From positions 2,844,001 to 2,908,000 of the forward strand of contig CP053031.1 in assembly GCA_021496505.1 (NCBI GenBank): DNA of 64,000 nt. The letters run 5' to 3'. Shown here piece after piece: positions 1 to 64,000 of the stretch. How positions within the stretch are numbered: the stretch's first letter is position 1; every line of letters begins with the position of its first letter. Below the pieces are notes generated by a model. It made no database searches. It was not told the origin of the DNA and saw nothing but the letters and a program-made list of their open reading frames with translations. The position numbers were made by a program, and so were the translations under genes. Source of the stretch: Thermoleophilia bacterium SCSIO 60948. Its GTDB lineage: Bacteria; Actinomycetota; Thermoleophilia; Solirubrobacterales; 70-9.

Positions 1-244
1 CGAGCCCGCGCTCGGCGTCGACCGAGAGGATCCGGTCGAGGCGGTCGAGGCGGACCATCACCCCGTCGGTCAGCGCGACGTCGGAGAACGAGTGCCCCGA
101 GGCCGAAGCCCGCACGCGCTGCCCACTCTCGGCCGCGCGCGAGACGACCGCGCAGAGATCCTCCGCCGTCCCCGGCCGCTCGATCGCGACCGGGTGGCAG
201 GTCAGCTCACGCGACCAGTTGCGCCAGGTTTGGGCGGCGGGCAT
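1..244 (-). CDS. FAD-linked oxidase, lactone-oxidase type (partial, 5' part)
   Basis: Only the first 81 residues are in the window; the gene runs off the left edge. The translation opens with a WRNWS segment and then contains RASASGHSFSD, the flavin-binding signature of the PCMH/VAO fold in L-gulono-1,4-lactone and D-arabinono-1,4-lactone oxidases, in which the GHS histidine usually holds FAD covalently. These enzymes oxidise aldonolactones or alditols. The ATG at 244-242 follows the cupin stop codon by 11 bases on the same strand, so the two are probably co-transcribed. The subfamily and substrate cannot be decided because the catalytic C-terminal half is missing. Confidence 0.75.
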   Translation of the reverse strand, partial: MPAAQTWRNWSRELTCHPVAIERPGTAEDLCAVVSRAAESGQRVRASASGHSFSDVALTDGVMVRLDRLDRILSVDAERGL

Positions 245-255
245 CCCCGTCGAAT

Positions 256-681
256 CTACGAAGCGAGCTCCGGCGGCAGGGCCTTCGGGCCGTCGGGGTA
301 AAGGTGCGCGAGCTGCTCCGGTGTCATCTCGAGCGTGTTCGCGGCCTCCTTCGGCGCACCGATGATGAGCCAGAGCGCATCGGCGTCCGTGTCGTTGAAG
401 ACCTGGCGGGTCGAGGTTGCGTCGACGTGGAGGGCGTCGAGCGGTCCGAGCGTCAGCAGCTCGTCGTCGACGCGGATCCGCCCCTCGCCCTCGAGCACGA
501 TGTAGAGCTCGTTCGTCTCGAAGTGGCGGTGGCGGGTCGAGGCCTGGCCCGGCGCGAGCCGCCAGAGCCGAGCGCCGAGCGTCGTCGCCTCGAGCTGTTT
601 GGCGAGGTCCGTGTTCTCGACGCCCATCTGGTTGGACGGGCGCCAGAACGCCTCATCGGCGCGTAGGAGCTTGTGGCACAT
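256..681 (-). CDS. Small cupin-domain protein
   Basis: A 141-residue single-domain cupin. The first metal-binding cupin motif is visible as RHRHFETNE followed by YIVLEGEGR, giving the two His and the Glu that normally bind Fe, Mn or Ni. The second motif is weaker (ALHVDATSTRQVFN). No signal peptide or DNA-binding domain is seen, so it is a cytoplasmic metalloprotein or small-molecule binder of unknown substrate. It is the upstream gene of a probable two-gene unit with the FAD oxidase at the window edge, so it may act in the same sugar or lactone conversion. That link rests only on the 11-base spacing. Confidence 0.75.
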   Translation of the reverse strand: MCHKLLRADEAFWRPSNQMGVENTDLAKQLEATTLGARLWRLAPGQASTRHRHFETNELYIVLEGEGRIRVDDELLTLGPLDALHVDATSTRQVFNDTDADALWLIIGAPKEAANTLEMTPEQLAHLYPDGPKALPPELAS

Positions 682-770
682 CTCCTGCCTCCTTGCCTTG
701 GATCGACGACCGGAAATTTCCCACGCGAGCGCTCGCGGGAGCAGCCCGGTTGCCTACGCTGCAGGGGCCC

Positions 771-860
771 GGAGGGGTGGCAGAGTGGACGATTGCGGCG
801 GTCTTGAAAATCGCTGAGCGGGCAACCCCCGTTCCGAGGGTTCGAATCCCTCCCCCTCCG
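771..860 (+). tRNA. tRNA-Ser (anticodon TGA)
   Basis: A 90-nt class II tRNA cloverleaf. The acceptor arms GGAGGGG and CCCCTCC pair with discriminator G at 860. The T arm is GAGGG-TTCGAAT-CCCTC. The anticodon stem encloses the loop CTTGAAA (803-809) with anticodon TGA at 805-807. A long variable arm, typical of serine tRNAs, follows. No 3' CCA is encoded. Confidence 0.95.
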
Positions 861-865
861 TAGCG

Positions 866-879
866 GCCCCTTCGGGGGC
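866..879 (+). terminator. UUCG-capped hairpin after tRNA-Ser
   Basis: GCCCC-TTCG-GGGGC begins 5 bases after the tRNA 3' end. The UUCG tetraloop is exceptionally stable, but no T run follows. It is a likely terminator or 3' processing signal. Its last two bases are the first two of the family A repeat. Confidence 0.5.
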
Positions 880-925
880 GAACGTCCCAAACGTTGTTCC
901 TCAGGTGTACATGCGGGACGTTCGC
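878..925 (+). repeat. Palindromic repeat A, left copy
   Basis: Arms GCGAACGTCCC (878-888) and GGGACGTTCGC (915-925) form a perfect 11-bp inverted repeat around a 26-nt loop. The first 20 bases (878-897) are identical to 1775-1794. A smaller dyad, AACGT-CCCAA-ACGTT, lies at 881-895. Both candidate start codons of the DUF559 gene (GTG 905, ATG 911) are in the loop, so an RNA hairpin would cover the translation start. It begins 17 bases after the tRNA-Ser gene. Confidence 0.85.
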
Positions 926-1852
926 GTGGCTGAGCTCGCCGGCACCCAAGGCAATCGCATTTCGAGCACACAGCTGCGAGCCCTCGGAGCATCGAGGAGA
1001 TGGGTTCACGATCGCGTCGGTGCGGGTCGGCTCGTTCGCGTCGCGCCGAATGTGTTCGCGATCCCCCCGTTCGATGAAACTGATGACCGCGGGCGCTGGT
1101 GGGGCGCGACCCTCGTCCGCGAAGGCGCCGTCATCTCCCACCTCTCGGCCGCGGTTGTCTGGGGAGCGCTTTCGATTGAGGGCCCGCTGACGACGGTCAC
1201 TCAACACGGCAACGCGGGGCCGAGGCGGTATGGTCGCGTCCTCGTCTACCGGCGCGCCCTTGCAGAGGGAGATACGACTACGTTCAACGGCCTGCCGATC
1301 ACCACGGCTGCCAGGACGCTGATCGACATCTCGGGTTCGGTTTCACAACGCGCTCTCGCTCGCGCGGTGCGAGAGATGGTCAGGCTCGAGCGAGTCACCG
1401 TGCCCGAGACAGTCGACGAGGTGGAACGCCACGCGGGCACTCGTGGAATCACTGCGCTGAGAGCCGCGCTCGCCCGCTACTCCGGACTGCCGCTCGACCG
1501 TGCGCGTAGCGGTGCCGAGGTTCGCGCGCTCGAGATCCTGCGCGACAACGACCGTCCGTCGCCGGTGCTCAACCTGATGATCGCCGGTGAGCGCGCCGAC
1601 CTGAGCTGGCCGCGATGCCGAGCCATCATCGAGATCGACGGTCGACCCTTCCACCTGGACCGAGGCGAGGACCTGCGGAAAGCGAGCATCTGGGAGAGCG
1701 CGGGCTGGACCGTGGCACGCATACCCGCCGACCACGTCTACGGCGCGCCGGCGCGCCTGCTCTCCCTCGTCGACGCGAACGTCCCAAACGTTGTGGAGAA
1801 CCGGAACGCCCGGGACGTTCGGCCCGCTGCCCCGCCGCGACCCGAGGCGTAG
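905..1852 (+). CDS. AbiEi-like winged-helix protein with C-terminal DUF559 nuclease-fold domain
   Basis: The 315-residue protein has an AbiEi-antitoxin-like N-terminal region (residues about 8-60, with RISSTQLRALG and GRLVRVAPNVFAI) and a C-terminal DUF559/Vsr-like region with ADLSWP, IIEIDG and a downstream His, the acidic pattern expected of a PD-(D/E)XK-type fold. AbiEi proteins are DNA-binding antitoxins of type IV systems, but no AbiEii nucleotidyltransferase toxin is adjacent. The start is GTG 905 or ATG 911, both inside repeat A, and the C-terminus is encoded across the second copy of A. The stop TAG (1850-1852) overlaps the probable -10 box of the next gene. Role unknown: self-regulating DNA-binding protein, nuclease or selfish element. 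Confidence 0.8.
   Translation: MYMRDVRVAELAGTQGNRISSTQLRALGASRRWVHDRVGAGRLVRVAPNVFAIPPFDETDDRGRWWGATLVREGAVISHLSAAVVWGALSIEGPLTTVTQHGNAGPRRYGRVLVYRRALAEGDTTTFNGLPITTAARTLIDISGSVSQRALARAVREMVRLERVTVPETVDEVERHAGTRGITALRAALARYSGLPLDRARSGAEVRALEILRDNDRPSPVLNLMIAGERADLSWPRCRAIIEIDGRPFHLDRGEDLRKASIWESAGWTVARIPADHVYGAPARLLSLVDANVPNVVENRNARDVRPAAPPRPEA
1775..1821 (+). repeat. Palindromic repeat A, right copy
   Basis: CGAACGTCCC (1776-1785) pairs with GGGACGTTCG (1812-1821) around a 26-nt loop, the same loop length as the left copy. Bases 1775-1794 match 878-897 exactly. It lies within the C-terminal coding part of the DUF559 gene and is read in the same frame as the left copy, giving VPNVV and RDVR in both. 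Confidence 0.85.
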
Positions 1853-1855
1853 GGT
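1850..1855 (+). promoter_or_regulatory. Probable -10 box of the GMC oxidoreductase gene
   Basis: TAGGGT lies 6 bases before ATG 1862, the spacing expected for a leaderless transcript. It contains the stop codon of the preceding DUF559 gene. Confidence 0.4.
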
Positions 1856-1861
1856 GGCCCC

Positions 1862-3457
1862 ATGGGAGAGGCTTATGACTATGTGATCGTCGGGGCGGGG
1901 TCGGCGGGGTGTGTGCTGGCGAACCGGCTGACGGAAGACGGCTCGGCGCGGGTGCTGTTGCTGGAGGCCGGGGGCCGGGACCTGGACCCGAAGATCAAGA
2001 TCCCAGCGGCGTTCGCGGATCAGTTCGAGACGAAGCTCGACTGGGCCTATTACACGGAGCCCGAGCCCGCCGTGAACAGGCGCGAGCTGTTCATCCCGCG
2101 CGGCAAGGCGATCGGCGGGTCGAGCTCGATGAACGCGATGCTCTACGTCCGCGGCCGGCCGCTCGACTACGACCTCTGGGCCGAGCAGGGCGCGCCGGGC
2201 TGGGGCTGGAACGACGTCCTCCCCTACTTCCTGAAGTCCGAGGGCAACGTCAACGGCGCCTCCGAGTTCCACGGCGCCGACGGCGAGCTGACCGTCGGCG
2301 AACAGCGCTCGCCGCGGCCGGTCATGAAGCACCTGATCGAGTCGTGCCTGGCCTCCGGTGTCCCCTACTCGACGGACTACAACGGGCCCGAGCAGGACGG
2401 CGTCTCGATGTTCCAGGTGACGCAGCGAAACGGCCGCCGCTGGAGCGCCGCCGACGCCTTCCTGCGCCCCGCGACGAAGCGCGACAACCTCGAGGTCCGC
2501 ACCGGCGTCACCGTGCTCGGCCTCGAGCTCGACGGCACGCGGGTCACCGGGGTGCGGGTCGCGGGCCGCCGAGGCCAAGCCGAAACCGTCAGGGCCTCGG
2601 GCGAGGTGATCCTCGCGGCGGGTGCGATCGGCTCGCCCCAGATCCTCCAGCTGAGTGGGATCGGAGCGCCCGACGAGCTCAAGGCCGTCGGGGTCACGCC
2701 GCGCCACGACCTACCCGGCGTCGGCGGCAACCTCCAGGACCACCCGTTCGTGACCCTGATGTGGGAGGTCTCGGACCCGGGCACCCTCTACGGCGCGGAC
2801 TCGCCGAAGAACATGGCCGAGTGGGCTCTGCGCCGAACCGGCCCGCTGAGCTCGACGGTCGCCGAGGGCGTCGCGTTCGTGAGAACCCGTCCTGGTCTCC
2901 CCGCCGCCGACATCCAGTTCCATATCGCCGCCGCCTACTTCGAGGACCACGGCAAGGCGGAGTTCGACGGTCACGCGGCGGGCTACGCGCCGGTGCTGGT
3001 CTCGCCGAAGTCGCGCGGGCGGATCTGGCTGCGCTCCTCGGACCCGACCGCCAAGCCACGGATCCTCACCAACTCGCTCTCGGAGCCCGACGACGTCCGC
3101 TCGCTCGTCGACGGGATCGAGATGGCGCGCGAGTTCGCCGCCCAGTCCCCGTTCGCCGACATCGCTGTCCGCGAGCTGCTCCCCGGGCCCGGAGTCAGCA
3201 CGCGCGAGGACATCGAGGCGAGCCTGCGCGAGCGGCTGATGCTGATCTACCACCCGGTCGGCACCTGCCGAATGTCCGATGAGCACCCCGAGGCGGTCGT
3301 CGACTCGCATTGCCGGGTCCACGGGCTCGAGGGGGTGCGGGTCGTCGACGCGTCGGTGATGCCGGTGATCCCCGGGGGCAACACGAACGCCCCGACGATC
3401 ATGGTCGCCGAGCGGGCCTCAGACCTGATCCGCGGCCGCGTCGCCGCGCACGCCTAG
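1862..3457 (+). CDS. GMC-family oxidoreductase (choline/alcohol dehydrogenase type)
   Basis: A 531-residue flavoenzyme of the glucose-methanol-choline family, which oxidises a primary alcohol with FAD. The N-terminal dinucleotide-binding motif GAGSAGCVLA is followed by LLLEAGG, and the GMC signature RGKAIGGSSSMNAM lies near residue 85. The catalytic C-terminal region has YHPVGTCRM (His464) and GGNTNAPT (Asn507), matching the His/Asn pair of choline-oxidase-like enzymes. There is no signal peptide, so it is cytoplasmic. Substrate is not predictable; choline and medium-chain alcohols are both plausible. The divergence of its context (DUF559 gene before, TetR gene after) gives no pathway, although the TetR gene may control it. 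Confidence 0.9.
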   Translation: MGEAYDYVIVGAGSAGCVLANRLTEDGSARVLLLEAGGRDLDPKIKIPAAFADQFETKLDWAYYTEPEPAVNRRELFIPRGKAIGGSSSMNAMLYVRGRPLDYDLWAEQGAPGWGWNDVLPYFLKSEGNVNGASEFHGADGELTVGEQRSPRPVMKHLIESCLASGVPYSTDYNGPEQDGVSMFQVTQRNGRRWSAADAFLRPATKRDNLEVRTGVTVLGLELDGTRVTGVRVAGRRGQAETVRASGEVILAAGAIGSPQILQLSGIGAPDELKAVGVTPRHDLPGVGGNLQDHPFVTLMWEVSDPGTLYGADSPKNMAEWALRRTGPLSSTVAEGVAFVRTRPGLPAADIQFHIAAAYFEDHGKAEFDGHAAGYAPVLVSPKSRGRIWLRSSDPTAKPRILTNSLSEPDDVRSLVDGIEMAREFAAQSPFADIAVRELLPGPGVSTREDIEASLRERLMLIYHPVGTCRMSDEHPEAVVDSHCRVHGLEGVRVVDASVMPVIPGGNTNAPTIMVAERASDLIRGRVAAHA

Positions 3458-3523
3458 CGACCTCGTCCGCCGGGGCGGCTCGGCCGCTCCGGGTGGCCGC
3501 GGAATGCTGCCGCCACCACCCCT

Positions 3524-3552
3524 TTGACCCCATACCTACCCGGCGGTAGGAT
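3524..3552 (+). promoter_or_regulatory. Promoter with embedded TetR-type operator
   Basis: TTGACC (3524-3529) and TAGGAT (3547-3552) are separated by 17 bases. The inverted repeat CCTACC-CGGC-GGTAGG (3535-3550) fills the spacer and overlaps the -10. This is the usual design of an autorepressed TetR gene. Transcription should begin about 4 bases before GTG 3563. Confidence 0.7.
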
Positions 3553-3562
3553 TCGCGCGCAA

Positions 3563-4228
3563 GTGAGCTCAACCTCCCCAAGCAGCTCCGGCGAGCCCGC
3601 GCTGGAGCGGCGCCCTCGAGCACCCCACCTCGGACCGGCCAAACGCCGGCCGCTCGTGCTCGACGCCGCCCTGCGGCTGATCGTCGAGCGCGGCTACGAG
3701 GCGACGTCGATGGGCGCCATCGCCGAGGCGAGCGGCGTCACGAAGCCGGTCGTCTACGAATGCTTCGCGTCGAAGAACGAGCTCTTCTCGACCCTGCTCG
3801 AGCGCGAGGAGCGCCGCATCGTCACCGCCGTCAGCGAGGCGATGCCACGGATCGACCCGGCGACCGGCGACATCGAGGACGTCCTGCGGCGCGGCTTCAC
3901 GGCCCTACTCAGCGGCGCCCGCGAAGCGCCCGACTCCTGGCGGATCGTCTTCGATCCGAAGGGCGGCTCGGACCCGCTCGTCGAGGGCCGGCGGCGCGCC
4001 GTCCGCGCGGCGGCGACCGAGCGGCTCGAGCTCGAGATCCGCGCCGTCGTCGACGCGCGAAACGAGACCTCCCACCCCGAGCGACTCGCCGCCGTCCTGG
4101 CCGAGGCGCTGATCTCGATCGCGGAGTCGGGGGTGCGCACGCTGCTCGCCTCCGACGGCGATTGGACCCCCGAAGAGTTGGCGCGGCTGCTCGCGCGGGT
4201 CAGCGCCCGCGGCGTCGAGAGCCTCTGA
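3563..4228 (+). CDS. TetR-family transcriptional regulator
   Basis: A regulator of 221 residues from GTG 3563. The helix-turn-helix is clear: the stretch from AALRLIVERGYEATSM to VTKPVVYECFASKNEL (about residues 36-76) is typical TetR DNA-binding sequence. The C-terminal ligand domain has no recognisable subfamily. The GTG start was chosen over an upstream ATG at 3524 because the promoter and dyad at 3524-3552 would otherwise be coding, and because residues upstream of the GTG encode no conserved sequence. It probably represses itself and perhaps the flanking GMC oxidoreductase and acyl-CoA dehydrogenase genes; a regulator of acyl or alcohol catabolism is a guess from those neighbours. Confidence 0.85.
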   Translation: MSSTSPSSSGEPALERRPRAPHLGPAKRRPLVLDAALRLIVERGYEATSMGAIAEASGVTKPVVYECFASKNELFSTLLEREERRIVTAVSEAMPRIDPATGDIEDVLRRGFTALLSGAREAPDSWRIVFDPKGGSDPLVEGRRRAVRAAATERLELEIRAVVDARNETSHPERLAAVLAEALISIAESGVRTLLASDGDWTPEELARLLARVSARGVESL

Positions 4229-4310
4229 GCGCCCCCGAACCCCGCAGATGAAAACCGAAACGACTTCGTACTACGACCGCCCCCGAGGGCGGAACTGAGG
4301 AGCACAGGAC

Positions 4311-5597
4311 ATGGAAGCAAGCACCGCAGAGCAGGTCCGAGACGAGGCCGTCGCCGCATCCGAGAACGGGTCCGGCAACGAGGAGCTCAAGTTCTCGATG
4401 GCCCTGACCCAGGACATGAAGGACATCCAGGAGTGGGTCCACGGCTTCGCCGAGAACGTCGTCCGGCCGGCCGCCCACGAGTGGGATGAGCGTGAGGAGA
4501 CCCCCTGGCCCGTGATCCAGGAGGCCGCGAAGATCGGCCTCTACGGCTTCGAGGGCCTGGCGCAGTTCTTCGCCGACGAGTCGGGCCTCGGCCTGCCGAT
4601 CGTCAACGAGGAGCTCTTCTGGGGCGACGCCGGGATCGGCATGGCGATCATGGGCACCTCGCTCGCCGTCGCCGCGATCTTCGGCCAGGGCACCGGTGAG
4701 CAGATGGGCGAGTGGGTCCCGCAGTGCTTCGGCACCGAGTCCGAGCCCGCCGTCGCAGCGTTCTGCTCCTCCGAGCCCGACGCCGGCTCCGACGTCTCGG
4801 CGATGCGCACCACCGCCAAGTACGACGAGGCCACCGACGAGTGGGTCCTCAACGGCCAGAAGGCGTGGGCGACCAACGGCGGAATCGCCAAGGTCCACGT
4901 CGTGATCGCCTCGGTCGACCGCGAGCTCGGCTCGCGCGGCCACGCCGCGTTCATCATCCCGCCCGGGACGAAGGGCTGCGAGCAGGGCGCGAAGGTCTCC
5001 AAGCACGGCCTGCGCGCCTCGCACACCGCCGACGTCCACCTCGACGACTGCCGCGTCCCGGGCTCGTGCCTGCTCGGCGGCAAGGAGAAGCTCGACGAGC
5101 GCCTCGCCCGCATCCGCGAAGGCAAGAGCTCACGCTCGCAGGCGGCGATGGCGACGTTCGAGGCCTCGCGCCCGACCGTCGGCGCGCAGGCGATCGGGAT
5201 CGCGCGGGCGGCGTATGAGTACGCGCTCGACTACGCGAAGGAGCGCCAGCAGTTCGGCCGCCCGATCATCGACAACCAGTCGATCGCGTTCACGCTCGCA
5301 GACATGAAGATGGAGATCGACGCGGCGCGCCTGCTCGTCTGGCGCGCCTCGTGGATGGGCCGAAACCAGCACGCGTTCACAAACGCCGAGGGCTCGATGT
5401 CGAAGCTCAAGGCCGGTGAGGTCGCGGTCTGGGCCACCGAGCGCGCGATCCAGATCCTCGGCGGCAACGGCTACACCCGCGAGTACCCGGTGGAGCGCTT
5501 CCACCGCGACGCGAAGATCTACACGATCTTCGAGGGCACGTCGGAGATCCAGCGCCTCGTCATCTCGCGCGCGATCTCGGGGATGAAGATCCGCTAG
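4311..5597 (+). CDS. Acyl-CoA dehydrogenase
   Basis: A 428-residue flavoprotein carrying out the alpha,beta-dehydrogenation of an acyl-CoA, the first step of beta-oxidation. The three-domain acyl-CoA dehydrogenase layout is complete: N-terminal helical domain, beta domain with the FAD/substrate motif CSSEPDAGSDVSAM, and C-terminal helical domain with YAKERQQFGRPI and QILGGNGYTREYPVER. The catalytic base is the Glu of IFEGTSEIQ (about residue 408). GAGGAG upstream is a good ribosome-binding site for ATG 4311. The first 25 residues are an acidic extension not usual in the family. It is followed by a strong hairpin terminator and so forms its own transcription unit or one with the TetR gene. Confidence 0.92.
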   Translation: MEASTAEQVRDEAVAASENGSGNEELKFSMALTQDMKDIQEWVHGFAENVVRPAAHEWDEREETPWPVIQEAAKIGLYGFEGLAQFFADESGLGLPIVNEELFWGDAGIGMAIMGTSLAVAAIFGQGTGEQMGEWVPQCFGTESEPAVAAFCSSEPDAGSDVSAMRTTAKYDEATDEWVLNGQKAWATNGGIAKVHVVIASVDRELGSRGHAAFIIPPGTKGCEQGAKVSKHGLRASHTADVHLDDCRVPGSCLLGGKEKLDERLARIREGKSSRSQAAMATFEASRPTVGAQAIGIARAAYEYALDYAKERQQFGRPIIDNQSIAFTLADMKMEIDAARLLVWRASWMGRNQHAFTNAEGSMSKLKAGEVAVWATERAIQILGGNGYTREYPVERFHRDAKIYTIFEGTSEIQRLVISRAISGMKIR

Positions 5598-5611
5598 CTC
5601 CCAGGCGCGTC

Positions 5612-5642
5612 GCCGGGGCCGCCGACGATGGGCGGCCCCGGC
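5612..5642 (+). terminator. Strong GC hairpin after acyl-CoA dehydrogenase
   Basis: GCCGGGGCCGCC (5612-5623) pairs perfectly with GGCGGCCCCGGC (5631-5642) around a 7-nt loop. No T tract follows. Confidence 0.7.
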
Positions 5643-5652
5643 ATGTCGTCAC

Positions 5653-5681
5653 TTGCGTGCCCGGAGCGCGCGACTTAGATT
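5653..5681 (+). promoter_or_regulatory. Leaderless promoter of the P-domain gene
   Basis: TTGCGT (5653-5658), a 17-base spacer, then TAGATT (5676-5681). ATG 5688 follows after 6 bases and no Shine-Dalgarno sequence is present. Confidence 0.55.
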
Positions 5682-5687
5682 GCGCGG

Positions 5688-6230
5688 ATGAGACGACGCT
5701 GGCCGATCCCGCTCATCCTCCTTCTCGCAGCGCTCTCTCTCGTGCTCTGCGCGGGCGCGGCGCAGGCAAAGGTCTACTCCAGCGGGAACGTCGATCGCAA
5801 GCTGCCCGACCTCGGTCGCGTCGCGTCGGTGATCAAGGTCCCGGCCGGCAAGCGGATCGCCTCGGCGAAGGTCCAGGTGCGTATGAGCCACGGGTACACA
5901 GGGGACGTGCTCATGGGGCTGGAGATGCCCGACGGCGACTTCGAGGAGCTGGTCAGCCAGGGAGCGGCGGGCGGTGGCGATGCCGACTCGGAGAACTTCG
6001 GCGCCGGTCCGAAGACGTGCGGCGGCCAGTCAACGACCTTCGATGACGATTCGCCGTTCTCGATCGAGAGTGGAGTCGCTCCGTTCACCGGCACCTACAA
6101 CCCGAGCGAGAGCCTGAACCTCGCCGGTGAACGAGCCCGAGGCGCGTACCGGCTCATCGTCTTCGACACGAATCAGGGCGACTCCGGTCGGCTCCATTGC
6201 TGGAAGCTGAATCTGAACTTCGTCGACTGA
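5688..6230 (+). CDS. Secreted P/homo-B domain protein
   Basis: A 180-residue secreted protein. The N-terminus has basic residues, a hydrophobic core (PLILLLAALSLVLCAG) and an AQA cleavage site near residue 26. The remainder resembles the proprotein-convertase P domain: an early SHGYTGDVLMGLEMPDG strand pair, FTGTYNP, and a closing GAYRLIVFDTNQGDSGRLHCWKL, matching the usual ending in which a D-x-x-x-GD-x-G-x-L loop leads into the last strand. P domains normally stabilise subtilisin-like proteases or bind calcium; here no protease domain is fused and none is adjacent. Two cysteines could form a disulfide. It is a stand-alone exported adhesive or accessory domain; function unknown. Confidence 0.75.
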   Translation: MRRRWPIPLILLLAALSLVLCAGAAQAKVYSSGNVDRKLPDLGRVASVIKVPAGKRIASAKVQVRMSHGYTGDVLMGLEMPDGDFEELVSQGAAGGGDADSENFGAGPKTCGGQSTTFDDDSPFSIESGVAPFTGTYNPSESLNLAGERARGAYRLIVFDTNQGDSGRLHCWKLNLNFVD

Positions 6231-6297
6231 GCGATCGGACACGGGCTCGATCGCCCGGCGCCTGCAGCAATACCGGTCCGCTGCCGATGAAGCGGAG

Positions 6298-7413
6298 GTG
6301 GACGCACGCCGGCCAGCCGGAGGACCAAGCCATAGAGGCGCCCCGGCGCTGCTCTTCACCCTGTTCCTGGTCCTCGCGCTCTGGGCGCTGACGGGCGCGA
6401 GCCGCGCGGACGCCGCGGCGATCACACCGCCGAAGGGAAAGATCTGGCACGGCGTGTCGGACACCGGTTCCGTGAGCGACTTCCGCGGCTTCGAGCGCCA
6501 GACGCGATCGCACCCGGCGATACTCCAGGCGCTCTACCACTGGGACGTCTCGCTGAGCGCGAGTGGCGCGTTCGATCGTTGGGAGGCGACCGACACGCTC
6601 GGCGTCGTCAGCCTGTCGACGACCTCGGGCGAGGGCGACGAGCGGATCAAACCGCGCGGGATCGCGCAAGGACGCGGCGACCACTACATCCTGCGCCTCA
6701 ACGAATCGATCGCGAACTCGGGCCAGCGCGTGCTGATCCGTCTGATGCCGGAGATGAACGGCCACTGGAATCGGTACTCGGCGTTCGGCGCCGCGGGCAA
6801 GCCGCGCCCGGGCGCCTCGACGCGGAGCTTCACGCAGGCCTGGAAGCGGTTCTCGATCATCGTTCGCGGCGGCTCGCTCGCCTCGATCAACAAGCGGCTT
6901 GGACGGCTGGGGATGCCACGAGTCCTGCGGGCGAGCTCGAACCGCGACGAGCGGTACGAGCGCATGGAGATCCCGGCCGTCCTCGACCGTCCGCAGGTCG
7001 GTCTGATGTGGGTGCCGCAGACGACCGGGTCGCCGAACGTCCACGGCAACAGTCCCGGCGCCTACTGGCCCGGGCGCCGCTACGTCGACTGGGTCGGCGC
7101 CGACATCTTCGCCAAGTTCGGAACCCGGACCGTCTGGCGCAACCTCAACCGCTTCTACGAGCGCTACCGCGGGCTGCCCTTCGTGGTCGGCGAGTACAGC
7201 CCCTACGACGGCGACCCGGGCGGGCGCTTCACGAGGCGCCTACACGGCTGGGCGCAGCGCCACCCACGCGTCAGGTCGCTCCTCTACTACCGCTCCGTCT
7301 CGACCGACAACGCCTACGGCCTCCACCACTACCCCGGCGCGAAGCAGGCGCTGCGCGAGATCCTCGATCGCAAGCGCTACCAAGCCTTCGCGCCGGGCGT
7401 GCGGACCCGCTGA
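6298..7413 (+). CDS. Secreted glycoside hydrolase family 26-like protein
   Basis: A 371-residue protein starting at GTG 6298 with a signal segment (ALLFTLFLVLALWALTGASRADA). The mature part resembles GH26 beta-mannanase-like (beta/alpha)8 barrels: RLMPEMNGHW carries the probable acid/base Glu, GLMWVPQ and YWPGRRYVDWVGADIF follow, and FVVGEYSPYD carries the probable nucleophile Glu. Such enzymes hydrolyse beta-mannans or related glycans outside the cell. The identity of the substrate is not visible. It follows another secreted protein by 67 bases in the same direction and converges with the beta-helix gene, so this stretch is a small cluster of exported proteins. Confidence 0.75.
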   Translation: MDARRPAGGPSHRGAPALLFTLFLVLALWALTGASRADAAAITPPKGKIWHGVSDTGSVSDFRGFERQTRSHPAILQALYHWDVSLSASGAFDRWEATDTLGVVSLSTTSGEGDERIKPRGIAQGRGDHYILRLNESIANSGQRVLIRLMPEMNGHWNRYSAFGAAGKPRPGASTRSFTQAWKRFSIIVRGGSLASINKRLGRLGMPRVLRASSNRDERYERMEIPAVLDRPQVGLMWVPQTTGSPNVHGNSPGAYWPGRRYVDWVGADIFAKFGTRTVWRNLNRFYERYRGLPFVVGEYSPYDGDPGGRFTRRLHGWAQRHPRVRSLLYYRSVSTDNAYGLHHYPGAKQALREILDRKRYQAFAPGVRTR

Positions 7414-7426
7414 GCGCCGACCCCCG

Positions 7427-8268
7427 CTAGTTGACGCAGGGCACGCTGCGACAGTCCTGCGTCCCGGCCCCGGTCGCCCTGTTGCCCGCGCCCCGCGTGT
7501 CGTAGCCGGCGTAGAAGCCGTAGGTGCCCGCGTTGTTGGCGGTGTTCTTGGTGAGCGTGTAGCGGTACCTGTAGAGCGGGGTCGAGTTCGACACGTAGGC
7601 GCCCGCATAGCCGGCGTTGTTGAACTTCGAGTCGAGGATCCTGTAGCCGCCCGTCTCACCGCCGACGTATGCGCCGTAGTAGGCCCCGTTGGCCCGCAGG
7701 TTGTCGACGGTGCCGACGGTGTTGTAGTCGTACAGGCCGTAGGTGGTGGAGTCGTCGGACCCCGTGACCTTCGAGTCTGTGAGCTTGAGCCCGTCGATCG
7801 AGTAGAGGTAGAAGCCGTAGCTGGCGTTGTCGACCGTCACCTTGTTCATCTTCACGTCGACCGCGTATTGCGAGAAGACGCCGTAGTCGTCATTGGTACC
7901 GCCGAGATTGATCTCGAGGTCCGAGAGCCGCATCCGCGACGAGTAGTAGCCGTAGATCCCGGAGTCCCAGCCCTCGAGCGTCCCGTTCTTGACGACGAGG
8001 CCGTCGTACTCGTTGGAGTCGATGCCGTAGTAGCTGCCGGCCGGCCCGATCAGCTTCTTGCCGTTCAGATCGATCGTCACCCCATCGTCGGCGATGTCGA
8101 GCCCGGGGCCGTTGAGCATGAACAGTTCAGGTTCTTCTTCAGCTTGATGTCGTTCGAGATCGAGTCTCCGCACTCGACCGCGGCACCGGCGGGAGATGCG
8201 ACGGCCGCGGCGAAGGCGAGGCATGCCGCCAGCGCGAGCAGAAACGAACGAAGCAGGGAGGTCCTCAA
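7427..8268 (-). pseudogene. Secreted right-handed beta-helix protein, frameshifted
   Basis: Two reading frames together make one protein. The 5' part, from TTG 8268 with GAAAGG upstream, encodes a clear signal peptide (LLRSFLLALAACLAFAAAVA) and VECGDSISNDIKLKKNLNC. The 3' part continues in another frame as NGPGLDIADDGVTIDLNGKK and then about 215 residues of parallel beta-helix repeats rich in Tyr, Asn and Gly (YGFYLYS, YGLYDY, YYGAYVGG) ending in two cysteines. Related exported beta-helix proteins read straight through this junction. The shift lies near 8110-8140. It is a real inactivating indel, a sequencing error, or less likely programmed frameshifting. The intact product would be an extracellular pectate-lyase-like helix with unknown ligand. 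Confidence 0.75.
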
Positions 8269-8377
8269 GAGCGGCCTTTCTCGATGCCGGGAAGCCCGGT
8301 TTGGGGCGAACCTAGAACCGATCCGCGCCGGCGCAAAGCAATCAGCCGGCGCGGTGGACGAACGACGGATCGGAGCC

Positions 8378-8899
8378 TCAGGCCGCCAGCGTGGCGTCCT
8401 CGAGCTCGCGCAGCCGCGCCCGGCCCTCGGCCAGACAGCGGTTGACCTTCGTGTACGTCCAGCCGCAGTGCTCGCGGATCTCGGCGTAGGAGTAGCCCGC
8501 GGCCTGAAGCGCGATCGCCAGGCGCTCGTGAGGTTTGAGCTGACCGAGGACGGCGAGCCGCTCGGTGACCGCCTCGCCGCGGACCACCACATCGAAGGGA
8601 TCGGACTCGGCGGAGGGCAGGCGCGCGAGCGAGTCCTCGCCGCCGCTCATCGATCGCTCGCGCGAGCGCCGGACCGCGAGCGCTTCGCGCCGCGTCACGA
8701 CGTGCATCCATCCGGCGAGGTGCTCGGGCGCGAGCTCGCGCGGGACCTTGCGCAGGCAGATCTCGAGCGCGCGACCGAGCGCCTCATCGGCGTCCGCATC
8801 GCAGATCGAGACACGCCGCGCCGTCGTCCGAAGCGCGGTGCCGTGGGCACGGAACGCAGCGACGGCGGCCTGGGAGCGGTGGGAGACTGACGCATCCAT
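8378..8899 (-). CDS. ECF-like RNA polymerase sigma factor
   Basis: A 173-residue protein with a sigma region 2-like N-terminal half ([16 protein letters not shown], then [19 protein letters not shown], where the WM...VTRREAL stretch resembles region 2.4) and a region 4-like helix-turn-helix ([43 protein letters not shown]). The size and two-domain layout match extracytoplasmic-function or sigma-70-like factors that direct RNA polymerase to special promoters. No anti-sigma gene is adjacent. A 6-bp hairpin ACGGGC-GAGAA-GCCCGT (8900-8916) touches the start codon and may affect translation. It lies upstream of the frameshifted beta-helix gene in the same direction and could once have served it. 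Confidence 0.7.
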
Positions 8900-8959
8900 A
8901 CGGGCGAGAAGCCCGTTGCGCCGCGCTGCGCCCCCGGCGCCCGGTCAGGAGTTTCGATC

Positions 8960-8965
8960 TATTCT
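8960..8965 (+). promoter_or_regulatory. Probable -10 box of the UDP-glucuronate decarboxylase gene
   Basis: TATTCT lies 8 bases before ATG 8974 and there is no Shine-Dalgarno sequence; likely leaderless start. Confidence 0.45.
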
Positions 8966-8973
8966 CGGCCGCT

Positions 8974-9924
<951 letters not shown>

Positions 9925-9962
9925 AGCGCGGCGCCGGGGCGCTGCCCGTCGGCCGGCGCCGC

Positions 9963-9968
9963 TAGCGT
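9963..9968 (+). promoter_or_regulatory. Probable -10 box of the first glycosyltransferase gene
   Basis: TAGCGT lies 9 bases before ATG 9978. An internal promoter within the polysaccharide cluster is possible. Confidence 0.35.
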
Positions 9969-9977
9969 CGCGCGCCG

Positions 9978-11165
9978 ATGCGGATCGCACATCTCACCGC
10001 GACCTTCCCGCCCTACCCCGGCGGCGCCGGCAACACGGCGTTTCGCTTCGCGCGCGGGCAGGCCGAGCGCGGACACCACGTCGAGGTGTTCACCGCGCCC
10101 GCTCCGGGCGAGATCCCGGACCCCGGGAAGGCGATCGTGCACCGGATCGAGCCACGGTTCGCGATCGGCAACGCACCGCTGATCCCGCAGCTCGCGCGGC
10201 TCGACGGGTTCGACCTCGTGCACCTGCACTACCCGTTCATCTTCGGCTCGGAGCTCACGCTGCTCGCCCGGCTGCGTAGTCCAGCCCGCAGGCAGGCGCT
10301 GCTCGTCCACTACAAGAACCGGCTCGTCGGCGAGGGCAACCGCGGCGCGCTGTTCGAGGCCTACGAGCACTCGGTCGCCCCGGCGCTGATCCGCGCCTCG
10401 GACCGGGTCTGCGTCCTCTCCGAGGATCACGCGCGATCGGTGTCCTACCTGCGCCGGACGCTTGAGCGCGACCCCGAGAAGCTGATCGAGATGCCCAACG
10501 GCGTCGACGCCGAGCATGCCTTCACGCCGGGTGAGGACGTGAGCGGGCTGCGCGACCGGCTCGGCATCGCGCCGGGGGCGATCGTGATGGCGTTCGTGGC
10601 CACGCTCGACCGCGCCCACCACTTCAAGCGCCTCGACGTCGCGATCGACGCGCTGGCACTCGCCGCGCGGAGCCGCCCGGACGCCGACCTCCAGATCGTC
10701 GTCGCCGGCGGCGGCGAGCTGACGGAGGGATTCCGTCAGCGGGCCAACGAGCGCGGGGTCGGCGAGCGCGTCCACTTCCTCGGCTCGGTCCCCCACGCCG
10801 AGCTGCCGAACGTCCTGCGCGCCTCCGACCTGTTCCTGCTGACGACCGAGCCGCCGGAGTCCTTCGGGATCGTCCTGATCGAGGCGATGGCCTGCGGCCT
10901 GCCGGCGATCGCGACTGACTACCCCGGGGTCCGGGCGGTCGTCGAGGACGGGGAGACGGGCCTGCTCGCCAAGCAGGGCGACCCCGGAGCCGTGGCCGCG
11001 GCGATCGAGCGGCTCGTCGACTCGGGCGAGGCCGGGCGGATCGCGATGGGCGCGATCGGCCGCGAGCGGGCGCTTCGGATCTGGAACTGGGAGTCGCTGC
11101 TCGACAGGATGGACGCCGCCTACGCCGAGGCGATCGCCGCCCGGCGCGCGAAGCTCGGCCGATGA
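9978..11165 (+). CDS. Glycosyltransferase family 4 (GT-B)
   Basis: A 395-residue GT-B glycosyltransferase that moves a sugar from a nucleotide donor to a cell-surface acceptor. The N-terminal domain has the acceptor-side start TATFPPYPGGAGN, and the C-terminal domain has the family 1/GT4 donor motif PESFGIVLIEAMACGLP, with the first Glu of the E-x7-E pair contacting the nucleotide sugar. No membrane segment is seen, so it works at the inner face of the membrane. It overlaps the next glycosyltransferase by 4 bases (ATGA), indicating translational coupling. With the upstream UDP-xylose-forming enzyme it suggests a pentose-containing glycan; the actual sugar and acceptor are unknown. Confidence 0.88.
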   Translation: MRIAHLTATFPPYPGGAGNTAFRFARGQAERGHHVEVFTAPAPGEIPDPGKAIVHRIEPRFAIGNAPLIPQLARLDGFDLVHLHYPFIFGSELTLLARLRSPARRQALLVHYKNRLVGEGNRGALFEAYEHSVAPALIRASDRVCVLSEDHARSVSYLRRTLERDPEKLIEMPNGVDAEHAFTPGEDVSGLRDRLGIAPGAIVMAFVATLDRAHHFKRLDVAIDALALAARSRPDADLQIVVAGGGELTEGFRQRANERGVGERVHFLGSVPHAELPNVLRASDLFLLTTEPPESFGIVLIEAMACGLPAIATDYPGVRAVVEDGETGLLAKQGDPGAVAAAIERLVDSGEAGRIAMGAIGRERALRIWNWESLLDRMDAAYAEAIAARRAKLGR

Positions 11166-12454
11166 GCTCGCGCTCGATCCTCCTCGTCGCCTACTTCTAC
11201 CCGCCATGCACGGACACCGGGGCTCAGCGACCCGCCGCGATGGTCAAGTGGCTGCGCCGGCTCGGCCACCGCGTGACGGTGCTCACCACCTCGGCCTACG
11301 GCTCCGTCGAGCCCGGCGGTGAGCTCGCATCGGCGACGCACCGAACCGCCGACCTACAGCTCCTCCGTGCCCGGCTCGCCGGCCAGGACCGCGTCGGCGC
11401 GATGTACGACGCCGACACCTACTCGGGGCGACCGCACCCGCTGAGCCGCGTCGTCGTGCCCGAGCCGTTGCTCGCCGCGTGGGGTCCGTTCGCGCTCGCC
11501 GCCGCCCACAGGCTCGCCCGCCGCGAGCACTTCGACGCGGTGATCACGACCTCACCACCCGAGACGGTCCACGCGATCGGTCGCGCGCTGCGCCGGCGCC
11601 ACGGGATCCCCTGGATCGCCGACATCCGCGACGCGTGGAACTTCGAGCCGCTGCGCCCGCGCTTCCCGACGCGAGCGCAACGGCGCCTCGACCACGCGCT
11701 CGAGCGTCGCTGGCTCGGCGCGGCGGACGTGGTCGTCGGGGTCTCGGAGCCGGCCGTCGCCGACATGCGCGCGCGGCTCGGCATCGAAGAGACCGCGCTG
11801 ATCACGAACGGCTGGGACCCGGAGGGCGAGCCGGCCGAGATCGATCGCTCCCCCGAGGACTCCCCCGCCGGCGACGGACCCCGCCTCGACCCCGCCCGGG
11901 TCTCTCTCGTCTACACGGGGCGCTTCGGCAGCTACGGTCGCGATCCGCGTGGCCTGCTCGACGGACTCGCGAGGCTCGCCCGCGAGGACCCGGAGGCCGC
12001 CGGACGGCTGGAGCTCGTGGTCGCCGGGCCGCTCACCGAAGCCGAGCGGCCGCTGTTCGAACGCGACGTCTCGCCGGCGCGGATCGTCCTCGCCGGAAGC
12101 CTGTCGCGCCCCGAGGCACTCGCTCTCCAGCGCTCGGCCGACGTGCTCCTGCTCGTCGCCCAGCCGACGCGCTCGCAGCTCCTCAACTTCAAGCTCTTCG
12201 AGTACGTCGCTGCCGCGCGCCCGATCCTCGCACTCGCCGAGGGCACCGATGCCGCGCGTGTCGCTCGGGAGGTCGGCGGCGAGGCGGTCCGAGCCGACGA
12301 TCCCGGGGCGATCGCGCGCGCCCTCGGGCGGGTCGCGCGCGGCCAGCTCGCGGCGCCCTCTCCAGCCGCCGCCGATCCCTACACCTACCCGGGACCCGCA
12401 GAGCGCATGGAGAAGGCGGTCGAACGCGCGATCGAGCGCGTTAAGCGCGCTTGA
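11162..12454 (+). CDS. Glycosyltransferase, GT4-like
   Basis: A 430-residue GT-B type glycosyltransferase. The start YFYPPCTDTGAQRPAAMVKWLRRLGH is typical of exopolysaccharide GT4 enzymes that begin with a PP-x-GG-like loop. A central segment IADIRDAWN and a C-terminal FKLFEYVAAARPILAL complete the fold; the donor-binding Glu lies in FEYVA. The sequence between about residues 235 and 250 is Asp/Pro-rich and probably a linker. It is translationally coupled to the preceding glycosyltransferase through an ATGA overlap and ends the likely UXS-GT-GT unit. Acceptor and sugar are unknown. Confidence 0.85.
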   Translation: MSSRSILLVAYFYPPCTDTGAQRPAAMVKWLRRLGHRVTVLTTSAYGSVEPGGELASATHRTADLQLLRARLAGQDRVGAMYDADTYSGRPHPLSRVVVPEPLLAAWGPFALAAAHRLARREHFDAVITTSPPETVHAIGRALRRRHGIPWIADIRDAWNFEPLRPRFPTRAQRRLDHALERRWLGAADVVVGVSEPAVADMRARLGIEETALITNGWDPEGEPAEIDRSPEDSPAGDGPRLDPARVSLVYTGRFGSYGRDPRGLLDGLARLAREDPEAAGRLELVVAGPLTEAERPLFERDVSPARIVLAGSLSRPEALALQRSADVLLLVAQPTRSQLLNFKLFEYVAAARPILALAEGTDAARVAREVGGEAVRADDPGAIARALGRVARGQLAAPSPAAADPYTYPGPAERMEKAVERAIERVKRA

Positions 12455-12491
12455 CTAAAGCAAGGCGGCCGGCCGGCCGATATGGCCCGCA

Positions 12492-14186
12492 ATGGGGGCT
12501 CCGGGCGCACTCGCGCCTAACTACGACCGGTCTTGGCGACGTGTCCAGTCGCTGTTGCCGACGGGCGGATCGCTTCCCGCCGAGGACTGGCACAAGCGCC
12601 ACCGCGCGCTGCTCGCGATGCTCTGGCTCGCGGTCGCGGTGCTTCCCGTCTACGCGCTGATCGACGGCTATCCGCTCTTCCACAGCCTGCTCGACGCGGT
12701 GCCGGTCGCCGTCTTCGCCGTCCCGGCGTCGATGGGGCGCTTCGGTCGCAAGCTGCGCTCGGCGATGTGCTCACTCGGCCTGCTGACCAGCGTCGCCGTC
12801 TTCATCCACCTGAGCGGCGGGCTGATCGAAGCCCACTTCCTGTTCTTCGTCTTCATCGTCGCGCTGACGTTGTACGAGGACTGGCTGGCACTCGGCATCG
12901 CCGTGGCGTACGTCCTCCTCCACCACGGCCTGATGGGAACGCTCGACCCCGAGGCGGTCTACAACTACCCCGACGCCTGGGCGCACCCGGTCAAGTGGGC
13001 GCTGATCCACGCCGCGTTCGTCGGCGCGGCCGGTGCGGTCGCGGTGATCGCGTGGCGGCTCAACGAGCACGTCCGCGAGGACCTTCTGAGCGCCCAGCGC
13101 GAGGTCGCCGAGCTGGCCGAGACCGACAGCCTCACCGGGCTTGGCAACCGCCGCCGCGCGATGGCCGAGATCAACGCGGCCTGCGAGGCCCCCGAGCCCG
13201 ACGCCGGACTCGTGATCCTCGACCTCAACGGCTTCAAGGCCTACAACGACAGCTTCGGTCACCCGGCCGGTGACGCGTTGCTCGAGCGCCTCGGCCGCGA
13301 GCTGCGCCGCGCCACGCAGGGCCGCGCCGCAGCCTTCCGGCTCGGGGGCGACGAGTTCTGCCTTCTCGTCGAGGACAGCGCTGCGGTCTCCGAGGTCGAG
13401 ATCGTCGCTCGGGAGGCGCTGTCGGAGACCGGCGAGGGCTTCTCGATCTCCGCCTCCTCGGGCATCTCCCGGATCCCTGACGAGGCCGCGAGCGCGTCGG
13501 GGGCGATCCAGCTCGCCGACTCGCGGATGTATGAGCAAAAGGCCTACTCGCGGATCGGGCTGACCGACGAGAGCAAGCAGGTGCTGCTGCAGGCGCTCGT
13601 CGAGCGCTACCCCGACCTCGAGGACCACCTCGACGAGGTCACCGATCTCGCCGAGCGGGTCGGCGTCGAGTCAGGGATGGACGCCGATGAGATCGACGCC
13701 CTGCGCCACGCGGCCGAGCTCCACGACATCGGCAAGGTGGCGATCCCCGACGCGATCCTCAACAAGCCCGGCCCACTCGACGAGCGGGAGTGGGAGTTCA
13801 TGCGCCGCCACACCCTGATCGGCCAGCGCATCGTCTCGGCGGCGGCGGCGCTGCGGCCGGCGGGCGAGGTCGTCCGCTCCTCGCACGAGCGCTGGGACGG
13901 CGAGGGATACCCCGACCGTCTGGCCGGCGAGCAGATACCCCTCGGCGCCCGGATCGTCGCGGTCTGCGACGCCTACCACGCGATGACCGCCGACCGCGTC
14001 TACCGCAGGGCGATGAGCCATGAGGACGCGATGTCCGAGCTGAAGCGCTGCGCCGGGACCCAGTTCGACCCCGACGTCGTCGCAACCTTCGAGCGCGCGA
14101 TCGCGACGCCCGGCGCCCGCGAGCCGTCCCCACGCCAGACCCTCACCGTCGTCTCCTCGGCCGTGACACCGGCCGCGCGGACCTAG
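12492..14186 (+). CDS. Membrane GGDEF and HD-GYP domain protein (cyclic di-GMP turnover)
   Basis: A 564-residue signalling protein. Residues about 40-195 hold five or six membrane segments. A GGDEF domain follows, with the intact active-site motif GGDEF at about residues 285-289, able to make cyclic di-GMP. The product-inhibition I-site RxxD is absent (Gln and Ala occupy those places). The C-terminal HD-GYP domain has HDIGK (His411-Asp412) and SHERWDGEGYP at 464-474, in which the first His of the usual HHE metal motif is Ser. Phosphodiesterase activity may therefore be altered. It follows the glycosyltransferase cluster and could couple polysaccharide production to c-di-GMP; that link is inference. 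Confidence 0.9.
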   Translation: MGAPGALAPNYDRSWRRVQSLLPTGGSLPAEDWHKRHRALLAMLWLAVAVLPVYALIDGYPLFHSLLDAVPVAVFAVPASMGRFGRKLRSAMCSLGLLTSVAVFIHLSGGLIEAHFLFFVFIVALTLYEDWLALGIAVAYVLLHHGLMGTLDPEAVYNYPDAWAHPVKWALIHAAFVGAAGAVAVIAWRLNEHVREDLLSAQREVAELAETDSLTGLGNRRRAMAEINAACEAPEPDAGLVILDLNGFKAYNDSFGHPAGDALLERLGRELRRATQGRAAAFRLGGDEFCLLVEDSAAVSEVEIVAREALSETGEGFSISASSGISRIPDEAASASGAIQLADSRMYEQKAYSRIGLTDESKQVLLQALVERYPDLEDHLDEVTDLAERVGVESGMDADEIDALRHAAELHDIGKVAIPDAILNKPGPLDEREWEFMRRHTLIGQRIVSAAAALRPAGEVVRSSHERWDGEGYPDRLAGEQIPLGARIVAVCDAYHAMTADRVYRRAMSHEDAMSELKRCAGTQFDPDVVATFERAIATPGAREPSPRQTLTVVSSAVTPAART

Positions 14187-14263
14187 CGTCGCCGGCCGTG
14201 CGGCATTAGGTTCGGGCGAAAGGGCCCGGACAACGGGGGGGTCCTCTCACGAAAGGAGCAGTG

Positions 14264-14704
14264 ATGCTGAGAGTGACACGCGCGGTGCTCGCGCTGACGG
14301 CGCTTGCCGCCGTGGCGGTCGTCCTGCCCGGGACGGCCCAGGCGGCCACGAAGCAGACGAGGATCGTCTTCGACAACGCCATCGTGATCGGCCAGACGCC
14401 GATCAGGGGTGGCATGGGCGGAGGAGCGGAGGACTTCTTGATCACCGGGCATCTGCGCTCGGCCGACAAATGCCTCGGCGGGCGAAAGATGACGATGGTC
14501 GCGATCCGCGCGGGCGAGCGGCGCAAGGTCGACACCGATCGCTCGAGCCGCGCCGGCGCGTGGGCGTTTCGCGGTCGCCTGAACTCGTCGGTGGACGACC
14601 TCAAGATCACGGTGAAGCGCAGCCGGGCGGGCGGCGATACGTGCGGGTCCGACACGCTGCGGCTTCGCAGCGGTCCGGCCGGCCGCAGCGATCTGGCGGA
14701 GTAA
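14264..14704 (+). CDS. Small secreted protein of unknown function
   Basis: A 146-residue exported protein. AAGGAG at 14253-14258 sits 5 bases before ATG 14264, which is preferred over GTG 14261. A TAGGTT -10-like box at 14207-14212 would give a leader of about 45 bases. The signal peptide (AVLALTALAAVAVVLPGTAQA) is followed by a mature region of about 115 residues with two cysteines (DKCLGG and GDTCGS) and strand-like sequence (KQTRIVFDNAIVIG, FLITGHLRS, RKMTMVAI). I do not recognise a family. The layout resembles small beta-sandwich exported proteins common in these actinobacteria. Confidence 0.7.
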   Translation: MLRVTRAVLALTALAAVAVVLPGTAQAATKQTRIVFDNAIVIGQTPIRGGMGGGAEDFLITGHLRSADKCLGGRKMTMVAIRAGERRKVDTDRSSRAGAWAFRGRLNSSVDDLKITVKRSRAGGDTCGSDTLRLRSGPAGRSDLAE

Positions 14705-14726
14705 CCCCGCAGCGGCCGGGCAGGCG

Positions 14727-15002
14727 GTGCTCGTGAGCGATCCGATCACGAGCACCGACGCCCGCCGCGCGATCCGCGACGAGCTCGCGCGGCGGCGTGA
14801 CGGCGCGACGATCTGTCCTTCCGACGCCGCGCGTGCCCTCGGTGGCGACGAGGGCTTCCGCGAACTGATGCCACTCGTCCGCGACGCCGCGCGGGAGATG
14901 GTCCGCGACGGGGAGCTCGAGGTGACCCAGCGCGGCGAGGTCGTCGACATCGACACCGCCCGCGGGCCGATCCGGCTGCGCCCGGCAGAGCGCTCGGGCT
15001 GA
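14727..15002 (+). CDS. DUF3253-family small protein
   Basis: A 91-residue protein that matches the DUF3253 pattern: a helix ARRAIRDELARRRDGATICPSDAARAL, then LMPLVRDAAREMVRDGELEVTQRGEVVD, ending with ARGPIRLR. This order of helices and a wing-like hairpin suggests a winged-helix fold, though DNA binding has not been established for the family as far as I know. The start is GTG 14727; GTG 14733 is an equally possible start that would remove only two residues. It is 22 bases downstream of a secreted-protein gene but there is no functional link. It is cytoplasmic; function unknown. Confidence 0.7.
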   Translation: MLVSDPITSTDARRAIRDELARRRDGATICPSDAARALGGDEGFRELMPLVRDAAREMVRDGELEVTQRGEVVDIDTARGPIRLRPAERSG

Positions 15003-15119
15003 GCTTCCCTGCGCCGGCCCGGATTCGGAGCGGTAGTTTCCGCGACCGCCGAGGTCCGTGGGCCTCCTGGACTCCGGGCCGCCGGGCGCGGAAGCTCCCG
15101 CTCGGGCTGCCTGCCGACA

Positions 15120-15125
15120 TATTCT
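15120..15125 (+). promoter_or_regulatory. Probable -10 box of the methylmalonyl-CoA mutase gene
   Basis: TATTCT lies 8 bases before ATG 15134 with no Shine-Dalgarno sequence; likely leaderless. Confidence 0.45.
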
Positions 15126-15133
15126 TCGCCGCG

Positions 15134-16849
15134 ATGAGCACGCAGCCCGATGAGACCGCGACGATGCCCTCCGAGCAGGGTGCCGGCGCCGAGACCGAGG
15201 ACGTCGACGCGAAGCAGGAGGCCGCGGTCCAGGAGGACCTCGAGCGCTACGTCGCGCCGATCGTCGGCCCGGAGGACGAGCGGATCTTCACCGACTCGGG
15301 AATCGAGATCGATCGCCTCTACGGCCCCGGCGACGTCAAGCCCGGCCTCGAGGAGCGGCTCGGCGAGCCGGGCGAGGCGCCGTTCACGCGCGGCATCCAC
15401 TCCGGGATGTACCGCGATCGCACCTGGACGATGCGCCAGTACGCCGGGTTCGCGACGCCCGAGGACACGAACGAGCGCTACCGCTACCTGATCGAGAACG
15501 GCTCGACCGGCCTCTCGATGGCCTTCGATCTGCCGACCCAGCTCGGCCGTGACTCCGACGATCCGCTCTGCGAGGGCGAGGTCGGCCGCACCGGCGTCCC
15601 GATCGACACGATCGAGGACATGCGGATCTGCTTCGACCAGATCCCCCTCGACGAGGTCTCGACCTCGATGACGATCAATGCCCCGGCGGCGATCCTGCTG
15701 CTGCTCTACGAACTCGTCGGCGAGGAGCAGGGCGTCGAGTCCAAGCAGCTGCGCGGCACGGTCCAGAACGACGTGCTCAAGGAGTACGTCGCGCGCGGCA
15801 ACTACATCTATCCGCCCGAGCCGACGATGCGGTTGACGACCGACATCTTCGAGTACTGCTCGGAGAACGTCCCACGCTGGAACACGATCTCGATCTCCGG
15901 CTACCACATCCGTGAGAAGGGCTGCTCCGCTGTTCAGGAGGTCGCCTTCACGCTCGCCAACGCGATCTCCTACGTCCAGGGCGCGCTCGATCGCGGGCTC
16001 GAGATCGACAAGTTCGCGCCGCGGCTCGCGTTCTTCTTCAACTGCCACAACAACGTCTTCCAGGAGGTCGCGAAGTTCCGCGCCGCCCGGCGGATGTGGG
16101 CTCGGATCGTCGCCGAGCGCTTCGGCTCGACGGAGCCGCGCTCGCAGATGATCCGCTTCCACACGCAGACCGGAGGGGTGACGCTCCAGGCCCAGCAGCC
16201 GGAGGTCAACATCGTCCGCGTCGCGCTCCAGGGATTCGCCGCGGTCTGTGGCGGTACGCAGTCGCTGCACACGAACGGCTTCGACGAGGCGCTCGCGCTG
16301 CCGACCGAGCGCTCGGCCCGGATCGCGCTGCGAACCCAGCAGGTGCTCGCCCACGAGTCCGGCGCCGCGGAGACCGTCGACCCGTTCGCCGGCTCCTATT
16401 TCATCGAGAACCTGACCGATGAGATCGAGCTGCGCGCGTGGGAGCTGATCGAGAAGGTCGACGACCTCGGCGGCTCGACCAACGCGCTCGACTTCATCCA
16501 GCGCGAGATCGAGGAGTCGGCGCTCTCCTACCACGAGCGCTACCGGATCGAGCAGGACATCATCGTCGGCGTCAACCGCTACGTGACCGACTCGGTCGAC
16601 GACGTCGACATCCTGCGGGTCGACCCGAAATCGGAGGAGCACCAGCTCGAGCGGCTCCGCAAGTTCAAGGCCGACCGCGACGAGGCCGAGCTCGAGCGCG
16701 GCCTCGCCCGGCTGCGAGAGGCGGCGGAGGGCGACGAGAACCTGATGCCCGTGATCAAGGAGGCGCTGCGCGCCAACGCCTCGATCGGCGAGGTCTGCGG
16801 CGCGATGCGCGAGGTCTTCGGCGAGTACCAGGGCGGTTCGTTCTTCTAG
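15134..16849 (+). CDS. Methylmalonyl-CoA mutase, large (catalytic) subunit without B12 domain
   Basis: A 571-residue protein equal to the TIM-barrel catalytic part of methylmalonyl-CoA mutase, which interconverts methylmalonyl-CoA and succinyl-CoA. Recognisable segments include RQYAGFATPEDTNERYRYL, GSTGLSMAFDLPTQLG, NVPRWNTISISGYHIREKG and RFHTQTGGVTLQAQQP; the tyrosine of the RQYAG segment and the His of SGYHI are known catalytic elements. No cobalamin-binding DxHxxG domain is fused, so a separate small subunit must exist outside the window. The first 45 residues are an acidic extension. A propionyl-CoA-type carboxyltransferase gene 2.7 kb downstream fits a methylmalonyl-CoA route for odd-chain or branched acids. 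Confidence 0.92.
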   Translation: MSTQPDETATMPSEQGAGAETEDVDAKQEAAVQEDLERYVAPIVGPEDERIFTDSGIEIDRLYGPGDVKPGLEERLGEPGEAPFTRGIHSGMYRDRTWTMRQYAGFATPEDTNERYRYLIENGSTGLSMAFDLPTQLGRDSDDPLCEGEVGRTGVPIDTIEDMRICFDQIPLDEVSTSMTINAPAAILLLLYELVGEEQGVESKQLRGTVQNDVLKEYVARGNYIYPPEPTMRLTTDIFEYCSENVPRWNTISISGYHIREKGCSAVQEVAFTLANAISYVQGALDRGLEIDKFAPRLAFFFNCHNNVFQEVAKFRAARRMWARIVAERFGSTEPRSQMIRFHTQTGGVTLQAQQPEVNIVRVALQGFAAVCGGTQSLHTNGFDEALALPTERSARIALRTQQVLAHESGAAETVDPFAGSYFIENLTDEIELRAWELIEKVDDLGGSTNALDFIQREIEESALSYHERYRIEQDIIVGVNRYVTDSVDDVDILRVDPKSEEHQLERLRKFKADRDEAELERGLARLREAAEGDENLMPVIKEALRANASIGEVCGAMREVFGEYQGGSFF

Positions 16850-16873
16850 GACGACCTGCGGCCGGCTCCCGGA

Positions 16874-16916
16874 CCGAGCGCCGCCGCACGACATCGTGCG
16901 GCGGCAGGGCGCTCGG
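16874..16916 (+). terminator. Long two-part hairpin after the mutase gene
   Basis: Inner arms CCGCCGCACGA (16881-16891) and TCGTGCGGCGG (16894-16904) are perfect. An outer pair CCGAGCG (16874-16880) with CGCTCGG (16910-16916) extends the stem past a 5-nt bulge. No T tract follows; probable terminator. Confidence 0.65.
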
Positions 16917-16924
16917 GTGGCTGG

Positions 16925-16930
16925 CAGAAT
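16925..16930 (+). promoter_or_regulatory. Possible -10 box before GTG 16940
   Basis: CAGAAT lies 9 bases before the GTG start; a weak match to the leaderless pattern seen at neighbouring genes. Confidence 0.3.
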
Positions 16931-16939
16931 CCGGACGCG

Positions 16940-17335
16940 GTGACCGAACCAGCAACTGACGGAGGCGAGGGCTCCTCGCGACCCGGCGAGACGCGGGCTC
17001 AGGAGAGCTACGCGAAGCGGACGCTGATGAAGTCGGCGCCCGAACTCTGGGAGGTCGCCGACGACGACCGCCGCCAGAGCGTCTGGCTGGCGATGCTCCT
17101 CGACGAGCGCGACCCGGTAGCCGTTGCCGTGAGCGAGCGCGAACCGACGCGGCGGATCGCCTGGTCCTCACCCGACCACGAGATCGGCCGGCTCGAGCTC
17201 GAGTTCACCGAGGGTGGCCTCGGCACCGTCGTCGAGGCGAGGGCCGAGCACTCGAGCGAGACCGACAACGCGACGCTCGAGACGATGATCGACGACCTGG
17301 GGACGGTCGAGCGGCGGCCGTTCTCGGCCGCCTGA
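16940..17335 (+). CDS. Conserved-looking small protein, possibly SRPBCC-like
   Basis: A 131-residue cytoplasmic protein starting at GTG 16940. The first 25 residues are polar and probably disordered. The rest (SYAKRTLMKSAPELWEVADD, PTRRIAWSSPDHEIGRLELEF, GTVVEARAEH) alternates strands and helices in an order reminiscent of SRPBCC/polyketide-cyclase-like folds, but key landmarks are too weak for a firm call. The gene is 3 bases ahead of the next one, so both are likely translated from one message. I cannot assign a function. Confidence 0.6.
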   Translation: MTEPATDGGEGSSRPGETRAQESYAKRTLMKSAPELWEVADDDRRQSVWLAMLLDERDPVAVAVSEREPTRRIAWSSPDHEIGRLELEFTEGGLGTVVEARAEHSSETDNATLETMIDDLGTVERRPFSAA

Positions 17336-17338
17336 ACC

Positions 17339-17893
17339 GTGGAGCGCTCGCAGGTCGACGACGCGGCGGCACGGGTGCGGCGGATCGGGGAACCGCTGCT
17401 GAGCGGCCTCGCCGAGCACTCCCCCGCCGCTCGTGAGCGCGCCGACTCGATCGCGAGCTACGCCTTCGCCGCCGCCGCGGCGACGGGTTCGACGCGTGCC
17501 GAGGCGGAGCTGGTGCGCGAGATCGCGCGGCTCTCCGAGGTCGGCGCGATCTATGAGCCGGCCGACGCACAGGCGACCGAGCCGGCGCGGCCGACCGAGG
17601 CCGAGCGAGCGCGCATCGCCGCCCGCTACGACGCCAGCTTCAAGCTCTGCCGCGGCGCCGGGGTCGAGATCGAGCATTGCGAGGCGATCCGCCGCGCCGG
17701 CGAGCGCGCCGACGGTGGCCCCACGCCGGTGCCGCGGGAGTCGCGGATCATCGCCCTGGCGCGAACCACCCGCGCGCTTCTGACCGGCAGCGAGGCAGAC
17801 CCCGTCGCCGGTCTGCGCGCGATCGCCGCCGAGGGTGAGCTCGACGCCGAGATCGCCGAGGCGCTCGCGCCGCTGCTCGTGCCTCGCTCGTAG
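17339..17893 (+). CDS. Possible degenerate HD-domain protein
   Basis: A 184-residue, almost entirely helical, Ala-rich protein from GTG 17339. The segment AELVREIARLSEVGAIYEPAD aligns by eye with the helix that carries the HD motif in HD-GYP proteins (a run such as LREAARLHDIGKLYVP), but the metal ligands His-Asp are replaced by Ser-Glu and the Lys by Ala. The C-terminal RTTRALLTGSEADPVAGLRAIAAEGELDAEIAEAL also recalls the end of HD-GYP domains. It would then be a catalytically dead relative, perhaps a binding or scaffold protein. It is 3 bases downstream of the previous gene. The resemblance is visual and unproven. Confidence 0.5.
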   Translation: MERSQVDDAAARVRRIGEPLLSGLAEHSPAARERADSIASYAFAAAAATGSTRAEAELVREIARLSEVGAIYEPADAQATEPARPTEAERARIAARYDASFKLCRGAGVEIEHCEAIRRAGERADGGPTPVPRESRIIALARTTRALLTGSEADPVAGLRAIAAEGELDAEIAEALAPLLVPRS

Positions 17894-17924
17894 CCGATAA
17901 CGCCTCGGTCTGACGCCTGAAAGT

Positions 17925-17940
17925 CCTCGGTGGACCGAGG
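17925..17940 (+). terminator. Hairpin after the HD-like gene
   Basis: CCTCGGT pairs with ACCGAGG around GG (effective stem 6, loop 4), followed by GTTTCG. Likely terminator 31 bases downstream of the stop codon. Confidence 0.5.
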
Positions 17941-18044
17941 GTTTCGATCGCGCAACGATGTCCGGGTGAAGACTCCTCGCGGCCGTTGGCAGACCGCCGG
18001 CACCGGACTTGACTCGGCACGGATCCGGGGGAGGATCGACGCTG

Positions 18045-19478
18045 ATGGTTGATCCACGGGCGGGGGGCCCGGATCGGTCCGTACCGAGAGGAACGCGGCT
18101 CCGCGCGCTGGCGGCGGCGATCCTGGGGGTCCTCGCCTGCGCGATCACACCCGCGCCCGCGAACGCCGTCGAGATCGTCGACGAGTATCCGATGGAGATG
18201 ATCTACACCCCGGCCGGCGACGGGACCTACTGGGCGGTCAACTCGAGTCGGATCTACCACCTGAGCGCGGGGGGCGGGATCGAGGACTCCTTCGCCGTCA
18301 ACCGCGGTGGCTTCTTCCCGCAGAGCATCGGCGTCTACGGCAACCGGGTCTACGTGATGAGCAGTGCCCAGCTGCTCTCGTTCCGAACCGACCTCGACGT
18401 GGAGCCCAACCCTGGCCTCGTGTTCAACGACGCGGAGACCGGTGATCGATTCGGCGGCAACCAGGCGATGATCCGGATCGCCGGGAACGGCGTCGCGGCG
18501 GTCGCGCTCGGACAGACGAACAAGGTCGGGATGGTCGACCTGACGACCGTCGGGGTCGACCCGCCCTTCTACGGACAGTCGTGGTTCGGCGGCGGGGTCA
18601 ACGACCTCAGCGGACAGTCGAACGTTTTCCAGGCCTGCGTCATCTCAGGGCCCGTCGCCGGCGGGCCGAACGCGACCTGCGGGCGCGGCTTCGGCCAGAC
18701 CGGCGCCGCGCCCGGTCAGTTCGACCGTGCCGAGGACGTCGCGTTCGTCGACGGCGGCGTCCTCGTGCTCGAGAACGACAGCCACAGGGTGTCGTTCGTC
18801 GCAACGAGCCGCGGCGGCTGCCCATGCGCCGACTTCGTCTGGGGCAGCGGGCCGGGCGATGCGGCCGGTCAGTTGAACGACCCGGCCTCGATCGTCGCGA
18901 TCCCCGGGACCGGCCGCGTGCTGATCTCGAACGTCGGCTCGCGGCGGATCGACGAGTTCACCACGGCGGGCGACTACAAGCGCTCGTTCGGGTTCGGCGT
19001 CCGCGAGGGGCCAGGCTCCGAGTTCGAGACCTGCGGCATCGGCATCGGGCCGTGCGAGGCGGGGGTGCCCTACCAGCAGAACCCGCTCTCCTACTTCTCG
19101 CAGCTCGACATCGTCGACGGCGAGCTGCTCGCGAGGACCCCGCTCGACAACTCGATCCAGATCATCTCGCTCGACGGCGGCGCGGCGCCGGACAAGGTGA
19201 AGCTCGCTGCCTCACCGGTCAGGGTCAAGAAGGGCAAGACCACGACCCTGACGGCGACGCTCCGGCCGTGCCCGCAGTCGGCCACCCACGTCCTCTTCCA
19301 GGAGGAGCGGGGCAGCGGCTGGAGCAACCTCGGCGCCAAGAGGAAGGTCAACGCGAGTTGCAGGGCGACACGCGGGGAGAAGATCACGAAGCGGACGCGG
19401 TTCCGCGCCGTGTCACTCGCCTCCGACGGGCGCACCGTCTCGCGCTCGGCGCCAGTCAACGTCACCGTCAAGCGCTGA
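18045..19478 (+). CDS. Secreted NHL/beta-propeller-like protein
   Basis: A 477-residue exported protein. ATG 18045 was chosen because GGGGGAGGA lies 7 bases upstream. The signal peptide is [23 protein letters not shown]. The mature part has NHL-like blades: repeated patterns such as [26 protein letters not shown] and [31 protein letters not shown], in which a Gly-Gln-Phe/Leu turn is followed by DP and a strand pair. Seven or eight cysteines suggest disulfides. The last 90 residues ([23 protein letters not shown] and following) look like an Ig-like domain. It probably binds a partner at the cell surface; ligand unknown. It sits between metabolic genes without an obvious link. Confidence 0.75.
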
Positions 19479-19479
19479 C

Positions 19480-19509
19480 GGCTCGCCGCTCGCCCGGGAG
19501 CCGCGAGCC
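19480..19509 (+). terminator. Inverted repeat after the NHL gene
   Basis: GGCTCGC (19480-19486) and GCGAGCC (19503-19509) flank a 16-nt loop directly after the stop codon. Weak terminator candidate. Confidence 0.35.
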
Positions 19510-19510
19510 A

Positions 19511-19516
19511 TAGACT
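19511..19516 (+). promoter_or_regulatory. Probable -10 box of the carboxyltransferase gene
   Basis: TAGACT lies 11 bases before ATG 19528, slightly longer than at other leaderless genes in this window. Confidence 0.4.
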
Positions 19517-19527
19517 GCGGCGCGCTC

Positions 19528-21096
<1,569 letters not shown>

Positions 21097-21107
21097 GTCG
21101 GGCGCCC

Positions 21108-21124
21108 GCCGGCACGAAGCCGGC
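21108..21124 (+). terminator. Hairpin after the carboxyltransferase gene
   Basis: GCCGGC-ACGAA-GCCGGC, 6-bp stem with 5-nt loop, 12 bases after the stop codon. Confidence 0.5.
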
Positions 21125-21187
21125 ACACCCTCGTCGCCCTGGGCGCGCCACGCTCGCGACGAACCCGGGGATCGTCGGTCGCGTGCT

Positions 21188-21240
21188 CGAGGCGGGCCGA
21201 GAAGCTGATGCGGGGGCGACCGATCCTCGGCCCACCCGCC
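21188..21240 (+). repeat. Palindromic repeat B, left copy
   Basis: Bases 21188-21211 are identical over 24 nt to 22176-22199. The left half carries GGCGGGCCGAG and the right half CTCGGCCCACCCGCC, giving an imperfect palindrome whose centre (21212-21224) has diverged from the other copies. It lies just before the preferred start of the second DUF559 gene. Confidence 0.8.
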
Positions 21241-21263
21241 TAGGGACGAGGGCGACCGACGCG

Positions 21264-22196
21264 GTGATAACCGAGCTGGCGGCTTCGCAGATCGGCTTCG
21301 TCGCCGGGTGGCAGCTCGTCGGGGACGGCGTCACGCGGGCGGCTATCCGCCATCGCGTCCGGCGCCGGCGCCTGATCTCGGTCGGCCGCGACGTCTACGC
21401 AGTCGGCCACAACGACGACACGCGCCGGAGTCGATGGATGATCGCCGTGCTCGCCTGCGGTCCAGGTGCCGTCCTCGGCTTCACGAGCGCAGCCGAGCTC
21501 TGGCGGCTCATGGATCCGGCGGGCCGCACGCCGACCGTGATCGTGCGGAGCGGCCGCCACCGCCCTCCGGGAGTGCGCATCCACCGTCCGCGAACGCTCG
21601 ATTCGGCGCATCTGACGCGGAGGTGGCGGATCGCGGTCACCGACACGACGCGAACCCTCTTCGACCTCGCCACCGTGGTCGGCCACAGGCAGCTCCGCGA
21701 GGCGGTCGAGCGCGCCGATCGGCTCGACCTTCTGGATGTCGGCGCGCTCCTCACCCTTTGCGACGACGCAGGCCGCGGCCGGCGCGGGGTCGGCCGGCTG
21801 CGCCGGATCCTTGCCGACTTCACCGCAGACGACTCGCTCAGCGCGTCGGCGCTCGAGGACGATTTCCGGGGGTTGCTCGCCCGCTCGGGCGTCCCGGCCC
21901 CCGCGATCAACGTTCCGATCGGTCCCTATGTCGTCGACTTCGCGTGGGTGCGCGAGCGAGTGATCGTCGAGACCGACGGCTGGAGCGCGCACAAGGGAAA
22001 ACCGAGCTTCGATTCGGACCGCGAGCGATTCGGCCGGTTGCAGTCGCTCGGCTGGAGGGTCCTGCCGGTGACGGCGAAGCGGATCCGTGACGACTCGGCC
22101 GGTCTCCTACGCGACCTCGGCGCGCTCCTCGCCATCGAGGGGCTGGCCGAGCACGATCCCAGAGAGCATCGACGGCGAGGCGGGCCGAGAAGCTGA
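21264..22196 (+). CDS. AbiEi-like winged-helix protein with DUF559 nuclease-fold domain (second paralogue)
   Basis: A protein of 310 residues from GTG 21264, which has GACGAGGG upstream; an alternative GTG at 21183 would add 27 residues encoded by repeat B. The N-terminus (ELAASQIGFVAGWQLVGDGVTRAAIRHRV, then RLISVGRDVYAVG) is the AbiEi winged helix. The C-terminus is a well-formed DUF559 domain: YVVDFAWVRERVIVETDGWSAH and then RFGRLQSLGWRVLPV, with the Asp, Glu-x-Asp and Arg positions of a Vsr/PD-(D/E)XK-like nuclease. The stop TGA (22194-22196) lies inside the right copy of repeat B. No toxin partner is adjacent. Overall plan equals the gene at 905-1852, but the flanking palindrome differs. 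Confidence 0.8.
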   Translation: MITELAASQIGFVAGWQLVGDGVTRAAIRHRVRRRRLISVGRDVYAVGHNDDTRRSRWMIAVLACGPGAVLGFTSAAELWRLMDPAGRTPTVIVRSGRHRPPGVRIHRPRTLDSAHLTRRWRIAVTDTTRTLFDLATVVGHRQLREAVERADRLDLLDVGALLTLCDDAGRGRRGVGRLRRILADFTADDSLSASALEDDFRGLLARSGVPAPAINVPIGPYVVDFAWVRERVIVETDGWSAHKGKPSFDSDRERFGRLQSLGWRVLPVTAKRIRDDSAGLLRDLGALLAIEGLAEHDPREHRRRGGPRS

Positions 22197-22231
22197 TGCC
22201 TGGGCATCTGGTTCTCGGCTCACCTCGATGC
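22166..22231 (+). repeat. Palindromic repeat B, right copy
   Basis: The best-preserved copy. GCCGAGAA (22184-22191) pairs with TTCTCGGC (22212-22219), GATGCC (22195-22200) with GGCATC (22203-22208), and outer GCATCGA (22166-22172) with TCGATGC (22225-22231). It contains the stop codon of the DUF559 gene and shares 24 exact bases with the left copy. Confidence 0.85.
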
Positions 22232-22289
22232 CCCCGGATCGTCCTCGTGCCGATCGCGCCGTGTCGACCGCCGCCTGCGTCCCGCCCCT

Positions 22290-22295
22290 TAACCT
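22290..22295 (+). promoter_or_regulatory. Possible -10 box before ATG 22305
   Basis: TAACCT lies 9 bases before the start codon; leaderless pattern. Confidence 0.35.
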
Positions 22296-22304
22296 CCATC
22301 GCGC

Positions 22305-22955
22305 ATGCAGGGACTTCCCCAGAGATTCGACGGCGCGCTCGCGCTCTCGGCGGCAGGTGGGCTCGCGCTGCTCGTGAGCCTGTTCCTCGATTGGTACGAG
22401 CCTGGCCTGAGCGCGATCGAGGTGTTCGAGATCACCGACCTCCTGCTCGCCGGCATCGCGATCGCGTCGATCGCCATCGCGATCCAGGCGATGACGGTCG
22501 AGCCGGGCTACGAGGACCCGCGTACCGACTGGCTCGCGCCGATCGGGATGGCGGCCACGGCGATCGTGCTGTGGGAGATCATCGACAACCCGCCCGCCGT
22601 CGCCGGCAACCCCGTCGCGGCCGGCGCCTGGATCGGCTTCGTGGGAGCGATCGCGATCGCCGTCGGGGCGCTGCTCTGGGGATCGCGGCTCTCACTCGTG
22701 CTGACGCTGCGGCCGCGGGAGGGTGGCGAGGAGGAACGCGAGGCGCCGCTCCCGGCCCCCGTCGCCGAACCGCATCCGGACGATCCCGCCACGGGCGAGG
22801 AGGACGTCGCCGGCGTCGAGCCCTACGAGCCCGACGTCTCCCGGCCGCGGGAGAAGCCCGTGCCGGCGCCGGCCGATGAGACCGAGATCGAGCCGCGGAC
22901 CGCGCAGCAGCCATTGTCCGGCGGCGGCGAGAGCGAGCCGCCCGCCGGGCGATGA
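22305..22955 (+). CDS. Four-helix membrane protein with acidic cytoplasmic tail
   Basis: A 216-residue protein. The first half holds four hydrophobic segments (ALALSAAGGLALLVSLFLDWY, LLLAGIAIASIAIAIQAM, WLAPIGMAATAIVLWEI, AGAWIGFVGAIAIAVGALLWG). The rest is a Pro/Glu/Asp-rich, probably disordered tail. ATG of the following Ser/Thr kinase overlaps its stop codon (ATGA), so the two are translationally coupled. It could be a kinase substrate, a sensor partner or a membrane anchor. No family is recognised beyond a general resemblance to small actinobacterial membrane proteins of unknown function. Confidence 0.7.
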   Translation: MQGLPQRFDGALALSAAGGLALLVSLFLDWYEPGLSAIEVFEITDLLLAGIAIASIAIAIQAMTVEPGYEDPRTDWLAPIGMAATAIVLWEIIDNPPAVAGNPVAAGAWIGFVGAIAIAVGALLWGSRLSLVLTLRPREGGEEEREAPLPAPVAEPHPDDPATGEEDVAGVEPYEPDVSRPREKPVPAPADETEIEPRTAQQPLSGGGESEPPAGR

Positions 22956-23935
22956 GCCCCTCGGGCTCGCCGGAGCGTTTCATGCGCCCCGGCAACGTGC
23001 TCGGCGAGCGCTACCGGCTCGAGCGCCGGATCGGCAGCGGCGGGATGTCCGCCGTCTGGCTGGCGACCGACGTCCGCTTCGACTCGCAGGTCGCGGTCAA
23101 GCTGCTGTCCGACACGCTCGCCCACGAAGAGGACTACATCGCACGCTTCCGGCGTGAGGCGAGCGTCGTCTCCGAGCTCTCGCACCCGAACCTGATCCGG
23201 CTGTTCGACTTCTCCGTCGAGCCGCCGCACCCCTACCTCGTCATGGAGTACCTGCCGGGCGGGACGCTCGCCGACCGAAAGGGGCGCGACGCGTTCGACG
23301 GCGACCCGCGATCGCTCGCCGAGTCGCTGCTCGGCGCGCTCGCCCACATCCACTCGGCGGGCGTCATCCATCGCGACGTCAAGCCCTCGAACGTCCTCGT
23401 CGCGGCCGACGGATCGCCGCGTCTGACCGACTTCGGCATCGCCCAGCTCGAGGACTCGACGAAGCTCACCGCGACCGGCGAGGTCATCGGAACGCTCCAG
23501 TACATGGCGCCCGAGGTCGTCTCGGGGCAACGCGCGACACGGCGCTCGGACCTCTACTCGCTCGGAATGCTTCTGCGCGAGGTATGCGGCCGCCGCCTCT
23601 CGCCCGCGCTTCGCGAGCTCGCGGCGCGCCTCGCCGCGGACGACCCCGAGCGACGCCCGGTGTCCGCTCTCGCCGCGCTGAGCGAGCTGCGGGCCGATGG
23701 GACGGGTGGGTTCCAGCCGGTCGTCGCCGGCCCGGCCGCCTCAGCGCTCGCCGGCCCCGCACACCACCCCCCGCCGCTGTCGCGCCACCGCGAGCTCGTC
23801 CTGACCCCGCTGCGGGTCGGGATCGCGCTCGTCGTCGTGGCGGTCCTTCTCATCGTCGGTGCCGCGACGGTCGGCGACGACGAGCGCGTCGGGGGCGCGC
23901 GCGGGGCGACCGAGCGCGCGCTCGGCCTCGAGTAG
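22952..23935 (+). CDS. Membrane-anchored Ser/Thr protein kinase (PknB-like)
   Basis: A 327-residue kinase. Subdomain landmarks: glycine loop RIGSGGMSAVW, ATP-binding Lys50 in VAVKLL, catalytic loop HRDVKPSN with Asp142, DFG with Asp160, and activation-segment end GTLQYMAPEV, in which Thr residues could be autophosphorylated. The kinase domain ends near residue 245. A short linker and one transmembrane helix (VGIALVVVAVLLIVGAATVG, about 288-307) follow, with no extracellular sensor domain. The kinase is coupled by an ATGA overlap to a four-helix membrane protein that may act as sensor or substrate. Signal and targets are unknown. Confidence 0.9.
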   Translation: MSPSGSPERFMRPGNVLGERYRLERRIGSGGMSAVWLATDVRFDSQVAVKLLSDTLAHEEDYIARFRREASVVSELSHPNLIRLFDFSVEPPHPYLVMEYLPGGTLADRKGRDAFDGDPRSLAESLLGALAHIHSAGVIHRDVKPSNVLVAADGSPRLTDFGIAQLEDSTKLTATGEVIGTLQYMAPEVVSGQRATRRSDLYSLGMLLREVCGRRLSPALRELAARLAADDPERRPVSALAALSELRADGTGGFQPVVAGPAASALAGPAHHPPPLSRHRELVLTPLRVGIALVVVAVLLIVGAATVGDDERVGGARGATERALGLE

Positions 23936-23946
23936 GGCCCGCCGCC

Positions 23947-24894
23947 TCAGTCGAGCTCGACGCCCGGGGCCTCGATCCGCCCCGCCTCGATCGCCTCGAG
24001 GACGGCGAGCGCGATCGACAGGTCCTGGGTCGCGAGCCCGGTCGAGTCGAAAAGCGTGATCTCCTCGTCCGAGGCCCGGCCCGGCACCTCGCCGGCGAGG
24101 ACGGCGCCGATCTCGGTCACGTCGTCTTGCATGACGGCGCCCGCCGCGACCGGACCGGCGAGCTCGCCGCCCTTCGAGGCCTGCGCCCACTCGTCGCAGA
24201 ACAGCCGGCAGCGCTCAAGCGCCGCAGGCTCGACCTCGGCCTTGCCGTGGGCGTCGGCGCCGAGCACGGCGAGGTGCTGCCCGGCGCGCAGGTCGCCGCC
24301 TCGGATCACCGGCGAGTCGCCCGGCGTGACCGTGACGACCACGTCCTGGGCGGCCGCCTCCTCGCGCGGTCCGACCCGCCAGCCGAGCTCGCCCGCGATC
24401 GCCTCGGCCGCCTCGGCCCGCGGGTCGGAGCAGATCCCGTCGCCGTAGCCGGCCGCCGACAGGCACCGCGCCGCCCAGCCGCCGTTCACTCCGCACCCGA
24501 TCAGCCCGACGGTCCTCGAGTCCTCGCGCGCGAGCGCCAGCGCCGAGACCGCAGCCGCGGCGCCGGTTCGCAGGAACGTCACCGCGGCGGTGTCGAGGAT
24601 CGCGAGCAGCTCGCCGGTCTCGGCGCTCGAGACGAGCAGCGCACCGCGGACCACCGGCAACCCGCGAGCCGAATTCACGGGGAACGAGGTCACCCACTTC
24701 AGCGTCGCGATCCCACCCCCACGGGCCGGCATCGCTCGGAAGTCGCCGTTCGGCGGCGCGTCGAGGTAGAGCTTCGACGGCATCTCCCAGTCGCCCGAGT
24801 GGTGTCGCAGGAACGCTTCGCGGGTGCGCTCGATCGCGCTCTCGGGGCCGACCGCGGAGAGGATCGCGGCCGAGTCGCATACGTGAACGGGCAT
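23947..24894 (-). CDS. Ornithine cyclodeaminase / mu-crystallin family protein
   Basis: A 315-residue NAD(P)-binding protein. Landmarks are the N-terminal substrate segment MPSKLYLD and ALKW-like GIATLKWVTSFP, then LDTAAVTFLRTGAAAAVSALALA, and the Rossmann motif VGLIGCGVNGGWAARCL. C-terminal DAHGKAEVEP and DEWAQASKGGEL match the family. Members include ornithine cyclodeaminase, alanine dehydrogenase and ketimine reductases, so the substrate is an amino or imino acid. It converges with the kinase gene (11-base gap) and diverges from a small gene at 24937, with no pathway hint from neighbours. Confidence 0.85.
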   Translation of the reverse strand: MPVHVCDSAAILSAVGPESAIERTREAFLRHHSGDWEMPSKLYLDAPPNGDFRAMPARGGGIATLKWVTSFPVNSARGLPVVRGALLVSSAETGELLAILDTAAVTFLRTGAAAAVSALALAREDSRTVGLIGCGVNGGWAARCLSAAGYGDGICSDPRAEAAEAIAGELGWRVGPREEAAAQDVVVTVTPGDSPVIRGGDLRAGQHLAVLGADAHGKAEVEPAALERCRLFCDEWAQASKGGELAGPVAAGAVMQDDVTEIGAVLAGEVPGRASDEEITLFDSTGLATQDLSIALAVLEAIEAGRIEAPGVELD

Positions 24895-24923
24895 CGGCGC
24901 AGTCTCGCGGATCGCCCGATGCG

Positions 24924-24929
24924 TAGAGT
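24924..24929 (+). promoter_or_regulatory. Probable -10 box of the small epsilon-like gene
   Basis: TAGAGT lies 7 bases before ATG 24937, leaderless pattern. Confidence 0.4.
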
Positions 24930-24936
24930 GCCCGCG

Positions 24937-25200
24937 ATGTCCGGCAACGGAAGACGGCGCCCGCAGCGGCCGCGGATCGAGCTGGTGAGCACCGCCGCCT
25001 CGCCGACCGAGGCGGCGGCCGTCGTGGCCGCGATCGAGCAGTTCCTCGCCGACACCGCGCCGGTCGCCGAGACGGCGCCTCGGCGGCAGAGTCCGTGGCT
25101 TCGCGCCGCGCTCGAGGAGGGCATCTCCGCCCGCCGCATCAGCGGCTACGCGTGGGGCGCCGCGCCGGAGCGTCGCGACGCTCCGAGCAGCGGCTTCTAG
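24937..25200 (+). CDS. Small protein resembling acyl-CoA carboxylase epsilon subunits
   Basis: An 87-residue protein. The order of features resembles AccE, the small accessory subunit of actinobacterial acyl-CoA carboxylases: a short strand (RIELVST), a helix beginning TEAAAVVAAIEQFLAD, a Pro/Ala linker, and a Trp-containing basic segment (QSPWLRAALEEGISARR). Epsilon genes usually follow the beta-subunit gene directly, but here the carboxyltransferase gene ends 3.8 kb upstream. The assignment rests on pattern, not on strong identity. The gene is divergent from the cyclodeaminase-like gene. A second possibility is an unrelated small regulatory protein. Confidence 0.45.
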   Translation: MSGNGRRRPQRPRIELVSTAASPTEAAAVVAAIEQFLADTAPVAETAPRRQSPWLRAALEEGISARRISGYAWGAAPERRDAPSSGF

Positions 25201-25212
25201 GTCCGCGCGCTT

Positions 25213-25247
25213 AAATACCTAAAACCCAATCCGGTTTACTACTATTT
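25213..25247 (+). promoter_or_regulatory. Dyad operator/promoter region of the sulfate assimilation operon
   Basis: An AT-rich island in GC-rich sequence. AAACC (25222-25226) and GGTTT (25233-25237) form a dyad, enclosed by AAATA (25213-25217) and TATTT (25243-25247) around nearly the same centre. TACTAT (25240-25245) could be a -10 box. It lies 85 bases before the sulfite reductase start and is a good site for a sulfur-responsive regulator. Confidence 0.5.
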
Positions 25248-25331
25248 GCGATCGCGCGTGAGACGTGCGCTCAGCCAGAGCGTCCGGACGGCGCCGGACC
25301 GACGCAAGCAAGCCAGAAGGATCCGACCCAC

Positions 25332-27218
25332 ATGGAGCCAACGACGGTCGCAGGGCCCGCCCCACCGAGGGCGAAGGCGACTCCCGACGAGCTCGATCAG
25401 GAGCACGGCAAGGAGCAGCGAGGCAAGGGTGCGCTCGGCTCGCTGACCAACCCCGAGGTCTACGACAACGTCCCCGGCCACATCATCCCCGCGATCGCCG
25501 AGGAGTTCGACGACTTCGACACCGAGGCGGCGAAGTTCCTCCGCGGCGAGACGCCGGAGGACGAGTTCATCGGCTTCCGCCTCAAGCAGGGCGTCTACGG
25601 CCAGCGCCAGCCCGACGTCCAGATGGTCCGGGTCAAGCTGCCGATGGGCGGGGTCACACCCGACCAGATGGACACCTTCGCCGACGTCGTCGAGCGCTGG
25701 GCCCCGCTCAACAAGGGCCACATCACGACGCGGCAGAACATCCAGATCCACCACATCCCGCTCGACGACATGACCGAGCTGATCCGTGCAATTTCAGCGG
25801 CCGATCTCTCCTCGCGCGAGGGCTGCGGCAACACGGTCCGCAACGTGACCGGCGACCCGTTCGCCGGGGTCACCGAGGGCGAGCTCTACGACGTCACTCC
25901 CTACGCCGGCGCCTACGTCCGCTACTTCGTGCGCCACCCGACCACGCAGCTGATGCCGCGGAAGATCAAGACCGCGTTCACCGCGACCGACGAGGACGTC
26001 GCGATCACGGGCATCCACGACATCGGCTTCATCCCGCGGGTCCGCGACGGTGTGCGCGGGCTCGAGGTCCGGGTCGGAGGCGGCACCTCGATCATGCCGC
26101 GCGTCGCGCCGACGCTCTACGACTTCGTCTCGGTCGACGACGGCGAGTACCTGAAGGTCGCCGAGGCGGTCTTCCGCCTGTTCGACCGCCAGAGCTGGCT
26201 GCGCGTCAACCGCGCCCGCGCCCGGATCAAGGTCCTCGTCGACAAGATCGGCATCGAGGCGTTCCGCGAGATGGTGGACTCCGAGCTCGAGGGCGACTGG
26301 GTCGCCGAGCGCGACTTCCGGATCGAGCACCTGCTGCTCGACGCCGACGAGGAGGCGAACGCACCGGGCCCCTACACGCCGAAGAGCTCGCCGAACGGCG
26401 ACCGCTCGGCGTTCGAGCGCTGGAGCGAGTCGAACGTCCGCCCGCAGCGCCAGGACGGGTTCTCCTCGGTCGTCGTCCGCGTCGTCCGCGGCGACCTCTC
26501 GCCGGAGCAGTTCCGCGGTCTCGGCCAGATCATGCGCGACTTCACCGGCGGCTTCGCTCGCACGACCGTGCAGCAGAACTTCGTCCTGCGCTGGGTCCGC
26601 GACGAGGCCGTCTACGACGTCTACGAGCGGCTCGTCGAGCTCGGCCTCGGCGAGGCCGGCGCGCGCGAGGTCGTCGACGTCGTCTCGTGCCCCGGCACCG
26701 ACTCGTGCAAGCTCGGGATCACGAGCTCGATGGGTCTCAACCGTGCGATCCAGGAGCGCGTCGAGTCGATGGGGATCACGGATCCGCTGACCCGGAAGAT
26801 CCACATCAAGATGTCGGGCTGCCCGAACGGCTGCTCGCAGCACCACATCGCCAACATCGGGTTCTACGGCGCGTCGATCAAGGTCGGCGACCGCACCGTC
26901 CCGGCCTACATCCCGCACATCGCCGGCAACTACGAGGGCGGCGAGGTCATCTACGGCGGCCGGCTCAAGGTCCGCCTCCCGGCCAAGCGCGTGCCGGAGG
27001 CCGTCGAGCGCTGGATCAACGCCTACGAGTCGGAGCGACTCGACGGCGAGGAGTTCAACGCCTACGCCGAGCGCGTCGGCACCGAGCGGTTCACCGAGCT
27101 CGCTCGCGATCTCTCGATGCCGGCCGAGTTCAGCCTCGCGACGTTCGACCAGTTCATCGACTGGAGCCGCTCGGAGCCCTACCAGGTCGAGCGCGGAGAG
27201 GGCGAGTGCGCGATCTAG
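25332..27218 (+). CDS. Ferredoxin-type sulfite (or nitrite) reductase, siroheme [4Fe-4S] enzyme
   Basis: A 628-residue enzyme of the sulfite/nitrite reductase family. The cofactor ligands are visible as C453-x5-C459 (CPGTDSCKLG) and C497-x3-C501 (CPNGCSQHH), the arrangement that binds the [4Fe-4S] cluster bridged to siroheme. Duplicated ferrodoxin-like domains are seen in RVKLPMGGVTPDQM and VVRVVRGDLSPEQF. Because the next three genes are APS reductase, ATP sulfurylase and APS kinase, six-electron reduction of sulfite to sulfide is much more likely than nitrite reduction. AGAAGGA precedes ATG 25332. First gene of the operon. Confidence 0.9.
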   Translation: MEPTTVAGPAPPRAKATPDELDQEHGKEQRGKGALGSLTNPEVYDNVPGHIIPAIAEEFDDFDTEAAKFLRGETPEDEFIGFRLKQGVYGQRQPDVQMVRVKLPMGGVTPDQMDTFADVVERWAPLNKGHITTRQNIQIHHIPLDDMTELIRAISAADLSSREGCGNTVRNVTGDPFAGVTEGELYDVTPYAGAYVRYFVRHPTTQLMPRKIKTAFTATDEDVAITGIHDIGFIPRVRDGVRGLEVRVGGGTSIMPRVAPTLYDFVSVDDGEYLKVAEAVFRLFDRQSWLRVNRARARIKVLVDKIGIEAFREMVDSELEGDWVAERDFRIEHLLLDADEEANAPGPYTPKSSPNGDRSAFERWSESNVRPQRQDGFSSVVVRVVRGDLSPEQFRGLGQIMRDFTGGFARTTVQQNFVLRWVRDEAVYDVYERLVELGLGEAGAREVVDVVSCPGTDSCKLGITSSMGLNRAIQERVESMGITDPLTRKIHIKMSGCPNGCSQHHIANIGFYGASIKVGDRTVPAYIPHIAGNYEGGEVIYGGRLKVRLPAKRVPEAVERWINAYESERLDGEEFNAYAERVGTERFTELARDLSMPAEFSLATFDQFIDWSRSEPYQVERGEGECAI

Positions 27219-27246
27219 GGATCGCCCACCGCCCCACACCGAAGCC

Positions 27247-28059
27247 ATGAATCCAGGAACCCTCCAGGTTGTCCGTCCCGCTCCGTTCGTCGACGCCGAC
27301 GAGGCGCACGGCTCGGGCGACGGCTCGCCGCTGAACGGCGCCGGGCCGGCGACCGTGGCCGTGCCGACGCTCGGTGGCGAGGAGGTCGATCCGAAGGAGG
27401 TCGGCGCCAGGGTCGAGCGGATGAACGCGTTCGAGGCGATCGAGTTCGCGCTCTCGGAGCTGGGGGCGCCGAACCTGATGTTCGCGGTCTCGTTCCAGAA
27501 GACGAGCTCGGTGATCGTCGACATCGCGCACCGGATCGACCCGGCGTCGCGGTTCTTCTATCTCGACACCGATCTGCTCTTCGGCGAGACCTACGCGACG
27601 CGCGACGCGCTCGCCGAGCGCTACGGGATCGAGTTCGAGCGGGGGCACGGGCTCTCACTCGCCGAGCAGACCGAGCGCTTCGGCGCTAACCTGTGGCGCC
27701 GCGATCCGGACGCCTGCTGCGGGATTCGGAAGGTCGAACCCATGAGGCAGGCGCTCCAGGGCGCATCCGGCTGGGTGGCCGGGATTCGTCGTGAAGAGTC
27801 CCGTAGCCGAGCCGGCGCCGCGAAGTTCGGTTGGGACAAGCGCTTCGGCCTGTGGAAGCTCAACCCGCTCGCGGACTGGACCGAGCAGATGGTCTGGGAC
27901 CACATCAGAGAAAACCAAGTGCCTTACAACCCCCTACACGAGCAGGGCTATCCCTCGATCGGCTGCACCCACTGCACGGTCAAGCCCGCTCCCGGGGAAG
28001 ACTCGCGTTCGGGCCGCTGGCTCGGCGCCGACAAGACGGAGTGCGGAATCAATGGCTAG
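27247..28059 (+). CDS. cysH: Adenylyl-sulfate (APS) reductase
   Basis: A 270-residue thiol-dependent reductase that turns APS into sulfite and AMP in the cytoplasm. The iron-sulfur ligands CC (157-158, in DACCGIRKVEP) and C240-x2-C243 (CTHC) indicate a [4Fe-4S] enzyme of the APS-preferring type. The catalytic cysteine is Cys266 in ECGING, close to the C-terminus. The nucleotide-binding start is SFQKTSSVIVD. The first 50 residues are a non-conserved extension. The stop codon overlaps the start of the ATP sulfurylase gene by 8 bases, so the two are coupled. Thioredoxin would be the electron donor. Confidence 0.9.
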   Translation: MNPGTLQVVRPAPFVDADEAHGSGDGSPLNGAGPATVAVPTLGGEEVDPKEVGARVERMNAFEAIEFALSELGAPNLMFAVSFQKTSSVIVDIAHRIDPASRFFYLDTDLLFGETYATRDALAERYGIEFERGHGLSLAEQTERFGANLWRRDPDACCGIRKVEPMRQALQGASGWVAGIRREESRSRAGAAKFGWDKRFGLWKLNPLADWTEQMVWDHIRENQVPYNPLHEQGYPSIGCTHCTVKPAPGEDSRSGRWLGADKTECGING

Positions 28060-29131
28060 CACGCTGACCCTCGAACTCACCAACCGGCAGGCATCGGACT
28101 TCGAGCTGCTGGGCAACGGCGGCTTCGCGCCGCTGGACGGGTTCATGGGCTTCGAGGACTGGAACTCGGTCTGCGAGGACATGAAGCTCGCGTCGCGGGA
28201 AGGCGAGTACTGGCCGATCCCGATCACGCTCGCGACCGACCTCGAGGCCGTCGAGGGCGACACCGTCGAGCTCGTCGCGCCGAACGGCAAGAAGCTCGGC
28301 ACGCTCGAGGTCTCCGAGGTGTTCGAGCGCGACGTCGAGAAGGAGGCCGAGCTGGTCTACCTGACGACCGACAACGAGCATCCGGGCGTCGCGGCGATCC
28401 GCAACGAGGGCAACCGCTGCCTCGCCGGCAAGATCACGGTCGAGGCCCTCCCCGACCACGAGGAGGCCTTCCAGCGTCGCTACCAGACGACCGAGGAGTC
28501 CAAGAAGGCGTTCGCGGACCGCGGCTGGAAGCGCATCGTCGCCTTCCAGACCCGCAACCCGATCCATCGCGCCCACGAGTACCTCACCAAGGCCGCGCTG
28601 GAGATCTGCGACGGGCTCTACATCCACCCGCTGATCGGCGAGACCAAGGCCGGCGACATCCCCGCCGACGTGCGGATGCGCTGCTACGAGGTCCTGATGG
28701 AGAACTACTACCACCCGGAGCACGTGATGCTCGGCGTGAACCCCGGCAAGATGCACTACGCCGGGCCCCGCGAGGCGGTTCTCCACGCGATCATCCGCCG
28801 TAACTACGGCTGCACCCACTTCATCGTCGGCCGTGACCACGCGGGCGTCGGTGACTACTACGGCACCTACGACGCGCAGCGGATCTTCGACGACATCGAC
28901 ACCCAGAAGCTCGGCATCACGCCGCTGTTCTTCGAGCACACGTTCTGGTGCGAGGAGTGCGAGGGAATGGGCTCGTCGAAGACCTGCCCCCACCCCCAGG
29001 AATCGCACCTCTTCCTCTCGGGCACGAAGGTGCGCGAGATGCTCTCCCGCGGCGAGACGCCGCCCCAGGAGTTCACCCGCGAAGAGGTCGCCGAGATCCT
29101 GATCGACTCGATGCGAAAGGAAAACGCTTAA
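28052..29131 (+). CDS. sat: Sulfate adenylyltransferase (ATP sulfurylase)
   Basis: A 359-residue protein of the single-chain Sat type. It makes APS and pyrophosphate from sulfate and ATP. The nucleotide-binding motif [12 protein letters not shown] is intact, and [17 protein letters not shown] follows. Four cysteines in [17 protein letters not shown] could bind zinc, as in several bacterial Sat proteins. ATG 28052 overlaps the end of cysH by 8 bases. An in-frame upstream extension runs inside cysH and is not credible. It ends one base into the start of cysC (TAATG). Confidence 0.92.
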
Positions 29132-29676
29132 TGGCGACTGACAACGGCGGCTACACGCTCTGGTTCACCGGGCTCTCGGGCTCCGGCAAGACGACGATCA
29201 CGAACCTGCTCGTTCGCGAGCTGCGCAAGCGCGGCTCGAAGCTCGAGGTCCTCGACGGCGACATCGTCCGCGAGAACCTCTCGAAGGGCCTCGGGTTCTC
29301 GAAGGAGGACCGCGACACGAACATCCGCCGGATCGCCTTCGTGGCCGACCTGCTGAGCCGCAACGGCGTGCCGGTCATCACCGCCGCGATCTCGCCCTAC
29401 CGCGACATCCGCGATGAGGCCCGCGACATGATGGGCGACCGCTTCATCGAGGCCTACGTCGCCGCGTCGGTCGAGGCCTGCGAGGAGCGCGACACGAAGG
29501 GCCTCTACGCGAAGGCCCGCTCGGGTGAGATCAAGGAGTTCACCGGCGTCTCGGATCCCTACGAGCCGCCGCTCAACCCGGAGATCACGCTCGAGACCGA
29601 GTCGGAGACCCCCGAGGAGTCGGCGCAGAAGATCGTCGCCTACCTCGAGGAGAAGGGGCTGCTCGCCGCGGCCTAG
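29131..29676 (+). CDS. cysC: Adenylyl-sulfate kinase
   Basis: A 181-residue P-loop kinase that phosphorylates APS to PAPS. The Walker A motif is GLSGSGKTT near the N-terminus, followed by [31 protein letters not shown] and the APS-binding stretch [30 protein letters not shown] precedes ATG 29131, and the start overlaps the sat stop by one base. The operon therefore has both an APS-using reductase and an APS kinase. PAPS may serve sulfotransferases rather than sulfite formation, or both routes may be used. The hairpin at 29706-29743 ends the operon. Confidence 0.93.
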
Positions 29677-29705
29677 CCGACCCTCACCGAGGTTCGCTTC
29701 GACGA

Positions 29706-29743
29706 CCCGCTCTCGCCAAGGCGAGGGCGGGCCGTCTGCTTTT
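29706..29743 (+). terminator. Rho-independent terminator of the sulfate assimilation operon
   Basis: CCCGCTCTCGCC pairs with GGCGAGGGCGGG (one G-T pair) around AA, followed by CCGTCTGCTTTT. The best U-tract terminator in the window. Confidence 0.8.
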
Positions 29744-29777
29744 CCGGGGCCGGTCCGCGCCGCCGGGCCGCGTCAGG

Positions 29778-29783
29778 CAGGAT
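29778..29783 (+). promoter_or_regulatory. Possible -10 box before ATG 29793
   Basis: CAGGAT lies 9 bases before the start codon; weak leaderless match. Confidence 0.3.
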
Positions 29784-29792
29784 GAGACGCGG

Positions 29793-30440
29793 ATGAGCGA
29801 CTCACGCGACGCCGGCGCATTCACCGGCGCCTACAAGCTGGCGATCGGCGCCTGCAGGCCCGCGATAGCCGGCTGGGGGCGGATGAAGGTCGAGGGCCTC
29901 GACGCGCTGCCGCCGACCGGACCGGTCCTCCTGGCCGGCAACCACGACTCCTACTGGGACACCGTCTCGATCGGTCTGGCGGCGAAGCCGGTCCGCCAGG
30001 TCCGGGCGCTCGCCAAGGCCGAGCTCTGGAAGGTCCCCGGCCTCGGCGGTCTGCTCGACGGGATGGGTCAGATCCCGATCAACCGCGGCAAGGGCGACAC
30101 CGACGCTCTCGAGAACGCCGTCCGCGAGCTCCGCGCCGGAGCCTGCATCGGGATCTTCCCCGAGGGCACGCGCTCGAAGGGCGCCGAGCTGAGGCCGCGC
30201 AGCGGCATCGGCCGACTCGCCCAGCGTGTGCCCGAGGCGGAGATCGTGTGCGTGGCCGTGGTCGGGACGACCGATTTCACGCGGTTCCCGAAGCGGCCGG
30301 AGGTGACGGTCCGCTTCTTCCGCCCCGCCGAGGGAAACCTGCGACCCGACGAGGACCCCAAGGACTTCGCGGCGCGGCTCGTGCGCGAGATCCGTGCCGA
30401 GGCGCCGTGGGCGGCGCTCGGCCGCAAGGCGAGCGCCTAG
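29793..30440 (+). CDS. 1-acyl-sn-glycerol-3-phosphate acyltransferase (PlsC-like)
   Basis: A 215-residue acyltransferase of the PlsC/LPLAT family, which esterifies position 2 of lysophosphatidate in phospholipid synthesis. The catalytic NHxxxxD motif is GNHDSYWD. The second block GQIPINRGKGD and the glycerol-phosphate-binding block FPEGTRSKG follow at normal distances. No obvious transmembrane anchor is present, so it is peripheral at the inner membrane face. It has its own transcription unit after the cysC terminator; the solo repeat B lies 23 bases past its stop codon and might act as its terminator. Confidence 0.88.
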   Translation: MSDSRDAGAFTGAYKLAIGACRPAIAGWGRMKVEGLDALPPTGPVLLAGNHDSYWDTVSIGLAAKPVRQVRALAKAELWKVPGLGGLLDGMGQIPINRGKGDTDALENAVRELRAGACIGIFPEGTRSKGAELRPRSGIGRLAQRVPEAEIVCVAVVGTTDFTRFPKRPEVTVRFFRPAEGNLRPDEDPKDFAARLVREIRAEAPWAALGRKASA

Positions 30441-30463
30441 CCCGGCCCCGGCGTCCGAGGTCG

Positions 30464-30499
30464 GCCGAGAAGCCGTCGCCCCGGCATCAGGTTCTCGGC
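30464..30499 (+). repeat. Palindromic repeat B, solo copy
   Basis: GCCGAGAA (30464-30471) and TTCTCGGC (30492-30499) match the arms of the right B copy. The core GCATCAGG also matches, allowing one change, while the opposite half-core has diverged. The nearest DUF559 gene is more than 8 kb away. It lies between plsC and the queuosine salvage gene, in the same direction as the other copies. Confidence 0.75.
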
Positions 30500-30523
30500 A
30501 CGGTTCGCGGCGAAAGGGACTCG

Positions 30524-31441
30524 GTGGACCTGCTGGACGAAATACGCGAAGCGACCGCCGCCGTGGCGGCGCGAGCGCGCTTCGTATCGATCGACGAGAC
30601 ACGCGTCGTGCCGCTCGCCCGGGAGCTCGTCGCCGAGCTCGGATCGGTGGGCGAGGCGGGTCTGCCACTCGCCGACCGGCCACTCGCCGAGCGCGCCGCC
30701 TACGCGCTTGCCTTCGACGCCGTCAACTTCGGATCGGGGTGGTGGCCGACGATCCGCAAGCGACCCGGGATGTCGGGCTCGCAGACGATGATGGCCGCGC
30801 TCGAGGATCACTTCCGACGCGCCGCGGCGCCGGCGCCCGATGAGCTCAGCTCGATCACGTCCGCTGAGGTCGCCGTGATCTTCGGGCAGGACCCCGAGCA
30901 CGAGCTGATGGCGCTCTACGCCGCGGCACTGCGCGAGCTCGGCAGCTTCGCGGCCGAAGCCGGGGGCTGGCTCGAGCTGAGCGACTCCCTCGGTGGTTCG
31001 GCCACCGCCGCCGTCACGACCCTCAGCCGCCGGCCGAGCTTCGCCGACGCCTCGACGCACGACGGCCATCCGGTCCCGATCTTCAAACGCGCCCAGATCG
31101 CCGTCGCCGACCTCAACCGGACCGGCGCCCGGTCGGACCCCGACCTCGACCGGCTCACCCTGTTCGCCGACAACCTGATCCCGCACGTCCTCAAGATCGA
31201 CGGTCTGCTGCGATTCGACCCGGCGCTCGACGCCCGAATCGACGCCGAGGAGCTCATCGATCACGGGTCGCGCGAGGAGGTCGAGATCCGCGCGGTGGCG
31301 ATCCACGCCGTCGAGCTGCTCGCCGCCGCCACCGGCGGCGGAGCGACGCCGGCCGAGCTCGACGAGCTGCTCTGGCATCGCGGGCGCGCGCCGCGCTACA
31401 AGGCGCGGCCACGGCATCGCTCGCGAACGACGGCCTACTAG
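30524..31441 (+). CDS. Queuosine 5'-phosphate N-glycosylase/hydrolase family (DUF2419)
   Basis: A 305-residue protein that looks like the queuosine salvage family (Qng1/DUF2419), which releases queuine from queuosine 5'-phosphate. Matching landmarks are the FDAVNFGSGWWP segment, which corresponds to the family's aromatic N-F-x-x-W-P block, FKRAQIAVADL, LTLFADNLIPHVL, the acidic LRFDPALDARIDAEE stretch, and the basic C-terminus RHRSRTTAY, resembling the conserved HRTRT-x-Y end. GTG 30524 has GAAAGG 6 bases upstream; in-frame sequence before it crosses the solo repeat B and lies inside plsC in another frame. No tgt or other queuosine gene is nearby. Confidence 0.72.
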   Translation: MDLLDEIREATAAVAARARFVSIDETRVVPLARELVAELGSVGEAGLPLADRPLAERAAYALAFDAVNFGSGWWPTIRKRPGMSGSQTMMAALEDHFRRAAAPAPDELSSITSAEVAVIFGQDPEHELMALYAAALRELGSFAAEAGGWLELSDSLGGSATAAVTTLSRRPSFADASTHDGHPVPIFKRAQIAVADLNRTGARSDPDLDRLTLFADNLIPHVLKIDGLLRFDPALDARIDAEELIDHGSREEVEIRAVAIHAVELLAAATGGGATPAELDELLWHRGRAPRYKARPRHRSRTTAY

Positions 31442-31478
31442 CGCCTCGGCGGAGTACGAATCGCGCCTCCGGGCCTGG

Positions 31479-31484
31479 TAGTGC
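31479..31484 (+). promoter_or_regulatory. Possible -10 box before ATG 31492
   Basis: TAGTGC lies 7 bases upstream of the start; weak match to the leaderless pattern. Confidence 0.25.
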
Positions 31485-31491
31485 GGCGCGC

Positions 31492-31740
31492 ATGCCAGGA
31501 ATAGCCCTAGCCCTCGCCGTCTCGGTCCTCGTCGCCGCGATCGGGATCATCGTCGGCGCCTATCCCGTCCTGATCCTGATCCCGATCATCCTCGGCATCG
31601 CGATCTTCCGCTGGCGCACCGGGCCGGCGGACCCGCATGCCGGCCGGACGCGTCACGAGCGCGAGAACCAGCGCGTCAAGATGCAGGCCGCTCGACCGGC
31701 CCCGGGAACGACCGGGCGCCCGGAGTCCGGCGAGGGCTGA
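31492..31740 (+). CDS. Small two-helix membrane protein
   Basis: An 82-residue protein with two adjoining hydrophobic segments (IALALAVSVLVAAIGIIVGAY and PVLILIPIILGIAIFRW) and a basic, hydrophilic C-terminal tail (RTRHERENQRVKM). It has no recognisable family. The gene follows the queuosine salvage gene by 50 bases but probably has its own start signal. The hairpin-like two-helix layout is common in small stress or envelope proteins; the tail would face the cytoplasm by the positive-inside rule. Function unknown. Confidence 0.6.
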   Translation: MPGIALALAVSVLVAAIGIIVGAYPVLILIPIILGIAIFRWRTGPADPHAGRTRHERENQRVKMQAARPAPGTTGRPESGEG

Positions 31741-31921
31741 GCCGGTCCAAGAACTGATGAGCTGCGAACCATTCCCGCGTGAGGACGAGCTGGTAGCCAA
31801 GAGCTGACCGCCGCAGCATCTCTTTTCTTAGGTGGCGCGTAGAACGGACCGGCCTCTAAATTTGTTCGACCACCAGCTGCGACCGAATGGTGGTACTCGA
31901 CAGAAAATAGTGATACTGGCG

Positions 31922-31935
31922 GCTATCTATATAGC
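31922..31935 (+). promoter_or_regulatory. AT-rich dyad before the Fic gene
   Basis: GCTAT-CTAT-ATAGC lies 22 bases before ATG 31958 in an unusually AT-rich stretch that also contains -10-like TATCTA. It is a candidate promoter and operator, and its presence argues against a start further upstream. Confidence 0.4.
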
Positions 31936-31957
31936 TAATCTGTCCGCCCAGATCACT

Positions 31958-33028
31958 ATGAAGAGCTTTTCCCTAGACGATCGAGCTTTCAACGGACAGC
32001 CCGCCGATATCGGCGTCCTCCTACAAAGAGTCGATGTTGGCCGCGGTCGCGAGGAGCTCTATATGGATCAAGCTCCACAGCTGCTCAAGGCTCTCGCGCA
32101 ACAGAGCCGAGTGGAGTCGATCAAGGCATCAAGTGCCATCGAGGGCATCGACGTCGCCGAGGCGCGAGCGCGACGACTCGCGGGCTCCGGGAACACGACG
32201 ATGCGCAATCGCGATGAGCGCGAGTTCGCCGGGTATCGCGACGCGATCGACTACCTCGTCCGACTCGGCCGATGGGAACCACCGACTATCGGGCTCACAC
32301 TTCATCTCCACCGATTGCTGTATCGCCACACCGCTGGTACCGGCGGGGCCCTCAAGACCGAGAACAACGAGATCTCGGACCGAGACGAGGACGGATTTAG
32401 ATTCACGGTATTCCGCCCCGTGGACCACACAGAGACCCCATATTTTCTGCAAGAGCTTTTCGACCGCTACAGAGAGGCCAGCAAGCGACAAGCAGCGCAT
32501 CCTCTGCTGCTGCTAGCGGCAATGGTCGTCGACTTCCTGGCGATACATCCGGTCGAGGATGGCAACGGACGTCTTGCGCGTCTCCTCACAGCTCACGAAC
32601 TAATGCGGCTCGACTACGGCGTGGTCCGATACGTAAGCATCGAGCAGAGGATCTTCGACACGAAGAACTCTTACTACACGGCCCTCGAGCAGTCTCAGCG
32701 CGAATGGCACGAAGGCGAGCACGAGATCTGGGCCTGGACCCGCTACCTGCTTGAGGTCCTTGCCGAGGCATACGACGACTTCGAAGCCAAGGTTGCGGCC
32801 GCCGGCTCAGGGACGAGCAAGCGCGAGCGAGTTAGGAATCACGTCCTCCATCTGGGCCCTGATGAATTCCGGTTTCGTGATGTGACCTCAGCCCTCCCCG
32901 GTGTTAGCCAAGCGACGGTTCGTAAGGTCCTCAATGAGCTGAGGGACGCAGATTTGATCTCGACGACCGGTCACGGTGCCGGCGCGGTCTGGATTAGACC
33001 CGCGCCGACGGACGATCAGGCGGGGTAG
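31958..33028 (+). CDS. Fic-domain protein with N-terminal inhibitory motif
   Basis: A 356-residue Fic protein from ATG 31958. Fic enzymes transfer AMP or another nucleotide part to target hydroxyls. The core motif is HPVEDGNGRLARLL (His197), with Val in place of the usual Phe. An inhibitory-helix motif SSAIEG (Glu62) near the N-terminus marks a class II, self-inhibited Fic. The C-terminal 90 residues contain a winged-helix-like region (FRFRDVTSALPGVSQATVRKVLNELRDADLI), so it may bind DNA. The 5' region is clearly AT-richer than its neighbours and uses rarer codons, a sign of recent acquisition. An in-frame GTG at 31832 would place the promoter-like dyad inside the gene. Its end overlaps the convergent PHP gene by 13 bases. 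Confidence 0.85.
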   Translation: MKSFSLDDRAFNGQPADIGVLLQRVDVGRGREELYMDQAPQLLKALAQQSRVESIKASSAIEGIDVAEARARRLAGSGNTTMRNRDEREFAGYRDAIDYLVRLGRWEPPTIGLTLHLHRLLYRHTAGTGGALKTENNEISDRDEDGFRFTVFRPVDHTETPYFLQELFDRYREASKRQAAHPLLLLAAMVVDFLAIHPVEDGNGRLARLLTAHELMRLDYGVVRYVSIEQRIFDTKNSYYTALEQSQREWHEGEHEIWAWTRYLLEVLAEAYDDFEAKVAAAGSGTSKRERVRNHVLHLGPDEFRFRDVTSALPGVSQATVRKVLNELRDADLISTTGHGAGAVWIRPAPTDDQAG

Positions 33029-33849
33029 CTGCCCGGCTTCTCGGGCACCTGCGGCTCGCCGAGGCCATAGGTGTCGTAGGCGAGCCAGCGCGAGAACGTC
33101 TTGTGGGTCGGGCCGTGGAAGTCCGACGACGCGGTCGGCACGAGCCCGAACTCCTCGCAGAGCTCGAGGCAGTGCTGCGTCTGCTCCTTCGTGTGCGGCG
33201 GGTAGAAGGTCTCGATGCCGTCGAGGCCGACGTCGCGTACGAGGCTCTCGACGAGGTCGCGGACCTTCTCCGGCTCGGAGACGTCCCAGTAGGGATGGGC
33301 GACGACGGCGACCCCGCCGGCGTCGTGGATGATCCCGACGGCCTCCTCGGCCGACGGCCACTGGCGCGAGACGAACGCCTTCGCGCCGGGCACGAGGTAC
33401 TCCTCGAAGAACGGGCCGAGGTCGGGACCGGCACCAGCGGCGCGGGCGATGTGCGGGCGGCCGATCGCGTCGGCTGCGCCAGCCTTCTCGACCGCGGCCT
33501 CGAACGTCACGTCGACACCGTGCTCGTTCAGCTTCGCGATGATCGCCTTGGCGCGGTCGACGCGCTCCTGCTGGGCGCGATCGCAGGCCGCCTGGATCTT
33601 CTCGAGGTCGACCCAGTAACCGCAGATGTGGAGGTCCTCGGAGTACTTGTGGACGCACGACATCTCGGTCGCCGGGACGTTGAGGATCCCGGCCTCCTCG
33701 GCGACGCGGGTCGCCTCCTCGACGCCGGCGACGCCGTCGTGGTCGGTGAGCGACATGACGGTGACGCCGGCCTCGACGGCCGCGCGCGCGACGTCGGCCG
33801 GTTCGAGCTGCCCGTCGGACACGGTTGAGTGCGACTGAAGATCGATCAT
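33016..33849 (-). CDS. PHP-domain phosphoesterase
   Basis: A 277-residue PHP-domain hydrolase. Metal ligands are visible in MIDLQSHSTVSDGQ, where family members have DLHxH-type starts (here one His is Gln), SLTDHDGVAG, the conserved Glu of PATEMSC, VVAHPYW and SSDFHGP. This is the layout of 3',5'-nucleoside bisphosphate phosphatase/RNase AM (YciV-like) proteins, which hydrolyse phosphate esters with two or three metal ions. The His-to-Gln change at the first position may alter metal loading. The gene is divergent from the Rrf2 gene (83 bases apart) and convergent with fic. Confidence 0.85.
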   Translation of the reverse strand: MIDLQSHSTVSDGQLEPADVARAAVEAGVTVMSLTDHDGVAGVEEATRVAEEAGILNVPATEMSCVHKYSEDLHICGYWVDLEKIQAACDRAQQERVDRAKAIIAKLNEHGVDVTFEAAVEKAGAADAIGRPHIARAAGAGPDLGPFFEEYLVPGAKAFVSRQWPSAEEAVGIIHDAGGVAVVAHPYWDVSEPEKVRDLVESLVRDVGLDGIETFYPPHTKEQTQHCLELCEEFGLVPTASSDFHGPTHKTFSRWLAYDTYGLGEPQVPEKPGSYPA

Positions 33850-33932
33850 CGGCGCGGCACTCTAGAGCGCGACGAACTTCGATCGCGGCCCCCGTGGTGC
33901 TTCCTGACCTCGCTGCCTGAGATAGTGGATGC

Positions 33933-34391
33933 GTGAGGATCAGCGCCAAAGCCGACTACGCCGTCCGCGCGGCACTCCAGATGAGCGCGGAACCCGATGG
34001 CGAGCCGATCAAAGGGGAGGCGCTCGCGAACGCGCAGTCGATACCCCTGCACTTCCTCGAGCACATCCTGCTCGAGCTCAAGCACGCCGGCCTCGTCCGC
34101 GCCCGACGCGGCGCGCGCGGCGGCTACTGGCTCGCCAAGCCCGCGAGCGAGATCTCGGTCGCCGATGTGATCCGCGCGGTCGAGGGCCCGCTCGCCAACA
34201 TCCACGAGCACGCCCCCGAGGAACTCCATTACGAGGGGCCGGCCGAGCGCCTGCGCGACGTCTGGGTGGCCGTCCGCTACAACATCCGCAACGTCCTCGA
34301 GAACGTCTCGATCGCCGAGATCGCCGAGGACCAACTGCCGTGGCAGATCGGCGCGATGCTGACCAACTCCGAGGCCTGGCGAGCGCGCTGA
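33933..34391 (+). CDS. Rrf2-family transcriptional regulator
   Basis: A 152-residue winged-helix regulator from GTG 33933. The DNA-binding part is MRISAKADYAVRAALQMSAE through FLEHILLELKHAGLVRARRGARGGYWLA. The three conserved cysteines that bind an Fe-S cluster in IscR or NsrR are absent, so it belongs with CymR-like members, which in other bacteria govern cysteine and sulfur metabolism. A TauE/SafE-type sulfite/organosulfonate permease gene follows 110 bases later. It is a candidate regulator for that gene and for the sulfate assimilation operon with its dyad at 25213-25247; this is inference from context. Confidence 0.85.
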   Translation: MRISAKADYAVRAALQMSAEPDGEPIKGEALANAQSIPLHFLEHILLELKHAGLVRARRGARGGYWLAKPASEISVADVIRAVEGPLANIHEHAPEELHYEGPAERLRDVWVAVRYNIRNVLENVSIAEIAEDQLPWQIGAMLTNSEAWRAR

Positions 34392-34400
34392 GCGAATCCG

Positions 34401-34449
34401 GACCGCCGCCTCGGCGGTCGCGGCGATAGCATTCATCGGAGCGTTTTTT
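34401..34449 (+). terminator. Hairpin and T run after the Rrf2 gene
   Basis: GACCGCC-GCCTC-GGCGGTC (34401-34419) has a perfect 7-bp stem. A TTTTTT run comes 24 bases later (34444-34449), too far for a classic terminator, so attenuation is uncertain. Confidence 0.4.
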
Positions 34450-34501
34450 GACCTAATTGCTGGGAAAAGTCCCCGGCGATGGGTCGCGTACCCACGCCCT
34501 G

Positions 34502-35416
34502 ATGGTCATCGATCCAGTCATCATCGCCTTCGGGCTCGGCATCGGCGTCCTCGTCGGGATGACGGGGATGGGTGGCGCCTCGCTGATGACGCCGCTGCTG
34601 ATCCTCGTCGTCGGCGTCTCGCCGGTCACCGCGATCGGGACCGACATCTTTTACGCCGCCGTGACGAAGACGGTCGGCGGCTACAAACACCTGAAGCTCA
34701 AGACGGTGCACCGCGCGATGGCGTTCTGGCTCGCCGTCGGCAGCGTGCCGTCGGCGATCGCCGGTGTGTTCATCATCGAGATGCTCCAACGCACCTACGG
34801 CGATGAGCTCGACACGCTGGTGCTCGGGATGCTCGGCGGCGCGCTGCTCGTCGTCGGCGCTGCGACGCTGCTTCGCTCGCTGTTCCTCGGCGGGACGATC
34901 CAGGAGCGCTCGGCGATGCACATGTACAAGCGCCACATCATCGCCGCGGTGCTGACCGGCGTCCTCACCGGGTTCGTGATCGGCCTGACATCGGCCGGCA
35001 GCGGGACGCTGATCGCGATCGCGCTGATCGCCATCTTCCGCCTGACGCCGCAGCGTGTCGTCGGCACGGACGTCTTCCACGCCGCCGTGCTGCTCTGGGC
35101 CGCGGGCGCGGCGCACTGGATCGGCGGCAACGTCGACTTCGCACTCGCGGGCAACATCCTGATCGGGTCGATCCCCGGCGTGATCGTCGGCTCGAACCTC
35201 GCCGTCAAGGCCCCGCAGGCCTTCCTCCGCTACGCGCTGGCGATCGTCCTGATCGCCTCGGGCATCGCGCTCGTCTCGAAGGGCGGCGACCCTTCGGTCG
35301 TGATCCCGGCGGTCGTGATCGCGAGCGTGATGATGACGGCGTTGTTCGGCATCCAGATCGTCGCCGGCCGCCGCAACCAGAGCCGCGGCGACCCCGCTCA
35401 GGCACGAGCCGGATAG
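34502..35416 (+). CDS. TauE/SafE-family membrane permease (sulfite/sulfonate exporter type)
   Basis: A 304-residue integral membrane protein with about eight hydrophobic segments. The two inverted halves start with GLGIGVLVGMTGMGGASLMTPLLILV and VLTGVLTGFVIGLTSAGSGTLIAIALI, and both carry the glycine-rich G-x-GG/GSG turn and TD-x-F-x-A-A (GTDIFYAAVTKTVGGYKHL; GTDVFHAAVLLWAAG) typical of the TauE/SafE (DUF81) family, which moves sulfite, sulfoacetate or other organosulfur anions. ATG 34502 was preferred to a start 15 codons upstream because the hydrophobic domain begins right after it. The adjacent Rrf2 gene supports a sulfur role. Confidence 0.85.
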   Translation: MVIDPVIIAFGLGIGVLVGMTGMGGASLMTPLLILVVGVSPVTAIGTDIFYAAVTKTVGGYKHLKLKTVHRAMAFWLAVGSVPSAIAGVFIIEMLQRTYGDELDTLVLGMLGGALLVVGAATLLRSLFLGGTIQERSAMHMYKRHIIAAVLTGVLTGFVIGLTSAGSGTLIAIALIAIFRLTPQRVVGTDVFHAAVLLWAAGAAHWIGGNVDFALAGNILIGSIPGVIVGSNLAVKAPQAFLRYALAIVLIASGIALVSKGGDPSVVIPAVVIASVMMTALFGIQIVAGRRNQSRGDPAQARAG

Positions 35417-35467
35417 GGCGCGGGTCCGTGTGACCCAGATCTCCGGTGGTTAGTTCGACGATCGGGG

Positions 35468-35473
35468 TACATT
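35468..35473 (+). promoter_or_regulatory. Probable -10 box of the MFS transporter gene
   Basis: TACATT lies 6 bases before ATG 35480 and no Shine-Dalgarno sequence is present; leaderless pattern. Confidence 0.45.
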
Positions 35474-35479
35474 CGAAGA

Positions 35480-36724
35480 ATGAGCTCGACGAGCCCCGCA
35501 CACGCAGCCGCGATCGAGCGCGGTTGGCTCGGCCGCACCGCCGCCTTCTGGTCGCTCGCCGCGATCCTCGGCTTCTTCCTCGCCGCCTCCGCCGCGCCGT
35601 CACCGCTCTATCCCGTCTACCAGGCGGCGCTCGGATTCTCGGCCTTCACGCTGACCGAGATCTTCGCGATCTACGTCGTCGGACTGCTCGCCGCGCTGAT
35701 CTTCGCCGGCTCGCTGTCGGACGTCGTCGGGCGCCGTCCCGTCCTGCTCGCAGCGCTCGCGATCCAGCTCGTCTCGATGGGCCTGTTCCTGATCGCCACC
35801 GACGTCGGCCTGCTGCTCGCCGCGCGTCTGACCCAGGGCGTCGCGACCGGGCTGGCGATGGGGGCGATGAGCGGTGCGCTCGTCGATCTCGCACCGCCCG
35901 GCAATGAGGAGCGCGGCCCGCTCGTCGCCAGCATCGCGCCACTCGTCGGCCTCGCGGTGGGTGCGCTCGGCGCCGGGCTGCTCGTCGAGTTCGGGCCCGA
36001 CCCGGTGCGACTGATCTTCTGGTTGATGCTCGGCCTGTTCGCGCTCGCGGTCGTGCTCGTCGCGCGGACGCCCGAGACCGTCGCCGTCCGCGGCCGGATC
36101 GCCGACGGCCTGCGCCCGCGCCTCGCGGTCCCGCCCGCGGCGCGCGCGCCGTTCGTCTCGATCGTCCCGGTCCTGATCGCCACCTGGGCGCTCGGCGGCC
36201 TCTACCTCTCGCTCGGCCCGAGCGTCGTCAGCGAGCAGCTCGGCTCCGACAGCCACGTCACCGCGGGGCTCGTGATCGTCTGTCTGGCCTCGATGGGTGC
36301 CCTGGGTTCGGCGCTCGCCCGCAACACGCCGCCACGTACGACGATGCTGCGCGGCGCCGCGATGCTGGTCGTCGGCGTCGGAATCACGCTCGTAGCGCTG
36401 AACGTCGAGTCGATCGCGCTGTTCTTCGCCGGCAGCATCGTCGCGGGGCTCGGGTTCGGCCCGTCGTTCGGCGGCGCCTTCCGCGGCCTGATGGCGCTCG
36501 CGCCCCCCGACGGACGCGCCGGGCTCTCGAGCGCGATCCTGCTCGCCTCCTACGCGTCGTTCTCGATCCCGGCGACGATCGCCGGCATCGCGTCCGACCG
36601 CGTCGGTCTGCTGCCGACGGCGAACGTCTACGGCGCGCTGATCATGTGCTTCGCCGCGATCGCGATCGCGGTGTCGGTCGTCCGCACACGGCGCGCCGCG
36701 GCCGCCGTCCCGAGCGCCGGCTGA
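35480..36724 (+). CDS. Major facilitator superfamily transporter
   Basis: A 414-residue membrane protein with twelve predicted segments. The MFS motif A region between helices 2 and 3 reads GSLSDVVGRRPVL, with the conserved Gly, Asp and Arg-Arg. Helix 1 begins WSLAAILGFFLAASAAPSPLYPVY, a start seen in drug/proton antiporters. The substrate cannot be read from sequence; small-molecule efflux is the usual role. It converges with the carotenoid oxygenase gene, from which it is separated by a short shared hairpin. The PadR regulator gene beyond that might act on it, but it is not adjacent. Confidence 0.88.
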   Translation: MSSTSPAHAAAIERGWLGRTAAFWSLAAILGFFLAASAAPSPLYPVYQAALGFSAFTLTEIFAIYVVGLLAALIFAGSLSDVVGRRPVLLAALAIQLVSMGLFLIATDVGLLLAARLTQGVATGLAMGAMSGALVDLAPPGNEERGPLVASIAPLVGLAVGALGAGLLVEFGPDPVRLIFWLMLGLFALAVVLVARTPETVAVRGRIADGLRPRLAVPPAARAPFVSIVPVLIATWALGGLYLSLGPSVVSEQLGSDSHVTAGLVIVCLASMGALGSALARNTPPRTTMLRGAAMLVVGVGITLVALNVESIALFFAGSIVAGLGFGPSFGGAFRGLMALAPPDGRAGLSSAILLASYASFSIPATIAGIASDRVGLLPTANVYGALIMCFAAIAIAVSVVRTRRAAAAVPSAG

Positions 36725-36739
36725 GCCCGGCGCCCGGGC
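36725..36739. terminator. Bidirectional hairpin between convergent genes
   Basis: GCCCGG-CGC-CCGGGC begins immediately after the MFS stop codon and lies 8 bases past the oxygenase stop on the other strand. Stem 6, loop 3. Confidence 0.5.
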
Positions 36740-36747
36740 GGGCGCGA

Positions 36748-38181
36748 TCACACCGAGCGGCTGAACCGGCCGTGGAAGTGGAACGGAATCGCGTGCGGCA
36801 CCCTCGCCCTCGCGATCTCGTGGAGGTCGTGCGCATCGAGGACGAGCAGGAACGAGTCTTGCCGCTCCGCGTCGAGCACGACCGACAGCAGAGCGCCGTC
36901 GTCCTCGGCCGCCGCATCCGGCGCCGCGACGAACACCGGCTCGCCCGGGTAGCAGCCGGCCTCGCTCCAGGTGGTGTGGCTGCGCTCCTCGACGTCGGCG
37001 CGGACGATGGTGTCGAACCACCGGAACGACGACGCGCCGACCCCCCATCCGTAGCGGTAGGGGCGCTCGTTGCAGCGGCCGTAGTTGATCTGCCCGAGCT
37101 CGAACGGGGCGTCGATGAGACGCTCCGCCTCGACGGTCCGCCCCACCGGGTCGATTCGCAGCCGCGTCAGCGCCATGTCGGGGAGGCCGCCGCCGCTTCG
37201 CAGCTGATCGAGATAGAGCCGCTCGACTATCGAGGCGTCCTCGTAGGCCGAGAGGTCGGCGACGATCGTCCCATCCCCGTCCTCGTAGGCGTTGAGGAAG
37301 TGGAACGCGAACATCGATGGGGCGGTGATCGGCTCGGAGGCCTCGCCCGTGGCGCGGTCGATCAGGAAGATCCGCGTTCCGCGCTCGGGCTCCCAGCCGT
37401 AGTTCTCGGCGTAGGGACGTCCTGACAGCGCGAGCTTGAGCGGGTTGAGGACCCACGGGAACTCGGCGAGGACGATGTGGCGCTCGGTGAGCCCGAAGGA
37501 GTGGACGTAGCCGGTCTTCCGAGTCGGGATGCCCGCGATCACCTCGGGGGTCGAGGAGTCCGGCCCGAGGTGGAAGAACCGGTACTCCGTGCGCGGCCCG
37601 AGGCGGGCGGCGTAGTTGAGCATCCCGCCGTCGGAGCGCTCGAGGTGAGGGTGCGCGGTCGTGAGGATCCCCGGGGGCTTGAACGCCACGCCGGCGGAAT
37701 CGAGCGTGCGCGGGTCGAACTCGACCGAGATCGGAGCCTCGGTCATCGAGAGGAAGCGCTCGCCCAGCCGGACGACGTTGACGTTGGCGTTGTCGCCGAA
37801 GCCGGGCGAGAACATCGACTGCACGCGTCCGAACAGCGACCGGCACGGATCGGTCGCGAACTCGCTGAACGGGATCTCGCCGGTCTCCTCCGCCTTGCGC
37901 CACGTCTTGCCGCGGTAGAAGCGGTTGCCGTAGGAGACCCGGCCGCCGGAGAAGGAGAAGCGGTGCAGCATCGTCAGCCCGTCGAACCAGTGGCGGTACG
38001 GCTGCTCGCCGACCTCGAAGCGCGCCGGGCCCGTCCGCAGCAGCGATCCCTCGAGCCACGCGGGCAGCTGACCGGTGAGCTCGAGCTCGTCGTTCGTGCG
38101 CTCGTCGGTCAGCGTCTCGAACCCGATCGCGTACTCCGGTCGCGTTAGTGCCGATGCCCTGGCTCCGCTCGTGATCGCCAT
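36748..38181 (-). CDS. Carotenoid oxygenase (retinal-pigment-epithelium RPE65 family)
   Basis: A 477-residue non-heme iron oxygenase that cleaves a conjugated double bond of a carotenoid or stilbene-like substrate. Family blocks visible: GSLLRTGPARFEVG, HWFDGLTMLHRFSF (iron-ligand-bearing region follows), TAHPHLERSDG, YVHSFGLTERHIVLAE, FAFHFLNAYED, and C-terminal IPFHFHGRF with the last His ligand. ATG 38181 is chosen because GGAGGG lies 7 bases upstream; an in-frame ATG at 38211 is less well placed. The gene diverges from a PadR regulator gene, which probably controls it. Apocarotenoid signalling, retinal production or lignostilbene cleavage are all possible. Confidence 0.9.
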   Translation of the reverse strand: MAITSGARASALTRPEYAIGFETLTDERTNDELELTGQLPAWLEGSLLRTGPARFEVGEQPYRHWFDGLTMLHRFSFSGGRVSYGNRFYRGKTWRKAEETGEIPFSEFATDPCRSLFGRVQSMFSPGFGDNANVNVVRLGERFLSMTEAPISVEFDPRTLDSAGVAFKPPGILTTAHPHLERSDGGMLNYAARLGPRTEYRFFHLGPDSSTPEVIAGIPTRKTGYVHSFGLTERHIVLAEFPWVLNPLKLALSGRPYAENYGWEPERGTRIFLIDRATGEASEPITAPSMFAFHFLNAYEDGDGTIVADLSAYEDASIVERLYLDQLRSGGGLPDMALTRLRIDPVGRTVEAERLIDAPFELGQINYGRCNERPYRYGWGVGASSFRWFDTIVRADVEERSHTTWSEAGCYPGEPVFVAAPDAAAEDDGALLSVVLDAERQDSFLLVLDAHDLHEIARARVPHAIPFHFHGRFSRSV

Positions 38182-38219
38182 CGCAGCTCCCTCCAGATCC
38201 CACCGGGTCATAGTTCGGG

Positions 38220-38247
38220 TTGAACCGTTCCGAAAGTAGGTTACGAT
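38220..38247 (+). promoter_or_regulatory. Leaderless promoter of the PadR gene
   Basis: TTGAAC (38220-38225), 16-base spacer, TACGAT (38242-38247). GTG 38255 follows after 7 bases. The region is shared with the divergent oxygenase gene, so a PadR operator is expected here. Confidence 0.6.
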
Positions 38248-38254
38248 CGCGGTC

Positions 38255-38785
38255 GTGTCAAGCGTTCGGCTCACGCCCACGGCGTATGTCGTCCTCGGGT
38301 TGATCGAGGCAAGGCAGCCGGCCACGCCCTACGACATCAAGCAGCTCGCGGCGGCCAGCACCTCGAACTTCTGGACCGTCCCGCACACGCAGCTCTACGC
38401 CGAGTGCTCGCGGCTCGCCGAGGCCGGCCTGCTCGACGAGGAGCGCGAGGACAGCGGGCGCCGGCGGCGTATCTACCGCTTGACGCCGCTCGGCGGCGAG
38501 CGGCTCTCGGAGTGGCGGCACGACCCGCGGACCCGGGCGTCGGAGTTCCGCGACCTCGGCGTCCTGAAGCTGTTCTTCGGCGGCGATCCCGTCGCGCTGG
38601 CGCCCTGCGAGATCGCGCGCCACGAGGAGAAGCTGGCCGAGTTCGAGCACACCGCGCGCGGCGAGCTGCCCGAAGGGATGCGGCGCGCGCTCGAGTTCGG
38701 GATCGAGTTCGAGCGCACCCTGATCGCGAGCTGGCGTCGCATCGCCGACGGCGATCCCGGCTCGGACGAGCGGCGGAGCCCTTAG
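38255..38785 (+). CDS. PadR-family transcriptional regulator
   Basis: A 176-residue PadR-type regulator. The N-terminal winged helix runs LTPTAYVVLGLIEARQPATPYDIKQL, then WTVPHTQLYAECSRLAEAGLLDEEREDSGRRRRIYRLTPLGGERL, a textbook PadR recognition helix and wing. The C-terminal part (residues 95-165) is the helical dimerisation region found in the longer PadR subfamily. GTG 38255 sits 7 bases after the -10 box. It diverges from the carotenoid oxygenase gene and is the obvious candidate to repress it, perhaps responding to a phenolic or apocarotenoid ligand. Its stop codon overlaps the convergent phosphotransferase gene by 4 bases. Confidence 0.88.
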   Translation: MSSVRLTPTAYVVLGLIEARQPATPYDIKQLAAASTSNFWTVPHTQLYAECSRLAEAGLLDEEREDSGRRRRIYRLTPLGGERLSEWRHDPRTRASEFRDLGVLKLFFGGDPVALAPCEIARHEEKLAEFEHTARGELPEGMRRALEFGIEFERTLIASWRRIADGDPGSDERRSP

Positions 38786-39816
38786 ACGCGCTCGGCCTGA
38801 TCGGCCGCGGCGGCGAGGTCGGCGACGATCGCCTCGAAGTGCTCGTAGCCGTCGGCCGACTTGCCGTACTGCCCACGCCCATAGCGGGCGAGCACGCCCT
38901 CGAGGATGATCGCGAGCTTCCAGTAGCCGAGCGCGACGTAGAAGTCGATCTCCGACAGGTCGCGGCCGGAGCGCTCGGCGTAGAGATCGCGGATCCGCTC
39001 GCGCTCGAGGAAGCCGTCGGCGAGCGTCGGCGCGTCGGCGAGCGGCGCGAGGTCGTCGCCGGGGCGCGCCCAGTAGACGAGCAGCAGTCCGACGTCGGCG
39101 AGCGGGTCGCCGAGCGTCGAGAGCTCCCAGTCGAGAACGGCGCGGACCTCGCCCTCCGGGGAGAGGATCATGTTGTCGAGCCGGTAGTCGCCGTGGACGA
39201 TCCGCGCCGGGCCCTGCTCGGGGACCCGCGCCGCGAGCCGCTGGTGGACGTCGTCGATCAGCTCGAGCTCGCGCGTCTTCGACTTCTCCCACTGGCCGTG
39301 CCAGCGCTTGAGCTGGCGCTCGACGTAGCCCTCCTTGCGCCCGAGCTCGCCGAGCCCGACGGCGTCGGGGTCGACGGAGTGGATCGCGACGAGGGCGTCG
39401 ACGACGCGCTCGGAGATCCGCTCGCGCTCGGCCTCGTCGAAGGCTTTCTCGGCGTCTGAGCGCGTGCGCAGGATCGGCCCCTCGACGTGCTCCATGACGT
39501 AGAACGGCGCGCCGTTGACGTCATCGGAATCCGAGTAGCCCGCGACCGGCGGGACCGGAACCAGGGAGCCACTCAGCGCCGACATGATCCGCTGCTCGCG
39601 GCCCATGTCGTGCGCGGAGGCGAGCCGCTCGCCCAGCGGCGGCCGGCGCAGGACCCAGCGCGAGCCCTCCGCGTCGGTCACCGTGAACGTCAGGTTCGAG
39701 CGGCCACCCGTGATCCGCTCGTAGCCGAGCGGCGCCGATGCCTGCGGGACGTGGTCGGCGAACCAGCGCTCGACCTCGGCCGGCTCGATCCCGTCGGGCG
39801 CCTCGGCCTCGGCCAT
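38782..39816 (-). CDS. Phosphotransferase (aminoglycoside-phosphotransferase fold, ACAD10/11-like)
   Basis: A 344-residue protein with the APH/choline-kinase fold. Landmarks: SNLTFTV and WVLRRPPLGE (nucleotide-binding region), VMEHVEGPIL, the catalytic loop VHGDYRLDNMI with the HGD-x-x-x-x-N pattern, and LDWELSTLGDPLADVGLL for the metal-binding Asp. This subgroup matches the N-terminal kinase-like domain of human ACAD10/11, which phosphorylates 4-hydroxyacyl-CoA. Given the many acyl-CoA enzymes in this genome, hydroxy-acid catabolism is a reasonable role. ATG 39816 comes 2 bases after the stop codon of the DEAD-box gene, so they share a message. Confidence 0.85.
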   Translation of the reverse strand: MAEAEAPDGIEPAEVERWFADHVPQASAPLGYERITGGRSNLTFTVTDAEGSRWVLRRPPLGERLASAHDMGREQRIMSALSGSLVPVPPVAGYSDSDDVNGAPFYVMEHVEGPILRTRSDAEKAFDEAERERISERVVDALVAIHSVDPDAVGLGELGRKEGYVERQLKRWHGQWEKSKTRELELIDDVHQRLAARVPEQGPARIVHGDYRLDNMILSPEGEVRAVLDWELSTLGDPLADVGLLLVYWARPGDDLAPLADAPTLADGFLERERIRDLYAERSGRDLSEIDFYVALGYWKLAIILEGVLARYGRGQYGKSADGYEHFEAIVADLAAAADQAERV

Positions 39817-39818
39817 CC

Positions 39819-41510
39819 CTAGTCCTTCGCGTATTCCATCCGGACCTGGCGGCCCTTGATCTTCGTGCCGTCGAGGCGCTCGAGCGCGAGGCGCGCGGCC
39901 TCCGACTCGAGCTCCACGAACGAGAACCGTTCGAGCACCCGGATCGACTCGATCGCCTCGTCGGGGACGACCGCGCCCTCGACGAGCGCCCAACGGACGT
40001 CCTCCTCTTCGAGGCCGCTGCGACGGCCGCGGTTGAGGAACAGCTTCGTGACCTCCTCGTCGTCCATTGCCGTCTCGTCGGCGGTCGCGTCGGTGGGCTC
40101 CGCGGCGGCCTCGGGCTCGGTGGTCTTCGGCTCCGCGTCCAGCTCTGGGACCCCGACCGACTCCGGCGATGCCGGCGGCGCCTCGGGCTGCTCGGTCTCG
40201 AGCGCGTCGGTGAGCTCGGCCGGCGTCGCAGCCGACTCGGGCTCGGGGCCGGTGGCCTCGGCGGGCGAGGCCGAGTCGACGAGCTTCTCGCGCGGGATCG
40301 CGGCTCCGCGTCTGGCGCGGCGGCGTGCCTTCGGGGCGTGCTCGATCCGCTCCTCCGGCGGCTCCCATTCGTCGATCGTCGTGTGGACCTCGCGCTCGTA
40401 GCGGTCGAGGTCCTCACGCTGCGACGGCGTGACGAACGTGATCGCGCGACCCGTGCGCCCGACGCGGCCGGTGCGGCCGATGCGGTGGACGTAGATCTCC
40501 GAGTTGTTGGGCAGGTCGTAGTTGATGACGTGCGTTACGTGCTCGATGTCGAGACCGCGCGCGGCGACATCGGTCGCGACGAGCAACGTCAGCTTGTGGC
40601 CCTTGAAGGAGATCATCACGCCGTCTCGCTGGCCCTGGCTCATGTCGCCGTGGAGCGCCTTGCAGCGCAGGCCGCGATCGCGGAGCGTCTTGTCGAGCCG
40701 CGCGCAGCCGATCTTCGTGCGGCAGAAGATGATCGCCTGCTCTGGCTCCTCGGCCTTCAGCACCTCGATCAGCTTCTCGGTCTTGTCGCGCGCGGAGACC
40801 TCGACGTAGGCCTGCGCGATCGCGTCGACGGTCAGCTTCTTCGGCGTGATCTTGACCGTGACCGGGTCGTACATGTACTGCTCGGCCAGGCGCGCGATCG
40901 GCGGCGGCATCGTCGCCGAGAAGAGCAGCGTCTGGCGCCCGGAGGGGCACATCCGCAGGATCCGCTCGACGTCCTCGATGAAGCCGAGGTCGAGCATCTC
41001 GTCGGCCTCGTCGAGGACGACGTAGCGCGCCGAGGTCAGGACGAGCGAGCGGCGCGAGATCAGGTCCTTCATCCGCCCGACGGTCGCGACGACGACGTGC
41101 GCCCCGCGGCGCAGCTGGGACTGCTGGGTCGCGATCGGCGCCCCGCCGAAGACCGCGACGACCTCGATGTCGAGGTGCTCGGCATAGGAGCGGATCGCCT
41201 GGGTGACCTGGATACAGAGCTCGCGGGTCGGCGTCAGAACGATCGCCTGCGTCTCGTCGGAATCCGGGTCGAGGTACTGGAGCAACGGCAGGCCGAACGC
41301 GGCCGTCTTGCCGGTGCCGGTCTGCGCCTGGCCGATCACGTCGTGGCCCTTGAGCAGCTCGGGAATCGCCTGCGCCTGAATCGGCGTCGGCTCGTCGAAC
41401 CCGAGCTCGTCGAGCGCCTCGGCTATCGGCGGCTTCAGCCCGAGCTCGGAGAACTTCGGGATCGGCGCGTCCGCGGGCGGCGCGTCGGCGGCGGTGGTGG
41501 TGTCAGTCAA
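39819..41510 (-). CDS. DEAD-box RNA helicase with C-terminal RNA-binding domain
   Basis: A 563-residue ATP-dependent RNA helicase from a TTG start with GA-rich sequence upstream. Motifs: Q motif PTPIQAQAIPELL, I AQTGTGKT, Ia PTRELCIQ, II DEAD (VVLDEADEMLD), III SAT (LLFSATMPP), V and VI in ATDVAARGLDI and HRIGRTGRVGRTG. After an acidic, Ala/Pro-rich linker (about residues 395-480) the final 80 residues resemble the DbpA-type RNA-binding domain of CsdA/DeaD (VRWALVEGAVVPDEAIESIRVLERFSFVEL). It probably acts in ribosome assembly or cold RNA remodelling. It starts a two-gene unit with the phosphotransferase. Confidence 0.93.
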   Translation of the reverse strand: MTDTTTAADAPPADAPIPKFSELGLKPPIAEALDELGFDEPTPIQAQAIPELLKGHDVIGQAQTGTGKTAAFGLPLLQYLDPDSDETQAIVLTPTRELCIQVTQAIRSYAEHLDIEVVAVFGGAPIATQQSQLRRGAHVVVATVGRMKDLISRRSLVLTSARYVVLDEADEMLDLGFIEDVERILRMCPSGRQTLLFSATMPPPIARLAEQYMYDPVTVKITPKKLTVDAIAQAYVEVSARDKTEKLIEVLKAEEPEQAIIFCRTKIGCARLDKTLRDRGLRCKALHGDMSQGQRDGVMISFKGHKLTLLVATDVAARGLDIEHVTHVINYDLPNNSEIYVHRIGRTGRVGRTGRAITFVTPSQREDLDRYEREVHTTIDEWEPPEERIEHAPKARRRARRGAAIPREKLVDSASPAEATGPEPESAATPAELTDALETEQPEAPPASPESVGVPELDAEPKTTEPEAAAEPTDATADETAMDDEEVTKLFLNRGRRSGLEEEDVRWALVEGAVVPDEAIESIRVLERFSFVELESEAARLALERLDGTKIKGRQVRMEYAKD

Positions 41511-41585
41511 CTTCTTCTTCTCTCTCGGCCAGGGGCCTCTTGGTACTTGCGTCTCTCATCGCCGACGGCGTCGCCGGCGGATTCA

Positions 41586-42533
41586 TCAGCGGCTCGGATC
41601 GAGCAGGAGCTTGCCCGAGGTGCGCCGGTCTCGCATGTCCGAATGGGCTCTGCGAACCTCAGACAGCGGATAGACCTCGCCGATCGTCACGGACAGATCG
41701 CCCGCCTCGACCGCTGCGAACAGATCACCCACGATAGCCGCGACCTCTTCCCCGCGGGCCATGAGATGGACGAGCCAGAAGCCGATGACGCTGCGGCTTC
41801 GCTGCAGCAGGTGTCCGGTGGAGACCCTGTTGTCCTGCTGCGAGGCGATCCCGAAGCAGACGAGCCGGCCGAGCGGGGCGAGCGAGGCGAGCATCGCGTC
41901 GAAGGTCTCGCCGCCCGTCATCTCGAGCACGAGGTCGACGCGCTCGCCGCCGTTGGCATCGCGGACGTCGTCGGCGAGCGAGTCCGAGCGCGAATCGACC
42001 GTCGCGTCGGCCCCGAGGCTCTCGACGTGCGCGCGCTTCTCGGGGCTCGAGGCGAGCCCGATGACGCGCGCTCCGGCGCGCTTGGCGAGCTGAACGGCGA
42101 GTCCGCCGGTGCCCCCGGCCGCGGCCTCGACGACGACGGTCTCCCCCTCGGCGAGGTGGCCGCAGCGATGGAGCAGCGCATGCGCGGTCAAGCCCTGGAT
42201 CAGGAGCGCGGCGGCGACGTCGTCGGAGACGGCGTCGGGGATGTCGATCAGCCCGGCCTCGGGGACGACGACGCGCTCGGCGTAGGCGCCCGAGGCGGGA
42301 AAGGCGGCGACGCGGCGCCCGTCGGCGGTCGTCCCGGAGACCTCGGTGCCGGGGGTGAGCGGCAGCTCCTGCGGCGCGAGATACTCGTCGCGGGTGACGA
42401 GCGTGTCGGCGAAGTTGATCCCCGCCCGCGCCACGTCGACGAGGACCTCGCCGTCGCCGGGCTGCGGGTCGGGTACGTCGCGCAGCTCGAGCGCGTCCTC
42501 ACCCTTGAATTCCTCGACGACGACTGCCTTCAT
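41586..42533 (-). CDS. NADPH:quinone oxidoreductase, zinc-independent MDR family
   Basis: A 315-residue medium-chain reductase that reduces quinones or activated alkenes with NADPH. Features: GINFADTLVTRDEY, PLTPGTEVSGTTADG, the cofactor-binding AAAGGTGGLAVQLAKRAGARVIGLASSPEK (with the AxxGGVG-like turn) and C-terminal GKLLLDPSR. Structural and catalytic zinc ligands of alcohol dehydrogenases are missing, as in QOR-type members. The gene is upstream of the DEAD-box gene on the same strand, 75 bases away, and diverges from the PfkB gene across a 351-base region. Confidence 0.88.
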   Translation of the reverse strand: MKAVVVEEFKGEDALELRDVPDPQPGDGEVLVDVARAGINFADTLVTRDEYLAPQELPLTPGTEVSGTTADGRRVAAFPASGAYAERVVVPEAGLIDIPDAVSDDVAAALLIQGLTAHALLHRCGHLAEGETVVVEAAAGGTGGLAVQLAKRAGARVIGLASSPEKRAHVESLGADATVDSRSDSLADDVRDANGGERVDLVLEMTGGETFDAMLASLAPLGRLVCFGIASQQDNRVSTGHLLQRSRSVIGFWLVHLMARGEEVAAIVGDLFAAVEAGDLSVTIGEVYPLSEVRRAHSDMRDRRTSGKLLLDPSR

Positions 42534-42642
42534 CGCCAGCGAGTCTCGCAGGTAGGGCTCCGAGGGCTCCGCTTCGCGACGGTCGTCCGCGAACGTGTGG
42601 CCGAGTCAGGTAGGGCGACGGACGCCGACCGCCGACCAACTG

Positions 42643-42679
42643 GGTGACGAAACCCCGGATTGTCGGGGGTTTCGTCACC
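42643..42679. repeat. Palindrome C in the 42534-42884 intergenic region
   Basis: GGTGACGAAACCCC (42643-42656) and GGGGTTTCGTCACC (42666-42679) are perfect 14-bp arms around a 9-nt loop. GACGAAAC recurs at 42695-42702. CAGGTAGGGC occurs twice nearby (42549-42558 and 42607-42616). The 351-base region contains no convincing gene. Because it lies between divergent genes it cannot be a terminator for either. Its size and symmetry recall repeats A and B, but no DUF559 gene is next to it. Confidence 0.75.
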
Positions 42680-42869
42680 GCGCTGCCGTCGCCGGACGAA
42701 ACTCACCGCATAGGTGACAGACGTCAGGCGGCGCACTCGCGCGATGTGATTGCCCCCGCCCCTCTAGGCACTCCCCCTTCGCCGCTCTCAGCAGCGCCGC
42801 CGCGGTGGCGGGGGACGCCGAGCGGAACGCCGAGCGCCCCCAACCGCACGACCCTCCCGCCCCACCGCC

Positions 42870-42875
42870 TAGGCT
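42870..42875 (+). promoter_or_regulatory. Probable -10 box of the PfkB kinase gene
   Basis: TAGGCT lies 9 bases before ATG 42885; leaderless pattern. Confidence 0.4.
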
Positions 42876-42884
42876 CCCCAACCC

Positions 42885-43808
42885 ATGTCACTCACCGCAG
42901 TCGGTTCGATCGCCTTCGACGCAGTCCGCACCCCGTTCGGGGAGCGCGAGCGGATGCTCGGCGGCTCCGCCGTCCACTTCAGCCTCGCCGCCTCGTTCTT
43001 CACGGAGGTCCGCGTCGTCGGGCCGGTGGGGTCGGACTTCGGCGACGCCGAGATCGGGGTCCTCGCCGAGCGCGGGGTCATCTGCGACGACATCGAGCGC
43101 GTCGAGGGCGACACCTTCTTCTGGCGCGGGCACTACGACGATGATGTGAACGTCGCCCACACCGACGACACGCAGCTCGGCGTGTTCGGCGACTTCAAGC
43201 CGACCCTCTCGCCGGACGCATCCGGCTCGGACATGCTCTTCCTCGGCAACATCGTCCCGGCGATCCAGCGCGACGTCCGCTCGCAGAGCGAGGCCGGGTT
43301 CGTCGCACTCGACTCGATGAACCTCTGGATCGACACGGCCAAGGACGAGCTCGAACGCGCGATCGGCGAGGTCGACTGCGTGCTGCTGAACGACGCCGAG
43401 ATCCGCTCGCTGACCGCCGAACCGAATCTCTCGCGCGCGGCGTCGAAGCTGCTCGACCTCGGCCCGCGCGCCGTCGTCGCCAAGCGCGGTGAGTACGGCG
43501 CCGCGCTGTTCACCCGCGACGGCGCCTACGTCCTCCCGGGCCTGCTGCTCTCGGAGGTCCGCGACCCGACCGGCGCCGGCGACTCGTTCGCGGGCGGCTT
43601 CCTGGGTTACCTCGACGGGCTCGGAGCGGATCGGATCGACTCCGAGGCGATGCGCGTCGCGATGGCCGTCGGCACGGTGATCGCCTCGTTCAACGTCGAG
43701 GACTTCGGGACGGAGCGGGTGCAGCGCCTCGAACGCTCCGAGATCGACGCCCGGCTCGACGAGCTCGCCGAGCTGACCCGCTTCGCGGCGTTCGACCGAG
43801 CCGGCTGA
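42885..43808 (+). CDS. PfkB-family carbohydrate kinase
   Basis: A 307-residue sugar or nucleoside kinase of the ribokinase (PfkB) family. The N-terminal glycine motif appears as ERMLGGSAVHFSLAASFF, and the C-terminal signature DPTGAGDSFAGGFLGYL carries the catalytic base Asp233 and the anion hole. Members phosphorylate ribose, fructose, adenosine, or inosine/guanosine; no single subgroup is obvious. The short N-terminal lid (residues 85-110) is acidic and unusual. It lies alone between the palindrome C region and citrate synthase. Confidence 0.88.
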   Translation: MSLTAVGSIAFDAVRTPFGERERMLGGSAVHFSLAASFFTEVRVVGPVGSDFGDAEIGVLAERGVICDDIERVEGDTFFWRGHYDDDVNVAHTDDTQLGVFGDFKPTLSPDASGSDMLFLGNIVPAIQRDVRSQSEAGFVALDSMNLWIDTAKDELERAIGEVDCVLLNDAEIRSLTAEPNLSRAASKLLDLGPRAVVAKRGEYGAALFTRDGAYVLPGLLLSEVRDPTGAGDSFAGGFLGYLDGLGADRIDSEAMRVAMAVGTVIASFNVEDFGTERVQRLERSEIDARLDELAELTRFAAFDRAG

Positions 43809-43951
43809 GCTCGACCCGGCCTGCCTGCGGCCCCGCGGGTCGCCGCTGCCAATACGCTTCACCCGAAGGACCCGCGGGTAACCCTGCCGAGGGCGACTGA
43901 CCGGTCCCCCGAAGACTTCAGACAAGCAGCGAGCGACGCGAGGAGCGGCAA

Positions 43952-45346
43952 ATGTCCCCGGAGGAGCAGGCCCAGCAGAACGGAGCGGCCACCGAGTCGG
44001 GCTCCGACACCCTGAGCGTCACCGACAACCGGACCGGCGAGCAGTACGAGTTCGAGATCAGCGAAGGCACCGTCAAGGCGATGGACTTCCGCTCGATCAA
44101 GGTCTCAGAGGACGACTTCGGCCTCATGACCTACGACCCGGCGTTCACGAACACCGCCAACTGCAAGTCCGAGATCACCTACATCGACGGTGAGGCGGGG
44201 ATCCTCCAGCACCGCGGCATCCCGATCGAGGAGCTGTGCGAGAAGTCGAGCTACCTCGAGCTCGCCTACCTGCTGATCTTCGGGAACCTGCCGACCGCCC
44301 AGCAGCTCGAGCGCTGGACGTACGACATCACGCACCACACGTACGTCCACGAGGACATGAAGCAGCACCTCCAGGGGTTCCGCTACGACGCCCACCCGAT
44401 GGGAATGCTGCTCTCGTCGGTCGGGGCGCTGTCGACCTTCTATCCCGAGGCCAAGGACCTCGAGGACGAGGAGGAGCGCTACATGGCCGCGACGCGCCTG
44501 ATCGCCAAGGTGCCGACGCTCGCCGCGTTCGCCTACCGCCACAGCCGCGGCCTGCCCTACGTCTATCCCGACAACGAGCTCTCCTACTCGGAGAACTTCA
44601 TGTCGATGATGTTCAAGATGACCGAGGTCCGCTACGAGCCGGACCCGCGTCTGGCCAAGGCGCTCGACGTCCTGTTCATGCTCCACGCCGACCACGAGCA
44701 GAACTGCTCGACGGCGGCGGTCAGGGGCATCGGCTCCTCGCGCGTCGACCCCTACTCGGCGGTCGCCGGCGGCGTCGCCGCGCTCTACGGCCCGCTCCAC
44801 GGTGGCGCCAACGAGGCCGTCCTGCGGATGCTGCGCCGGATCGAGTCGGCCGACAACGTGCCGGACTTCCTCGAGGGTGTGAAGAACCGCGAGGAGAAGC
44901 TGATGGGCTTCGGCCACCGGGTCTACAAGAACTACGACCCGCGGGCGCGGATCATCCGCAAGCACGTCGACGACGTACTCGAGGCCACGGGCGCCAACCC
45001 GCTGCTCGACATCGCGACCGAGCTCGAGAAGCGCGCGCTCGACGACGAGTACTTCACCGACCGCAAGCTCTACCCGAACGTCGACTTCTTCTCGGGCCTG
45101 ATCTACGAGGCGCTGCGGATCCCGACCGAGATGTTCACGGTGATCTTCGCGATCGGCCGGACGTCGGGCTGGGTCAGCCAGTGGCTCGAGATGATCGAGG
45201 ACGAGAGCCTCAAGATCGCGCGCCCGCGGCAGATCTACACCGGCCTGCGCGATCGCGAGTACGAGCCGATCGAGAGCCGCTCCGGCGACGAGAAGATCGT
45301 CGGCCCGCCCGCCCGGCGGCCGAAGTTCCCGCGCCGCGGTGCCTAG
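43952..45346 (+). CDS. gltA: Citrate synthase
   Basis: A 464-residue type II citrate synthase, condensing acetyl-CoA and oxaloacetate at the entry of the TCA cycle. The catalytic residues lie in HGGANEAVLRML (His), GFGHRVYKNYDPRA (His and substrate Arg) and the Asp/Arg region YPNVDFFSGLIYEALRIPTEMFTVIFAIGRTSGW. The N-terminal beta-rich domain (SVTDNRTGEQYEFEI) and GIPIEELCEKSSYLELAYLLI are typical of long bacterial forms. GAGGAG stands 6 bases before ATG 43952, so this gene has a leader; the 143-base upstream region contains the perfect palindrome ACCCGCGGGT at 43870-43879. Its end overlaps the next gene by 8 bases. Confidence 0.95.
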   Translation: MSPEEQAQQNGAATESGSDTLSVTDNRTGEQYEFEISEGTVKAMDFRSIKVSEDDFGLMTYDPAFTNTANCKSEITYIDGEAGILQHRGIPIEELCEKSSYLELAYLLIFGNLPTAQQLERWTYDITHHTYVHEDMKQHLQGFRYDAHPMGMLLSSVGALSTFYPEAKDLEDEEERYMAATRLIAKVPTLAAFAYRHSRGLPYVYPDNELSYSENFMSMMFKMTEVRYEPDPRLAKALDVLFMLHADHEQNCSTAAVRGIGSSRVDPYSAVAGGVAALYGPLHGGANEAVLRMLRRIESADNVPDFLEGVKNREEKLMGFGHRVYKNYDPRARIIRKHVDDVLEATGANPLLDIATELEKRALDDEYFTDRKLYPNVDFFSGLIYEALRIPTEMFTVIFAIGRTSGWVSQWLEMIEDESLKIARPRQIYTGLRDREYEPIESRSGDEKIVGPPARRPKFPRRGA

Positions 45347-45704
45347 GGGCGCCGACAAGGGCGAATACCGGCTCACGGTCCGCAACGGGTCGACGGTCAC
45401 GCGCGAGCGCGCGGACCTCGACCGCGGGCTCGAACTGCTGCGCGAGCGGGTCGGCGAGATTCGCTCGCAGGGCAACCTGCCCGAGGCGAAGATGCTGCGG
45501 CGCTACGAGCCCGCGCAGCAGGTCGCGGGCCGGGTCGAGCTGTCGAACGGCGGGCTGCTCCGCGGCGGCAAGAGCGCCGGCATCGATGTGATGGGCGATG
45601 GGACGCTGATCCCGTTCACAGGGGGCTCGAAGCGCCGTGAGCTGAACGGCGAGGACTCAGAGTCGCCGTTCGAGCTCGTCGAGCGCGAGCTCCGCGGCAT
45701 CTGA
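45339..45704 (+). CDS. Hypothetical protein coupled to citrate synthase
   Basis: A 121-residue protein starting at GTG 45339, overlapping the citrate synthase stop by 8 bases. The N-terminal half is charged and helical (RERADLDRGLELLRERVGEIRSQGNLPEAKMLRRYEPAQQ), the C-terminal half Gly-rich with strands (AGRVELSNGGLLRGG, GIDVMGDGTLIPFTGG). No known family, signal peptide or membrane segment is seen. Tight coupling suggests translation together with citrate synthase, but an enzymatic link is unknown. A 16-bp palindrome follows directly. Confidence 0.65.
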   Translation: MPRGADKGEYRLTVRNGSTVTRERADLDRGLELLRERVGEIRSQGNLPEAKMLRRYEPAQQVAGRVELSNGGLLRGGKSAGIDVMGDGTLIPFTGGSKRRELNGEDSESPFELVERELRGI

Positions 45705-45720
45705 GCCGCTCGCGAGCGGC
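45705..45720 (+). terminator. Perfect 16-bp palindrome after the gltA-linked gene
   Basis: GCCGCTCG-CGAGCGGC begins one base after the stop codon. Probable terminator hairpin without a T tract. Confidence 0.45.
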
Positions 45721-45744
45721 GTGAGTGCGGGCGCGGGCGGCGGA

Positions 45745-45750
45745 TAGCCT
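45745..45750 (+). promoter_or_regulatory. Probable -10 box before ATG 45758
   Basis: TAGCCT lies 7 bases upstream of the start codon, leaderless pattern. Confidence 0.4.
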
Positions 45751-45757
45751 GGCCCGC

Positions 45758-46084
45758 ATGGCCTCCGAGCAGGAGATCCCCGAGGGCAGCGTCGCGGCCG
45801 GGCACCGGGTGAAGCTGCCGCGCGGGGCCTCGGAGCCGATCGAGGTGTTCATCAACGGCGTCGCCCAGCGCCGTGGCGAGGACTTCGACGTCGCGGGCGG
45901 CTACATCGTGTTCCCGCGCCAGATAATCAAGGAGGGCAAGCTCGGCGGGATCCGCTGGCTCTCGATGTTGATCGGGATCGCCGGCACCTACCGCAAGCAC
46001 GAGACCGTCGACGTCTCCTACCGCGTCGGCGAGCGGACGCGGCTCGACTCGGACGTCGCGATCATCCCCGACGACCCGGCCTGA
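45758..46084 (+). CDS. Hypothetical beta-rich protein
   Basis: A 108-residue protein from ATG 45758. It contains RVKLPRGASEPIEVFINGVAQRRGEDFDVAGGYIVFPRQI, a strand-turn-strand pattern that resembles short segments of phage or surface structural proteins in which a defined value motif (D-F-x-V-x-G-x-x-I-x-F) recurs, and a more hydrophobic stretch GGIRWLSMLIGIAGTYRKHETVDVSYR. No signal peptide is present and no family is recognised with confidence. It ends 9 bases before the convergent acyl-CoA dehydrogenase gene. Confidence 0.6.
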   Translation: MASEQEIPEGSVAAGHRVKLPRGASEPIEVFINGVAQRRGEDFDVAGGYIVFPRQIIKEGKLGGIRWLSMLIGIAGTYRKHETVDVSYRVGERTRLDSDVAIIPDDPA

Positions 46085-46093
46085 GAGCCGTCT

Positions 46094-47089
46094 CTAGCCG
46101 AGTCCGCTGAGCGCCGCGACGCGCTCGCGGTGGACGCTCGCCGAGCCGAAGAGCTTCGCGTCGAGCGTCGCGCGCTTGAGCCAGAACTGCAGGTCGTGCT
46201 CCCAGGTGAAGCCGATCCCGCCGTGGACCTGGAGCGAGGACGTGCAGACCCTCCAGGCGGCCTCCGAGGCACGCGCCTTCGCCATCGATGCCGCGAGCGA
46301 AAGCTCGTCGGGCTCGGCATCGGCCGTCCATGCGGCCGACAGGGTCAGCGAACGCGCCTCCTCGACCTCGAGCAGCATCTCCGCGCAGCGGTGCGAGACG
46401 GCCTGGAAGGAGCCGATCGCGCGCCCGAACTGCTGGCGCTCCTTCGCGTAGGCGACCGCCATCTCCATCGCGCGCTGCGCTATCCCGACGAGCTCGGCCG
46501 ACAGCAGCACCGCGATCCGGTCCGTCGCGGGCTCGATCGGCCCGGTCAGCGGCTCGCCCTGGGCGGCGGTCGTGACCGTGCAGTAGGAGCGGGTCCGGTC
46601 GATCAGGTCGAGCCGTTCCACCCGGGCGTCCTCGCGGTCGACGAGCACCGGCGTACCGTCGATCTCGACGGCGACGACCGCGGCGCGGTCGGCGTCGGTG
46701 ACGAGCGTCGAGCCCGGACCGCTCGCGCACGCGCCGAGCGCGGAGCCGGCCGCGATGCCCGGAAGCCGGTCGGCCTGCTGGGCCTCCGAGCCGGCGACGG
46801 CGACGGTCACGCCCGCGGCAGCGTTGGAGAGGAAGGGGGTCGGGGCGCAGGCGTAGCCGAGCTCCTCGCAGACGATCGCCAGCTCGACGAGCCCGAGGCC
46901 GAGGCCGCCGTGCTCCTCGCCGATGGCGATGCCCGGCCAGCCGAGCTCCGAGATCTCGCCCCAGACGCCGTCGTCGTAGTCACCGGCCTCGGCGAGCTCG
47001 CGGACACGCGCCGGGCCGAGCCGCGCCGCGAGCAGCTCACGGGCGGTGTTCTTGATCTCGCGCTGCTCGTCGTTGAGATCGAAATCCAT
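46094..47089 (-). CDS. Acyl-CoA dehydrogenase, non-catalytic-type subunit of a heteromer
   Basis: A 331-residue acyl-CoA dehydrogenase-fold protein, shorter than the classic 380-400. The order DFDLNDEQREIKNTARELLA, YAKERQQFGRAIGSFQAV, and QVHGGIGFTWEHDLQFWLKRA is intact, but the region that carries the catalytic Glu in other members is replaced by KLFGSASVHRERVA. In Mycobacterium, FadE pairs of this kind (for example FadE26-FadE27) form alpha2beta2 enzymes acting on steroid side-chain or branched acyl-CoA. The partner gene lies 6 bases upstream on the same strand. Confidence 0.87.
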   Translation of the reverse strand: MDFDLNDEQREIKNTARELLAARLGPARVRELAEAGDYDDGVWGEISELGWPGIAIGEEHGGLGLGLVELAIVCEELGYACAPTPFLSNAAAGVTVAVAGSEAQQADRLPGIAAGSALGACASGPGSTLVTDADRAAVVAVEIDGTPVLVDREDARVERLDLIDRTRSYCTVTTAAQGEPLTGPIEPATDRIAVLLSAELVGIAQRAMEMAVAYAKERQQFGRAIGSFQAVSHRCAEMLLEVEEARSLTLSAAWTADAEPDELSLAASMAKARASEAAWRVCTSSLQVHGGIGFTWEHDLQFWLKRATLDAKLFGSASVHRERVAALSGLG

Positions 47090-47095
47090 CCGTAC

Positions 47096-48238
47096 CTACT
47101 TCGCCCGCGGAAGGCCGAGGACCCGCTCGGCGACGATGTTCTTCATCACCTCGGTCGTGCCGCCCTCGATCGAGTTTGCGCGCGATCGCAGCAGTCGGTG
47201 GGCCCAGCGCGACCCCGGCCGGAGCTCCTCGGGGTTGAGAACGTCCGCGGCGAGCTCGGTCAGCGCCTGGTTCAGGTTCGCCCACTCCCACTTCGAGAGC
47301 GATCCCTCGGGACCCGGAACCCCGATCTTCATCTGCGAGCTCAGCGCGCGCATGTTGCCGAGCCGCAGCGCCTCGGCACCGATCTTGAGCCTCGCGACGC
47401 GATCGCGGATCAGCGGGTCGGAGGCGAGGCCGCGCTCGCGGATCAGGTCGATCAGCTCTGCGAGGTCAGTTCCGAGCTGGGTCCCGAGCGCCGCGCCGAG
47501 CCCGGCGCGTTCGTGCATCAGCGTCGTGATCGCGACAGTCCAGCCGTTGCCGACACCGCCGATGACGTTCTCGTCGGGCACCCAGGCCTCGTCGAGGAAG
47601 ATCTCGTTGAACTCCGACTCGCCGGTGATCTGGCGCAGCGGCCGGACCTCGATCTCGGCCTGGTCCATGTCGCAGATGAAGTAGGTCAGACCCTTGTGGC
47701 GCGGCGCCTCCGTGTCCGACCGCGCGACGAGCATGCACCACTTGGACTCGTGGGCGAACGTGGTCCAGACCTTCTGGCCGCTGACCCGCCAGCCGCCGTC
47801 GACCTTCCTGGCGCGGGTCTTCAGCGAGGCGAGGTCCGAACCGGACTCGGGCTCGGAGAAGCCCTGGCACCAGATCTCCTCGGCCGACAGGATCGGCTCG
47901 AGGAAGCGCTCCTTCTGCTCGTCGTCGCCGTGGACGATCACGACCGGGCCGCCCATCGCGAGCCCGAGGAGATTCGCGGGCGGCGGCGTCTTCGCGCGCG
48001 CCGTCTCGGCGGAGAAGATCGCCTGCTCGATCAACGACGCGCCGCGGCCGCCGTACTCACGCGGCCACGAGACGCCCGCCCAGCCACCCGAGTGCAGCCG
48101 GCGCTGCCAGTCGCGCCGGAAGCGGAAGCTCTCGATGTCGCCGCCCTCGGTCGGCTCCTCGCCCGGGTGGTTCTCGGCCAGCCAGTCGCGAACCTCGTCG
48201 CGGAACGCGCGCTCGGACTCCGACAGCGTCAGGTCCAT
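47096..48238 (-). CDS. Acyl-CoA dehydrogenase, catalytic subunit of a heteromer
   Basis: A 380-residue acyl-CoA dehydrogenase. It has CQGFSEPESGSDLASLKTRA (flavin/substrate motif), GQKVWTTFAHESKWCMLVARS, and the catalytic Glu in NSIEGGTTEVMKNIVAERVLGLPR, the ending typical of FadE26/FadE28-like subunits. The shorter partner that lacks the Glu follows after 6 bases, so the pair should assemble into one heterotetramer with a single active-site type. Substrates in related systems are CoA esters of steroid side chains or other bulky acids; the present substrate is unknown. Confidence 0.9.
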   Translation of the reverse strand: MDLTLSESERAFRDEVRDWLAENHPGEEPTEGGDIESFRFRRDWQRRLHSGGWAGVSWPREYGGRGASLIEQAIFSAETARAKTPPPANLLGLAMGGPVVIVHGDDEQKERFLEPILSAEEIWCQGFSEPESGSDLASLKTRARKVDGGWRVSGQKVWTTFAHESKWCMLVARSDTEAPRHKGLTYFICDMDQAEIEVRPLRQITGESEFNEIFLDEAWVPDENVIGGVGNGWTVAITTLMHERAGLGAALGTQLGTDLAELIDLIRERGLASDPLIRDRVARLKIGAEALRLGNMRALSSQMKIGVPGPEGSLSKWEWANLNQALTELAADVLNPEELRPGSRWAHRLLRSRANSIEGGTTEVMKNIVAERVLGLPRAK

Positions 48239-48253
48239 CGGCGCCCCGCAGGC

Positions 48254-48814
48254 CTACGCCGTGTGCCTGAGCGGCAGCGCTTCGGACTCGGTGGTGTCCG
48301 TCGCCGTGACGGGTGCGGCGTCGAGCTCGCGCAGGAAGCGCTCGATCTCCTCGCGCGAGGAGCCCTCGGCCGCCATCCGGCGGGCGATGACGCGCGGGTC
48401 CTCGGCGGGCGCGTCGGCTCCGCGATCGCGCTCGAGCTGCTCGAGGCGATCGAGCAGCCGGTGGCAATGGTCCTCGATGCCGCGCAGCTTGGCGACCAGC
48501 GAACCGCCGATCCGCTCCGCGCGCTCGAGCTCGGAGTCGAGGCGGCGGGGCTCCCAGTCCTCGAGGTCCGCCTCGGCGGCTCGGCGCTCCTCGGTCAGCT
48601 GCCGGCGGATCGCCTGCGCGGCGGTCTCGGCCGCCACGGCGACCCGGGCCACCTCGCCGATCCCGAGATCGATCATCGAATCGAGTCCGCGGTCGGTGCC
48701 GGAGCGAAGGGCCTCGGCGACACCCGGCTCGGGCACCGTCTCCGGTGCTCCTTCCGCCTGCTCGATGACGGGCTGCTTACGGCCCGCGAACCTCATCCTC
48801 ACACCGAGGGTCAT
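48254..48814 (-). CDS. Coiled-coil hypothetical protein
   Basis: A protein of 186 residues (or 180 from the internal ATG at 48796), with a polar N-terminus and a long charged helical segment (ETAAQAIRRQLTEERRAAEADLEDWEPRRLDSELERAERI, HCHRLLDRLEQLERDRG) likely to form a coiled coil. The C-terminal EDPRVIARRMAAEGSSREEIERFLREL looks like a small helical bundle. No signal peptide or membrane segment is seen. It is 15 bases upstream of the catalytic acyl-CoA dehydrogenase gene on the same strand and may be co-transcribed, but a biochemical role is not visible. Confidence 0.6.
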   Translation of the reverse strand: MTLGVRMRFAGRKQPVIEQAEGAPETVPEPGVAEALRSGTDRGLDSMIDLGIGEVARVAVAAETAAQAIRRQLTEERRAAEADLEDWEPRRLDSELERAERIGGSLVAKLRGIEDHCHRLLDRLEQLERDRGADAPAEDPRVIARRMAAEGSSREEIERFLRELDAAPVTATDTTESEALPLRHTA

Positions 48815-48910
48815 ACCAAACCTCGCGGCGGGCGAAACGCCGGTCGGGCCCGACCCCCGGGGGTCGACTCTCGCTACGTGCGGGTTTTTCGAGTCTCGGA
48901 TCCGCCGCGC

Positions 48911-49876
48911 TCAATTGAACACGTAGAGCATCGCCAGCGCGATCGCGAGCCACGAGACCCCGGCGAGGATCATCCCCGGGTCCTCGGCCAGGATCCGCGC
49001 CGTCGAGCGGGTGTCGCGACGGTCGTAGATCAGGTAGAGGTAACGGAAGATCCCGTAGAGCACCGAGGGCGCCGTCGCCAGCATCTCGGATCCGATCCGC
49101 GGGCTCGAGGTCGCGTAGATCGCGTAGGAGATGATCGCCGCCGCCGTGACCATCGAGACCATCTGATCGAGGAACGGCAGCGAGTAGTGCTCGAGCACCG
49201 GTCGCGTCTCGGCCCCCGGCTCCTGCTCGAGCATCGCCTCCTGGCGGCGCTTGGTGAACCCGAGGAAGAGCGCCAGCATGGCGGTGCAGAGGAGCAGGAA
49301 GTCCGATGCCCCGGCACCGACCGCGACCGCCCCCGCGACCACCCTGAGGATGAACAGCGAGGCGATCGTCATCACGTCGATGATCACGACGCGCTTGAGC
49401 ACGAGCGTGTAGGCCGCGGTGATCGCCGCGTAGAGGGCGACGAAGCCCGCGACCTCGACCGAGACGGTCAGCAGCGCGAGGGCCACGGCCCCGACCGCCA
49501 GGGTGATCATCGCGGCGATCGCGACGCCCGTCGACAGCTCGCCGCTCGCGATCGGGCGGTAGCGCTTCTCGGGGTGGCGACGGTCGAGCGGCGCGTCGTG
49601 GAGGTCGTTGAGCAGGTATCCGGCGCTGGAGACGGCGCAGAAGGCGGCGAAGGTGATGACGGCGTCGGCGAGCGCTCCGGAGCTGTCGAGACGACCTGAG
49701 AAAAGGACGCCGGCGAAGACGAGCAGGTTCTTGATCCACTCGCCGGGGCGCATCGTCTTGAGGAGCGCGCGGGGCACCGAGCGGCGTCGCCGGCTCTCGG
49801 CCGGATCGGCGCGCAGGGTGCGCTCCTCGCCGGTCGGCGGCTCGCCGCTCGCTGTTCTGCCGCTCAGGAGCTCCAT
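48911..49876 (-). CDS. UbiA-type prenyltransferase, decaprenyl-phosphate phosphoribosyltransferase-like
   Basis: A 321-residue membrane protein with about nine hydrophobic helices. The first Asp-rich motif is NDLHDAPLDRRHPEKRYRP (Asn90-Asp98), which matches decaprenyl-phosphate 5-phosphoribosyltransferase (Rv3806c-like), the enzyme that makes the precursor of decaprenyl-phosphoryl arabinose, more closely than quinone-pathway UbiA proteins. KRRQEAMLEQEPGAETRPVLEHYS and YDRRDTRST are also typical. Such a product would provide arabinose or ribose units for the cell envelope. The first 35 residues are a hydrophilic tail. Neighbours do not add envelope genes directly. Confidence 0.82.
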   Translation of the reverse strand: MELLSGRTASGEPPTGEERTLRADPAESRRRRSVPRALLKTMRPGEWIKNLLVFAGVLFSGRLDSSGALADAVITFAAFCAVSSAGYLLNDLHDAPLDRRHPEKRYRPIASGELSTGVAIAAMITLAVGAVALALLTVSVEVAGFVALYAAITAAYTLVLKRVVIIDVMTIASLFILRVVAGAVAVGAGASDFLLLCTAMLALFLGFTKRRQEAMLEQEPGAETRPVLEHYSLPFLDQMVSMVTAAAIISYAIYATSSPRIGSEMLATAPSVLYGIFRYLYLIYDRRDTRSTARILAEDPGMILAGVSWLAIALAMLYVFN

Positions 49877-49962
49877 CGGACCTCGAAGGATCGTAGGTCC
49901 GGCGCCCGACGTGCGCCCGCGAGAGCCGCGGCCGCACGGCCGCGTTCACTCGCGCGGCGCCA

Positions 49963-50109
49963 TCAGATCGGCAGGTCGGCGCCCGCGCGGCGGCGAACCA
50001 TGTCGAGCAACCGCGCCCGAGCGCGTCCGACCCTGAAGGGCCGGCGAGGCCGGTCGCGACGGTCCATGGGGGGCTCGATGAACACGTGCTTGCCGAGCGG
50101 GGCGACCAA
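49963..50109 (-). CDS. Candidate small basic protein (48 residues)
   Basis: TTG 50109 is preceded by GGAG at a usable distance and opens a 48-codon frame ending TGA at 49963. The product is strikingly basic (HVFIEPPMDRRDRPRRPF, then RVGRARARLLDMVRRRAG). No homology is recognised. It lies in the 360-base stretch between the UbiA and CGNR genes, which otherwise holds only the CGNR regulatory sites. It could be chance, because random Arg-rich frames are common at this GC content. Confidence 0.3.
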   Translation of the reverse strand: MVAPLGKHVFIEPPMDRRDRPRRPFRVGRARARLLDMVRRRAGADLPI

Positions 50110-50181
50110 TTGATTCTCCGTTCCCGGCACCGTCCGGTACCGATGGGCGTTGGGGTCGAGTAACTGTCTACCGCAGAATAG

Positions 50182-50229
50182 CGGTTAGTAACCGTCTTTG
50201 TAGTTTGATCGGTTATCAGCGTCTACACT
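50182..50229 (+). promoter_or_regulatory. CGGTTA half-sites and -10 box before the CGNR gene
   Basis: CGGTTA-G-TAACCG (50182-50194) is a perfect dyad and a third CGGTTA lies at 50210-50215. The -10-like TACACT (50224-50229) ends 7 bases before ATG 50237. The region is AT-richer than its surroundings and is probably an autoregulated leaderless promoter. Confidence 0.55.
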
Positions 50230-50236
50230 TCGGCTC

Positions 50237-50809
50237 ATGGACGTCGCGAAGCTCACACTCGTCGTCGAGGGAAAGCCCGCTCCCGAACCGCTGCTCGCGG
50301 TGCAGGCGCTGATCGACAGTCGCGTGATCCTGCGCGGCGAGGAGCGGATCGGCGACCCGTCCGCGGCTGCGGCATGGCTCACGGACGTGGGTCTGCTGGC
50401 GCCGGGCGCGACGGTATCCCCACGCGAGCTCGAGGAGCTCATCGCGATGCGCGAGGCGCTTCGCGAGGCGATCGAGGAGCGCGACGGCGTCGCCGGCTCG
50501 AGCCCGACCGGGATCGCCGATCTCGAGTCGATCGCCGCCCGCCACCCGGTCCCGGTGGGATTCACCACCGCCGGGCCGCAGGTCGGCCTCGCGCCCGCCG
50601 CCGACGTCGACACGCTGATCTCCCAGCTGCTCGGGATCATGCTCGTGAGCTCTCCCGAGGAATGGCGGCGGCTCAAGATCTGCGGCGCCCGCGACTGCCG
50701 CTGGGCGTTCTACGACCGGGCGAAGAACCGCAGCGGTACTTGGTGCTCGATGGAGTCCTGCGGCAACCGGGCGAAGGCCAGGGCCCACCGGGCCCGCGCG
50801 GCTCGCTGA
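50237..50809 (+). CDS. CGNR zinc-finger regulator (ABATE domain)
   Basis: A 190-residue protein with an N-terminal helical ABATE-like domain (from LAVQALIDSRVIL to ELEELIAMREALREAIEE) and a C-terminal CGNR zinc finger: LKICGARDCRWAFYDRAKNRSGTWCSMESCGNRAKARAHRAR, with four cysteines as the expected zinc ligands. These proteins are stress-linked actinobacterial transcription regulators or RNA-binding proteins. The dyads immediately upstream suggest that it controls its own gene. It ends 62 bases before a secreted-protein gene with a promoter of its own. Confidence 0.88.
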   Translation: MDVAKLTLVVEGKPAPEPLLAVQALIDSRVILRGEERIGDPSAAAAWLTDVGLLAPGATVSPRELEELIAMREALREAIEERDGVAGSSPTGIADLESIAARHPVPVGFTTAGPQVGLAPAADVDTLISQLLGIMLVSSPEEWRRLKICGARDCRWAFYDRAKNRSGTWCSMESCGNRAKARAHRARAAR

Positions 50810-50858
50810 CGCTCGCGGGGCCGGCGCTCGAACCGGCTCGCGACCCCCCGGCTCGGTC

Positions 50859-50864
50859 TAGTGT
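50859..50864 (+). promoter_or_regulatory. Probable -10 box before ATG 50872
   Basis: TAGTGT lies 7 bases upstream of the start, leaderless pattern. Confidence 0.4.
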
Positions 50865-50871
50865 CGCCGCG

Positions 50872-64000: not shown

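What the first reader, a model, noticed from the sequence alone, without database searches (positions are those of the whole stretch)
878..1821. An AbiEi/DUF559 gene bracketed by two copies of palindrome A with identical geometry
Twenty identical bases at 878-897 and 1775-1794 are each followed by an inverted partner. The left hairpin has 11-bp arms and the right 10-bp arms, and both loops are exactly 26 nt. The left copy contains both possible start codons of the gene, the right copy is part of its C-terminal coding sequence, and both are read in the same frame. Autoregulation could explain a copy at the start but not one near the stop.
Basis: partly seen in the sequence, partly recalled or inferred. 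Interest (0 to 1): 0.8.

Follow-up and report, generated by a model that had tools for sequence, protein, structure and literature searches.

The report
Antitoxin-nuclease gene with its own dispersed palindromes
The gene carries a near-identical 46-letter DNA palindrome at its start and its end, copies of that palindrome are scattered around the same genome, and the same gene-plus-private-palindrome arrangement recurs across the actinobacteria, so this looks like a previously undescribed kind of repeat-spreading or repeat-managing system built on an unexpected enzyme.

Summary
The gene (905/911-1852) encodes a full AbiEi-type DNA-binding module fused to an EDxHD (Vsr/DUF559) nuclease related to homing endonuclease I-Bth0305I. 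Its two palindromes (879-924, 1776-1821) match the 11-N27-11 geometry of the published AbiEi operator. Nine such palindromes occur in the genome, against none for a reversed-pattern control. Of 128 homologous genes in the same GTDB family, 36 are bracketed by their own upstream/downstream repeat (about 1.3 expected); of 27 sampled across Actinomycetota, 18 are. Each gene has a different palindrome. Eleven tested palindromes gave hits only in their own genome. Some are dispersed there in about 10-90 copies, mostly at gene 3' ends; others exist only as the two brackets. The one clade examined closely is vertically inherited, evolves faster than its neighbours, and carries palindromes that diverge with the protein. 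These are hallmarks of REP/RAYT systems, but Y1 (HUH) transposases are absent from all nine genomes checked. Best reading: a REP-like system with a non-HUH partner. The association is shown; binding is strongly implied; nuclease-driven copying is inferred. No description was found in the open-access papers searched.

The parts
878..925 (.). Left (upstream) palindrome, GCGAACGTCCC-N26-GGGACGTTCGC; contains GTG 905 and ATG 911; begins 17 nt after a tRNA-Ser gene
1776..1821 (.). Right (downstream) palindrome, CGAACGTCCC-N26-GGGACGTTCG, in the 3' end of the coding sequence
905..1852 (+). AbiEi-EDxHD nuclease gene (start GTG 905 or ATG 911), 315/313 aa
   Evidence: Pfam AbiEi_4 and DUF559; AlphaFold2 pLDDT 90.7
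923..1444 (+). AbiEi module (winged helix plus AbiEi C-terminal domain), residues 5-178
   Evidence: PADLOC AbiEi E=1.4e-17; Foldseek 6y8q E=2.5e-5
1511..1780 (+). EDxHD/Vsr-like (DUF559) nuclease domain, with E203, D230, E241, D243, H248, D254 (ATG numbering) invariant among homologues
   Evidence: alignments A1/A3; Foldseek 3r3p I-Bth0305I E=2.6e-4
21188..21236 (.). Upstream palindrome of the second bracketed paralogue in the window
21183..22196 (+). Second AbiEi-DUF559 gene of the window (start codon uncertain)
22176..22224 (.). Downstream palindrome of the second paralogue, overlapping its stop codon

Best explanation
This is a REP-like system: a gene together with its private dispersed palindrome family. 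The protein probably binds the roughly 46-bp palindrome as a dimer. Its AbiEi module would read the outer arms, as AbiEi reads its 49-bp operator, which would place the C-terminal EDxHD nuclease domains near the palindrome's centre. The upstream copy sits where an autoregulatory operator would. The downstream copy makes gene plus palindromes a unit, and solo copies are tolerated at gene ends. The nuclease would cut or nick at a palindrome and so promote its copying, homogenisation or turnover, much as RAYT transposases serve REPs. Shown: the bracketing, gene-specific palindromes, dispersal, genome specificity, gene-end location, intact catalytic residues, and syntenic inheritance in one clade. 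Inferred: binding, cleavage, and nuclease-driven spread.
For: Bracketing: 36/128 loci and 18/27 phylum-wide loci at p<0.01, against about 1% expected; window control genes 1/40 after removing the paralogue. Dispersal: 90 copies in G036, 56 in G040, 33 in G042, 0 for the reversed control; about 17 places each in complete G065 and G123. Specificity: 11 palindromes x 11 genomes, every hit in the cognate genome, none in same-genus genomes. Palindrome similarity tracks protein similarity weakly but beyond permutation (Mantel r=0.15, p=0.0045); the palindrome-sharing orthologues (54-71% identical) sit at one syntenic locus whose upstream neighbour is 88-97% identical. Location: 0 divergent of 31 scored copies. 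Fold: AbiEi plus I-Bth0305I. Published AbiEi operator TGTTGCTTTTA-N27-TAAAAGCAACA (PMC3985639); I-Bth0305I dimerises on a target of nearly 60 bp (PMC3943268). No Y1 transposase in nine genomes.
Against: No experiment shows binding or cleavage. G037 and G038 have 26 and 30 copies but no close orthologue was found (84-87% complete MAGs). In G042 the counted copies (GGGCCGAAAAC) differ inside from the gene's own brackets (GGGCCGAAAAGCC). Some genomes have only the two brackets, and most family loci show no detectable pair. At two of three sites examined, the 'empty' allele keeps a remnant of one arm, which suggests loss rather than gain. No de novo insertion was seen.
Confidence: 0.72

Rival explanations
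1. Transcription factor with a regulon: the palindromes are operators of an AbiEi-like repressor, dispersed copies regulate other genes, and the nuclease domain is incidental or works elsewhere.
For: The palindromes have the AbiEi operator geometry and the upstream copy overlaps the start region, as an autoregulatory operator would.
Against: Dispersed copies sit at gene ends and in convergent gaps, none between divergent genes. A second copy near the stop recurs in bracketed loci. Nuclease residues are invariant. Copies are lost and change sequence between congeners.
Confidence: 0.12
2. Self/non-self or conflict system: the nuclease recognises its palindrome on incoming or sister DNA (homing or defence), and chromosomal copies are decoys, marks or targets.
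For: Homing-endonuclease fold; AbiEi belongs to phage-defence toxin-antitoxin systems; many paralogues per genome, several with their own palindrome.
Against: No AbiEii toxin or other defence partner next to the window gene; both recognition sites stay intact beside the gene, unlike a homing gene that splits its site; one clade is syntenic and vertical.
Confidence: 0.1
3. Gene-end hairpins: the palindromes are transcription terminators or mRNA 3' structures and their link to the gene is secondary.
For: They fold well as RNA and lie at 3' ends and convergent gaps.
Against: Terminators would not be gene-private sequences matching a gene's own upstream and downstream copies. In G065 the conserved blocks are the outer 9 nt and the central 14 nt, while the mid-arm varies without keeping pairing, which fits a double-stranded protein site.
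Confidence: 0.04
4. Local duplication in this genome only.
For: The 20-mer is almost confined to this genome.
Against: Seven further copies here and the same architecture with other sequences in dozens of homologues.
Confidence: 0.01

Closest known systems
REP/REPIN elements with RAYT (TnpA-REP) transposases
   Same: Gene flanked by two palindromes; cognate palindromes dispersed; rapid divergence relative to neighbours and palindrome-protein co-divergence in the clade examined. These are the criteria of PMC2817692 and PMC8049555.
   Different: The protein is AbiEi plus an EDxHD nuclease, not a Y1 HUH transposase (absent in nine genomes); palindromes are about 45-49 nt and were not seen to carry the GTAG head; they occur in Actinomycetota; copy numbers are lower; flanking copies occur in direct or inverted relation.
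AbiE type IV toxin-antitoxin system (AbiEi antitoxin)
   Same: AbiEi profile over residues 5-178, AbiEi fold, operator geometry 11-N26/27-11.
   Different: No AbiEii toxin gene beside it in the window; extra C-terminal nuclease; second site at the gene's end; dispersed sites.
EDxHD homing endonucleases (I-Bth0305I) and Vsr/DUF559 nucleases
   Same: Catalytic-domain fold (3r3p, TM 0.74 on the target) with invariant acidic residues and His; I-Bth0305I dimerises on a very long target.
   Different: Not in an intron or intein; the recognition palindromes are intact on both sides instead of being split by the gene; the DNA reader is AbiEi.

Membership tests
REP/RAYT system | Gene flanked by two palindromic repeats | tested here: met
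REP/RAYT system | Cognate palindromes dispersed in the genome, mostly extragenic | tested here: met
   some genomes have only the two brackets
REP/RAYT system | Copy number correlates with presence of the cognate gene | tested here: inconclusive
   Specificity perfect; searches agree for G036, G040, G042 but G037/G038 have copies without a detected orthologue
REP/RAYT system | Y1 HUH (IS200/IS605-like) transposase | tested here: not met
   Pfam and fold show AbiEi plus EDxHD nuclease; PF01797 absent in nine genomes while the control works
REP/RAYT system | Protein binds and cleaves the palindrome | not testable with these tools
   needs biochemistry
AbiE type IV toxin-antitoxin | AbiEi antitoxin module | tested here: met
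AbiE type IV toxin-antitoxin | Adjacent AbiEii nucleotidyltransferase toxin | tested here: not met
   Neighbours are tRNA-Ser, a cupin protein and a GMC oxidoreductase
EDxHD homing endonuclease | EDxHD catalytic fold and residues | tested here: met
EDxHD homing endonuclease | Gene inserted in, and splitting, its own target site | tested here: not met
   Both palindromes intact at the ends

The most novel reading that the evidence does not exclude
A second, independently evolved class of REP-like intragenomic repeats exists across Actinomycetota, in which an AbiEi antitoxin scaffold fused to a homing-type EDxHD nuclease recognises and propagates gene-private palindromes, with no HUH transposase involved.
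Probability: 0.55. Interest if true: 0.92.

Novelty: categorically new. Interest (0 to 1): 0.85.

Why it matters
REP palindromes are the best-known short dispersed repeats of bacteria, and the only partner described for them in the papers read here is the RAYT transposase. A second partner unrelated to HUH enzymes would show that palindromic repeat populations arose more than once, would give a role to a very common family annotated only as 'DUF559' or 'AbiEi antitoxin', and would offer many natural pairs of a DNA reader and its roughly 46-bp target, useful for decoding specificity. It also makes a long-standing question testable in another phylum: why do bacteria keep such repeats?

Tried and rejected
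Local duplication: rejected. Regulon: disfavoured by gene-end location. Classical RAYT: PF01797 absent. Known RNA: no Rfam match in the loci tried. A 14-member alignment scan failed for lack of conserved stretches; a closer five-member alignment worked. The flank method misses short or diverged pairs: the first version missed the window gene itself and was widened. The first window-gene control used neighbouring genes with overlapping flanks in its null and was redone with distant genes. Gene calls near dispersed copies are heuristic (GC3); they failed for several G065 copies, and G065 was left out of the location count. The palindrome-protein correlation is weak over the whole set because palindromes become unrelated below about 50% protein identity. 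Paper searches for DUF559, AbiEi or REP with palindromes found no description; the library holds open-access papers only.

Full report
Observation. The window holds a 48-nt palindrome at 878-925 and a 46-nt one at 1776-1821, with identical arms, identical 26-nt spacing and 20 identical bases, around a gene at 905/911-1852. Both fold significantly (z about -3.9). The 18-mer CGAACGTCCCAAACGTTG has 0.08 expected matches at up to 3 mismatches and 2 observed in the window.

Dispersal in the own genome. The genome (3.42 Mb, one contig) has 15 near matches to the 18-mer against 0 for the reversed control, and nine places with both arms correctly spaced against 0. Five copies lie in a longer repeat of roughly 450 nt; others are solo or clustered. 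Ten matches to the protein, the window gene included, exist in the genome. Besides the window gene, four paralogues are bracketed by sequences of their own (L026, L027, L032, L033).

Generality. For 128 distinct homologous loci from genomes of the same GTDB family (50 searched), the upstream flank was aligned with the gene's own downstream flank and compared with flanks of other loci: 36 pass p<0.01, about 1.3 expected (first versions). Named Solirubrobacterales records, partly the same genomes, show it too, including Patulibacter. In a sample of 120 genomes across the phylum, 18 of 27 loci pass. Among 41 genes of the window treated alike, the single strong hit is the other DUF559 gene at about 21183-22196; one of the remaining 40 passes marginally. 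The repeats are about 45 nt (median), mostly palindromic, lie upstream typically within about 0-160 nt of the protein's first helix, and usually start within about 30 nt of the stop codon. Each gene has its own sequence, apart from close orthologues.

Cognate dispersal. Arms of the L053 palindrome, with the right spacing, occur 90 times in G036, 56 in G040, 33 in G042, 30 in G038, 26 in G037, 5 in G031, once in G034, and in no other of 50 genomes; reversed control 0. Eleven palindromes from the phylum sample were searched together in eleven genomes; every hit at E<=0.001 fell in the cognate genome, about 17 places each in two complete chromosomes (G065, G123), with none in two congeners of G123. 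Other genomes have only the two brackets. The tool scores a limited number of candidates per genome, so these counts are lower bounds.

Location and turnover. In G123 and G036, 22 intergenic copies were classified: 11 between convergent genes, 11 tandem, none divergent, plus two called inside genes. Nine scored own-genome copies add no divergent case (0 of 31, about 1e-4 if a quarter of gaps were divergent). At orthologous sites in one genus the palindrome is present, absent, or replaced by a species-specific version. At two of three sites the shorter allele keeps part of one arm, so at least some absences are losses.

Inheritance. The five closest L053-type genes (L053 itself in G036 and orthologues with 54-71% protein identity in G042, G040, G034, G047) sit at one syntenic locus whose upstream neighbour is 88-97% identical. 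The gene therefore evolves faster than that neighbour and is inherited vertically there, with palindromes that share outer-arm sequence and differ inside. Over the whole bracketed set the palindrome-protein correlation is weak but beyond nearly all permutations (Mantel r=0.15, p=0.0045).

Protein. AlphaFold2 gives pLDDT 90.7. Foldseek finds AbiEi of S. agalactiae (6y8q, E=2.5e-5), matching about 200 residues, and the catalytic domain of homing endonuclease I-Bth0305I (3r3p, E=2.6e-4), matching about 95. PADLOC's AbiEi profile covers residues 5-178 (E=1.4e-17). E203, D230, E241, D243, H248 and D254 are invariant in 44 sequences. Published work shows AbiEi binding TGTTGCTTTTA-N27-TAAAAGCAACA, two 23-bp half-sites spaced by 3 bp (PMC3985639), and describes I-Bth0305I as dimerising on a target of nearly 60 bp (PMC3943268). 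The palindromes match this geometry. In G065, 16 copies keep the outer AACTTCGGG and the central GTCGCTATAGCGAC while the mid-arm varies without keeping pairing, as expected of a double-stranded protein site rather than an obligate hairpin.

Comparison. The RAYT paper lists flanking REPs, co-evolution, rapid evolution of the gene and correlation of gene and repeat abundance (PMC2817692); RAYTs are described as single-copy and vertically inherited (PMC8049555). Most of these features are met here, but the enzyme is unrelated and Y1 transposases are absent in nine tested genomes. It works like a REP/RAYT system as far as anatomy shows, and is not a member of that family.

What is open. Binding, cleavage and active spread are inferred. 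G037 and G038 have many copies but no orthologue was found. In G042 the counted copies and the gene's own brackets share outer arms but not the inner part. Most family loci show no detectable bracket pair, so many genes may have lost or never had one, or the pair is too diverged for the method. Novelty is judged against an open-access library only.

Noticed in passing
window 21183-22224: A second AbiEi-DUF559 gene in the window is bracketed by its own 49-nt repeat (CGAGGCGGGCCGAGAAGCTGATGC...), downstream copy across the stop codon.
   Followed up: yes
window 30465-30501 (-): Diverged solo copy of the second gene's palindrome, shortly after the end of the ORF at 29793-30440.
   Followed up: partly
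L005, L006, L007, L008, L012: A repeat of roughly 450 nt in at least five copies embeds the window palindrome; no Rfam match in the two copies tested; nature unknown.
   Followed up: partly
window 770-861; L032 1327-1416: Two different AbiEi-DUF559 genes of this genome lie directly downstream of tRNA-Ser genes (anticodons tga and gga).
   Followed up: no
L039: In G003 the gene is bracketed on each side by a pair of palindromes about 70 nt apart, resembling BIME or REPIN doublets.
   Followed up: no
L266, L267, L242: Alleles lacking the palindrome keep one outer arm, which suggests partial deletion or decay of palindromes.
   Followed up: partly
L033: A paralogue in the own genome appears frameshifted but still has two nearly identical 46-47-nt brackets.
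   Followed up: no

What the first reader, a model, noticed from the sequence alone, without database searches (positions are those of the whole stretch)
30464..30499. Solo family B palindrome away from any DUF559 gene
Arms GCCGAGAA/TTCTCGGC and half of the core match the right copy of repeat B, more than 8 kb distant. It is in the same orientation and lies between plsC and the queuosine salvage gene. A solo copy shows that the palindrome disperses, or has a second role such as terminating plsC transcription.
Basis: seen in the sequence. Interest (0 to 1): 0.6.

Follow-up and report, generated by a model that had tools for sequence, protein, structure and literature searches.

The report
Dispersed palindrome tied to nuclease gene
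The isolated palindrome is one of about ten scattered copies of a short DNA repeat, two of which bracket a single gene for a predicted DNA-cutting enzyme, an arrangement that recurs with other palindromes in related bacteria and looks like a so far undescribed kind of miniature mobile DNA.

Summary
The palindrome spans about window 30456-30507 and is one of 10 copies of a 52-bp element in the 3.42-Mb genome. Two direct copies bracket a DUF559 gene (21264-22196); eight are solos between genes. The same genome holds a second, unrelated palindrome family (8 copies) bracketing a second, frameshifted DUF559 gene. A third family has 11 copies in one relative and 0-2 in eight congeners. Among 71 distinct DUF559 loci, 20 carry a matching repeat at start and stop, against 5 of 5400 mismatched pairs. 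The predicted protein is an AbiEi-like DNA-binding region fused to an EDxHD/Vsr-type homing-endonuclease domain. Y1 (RAYT) transposase was found in 0 of 6 genomes. Orthologous sites lack the palindromes or the whole element, including the plsC site in the only same-genus genome searched. The plsC copy has no U-tract and no excess hairpin stability, and the family shows no covariation, so a terminator role is not supported. Best reading: REP/RAYT-like dispersed palindromes served by a different nuclease. Mobility is inferred from comparison, not shown. Loss of the gene from full elements (solo-LTR style) remains a live rival.

The parts
30456..30507 (.). Solo copy of the family B palindrome (core 30464-30499; model match 30454-30509), between plsC and the queuosine-salvage gene
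21188..21239 (.). Left flanking copy of family B, ending 24 bp before the DUF559 start codon
22176..22227 (.). Right flanking copy of family B; overlaps the last 21 nt of the DUF559 gene
21264..22196 (+). DUF559 gene (GTG start): AbiEi-like N-terminal region plus EDxHD/Vsr-like nuclease domain
   Evidence: Pfam PF04480 E 4.8e-10; frame; model and fold matches
29793..30440 (+). plsC-like acyltransferase upstream of the solo copy
   Evidence: PF01553 E 1.4e-22
30524..31441 (+). Queuosine salvage gene downstream of the solo copy
   Evidence: PF10343 E 1.6e-34; start

Best explanation
The palindrome is a dispersed, non-coding copy of a short repeat whose cognate gene is the DUF559 gene 8.3 kb away. 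The protein is predicted to join an AbiEi-like DNA-binding region to an EDxHD/Vsr-type nuclease. I propose that a dimer binds the roughly 50-bp palindrome (one half-site each), and that cutting at or near palindromes starts repair or copying that now and then seeds a palindrome at a new intergenic site. The unit palindrome-gene-palindrome is the 'full' element and the solos are its miniature derivatives, as REPs are to RAYT genes. Shown: the dispersed families, the link between gene and palindrome, absence at orthologous sites, and the predicted folds. Inferred: binding, cutting and copying.
For: (1) 10 family B copies, 2 bracketing the DUF559 gene. (2) A second family of 8 copies in the same genome brackets a second DUF559 gene. 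(3) A third family: 11 copies in G044, 2 bracketing its gene, against 2, 1 and six times 0 in eight congeners. (4) CGACTTTT-N-AAAAGTCG occurs in 4 of 61 genomes; in G003 it is 2 flanking copies plus 1 solo. (5) 20 of 74 tested DUF559 loci (71 distinct) have a matching repeat at start and stop with score 20 or more, against 5 of 5400 mismatched pairs, most of which are between loci with alike palindromes. (6) Protein and palindrome similarity go together: Mantel r 0.29, 0 of 5000 permutations as high. (7) Element or palindrome absent at orthologous sites. (8) Residues 1-187 match AbiEi 6y8q (Z 13.6) and 195-292 match I-Bth0305I 3r3p (Z 12.2) and Vsr 1cw0 (Z 10.3). (9) Y1_Tnp in 0 of 6 genomes.
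Against: No movement, binding or cleavage was observed. 51 of the 71 distinct DUF559 loci did not pass the repeat test, so the link is not obligate. The Mantel r is modest and the Spearman correlation weak (0.11). Comparator genomes are about 70-88% identical, so most 'empty' sites are not exact; the L173 insertion carries about 50 bp beyond the palindrome and the L111 insertion about 110 and 40 bp of extra flank. The family C gene is frameshifted. Copies within a family are only about 80% alike, so any activity is old. No target-site duplication was found.
Confidence: 0.58

Rival explanations
1. Solo palindromes are scars: full palindrome-gene-palindrome elements inserted, then recombination or slippage between the two direct copies deleted the gene and left one palindrome, as in solo LTRs.
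For: The flanking copies are in direct orientation in 16 of the 20 best loci, the orientation this needs. No DUF559 remnant lies near any solo scanned, as a precise deletion would leave. Whole elements do vary in presence: the L111 element is absent from G048 and G010.
Against: Each of the three families counted has one full element but 6 to 9 solos, and the copies are short (about 50 bp) and diverged, poor substrates for recombination.
Confidence: 0.18
2. The palindromes are operators bound by the AbiEi-like region: autoregulation at the DUF559 gene, other sites being its regulon.
For: AbiEi binds inverted repeats in its own promoter (PMC7319586, abstract); the N-terminal half has the AbiEi fold; the left copy lies 24 bp before the start codon.
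Against: 19 of 25 solos lie within 60 nt after a stop codon and only 2 of 25 are between divergent genes by a simple gene caller; sites are not kept at orthologous loci. Autoregulation may hold together with the main reading.
Confidence: 0.1
3. The hairpin is a transcription terminator or mRNA 3' structure of plsC and similar genes.
For: Positions just after stop codons: 19 of 25 solos against 28% of window intergenic positions in a crude control. Some copies fold stably (z -4.6 to -5.9 for three).
Against: No U-tract or terminator-like site; the plsC copy folds no better than shuffles (z -0.05) and the left flanking copy z -0.47; no covariation (2 pairs with double changes against 3.5 shuffled); one solo of a sister family splits a sufS-sufU-like pair; a shared 50-bp sequence is not needed for terminators.
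Confidence: 0.08
4. An unlinked transposase (RAYT or an IS) moves the palindromes as MITEs, and the DUF559 genes are passengers.
For: Short dispersed palindromes are typical of MITEs and REPs (PMC3733652, passages).
Against: Y1_Tnp in 0 of 6 genomes; three unrelated palindrome families each bracket a DUF559 gene. IS transposases other than Y1 were not searched.
Confidence: 0.06

Closest known systems
REP sequences with RAYT genes (REPtrons), and REPINs
   Same: Short intergenic palindromes; a nuclease gene bracketed by two copies; presence of the gene goes with abundance of its cognate palindrome; gene and palindrome similarity correlate (PMC2817692 and PMC3116915, passages).
   Different: No Y1 transposase found; nuclease is DUF559 with AbiEi-like region; copies mostly direct, whereas RAYTs are described as always flanked by inverted REPs; 8-11 copies, not the 37-427 reported for Stenotrophomonas; no GTAG head seen.
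EDxHD homing endonucleases (I-Bth0305I) and Vsr
   Same: Nuclease domain fold (Z 12.2 and 10.3) with invariant D, E, H and D columns. I-Bth0305I is said to dimerise on a target of nearly 60 bp (PMC3943268, passages).
   Different: Fused to an AbiEi-like region; gene is freestanding between palindromes, not in an intron; dispersed solos have no counterpart that I know.
AbiEi / Rv2827c antitoxins of type IV toxin-antitoxin systems
   Same: N-terminal 187 residues share the fold (6y8q Z 13.6; 1zel Z 9.5); AbiEi binds inverted repeats (PMC7319586, abstract).
   Different: A nuclease domain follows; no AbiEii-type partner gene was looked for.
CGTC-tagged REPs
   Same: Dispersed palindromes without a dedicated Y1 transposase (PMC3733652, passages).
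   Different: No CGTC tag at the end of the family B consensus (by eye); those repeats are reported without a dedicated transposase gene.
DUF3800 RNA motifs (recalled; Rfam holds DUF3800-IX)
   Same: Several unlike hairpins, each near genes of one uncharacterised protein family (recalled).
   Different: In one search (8 loci) no palindrome reached the gathering score of any Rfam family; a sub-threshold DUF3800-IX hit lies elsewhere in L051.

Membership tests
REP/RAYT (REPtron) | Short dispersed intergenic palindromes | tested here: met
   10, 8 and 11 copies in three families; 0 of 27 copies inside a predicted gene
REP/RAYT (REPtron) | Nuclease gene bracketed by two copies | tested here: met
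   for this gene; 20 of 71 distinct DUF559 loci
REP/RAYT (REPtron) | The nuclease is a Y1 (IS200/IS605-type) tyrosine transposase | tested here: not met
   Protein is DUF559; PF01797 in 0 of 6 genomes while 5 of 14 control genomes ring
REP/RAYT (REPtron) | Bracketing copies in inverted orientation | tested here: not met
   Direct in this element and in 16 of 20 best loci
REP/RAYT (REPtron) | GTAG/GTGG head at one end | tested here: not met
   Family B alignment shows none at the ends of the palindrome (read by eye)
EDxHD homing endonuclease | Catalytic domain fold of I-Bth0305I/Vsr | tested here: met
   Z 12.2 over 94 residues, rmsd 2.7; a shared fold shows no function
EDxHD homing endonuclease | Cuts a long specific site and copies its own gene into it | not testable with these tools
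   Absence of the element from orthologous sites in congeners is compatible only
AbiEi antitoxin | AbiEi fold of the N-terminal half | tested here: met
   6y8q Z 13.6 over 176 residues. By sequence, AbiEi_4 is above its cut-off in 2 of 7 proteins scanned and absent from the window protein's list
AbiEi antitoxin | Bicistronic with an AbiEii toxin | not tested
   Neighbour genes were not scanned for AbiEii
Intrinsic terminator | Stable stem followed by a U-tract | tested here: not met
   for the plsC copy
Structured RNA family | Compensatory base changes | tested here: not met
   Nine copies, double changes at 2 pairs against 3.5 in shuffles; small sample

The most novel reading that the evidence does not exclude
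AbiEi-EDxHD (DUF559) genes with their cognate palindromes are a new class of bacterial mobile element: a homing-type nuclease, with no transposase, that spreads roughly 50-bp palindromes in trans and its own palindrome-bracketed gene in cis, having arisen independently of REP/RAYT and diversified into many private gene-palindrome pairs across Solirubrobacterales.
Probability: 0.38. Interest if true: 0.87.

Novelty: new variant of a known kind. Interest (0 to 1): 0.7.

Why it matters
DUF559 genes are multi-copy here (48 of 61 genomes searched, up to 13 per genome), and the fusion to an AbiEi-like region has no described role in the papers I searched. If they serve private palindromes, that gives a function and a direct substrate test for a large 'unknown' family, and shows that REP-like dispersed repeats can arise around a nuclease unrelated to RAYT. 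It also offers a place to look for the missing enzyme of REP families reported to lack a dedicated transposase (PMC3733652, passages).

Tried and rejected
Window-only statistics were too weak to decide, so the whole genome was used. An exact-pattern scan of genome contigs found nothing. Rfam in evalue mode on 8 loci gave only sub-threshold hits: mostly microRNA models on one strong hairpin of L081, and DUF3800-IX elsewhere in L051. Of the 6 own DUF559 loci two pass the flanking-repeat test (L017, L018) and four do not (L016, L019, L020, L021), though L020 and L021 have a palindrome just before the start codon. In the G044 family I looked for clean insertion sites in the pieces of G010 and G048 that I fetched: the L110 site has more, not less, DNA between the matched flanks in G010 and tells nothing; at the L152 site the palindrome is missing together with a neighbouring gene; the other solos had no usable two-sided match in those pieces. 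In the mmdA comparison 9 of 9 relatives lack a DUF559 gene after mmdA, but the downstream genes are unrelated too, so this shows no exact empty site. A MAFFT alignment of the L173 site was misaligned and was read by eye. The placement statistic (19 of 25) rests on a home-made gene caller and on a control from the window alone, which contained no convergent intergenic space, so it is rough. Literature searches: DUF559 with palindrom, DUF559 with mobile and repeat, DUF559 with AbiEi (0 papers), Vsr with palindromic repeats, Solirubrobacter with palindrom: none of the listings describes this association; the library holds open-licence papers only.

Duplicates: the 74 tested loci include three places fetched twice (L066/L101, L067/L105, L070/L094), hence 71 distinct; one further locus of 75 was dropped for a short window. 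The named set (79 loci, 75 testable, 12 at score 20 or more against 8 of 5550 mismatched pairs) overlaps the first set; by their repeat sequences seven of those twelve are the same loci and five (L189, L198, L209, L225, L235) are new.

Full report
What is there. The element is longer than stated: with the outer arms it is about 52 bp, 30456-30507. It starts 15 nt after the plsC stop and ends 16 nt before the GTG of the queuosine-salvage gene.

It is a dispersed family. The window lies at 2844001-2908000 of a single 3.42-Mb contig. At up to two mismatches the arm pattern has 26 forward matches against 2 for the reversed pattern. A model of nine copies finds ten places at E 5e-7 or better and then nothing before E 0.75; the tenth place is independent of the model. 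Two of the ten bracket the DUF559 gene, eight are solos. In 40 relatives only one weak hit was found, in G013 (E 6e-4), and none in G001, the one same-genus genome searched, which is 54% complete.

It is not alone. Another DUF559 gene of the same genome is bracketed by direct copies of a different palindrome, and that palindrome has eight copies, six of them solos. That gene is frameshifted. In genus g10, genome G044 has eleven copies of a third palindrome, two bracketing a DUF559 gene and nine solos; the eight congeners examined have 2, 1 and six times 0, and the reversed control is 0. A fourth theme, CGACTTTT-N-AAAAGTCG, occurs in 4 of 61 genomes, with the reversed control in 1; in G003 two copies bracket a DUF559 gene and one is solo.

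The association is general but not obligate. I took 75 DUF559 loci (6 own, 69 from relatives) and compared a window before the gene with a window at its stop codon. In 20 of 74 tested (71 distinct) the best shared repeat scores 20 or more; of 5400 mismatched pairings 5 do, most of them between loci whose palindromes are alike. In 16 of the 20 the copies are in direct orientation. A named set of 79 loci, overlapping the first, gave 12 of 75 against 8 of 5550. Over 41 loci with a palindrome or shared repeat, protein similarity and palindrome similarity correlate (Mantel r 0.29, 0 of 5000 permutations; Spearman only 0.11). 48 of 61 genomes have DUF559.

The protein. The model of the window protein has mean pLDDT 89.4. 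Residues 1-187 match the AbiEi antitoxin 6y8q (Z 13.6, 176 residues, rmsd 3.5) and residues 195-292 match the catalytic domain of the EDxHD homing endonuclease I-Bth0305I (Z 12.2) and Vsr (Z 10.3). Conserved columns of 49 aligned proteins include D225, E236, H243 and D252 without exception, and D238 in at least 90%. AbiEi is reported to bind inverted repeats in its promoter (PMC7319586, abstract), and I-Bth0305I to dimerise on nearly 60 bp (PMC3943268, passages). A Caulobacter DUF559 protein, VsrA, is reported as Vsr-like (PMC12907096, passages). Y1 transposase, the RAYT enzyme, is in 0 of 6 genomes searched, including G000 and G044.

Presence and absence. At the plsC site, G001 has the same two genes (about 77% nucleotide identity) and no palindrome between them, but the spacer is diverged. 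A G044 solo lies in a junction of about 107 bp between an Aminotran_5 gene and a NifU_N gene (SufS- and SufU-like by Pfam); in G017 and G041 the two genes are 4-5 bp apart, and in five other congeners other DNA follows the first gene, none with the palindrome. Another G044 solo lies in 287 bp that is 93 bp in G010 without a palindrome. The whole palindrome-gene-palindrome unit of L111, within 1278 bp in G044, is replaced by 26 bp in G048 and about 126 bp in G010. The L056 unit is missing from its place in G010 as well. No DUF559 remnant lies near any of the solos scanned.

Terminator or RNA? The plsC copy has no terminator-like or promoter-like site and its RNA folds no better than shuffles (z -0.05), though three other copies fold very stably (z -4.6 to -5.9). 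Across nine copies there is no compensatory change beyond chance: pairing is 77.3% against 79.6% in shuffles. Solos prefer the space after stop codons (19 of 25 within 60 nt, 2 of 25 between divergent genes; crude control 28%). This may be an insertion preference or selection against damage.

How it most likely works. The protein binds its palindrome through the AbiEi-like region and cuts DNA there; repair copies the palindrome, or the bracketed gene, to new intergenic places. Binding, cutting and copying are inferred. The main rival is that solos are scars of full elements that lost the gene by recombination between direct copies; the single full copy per family against 6 to 9 solos speaks against it, but does not exclude it.

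Place among known things. It works like REP/RAYT but fails three of that group's features as tested here (enzyme, orientation, GTAG head). It shares folds with EDxHD homing endonucleases and AbiEi, whose biological features could not be tested. I found no paper that describes the link. I rate it a new variant of a known kind, with a fair chance of being a new kind altogether.

Noticed in passing
L018 (G000:C1:1857898-1861089), gene between 1424 and 2436: The family C DUF559 gene is split over two frames, so it is frameshifted or mis-assembled, while its palindromes are well kept.
   Followed up: partly
L013 around 1487-1550 (G000:C1 near 363920): A solo hairpin with ACCGAGAA inner arms and GGGCGGG/CCCGCCC outer arms, resembling but not belonging to family B; no DUF559 hit lies near it.
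   Followed up: no
L020 and L021 (own genome): Two further DUF559 genes have a palindrome ending just before the start codon without a matching copy at the stop; dispersal of these palindromes was not tested.
   Followed up: no
window 31832-33028: Fic-domain gene (PF02661) in what reads as locally less GC-rich DNA soon after the queuosine-salvage gene.
   Followed up: no
family B half-sites, alignment A1: Inner half-sites come in about three variants (GATGC, GACGC, GTCGC) that are mixed between the two arms of one palindrome, often leaving T-T or A-A mismatches, as if halves had been exchanged between copies.
   Followed up: partly
L071, L079, L100, L130: DUF559 genes bracketed by strong direct repeats that score poorly as palindromes.
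   Followed up: no
many DUF559-flanking palindromes of relatives: The centre of the palindrome often holds CATA/TATG or CTATAG, whatever the arms.
   Followed up: no
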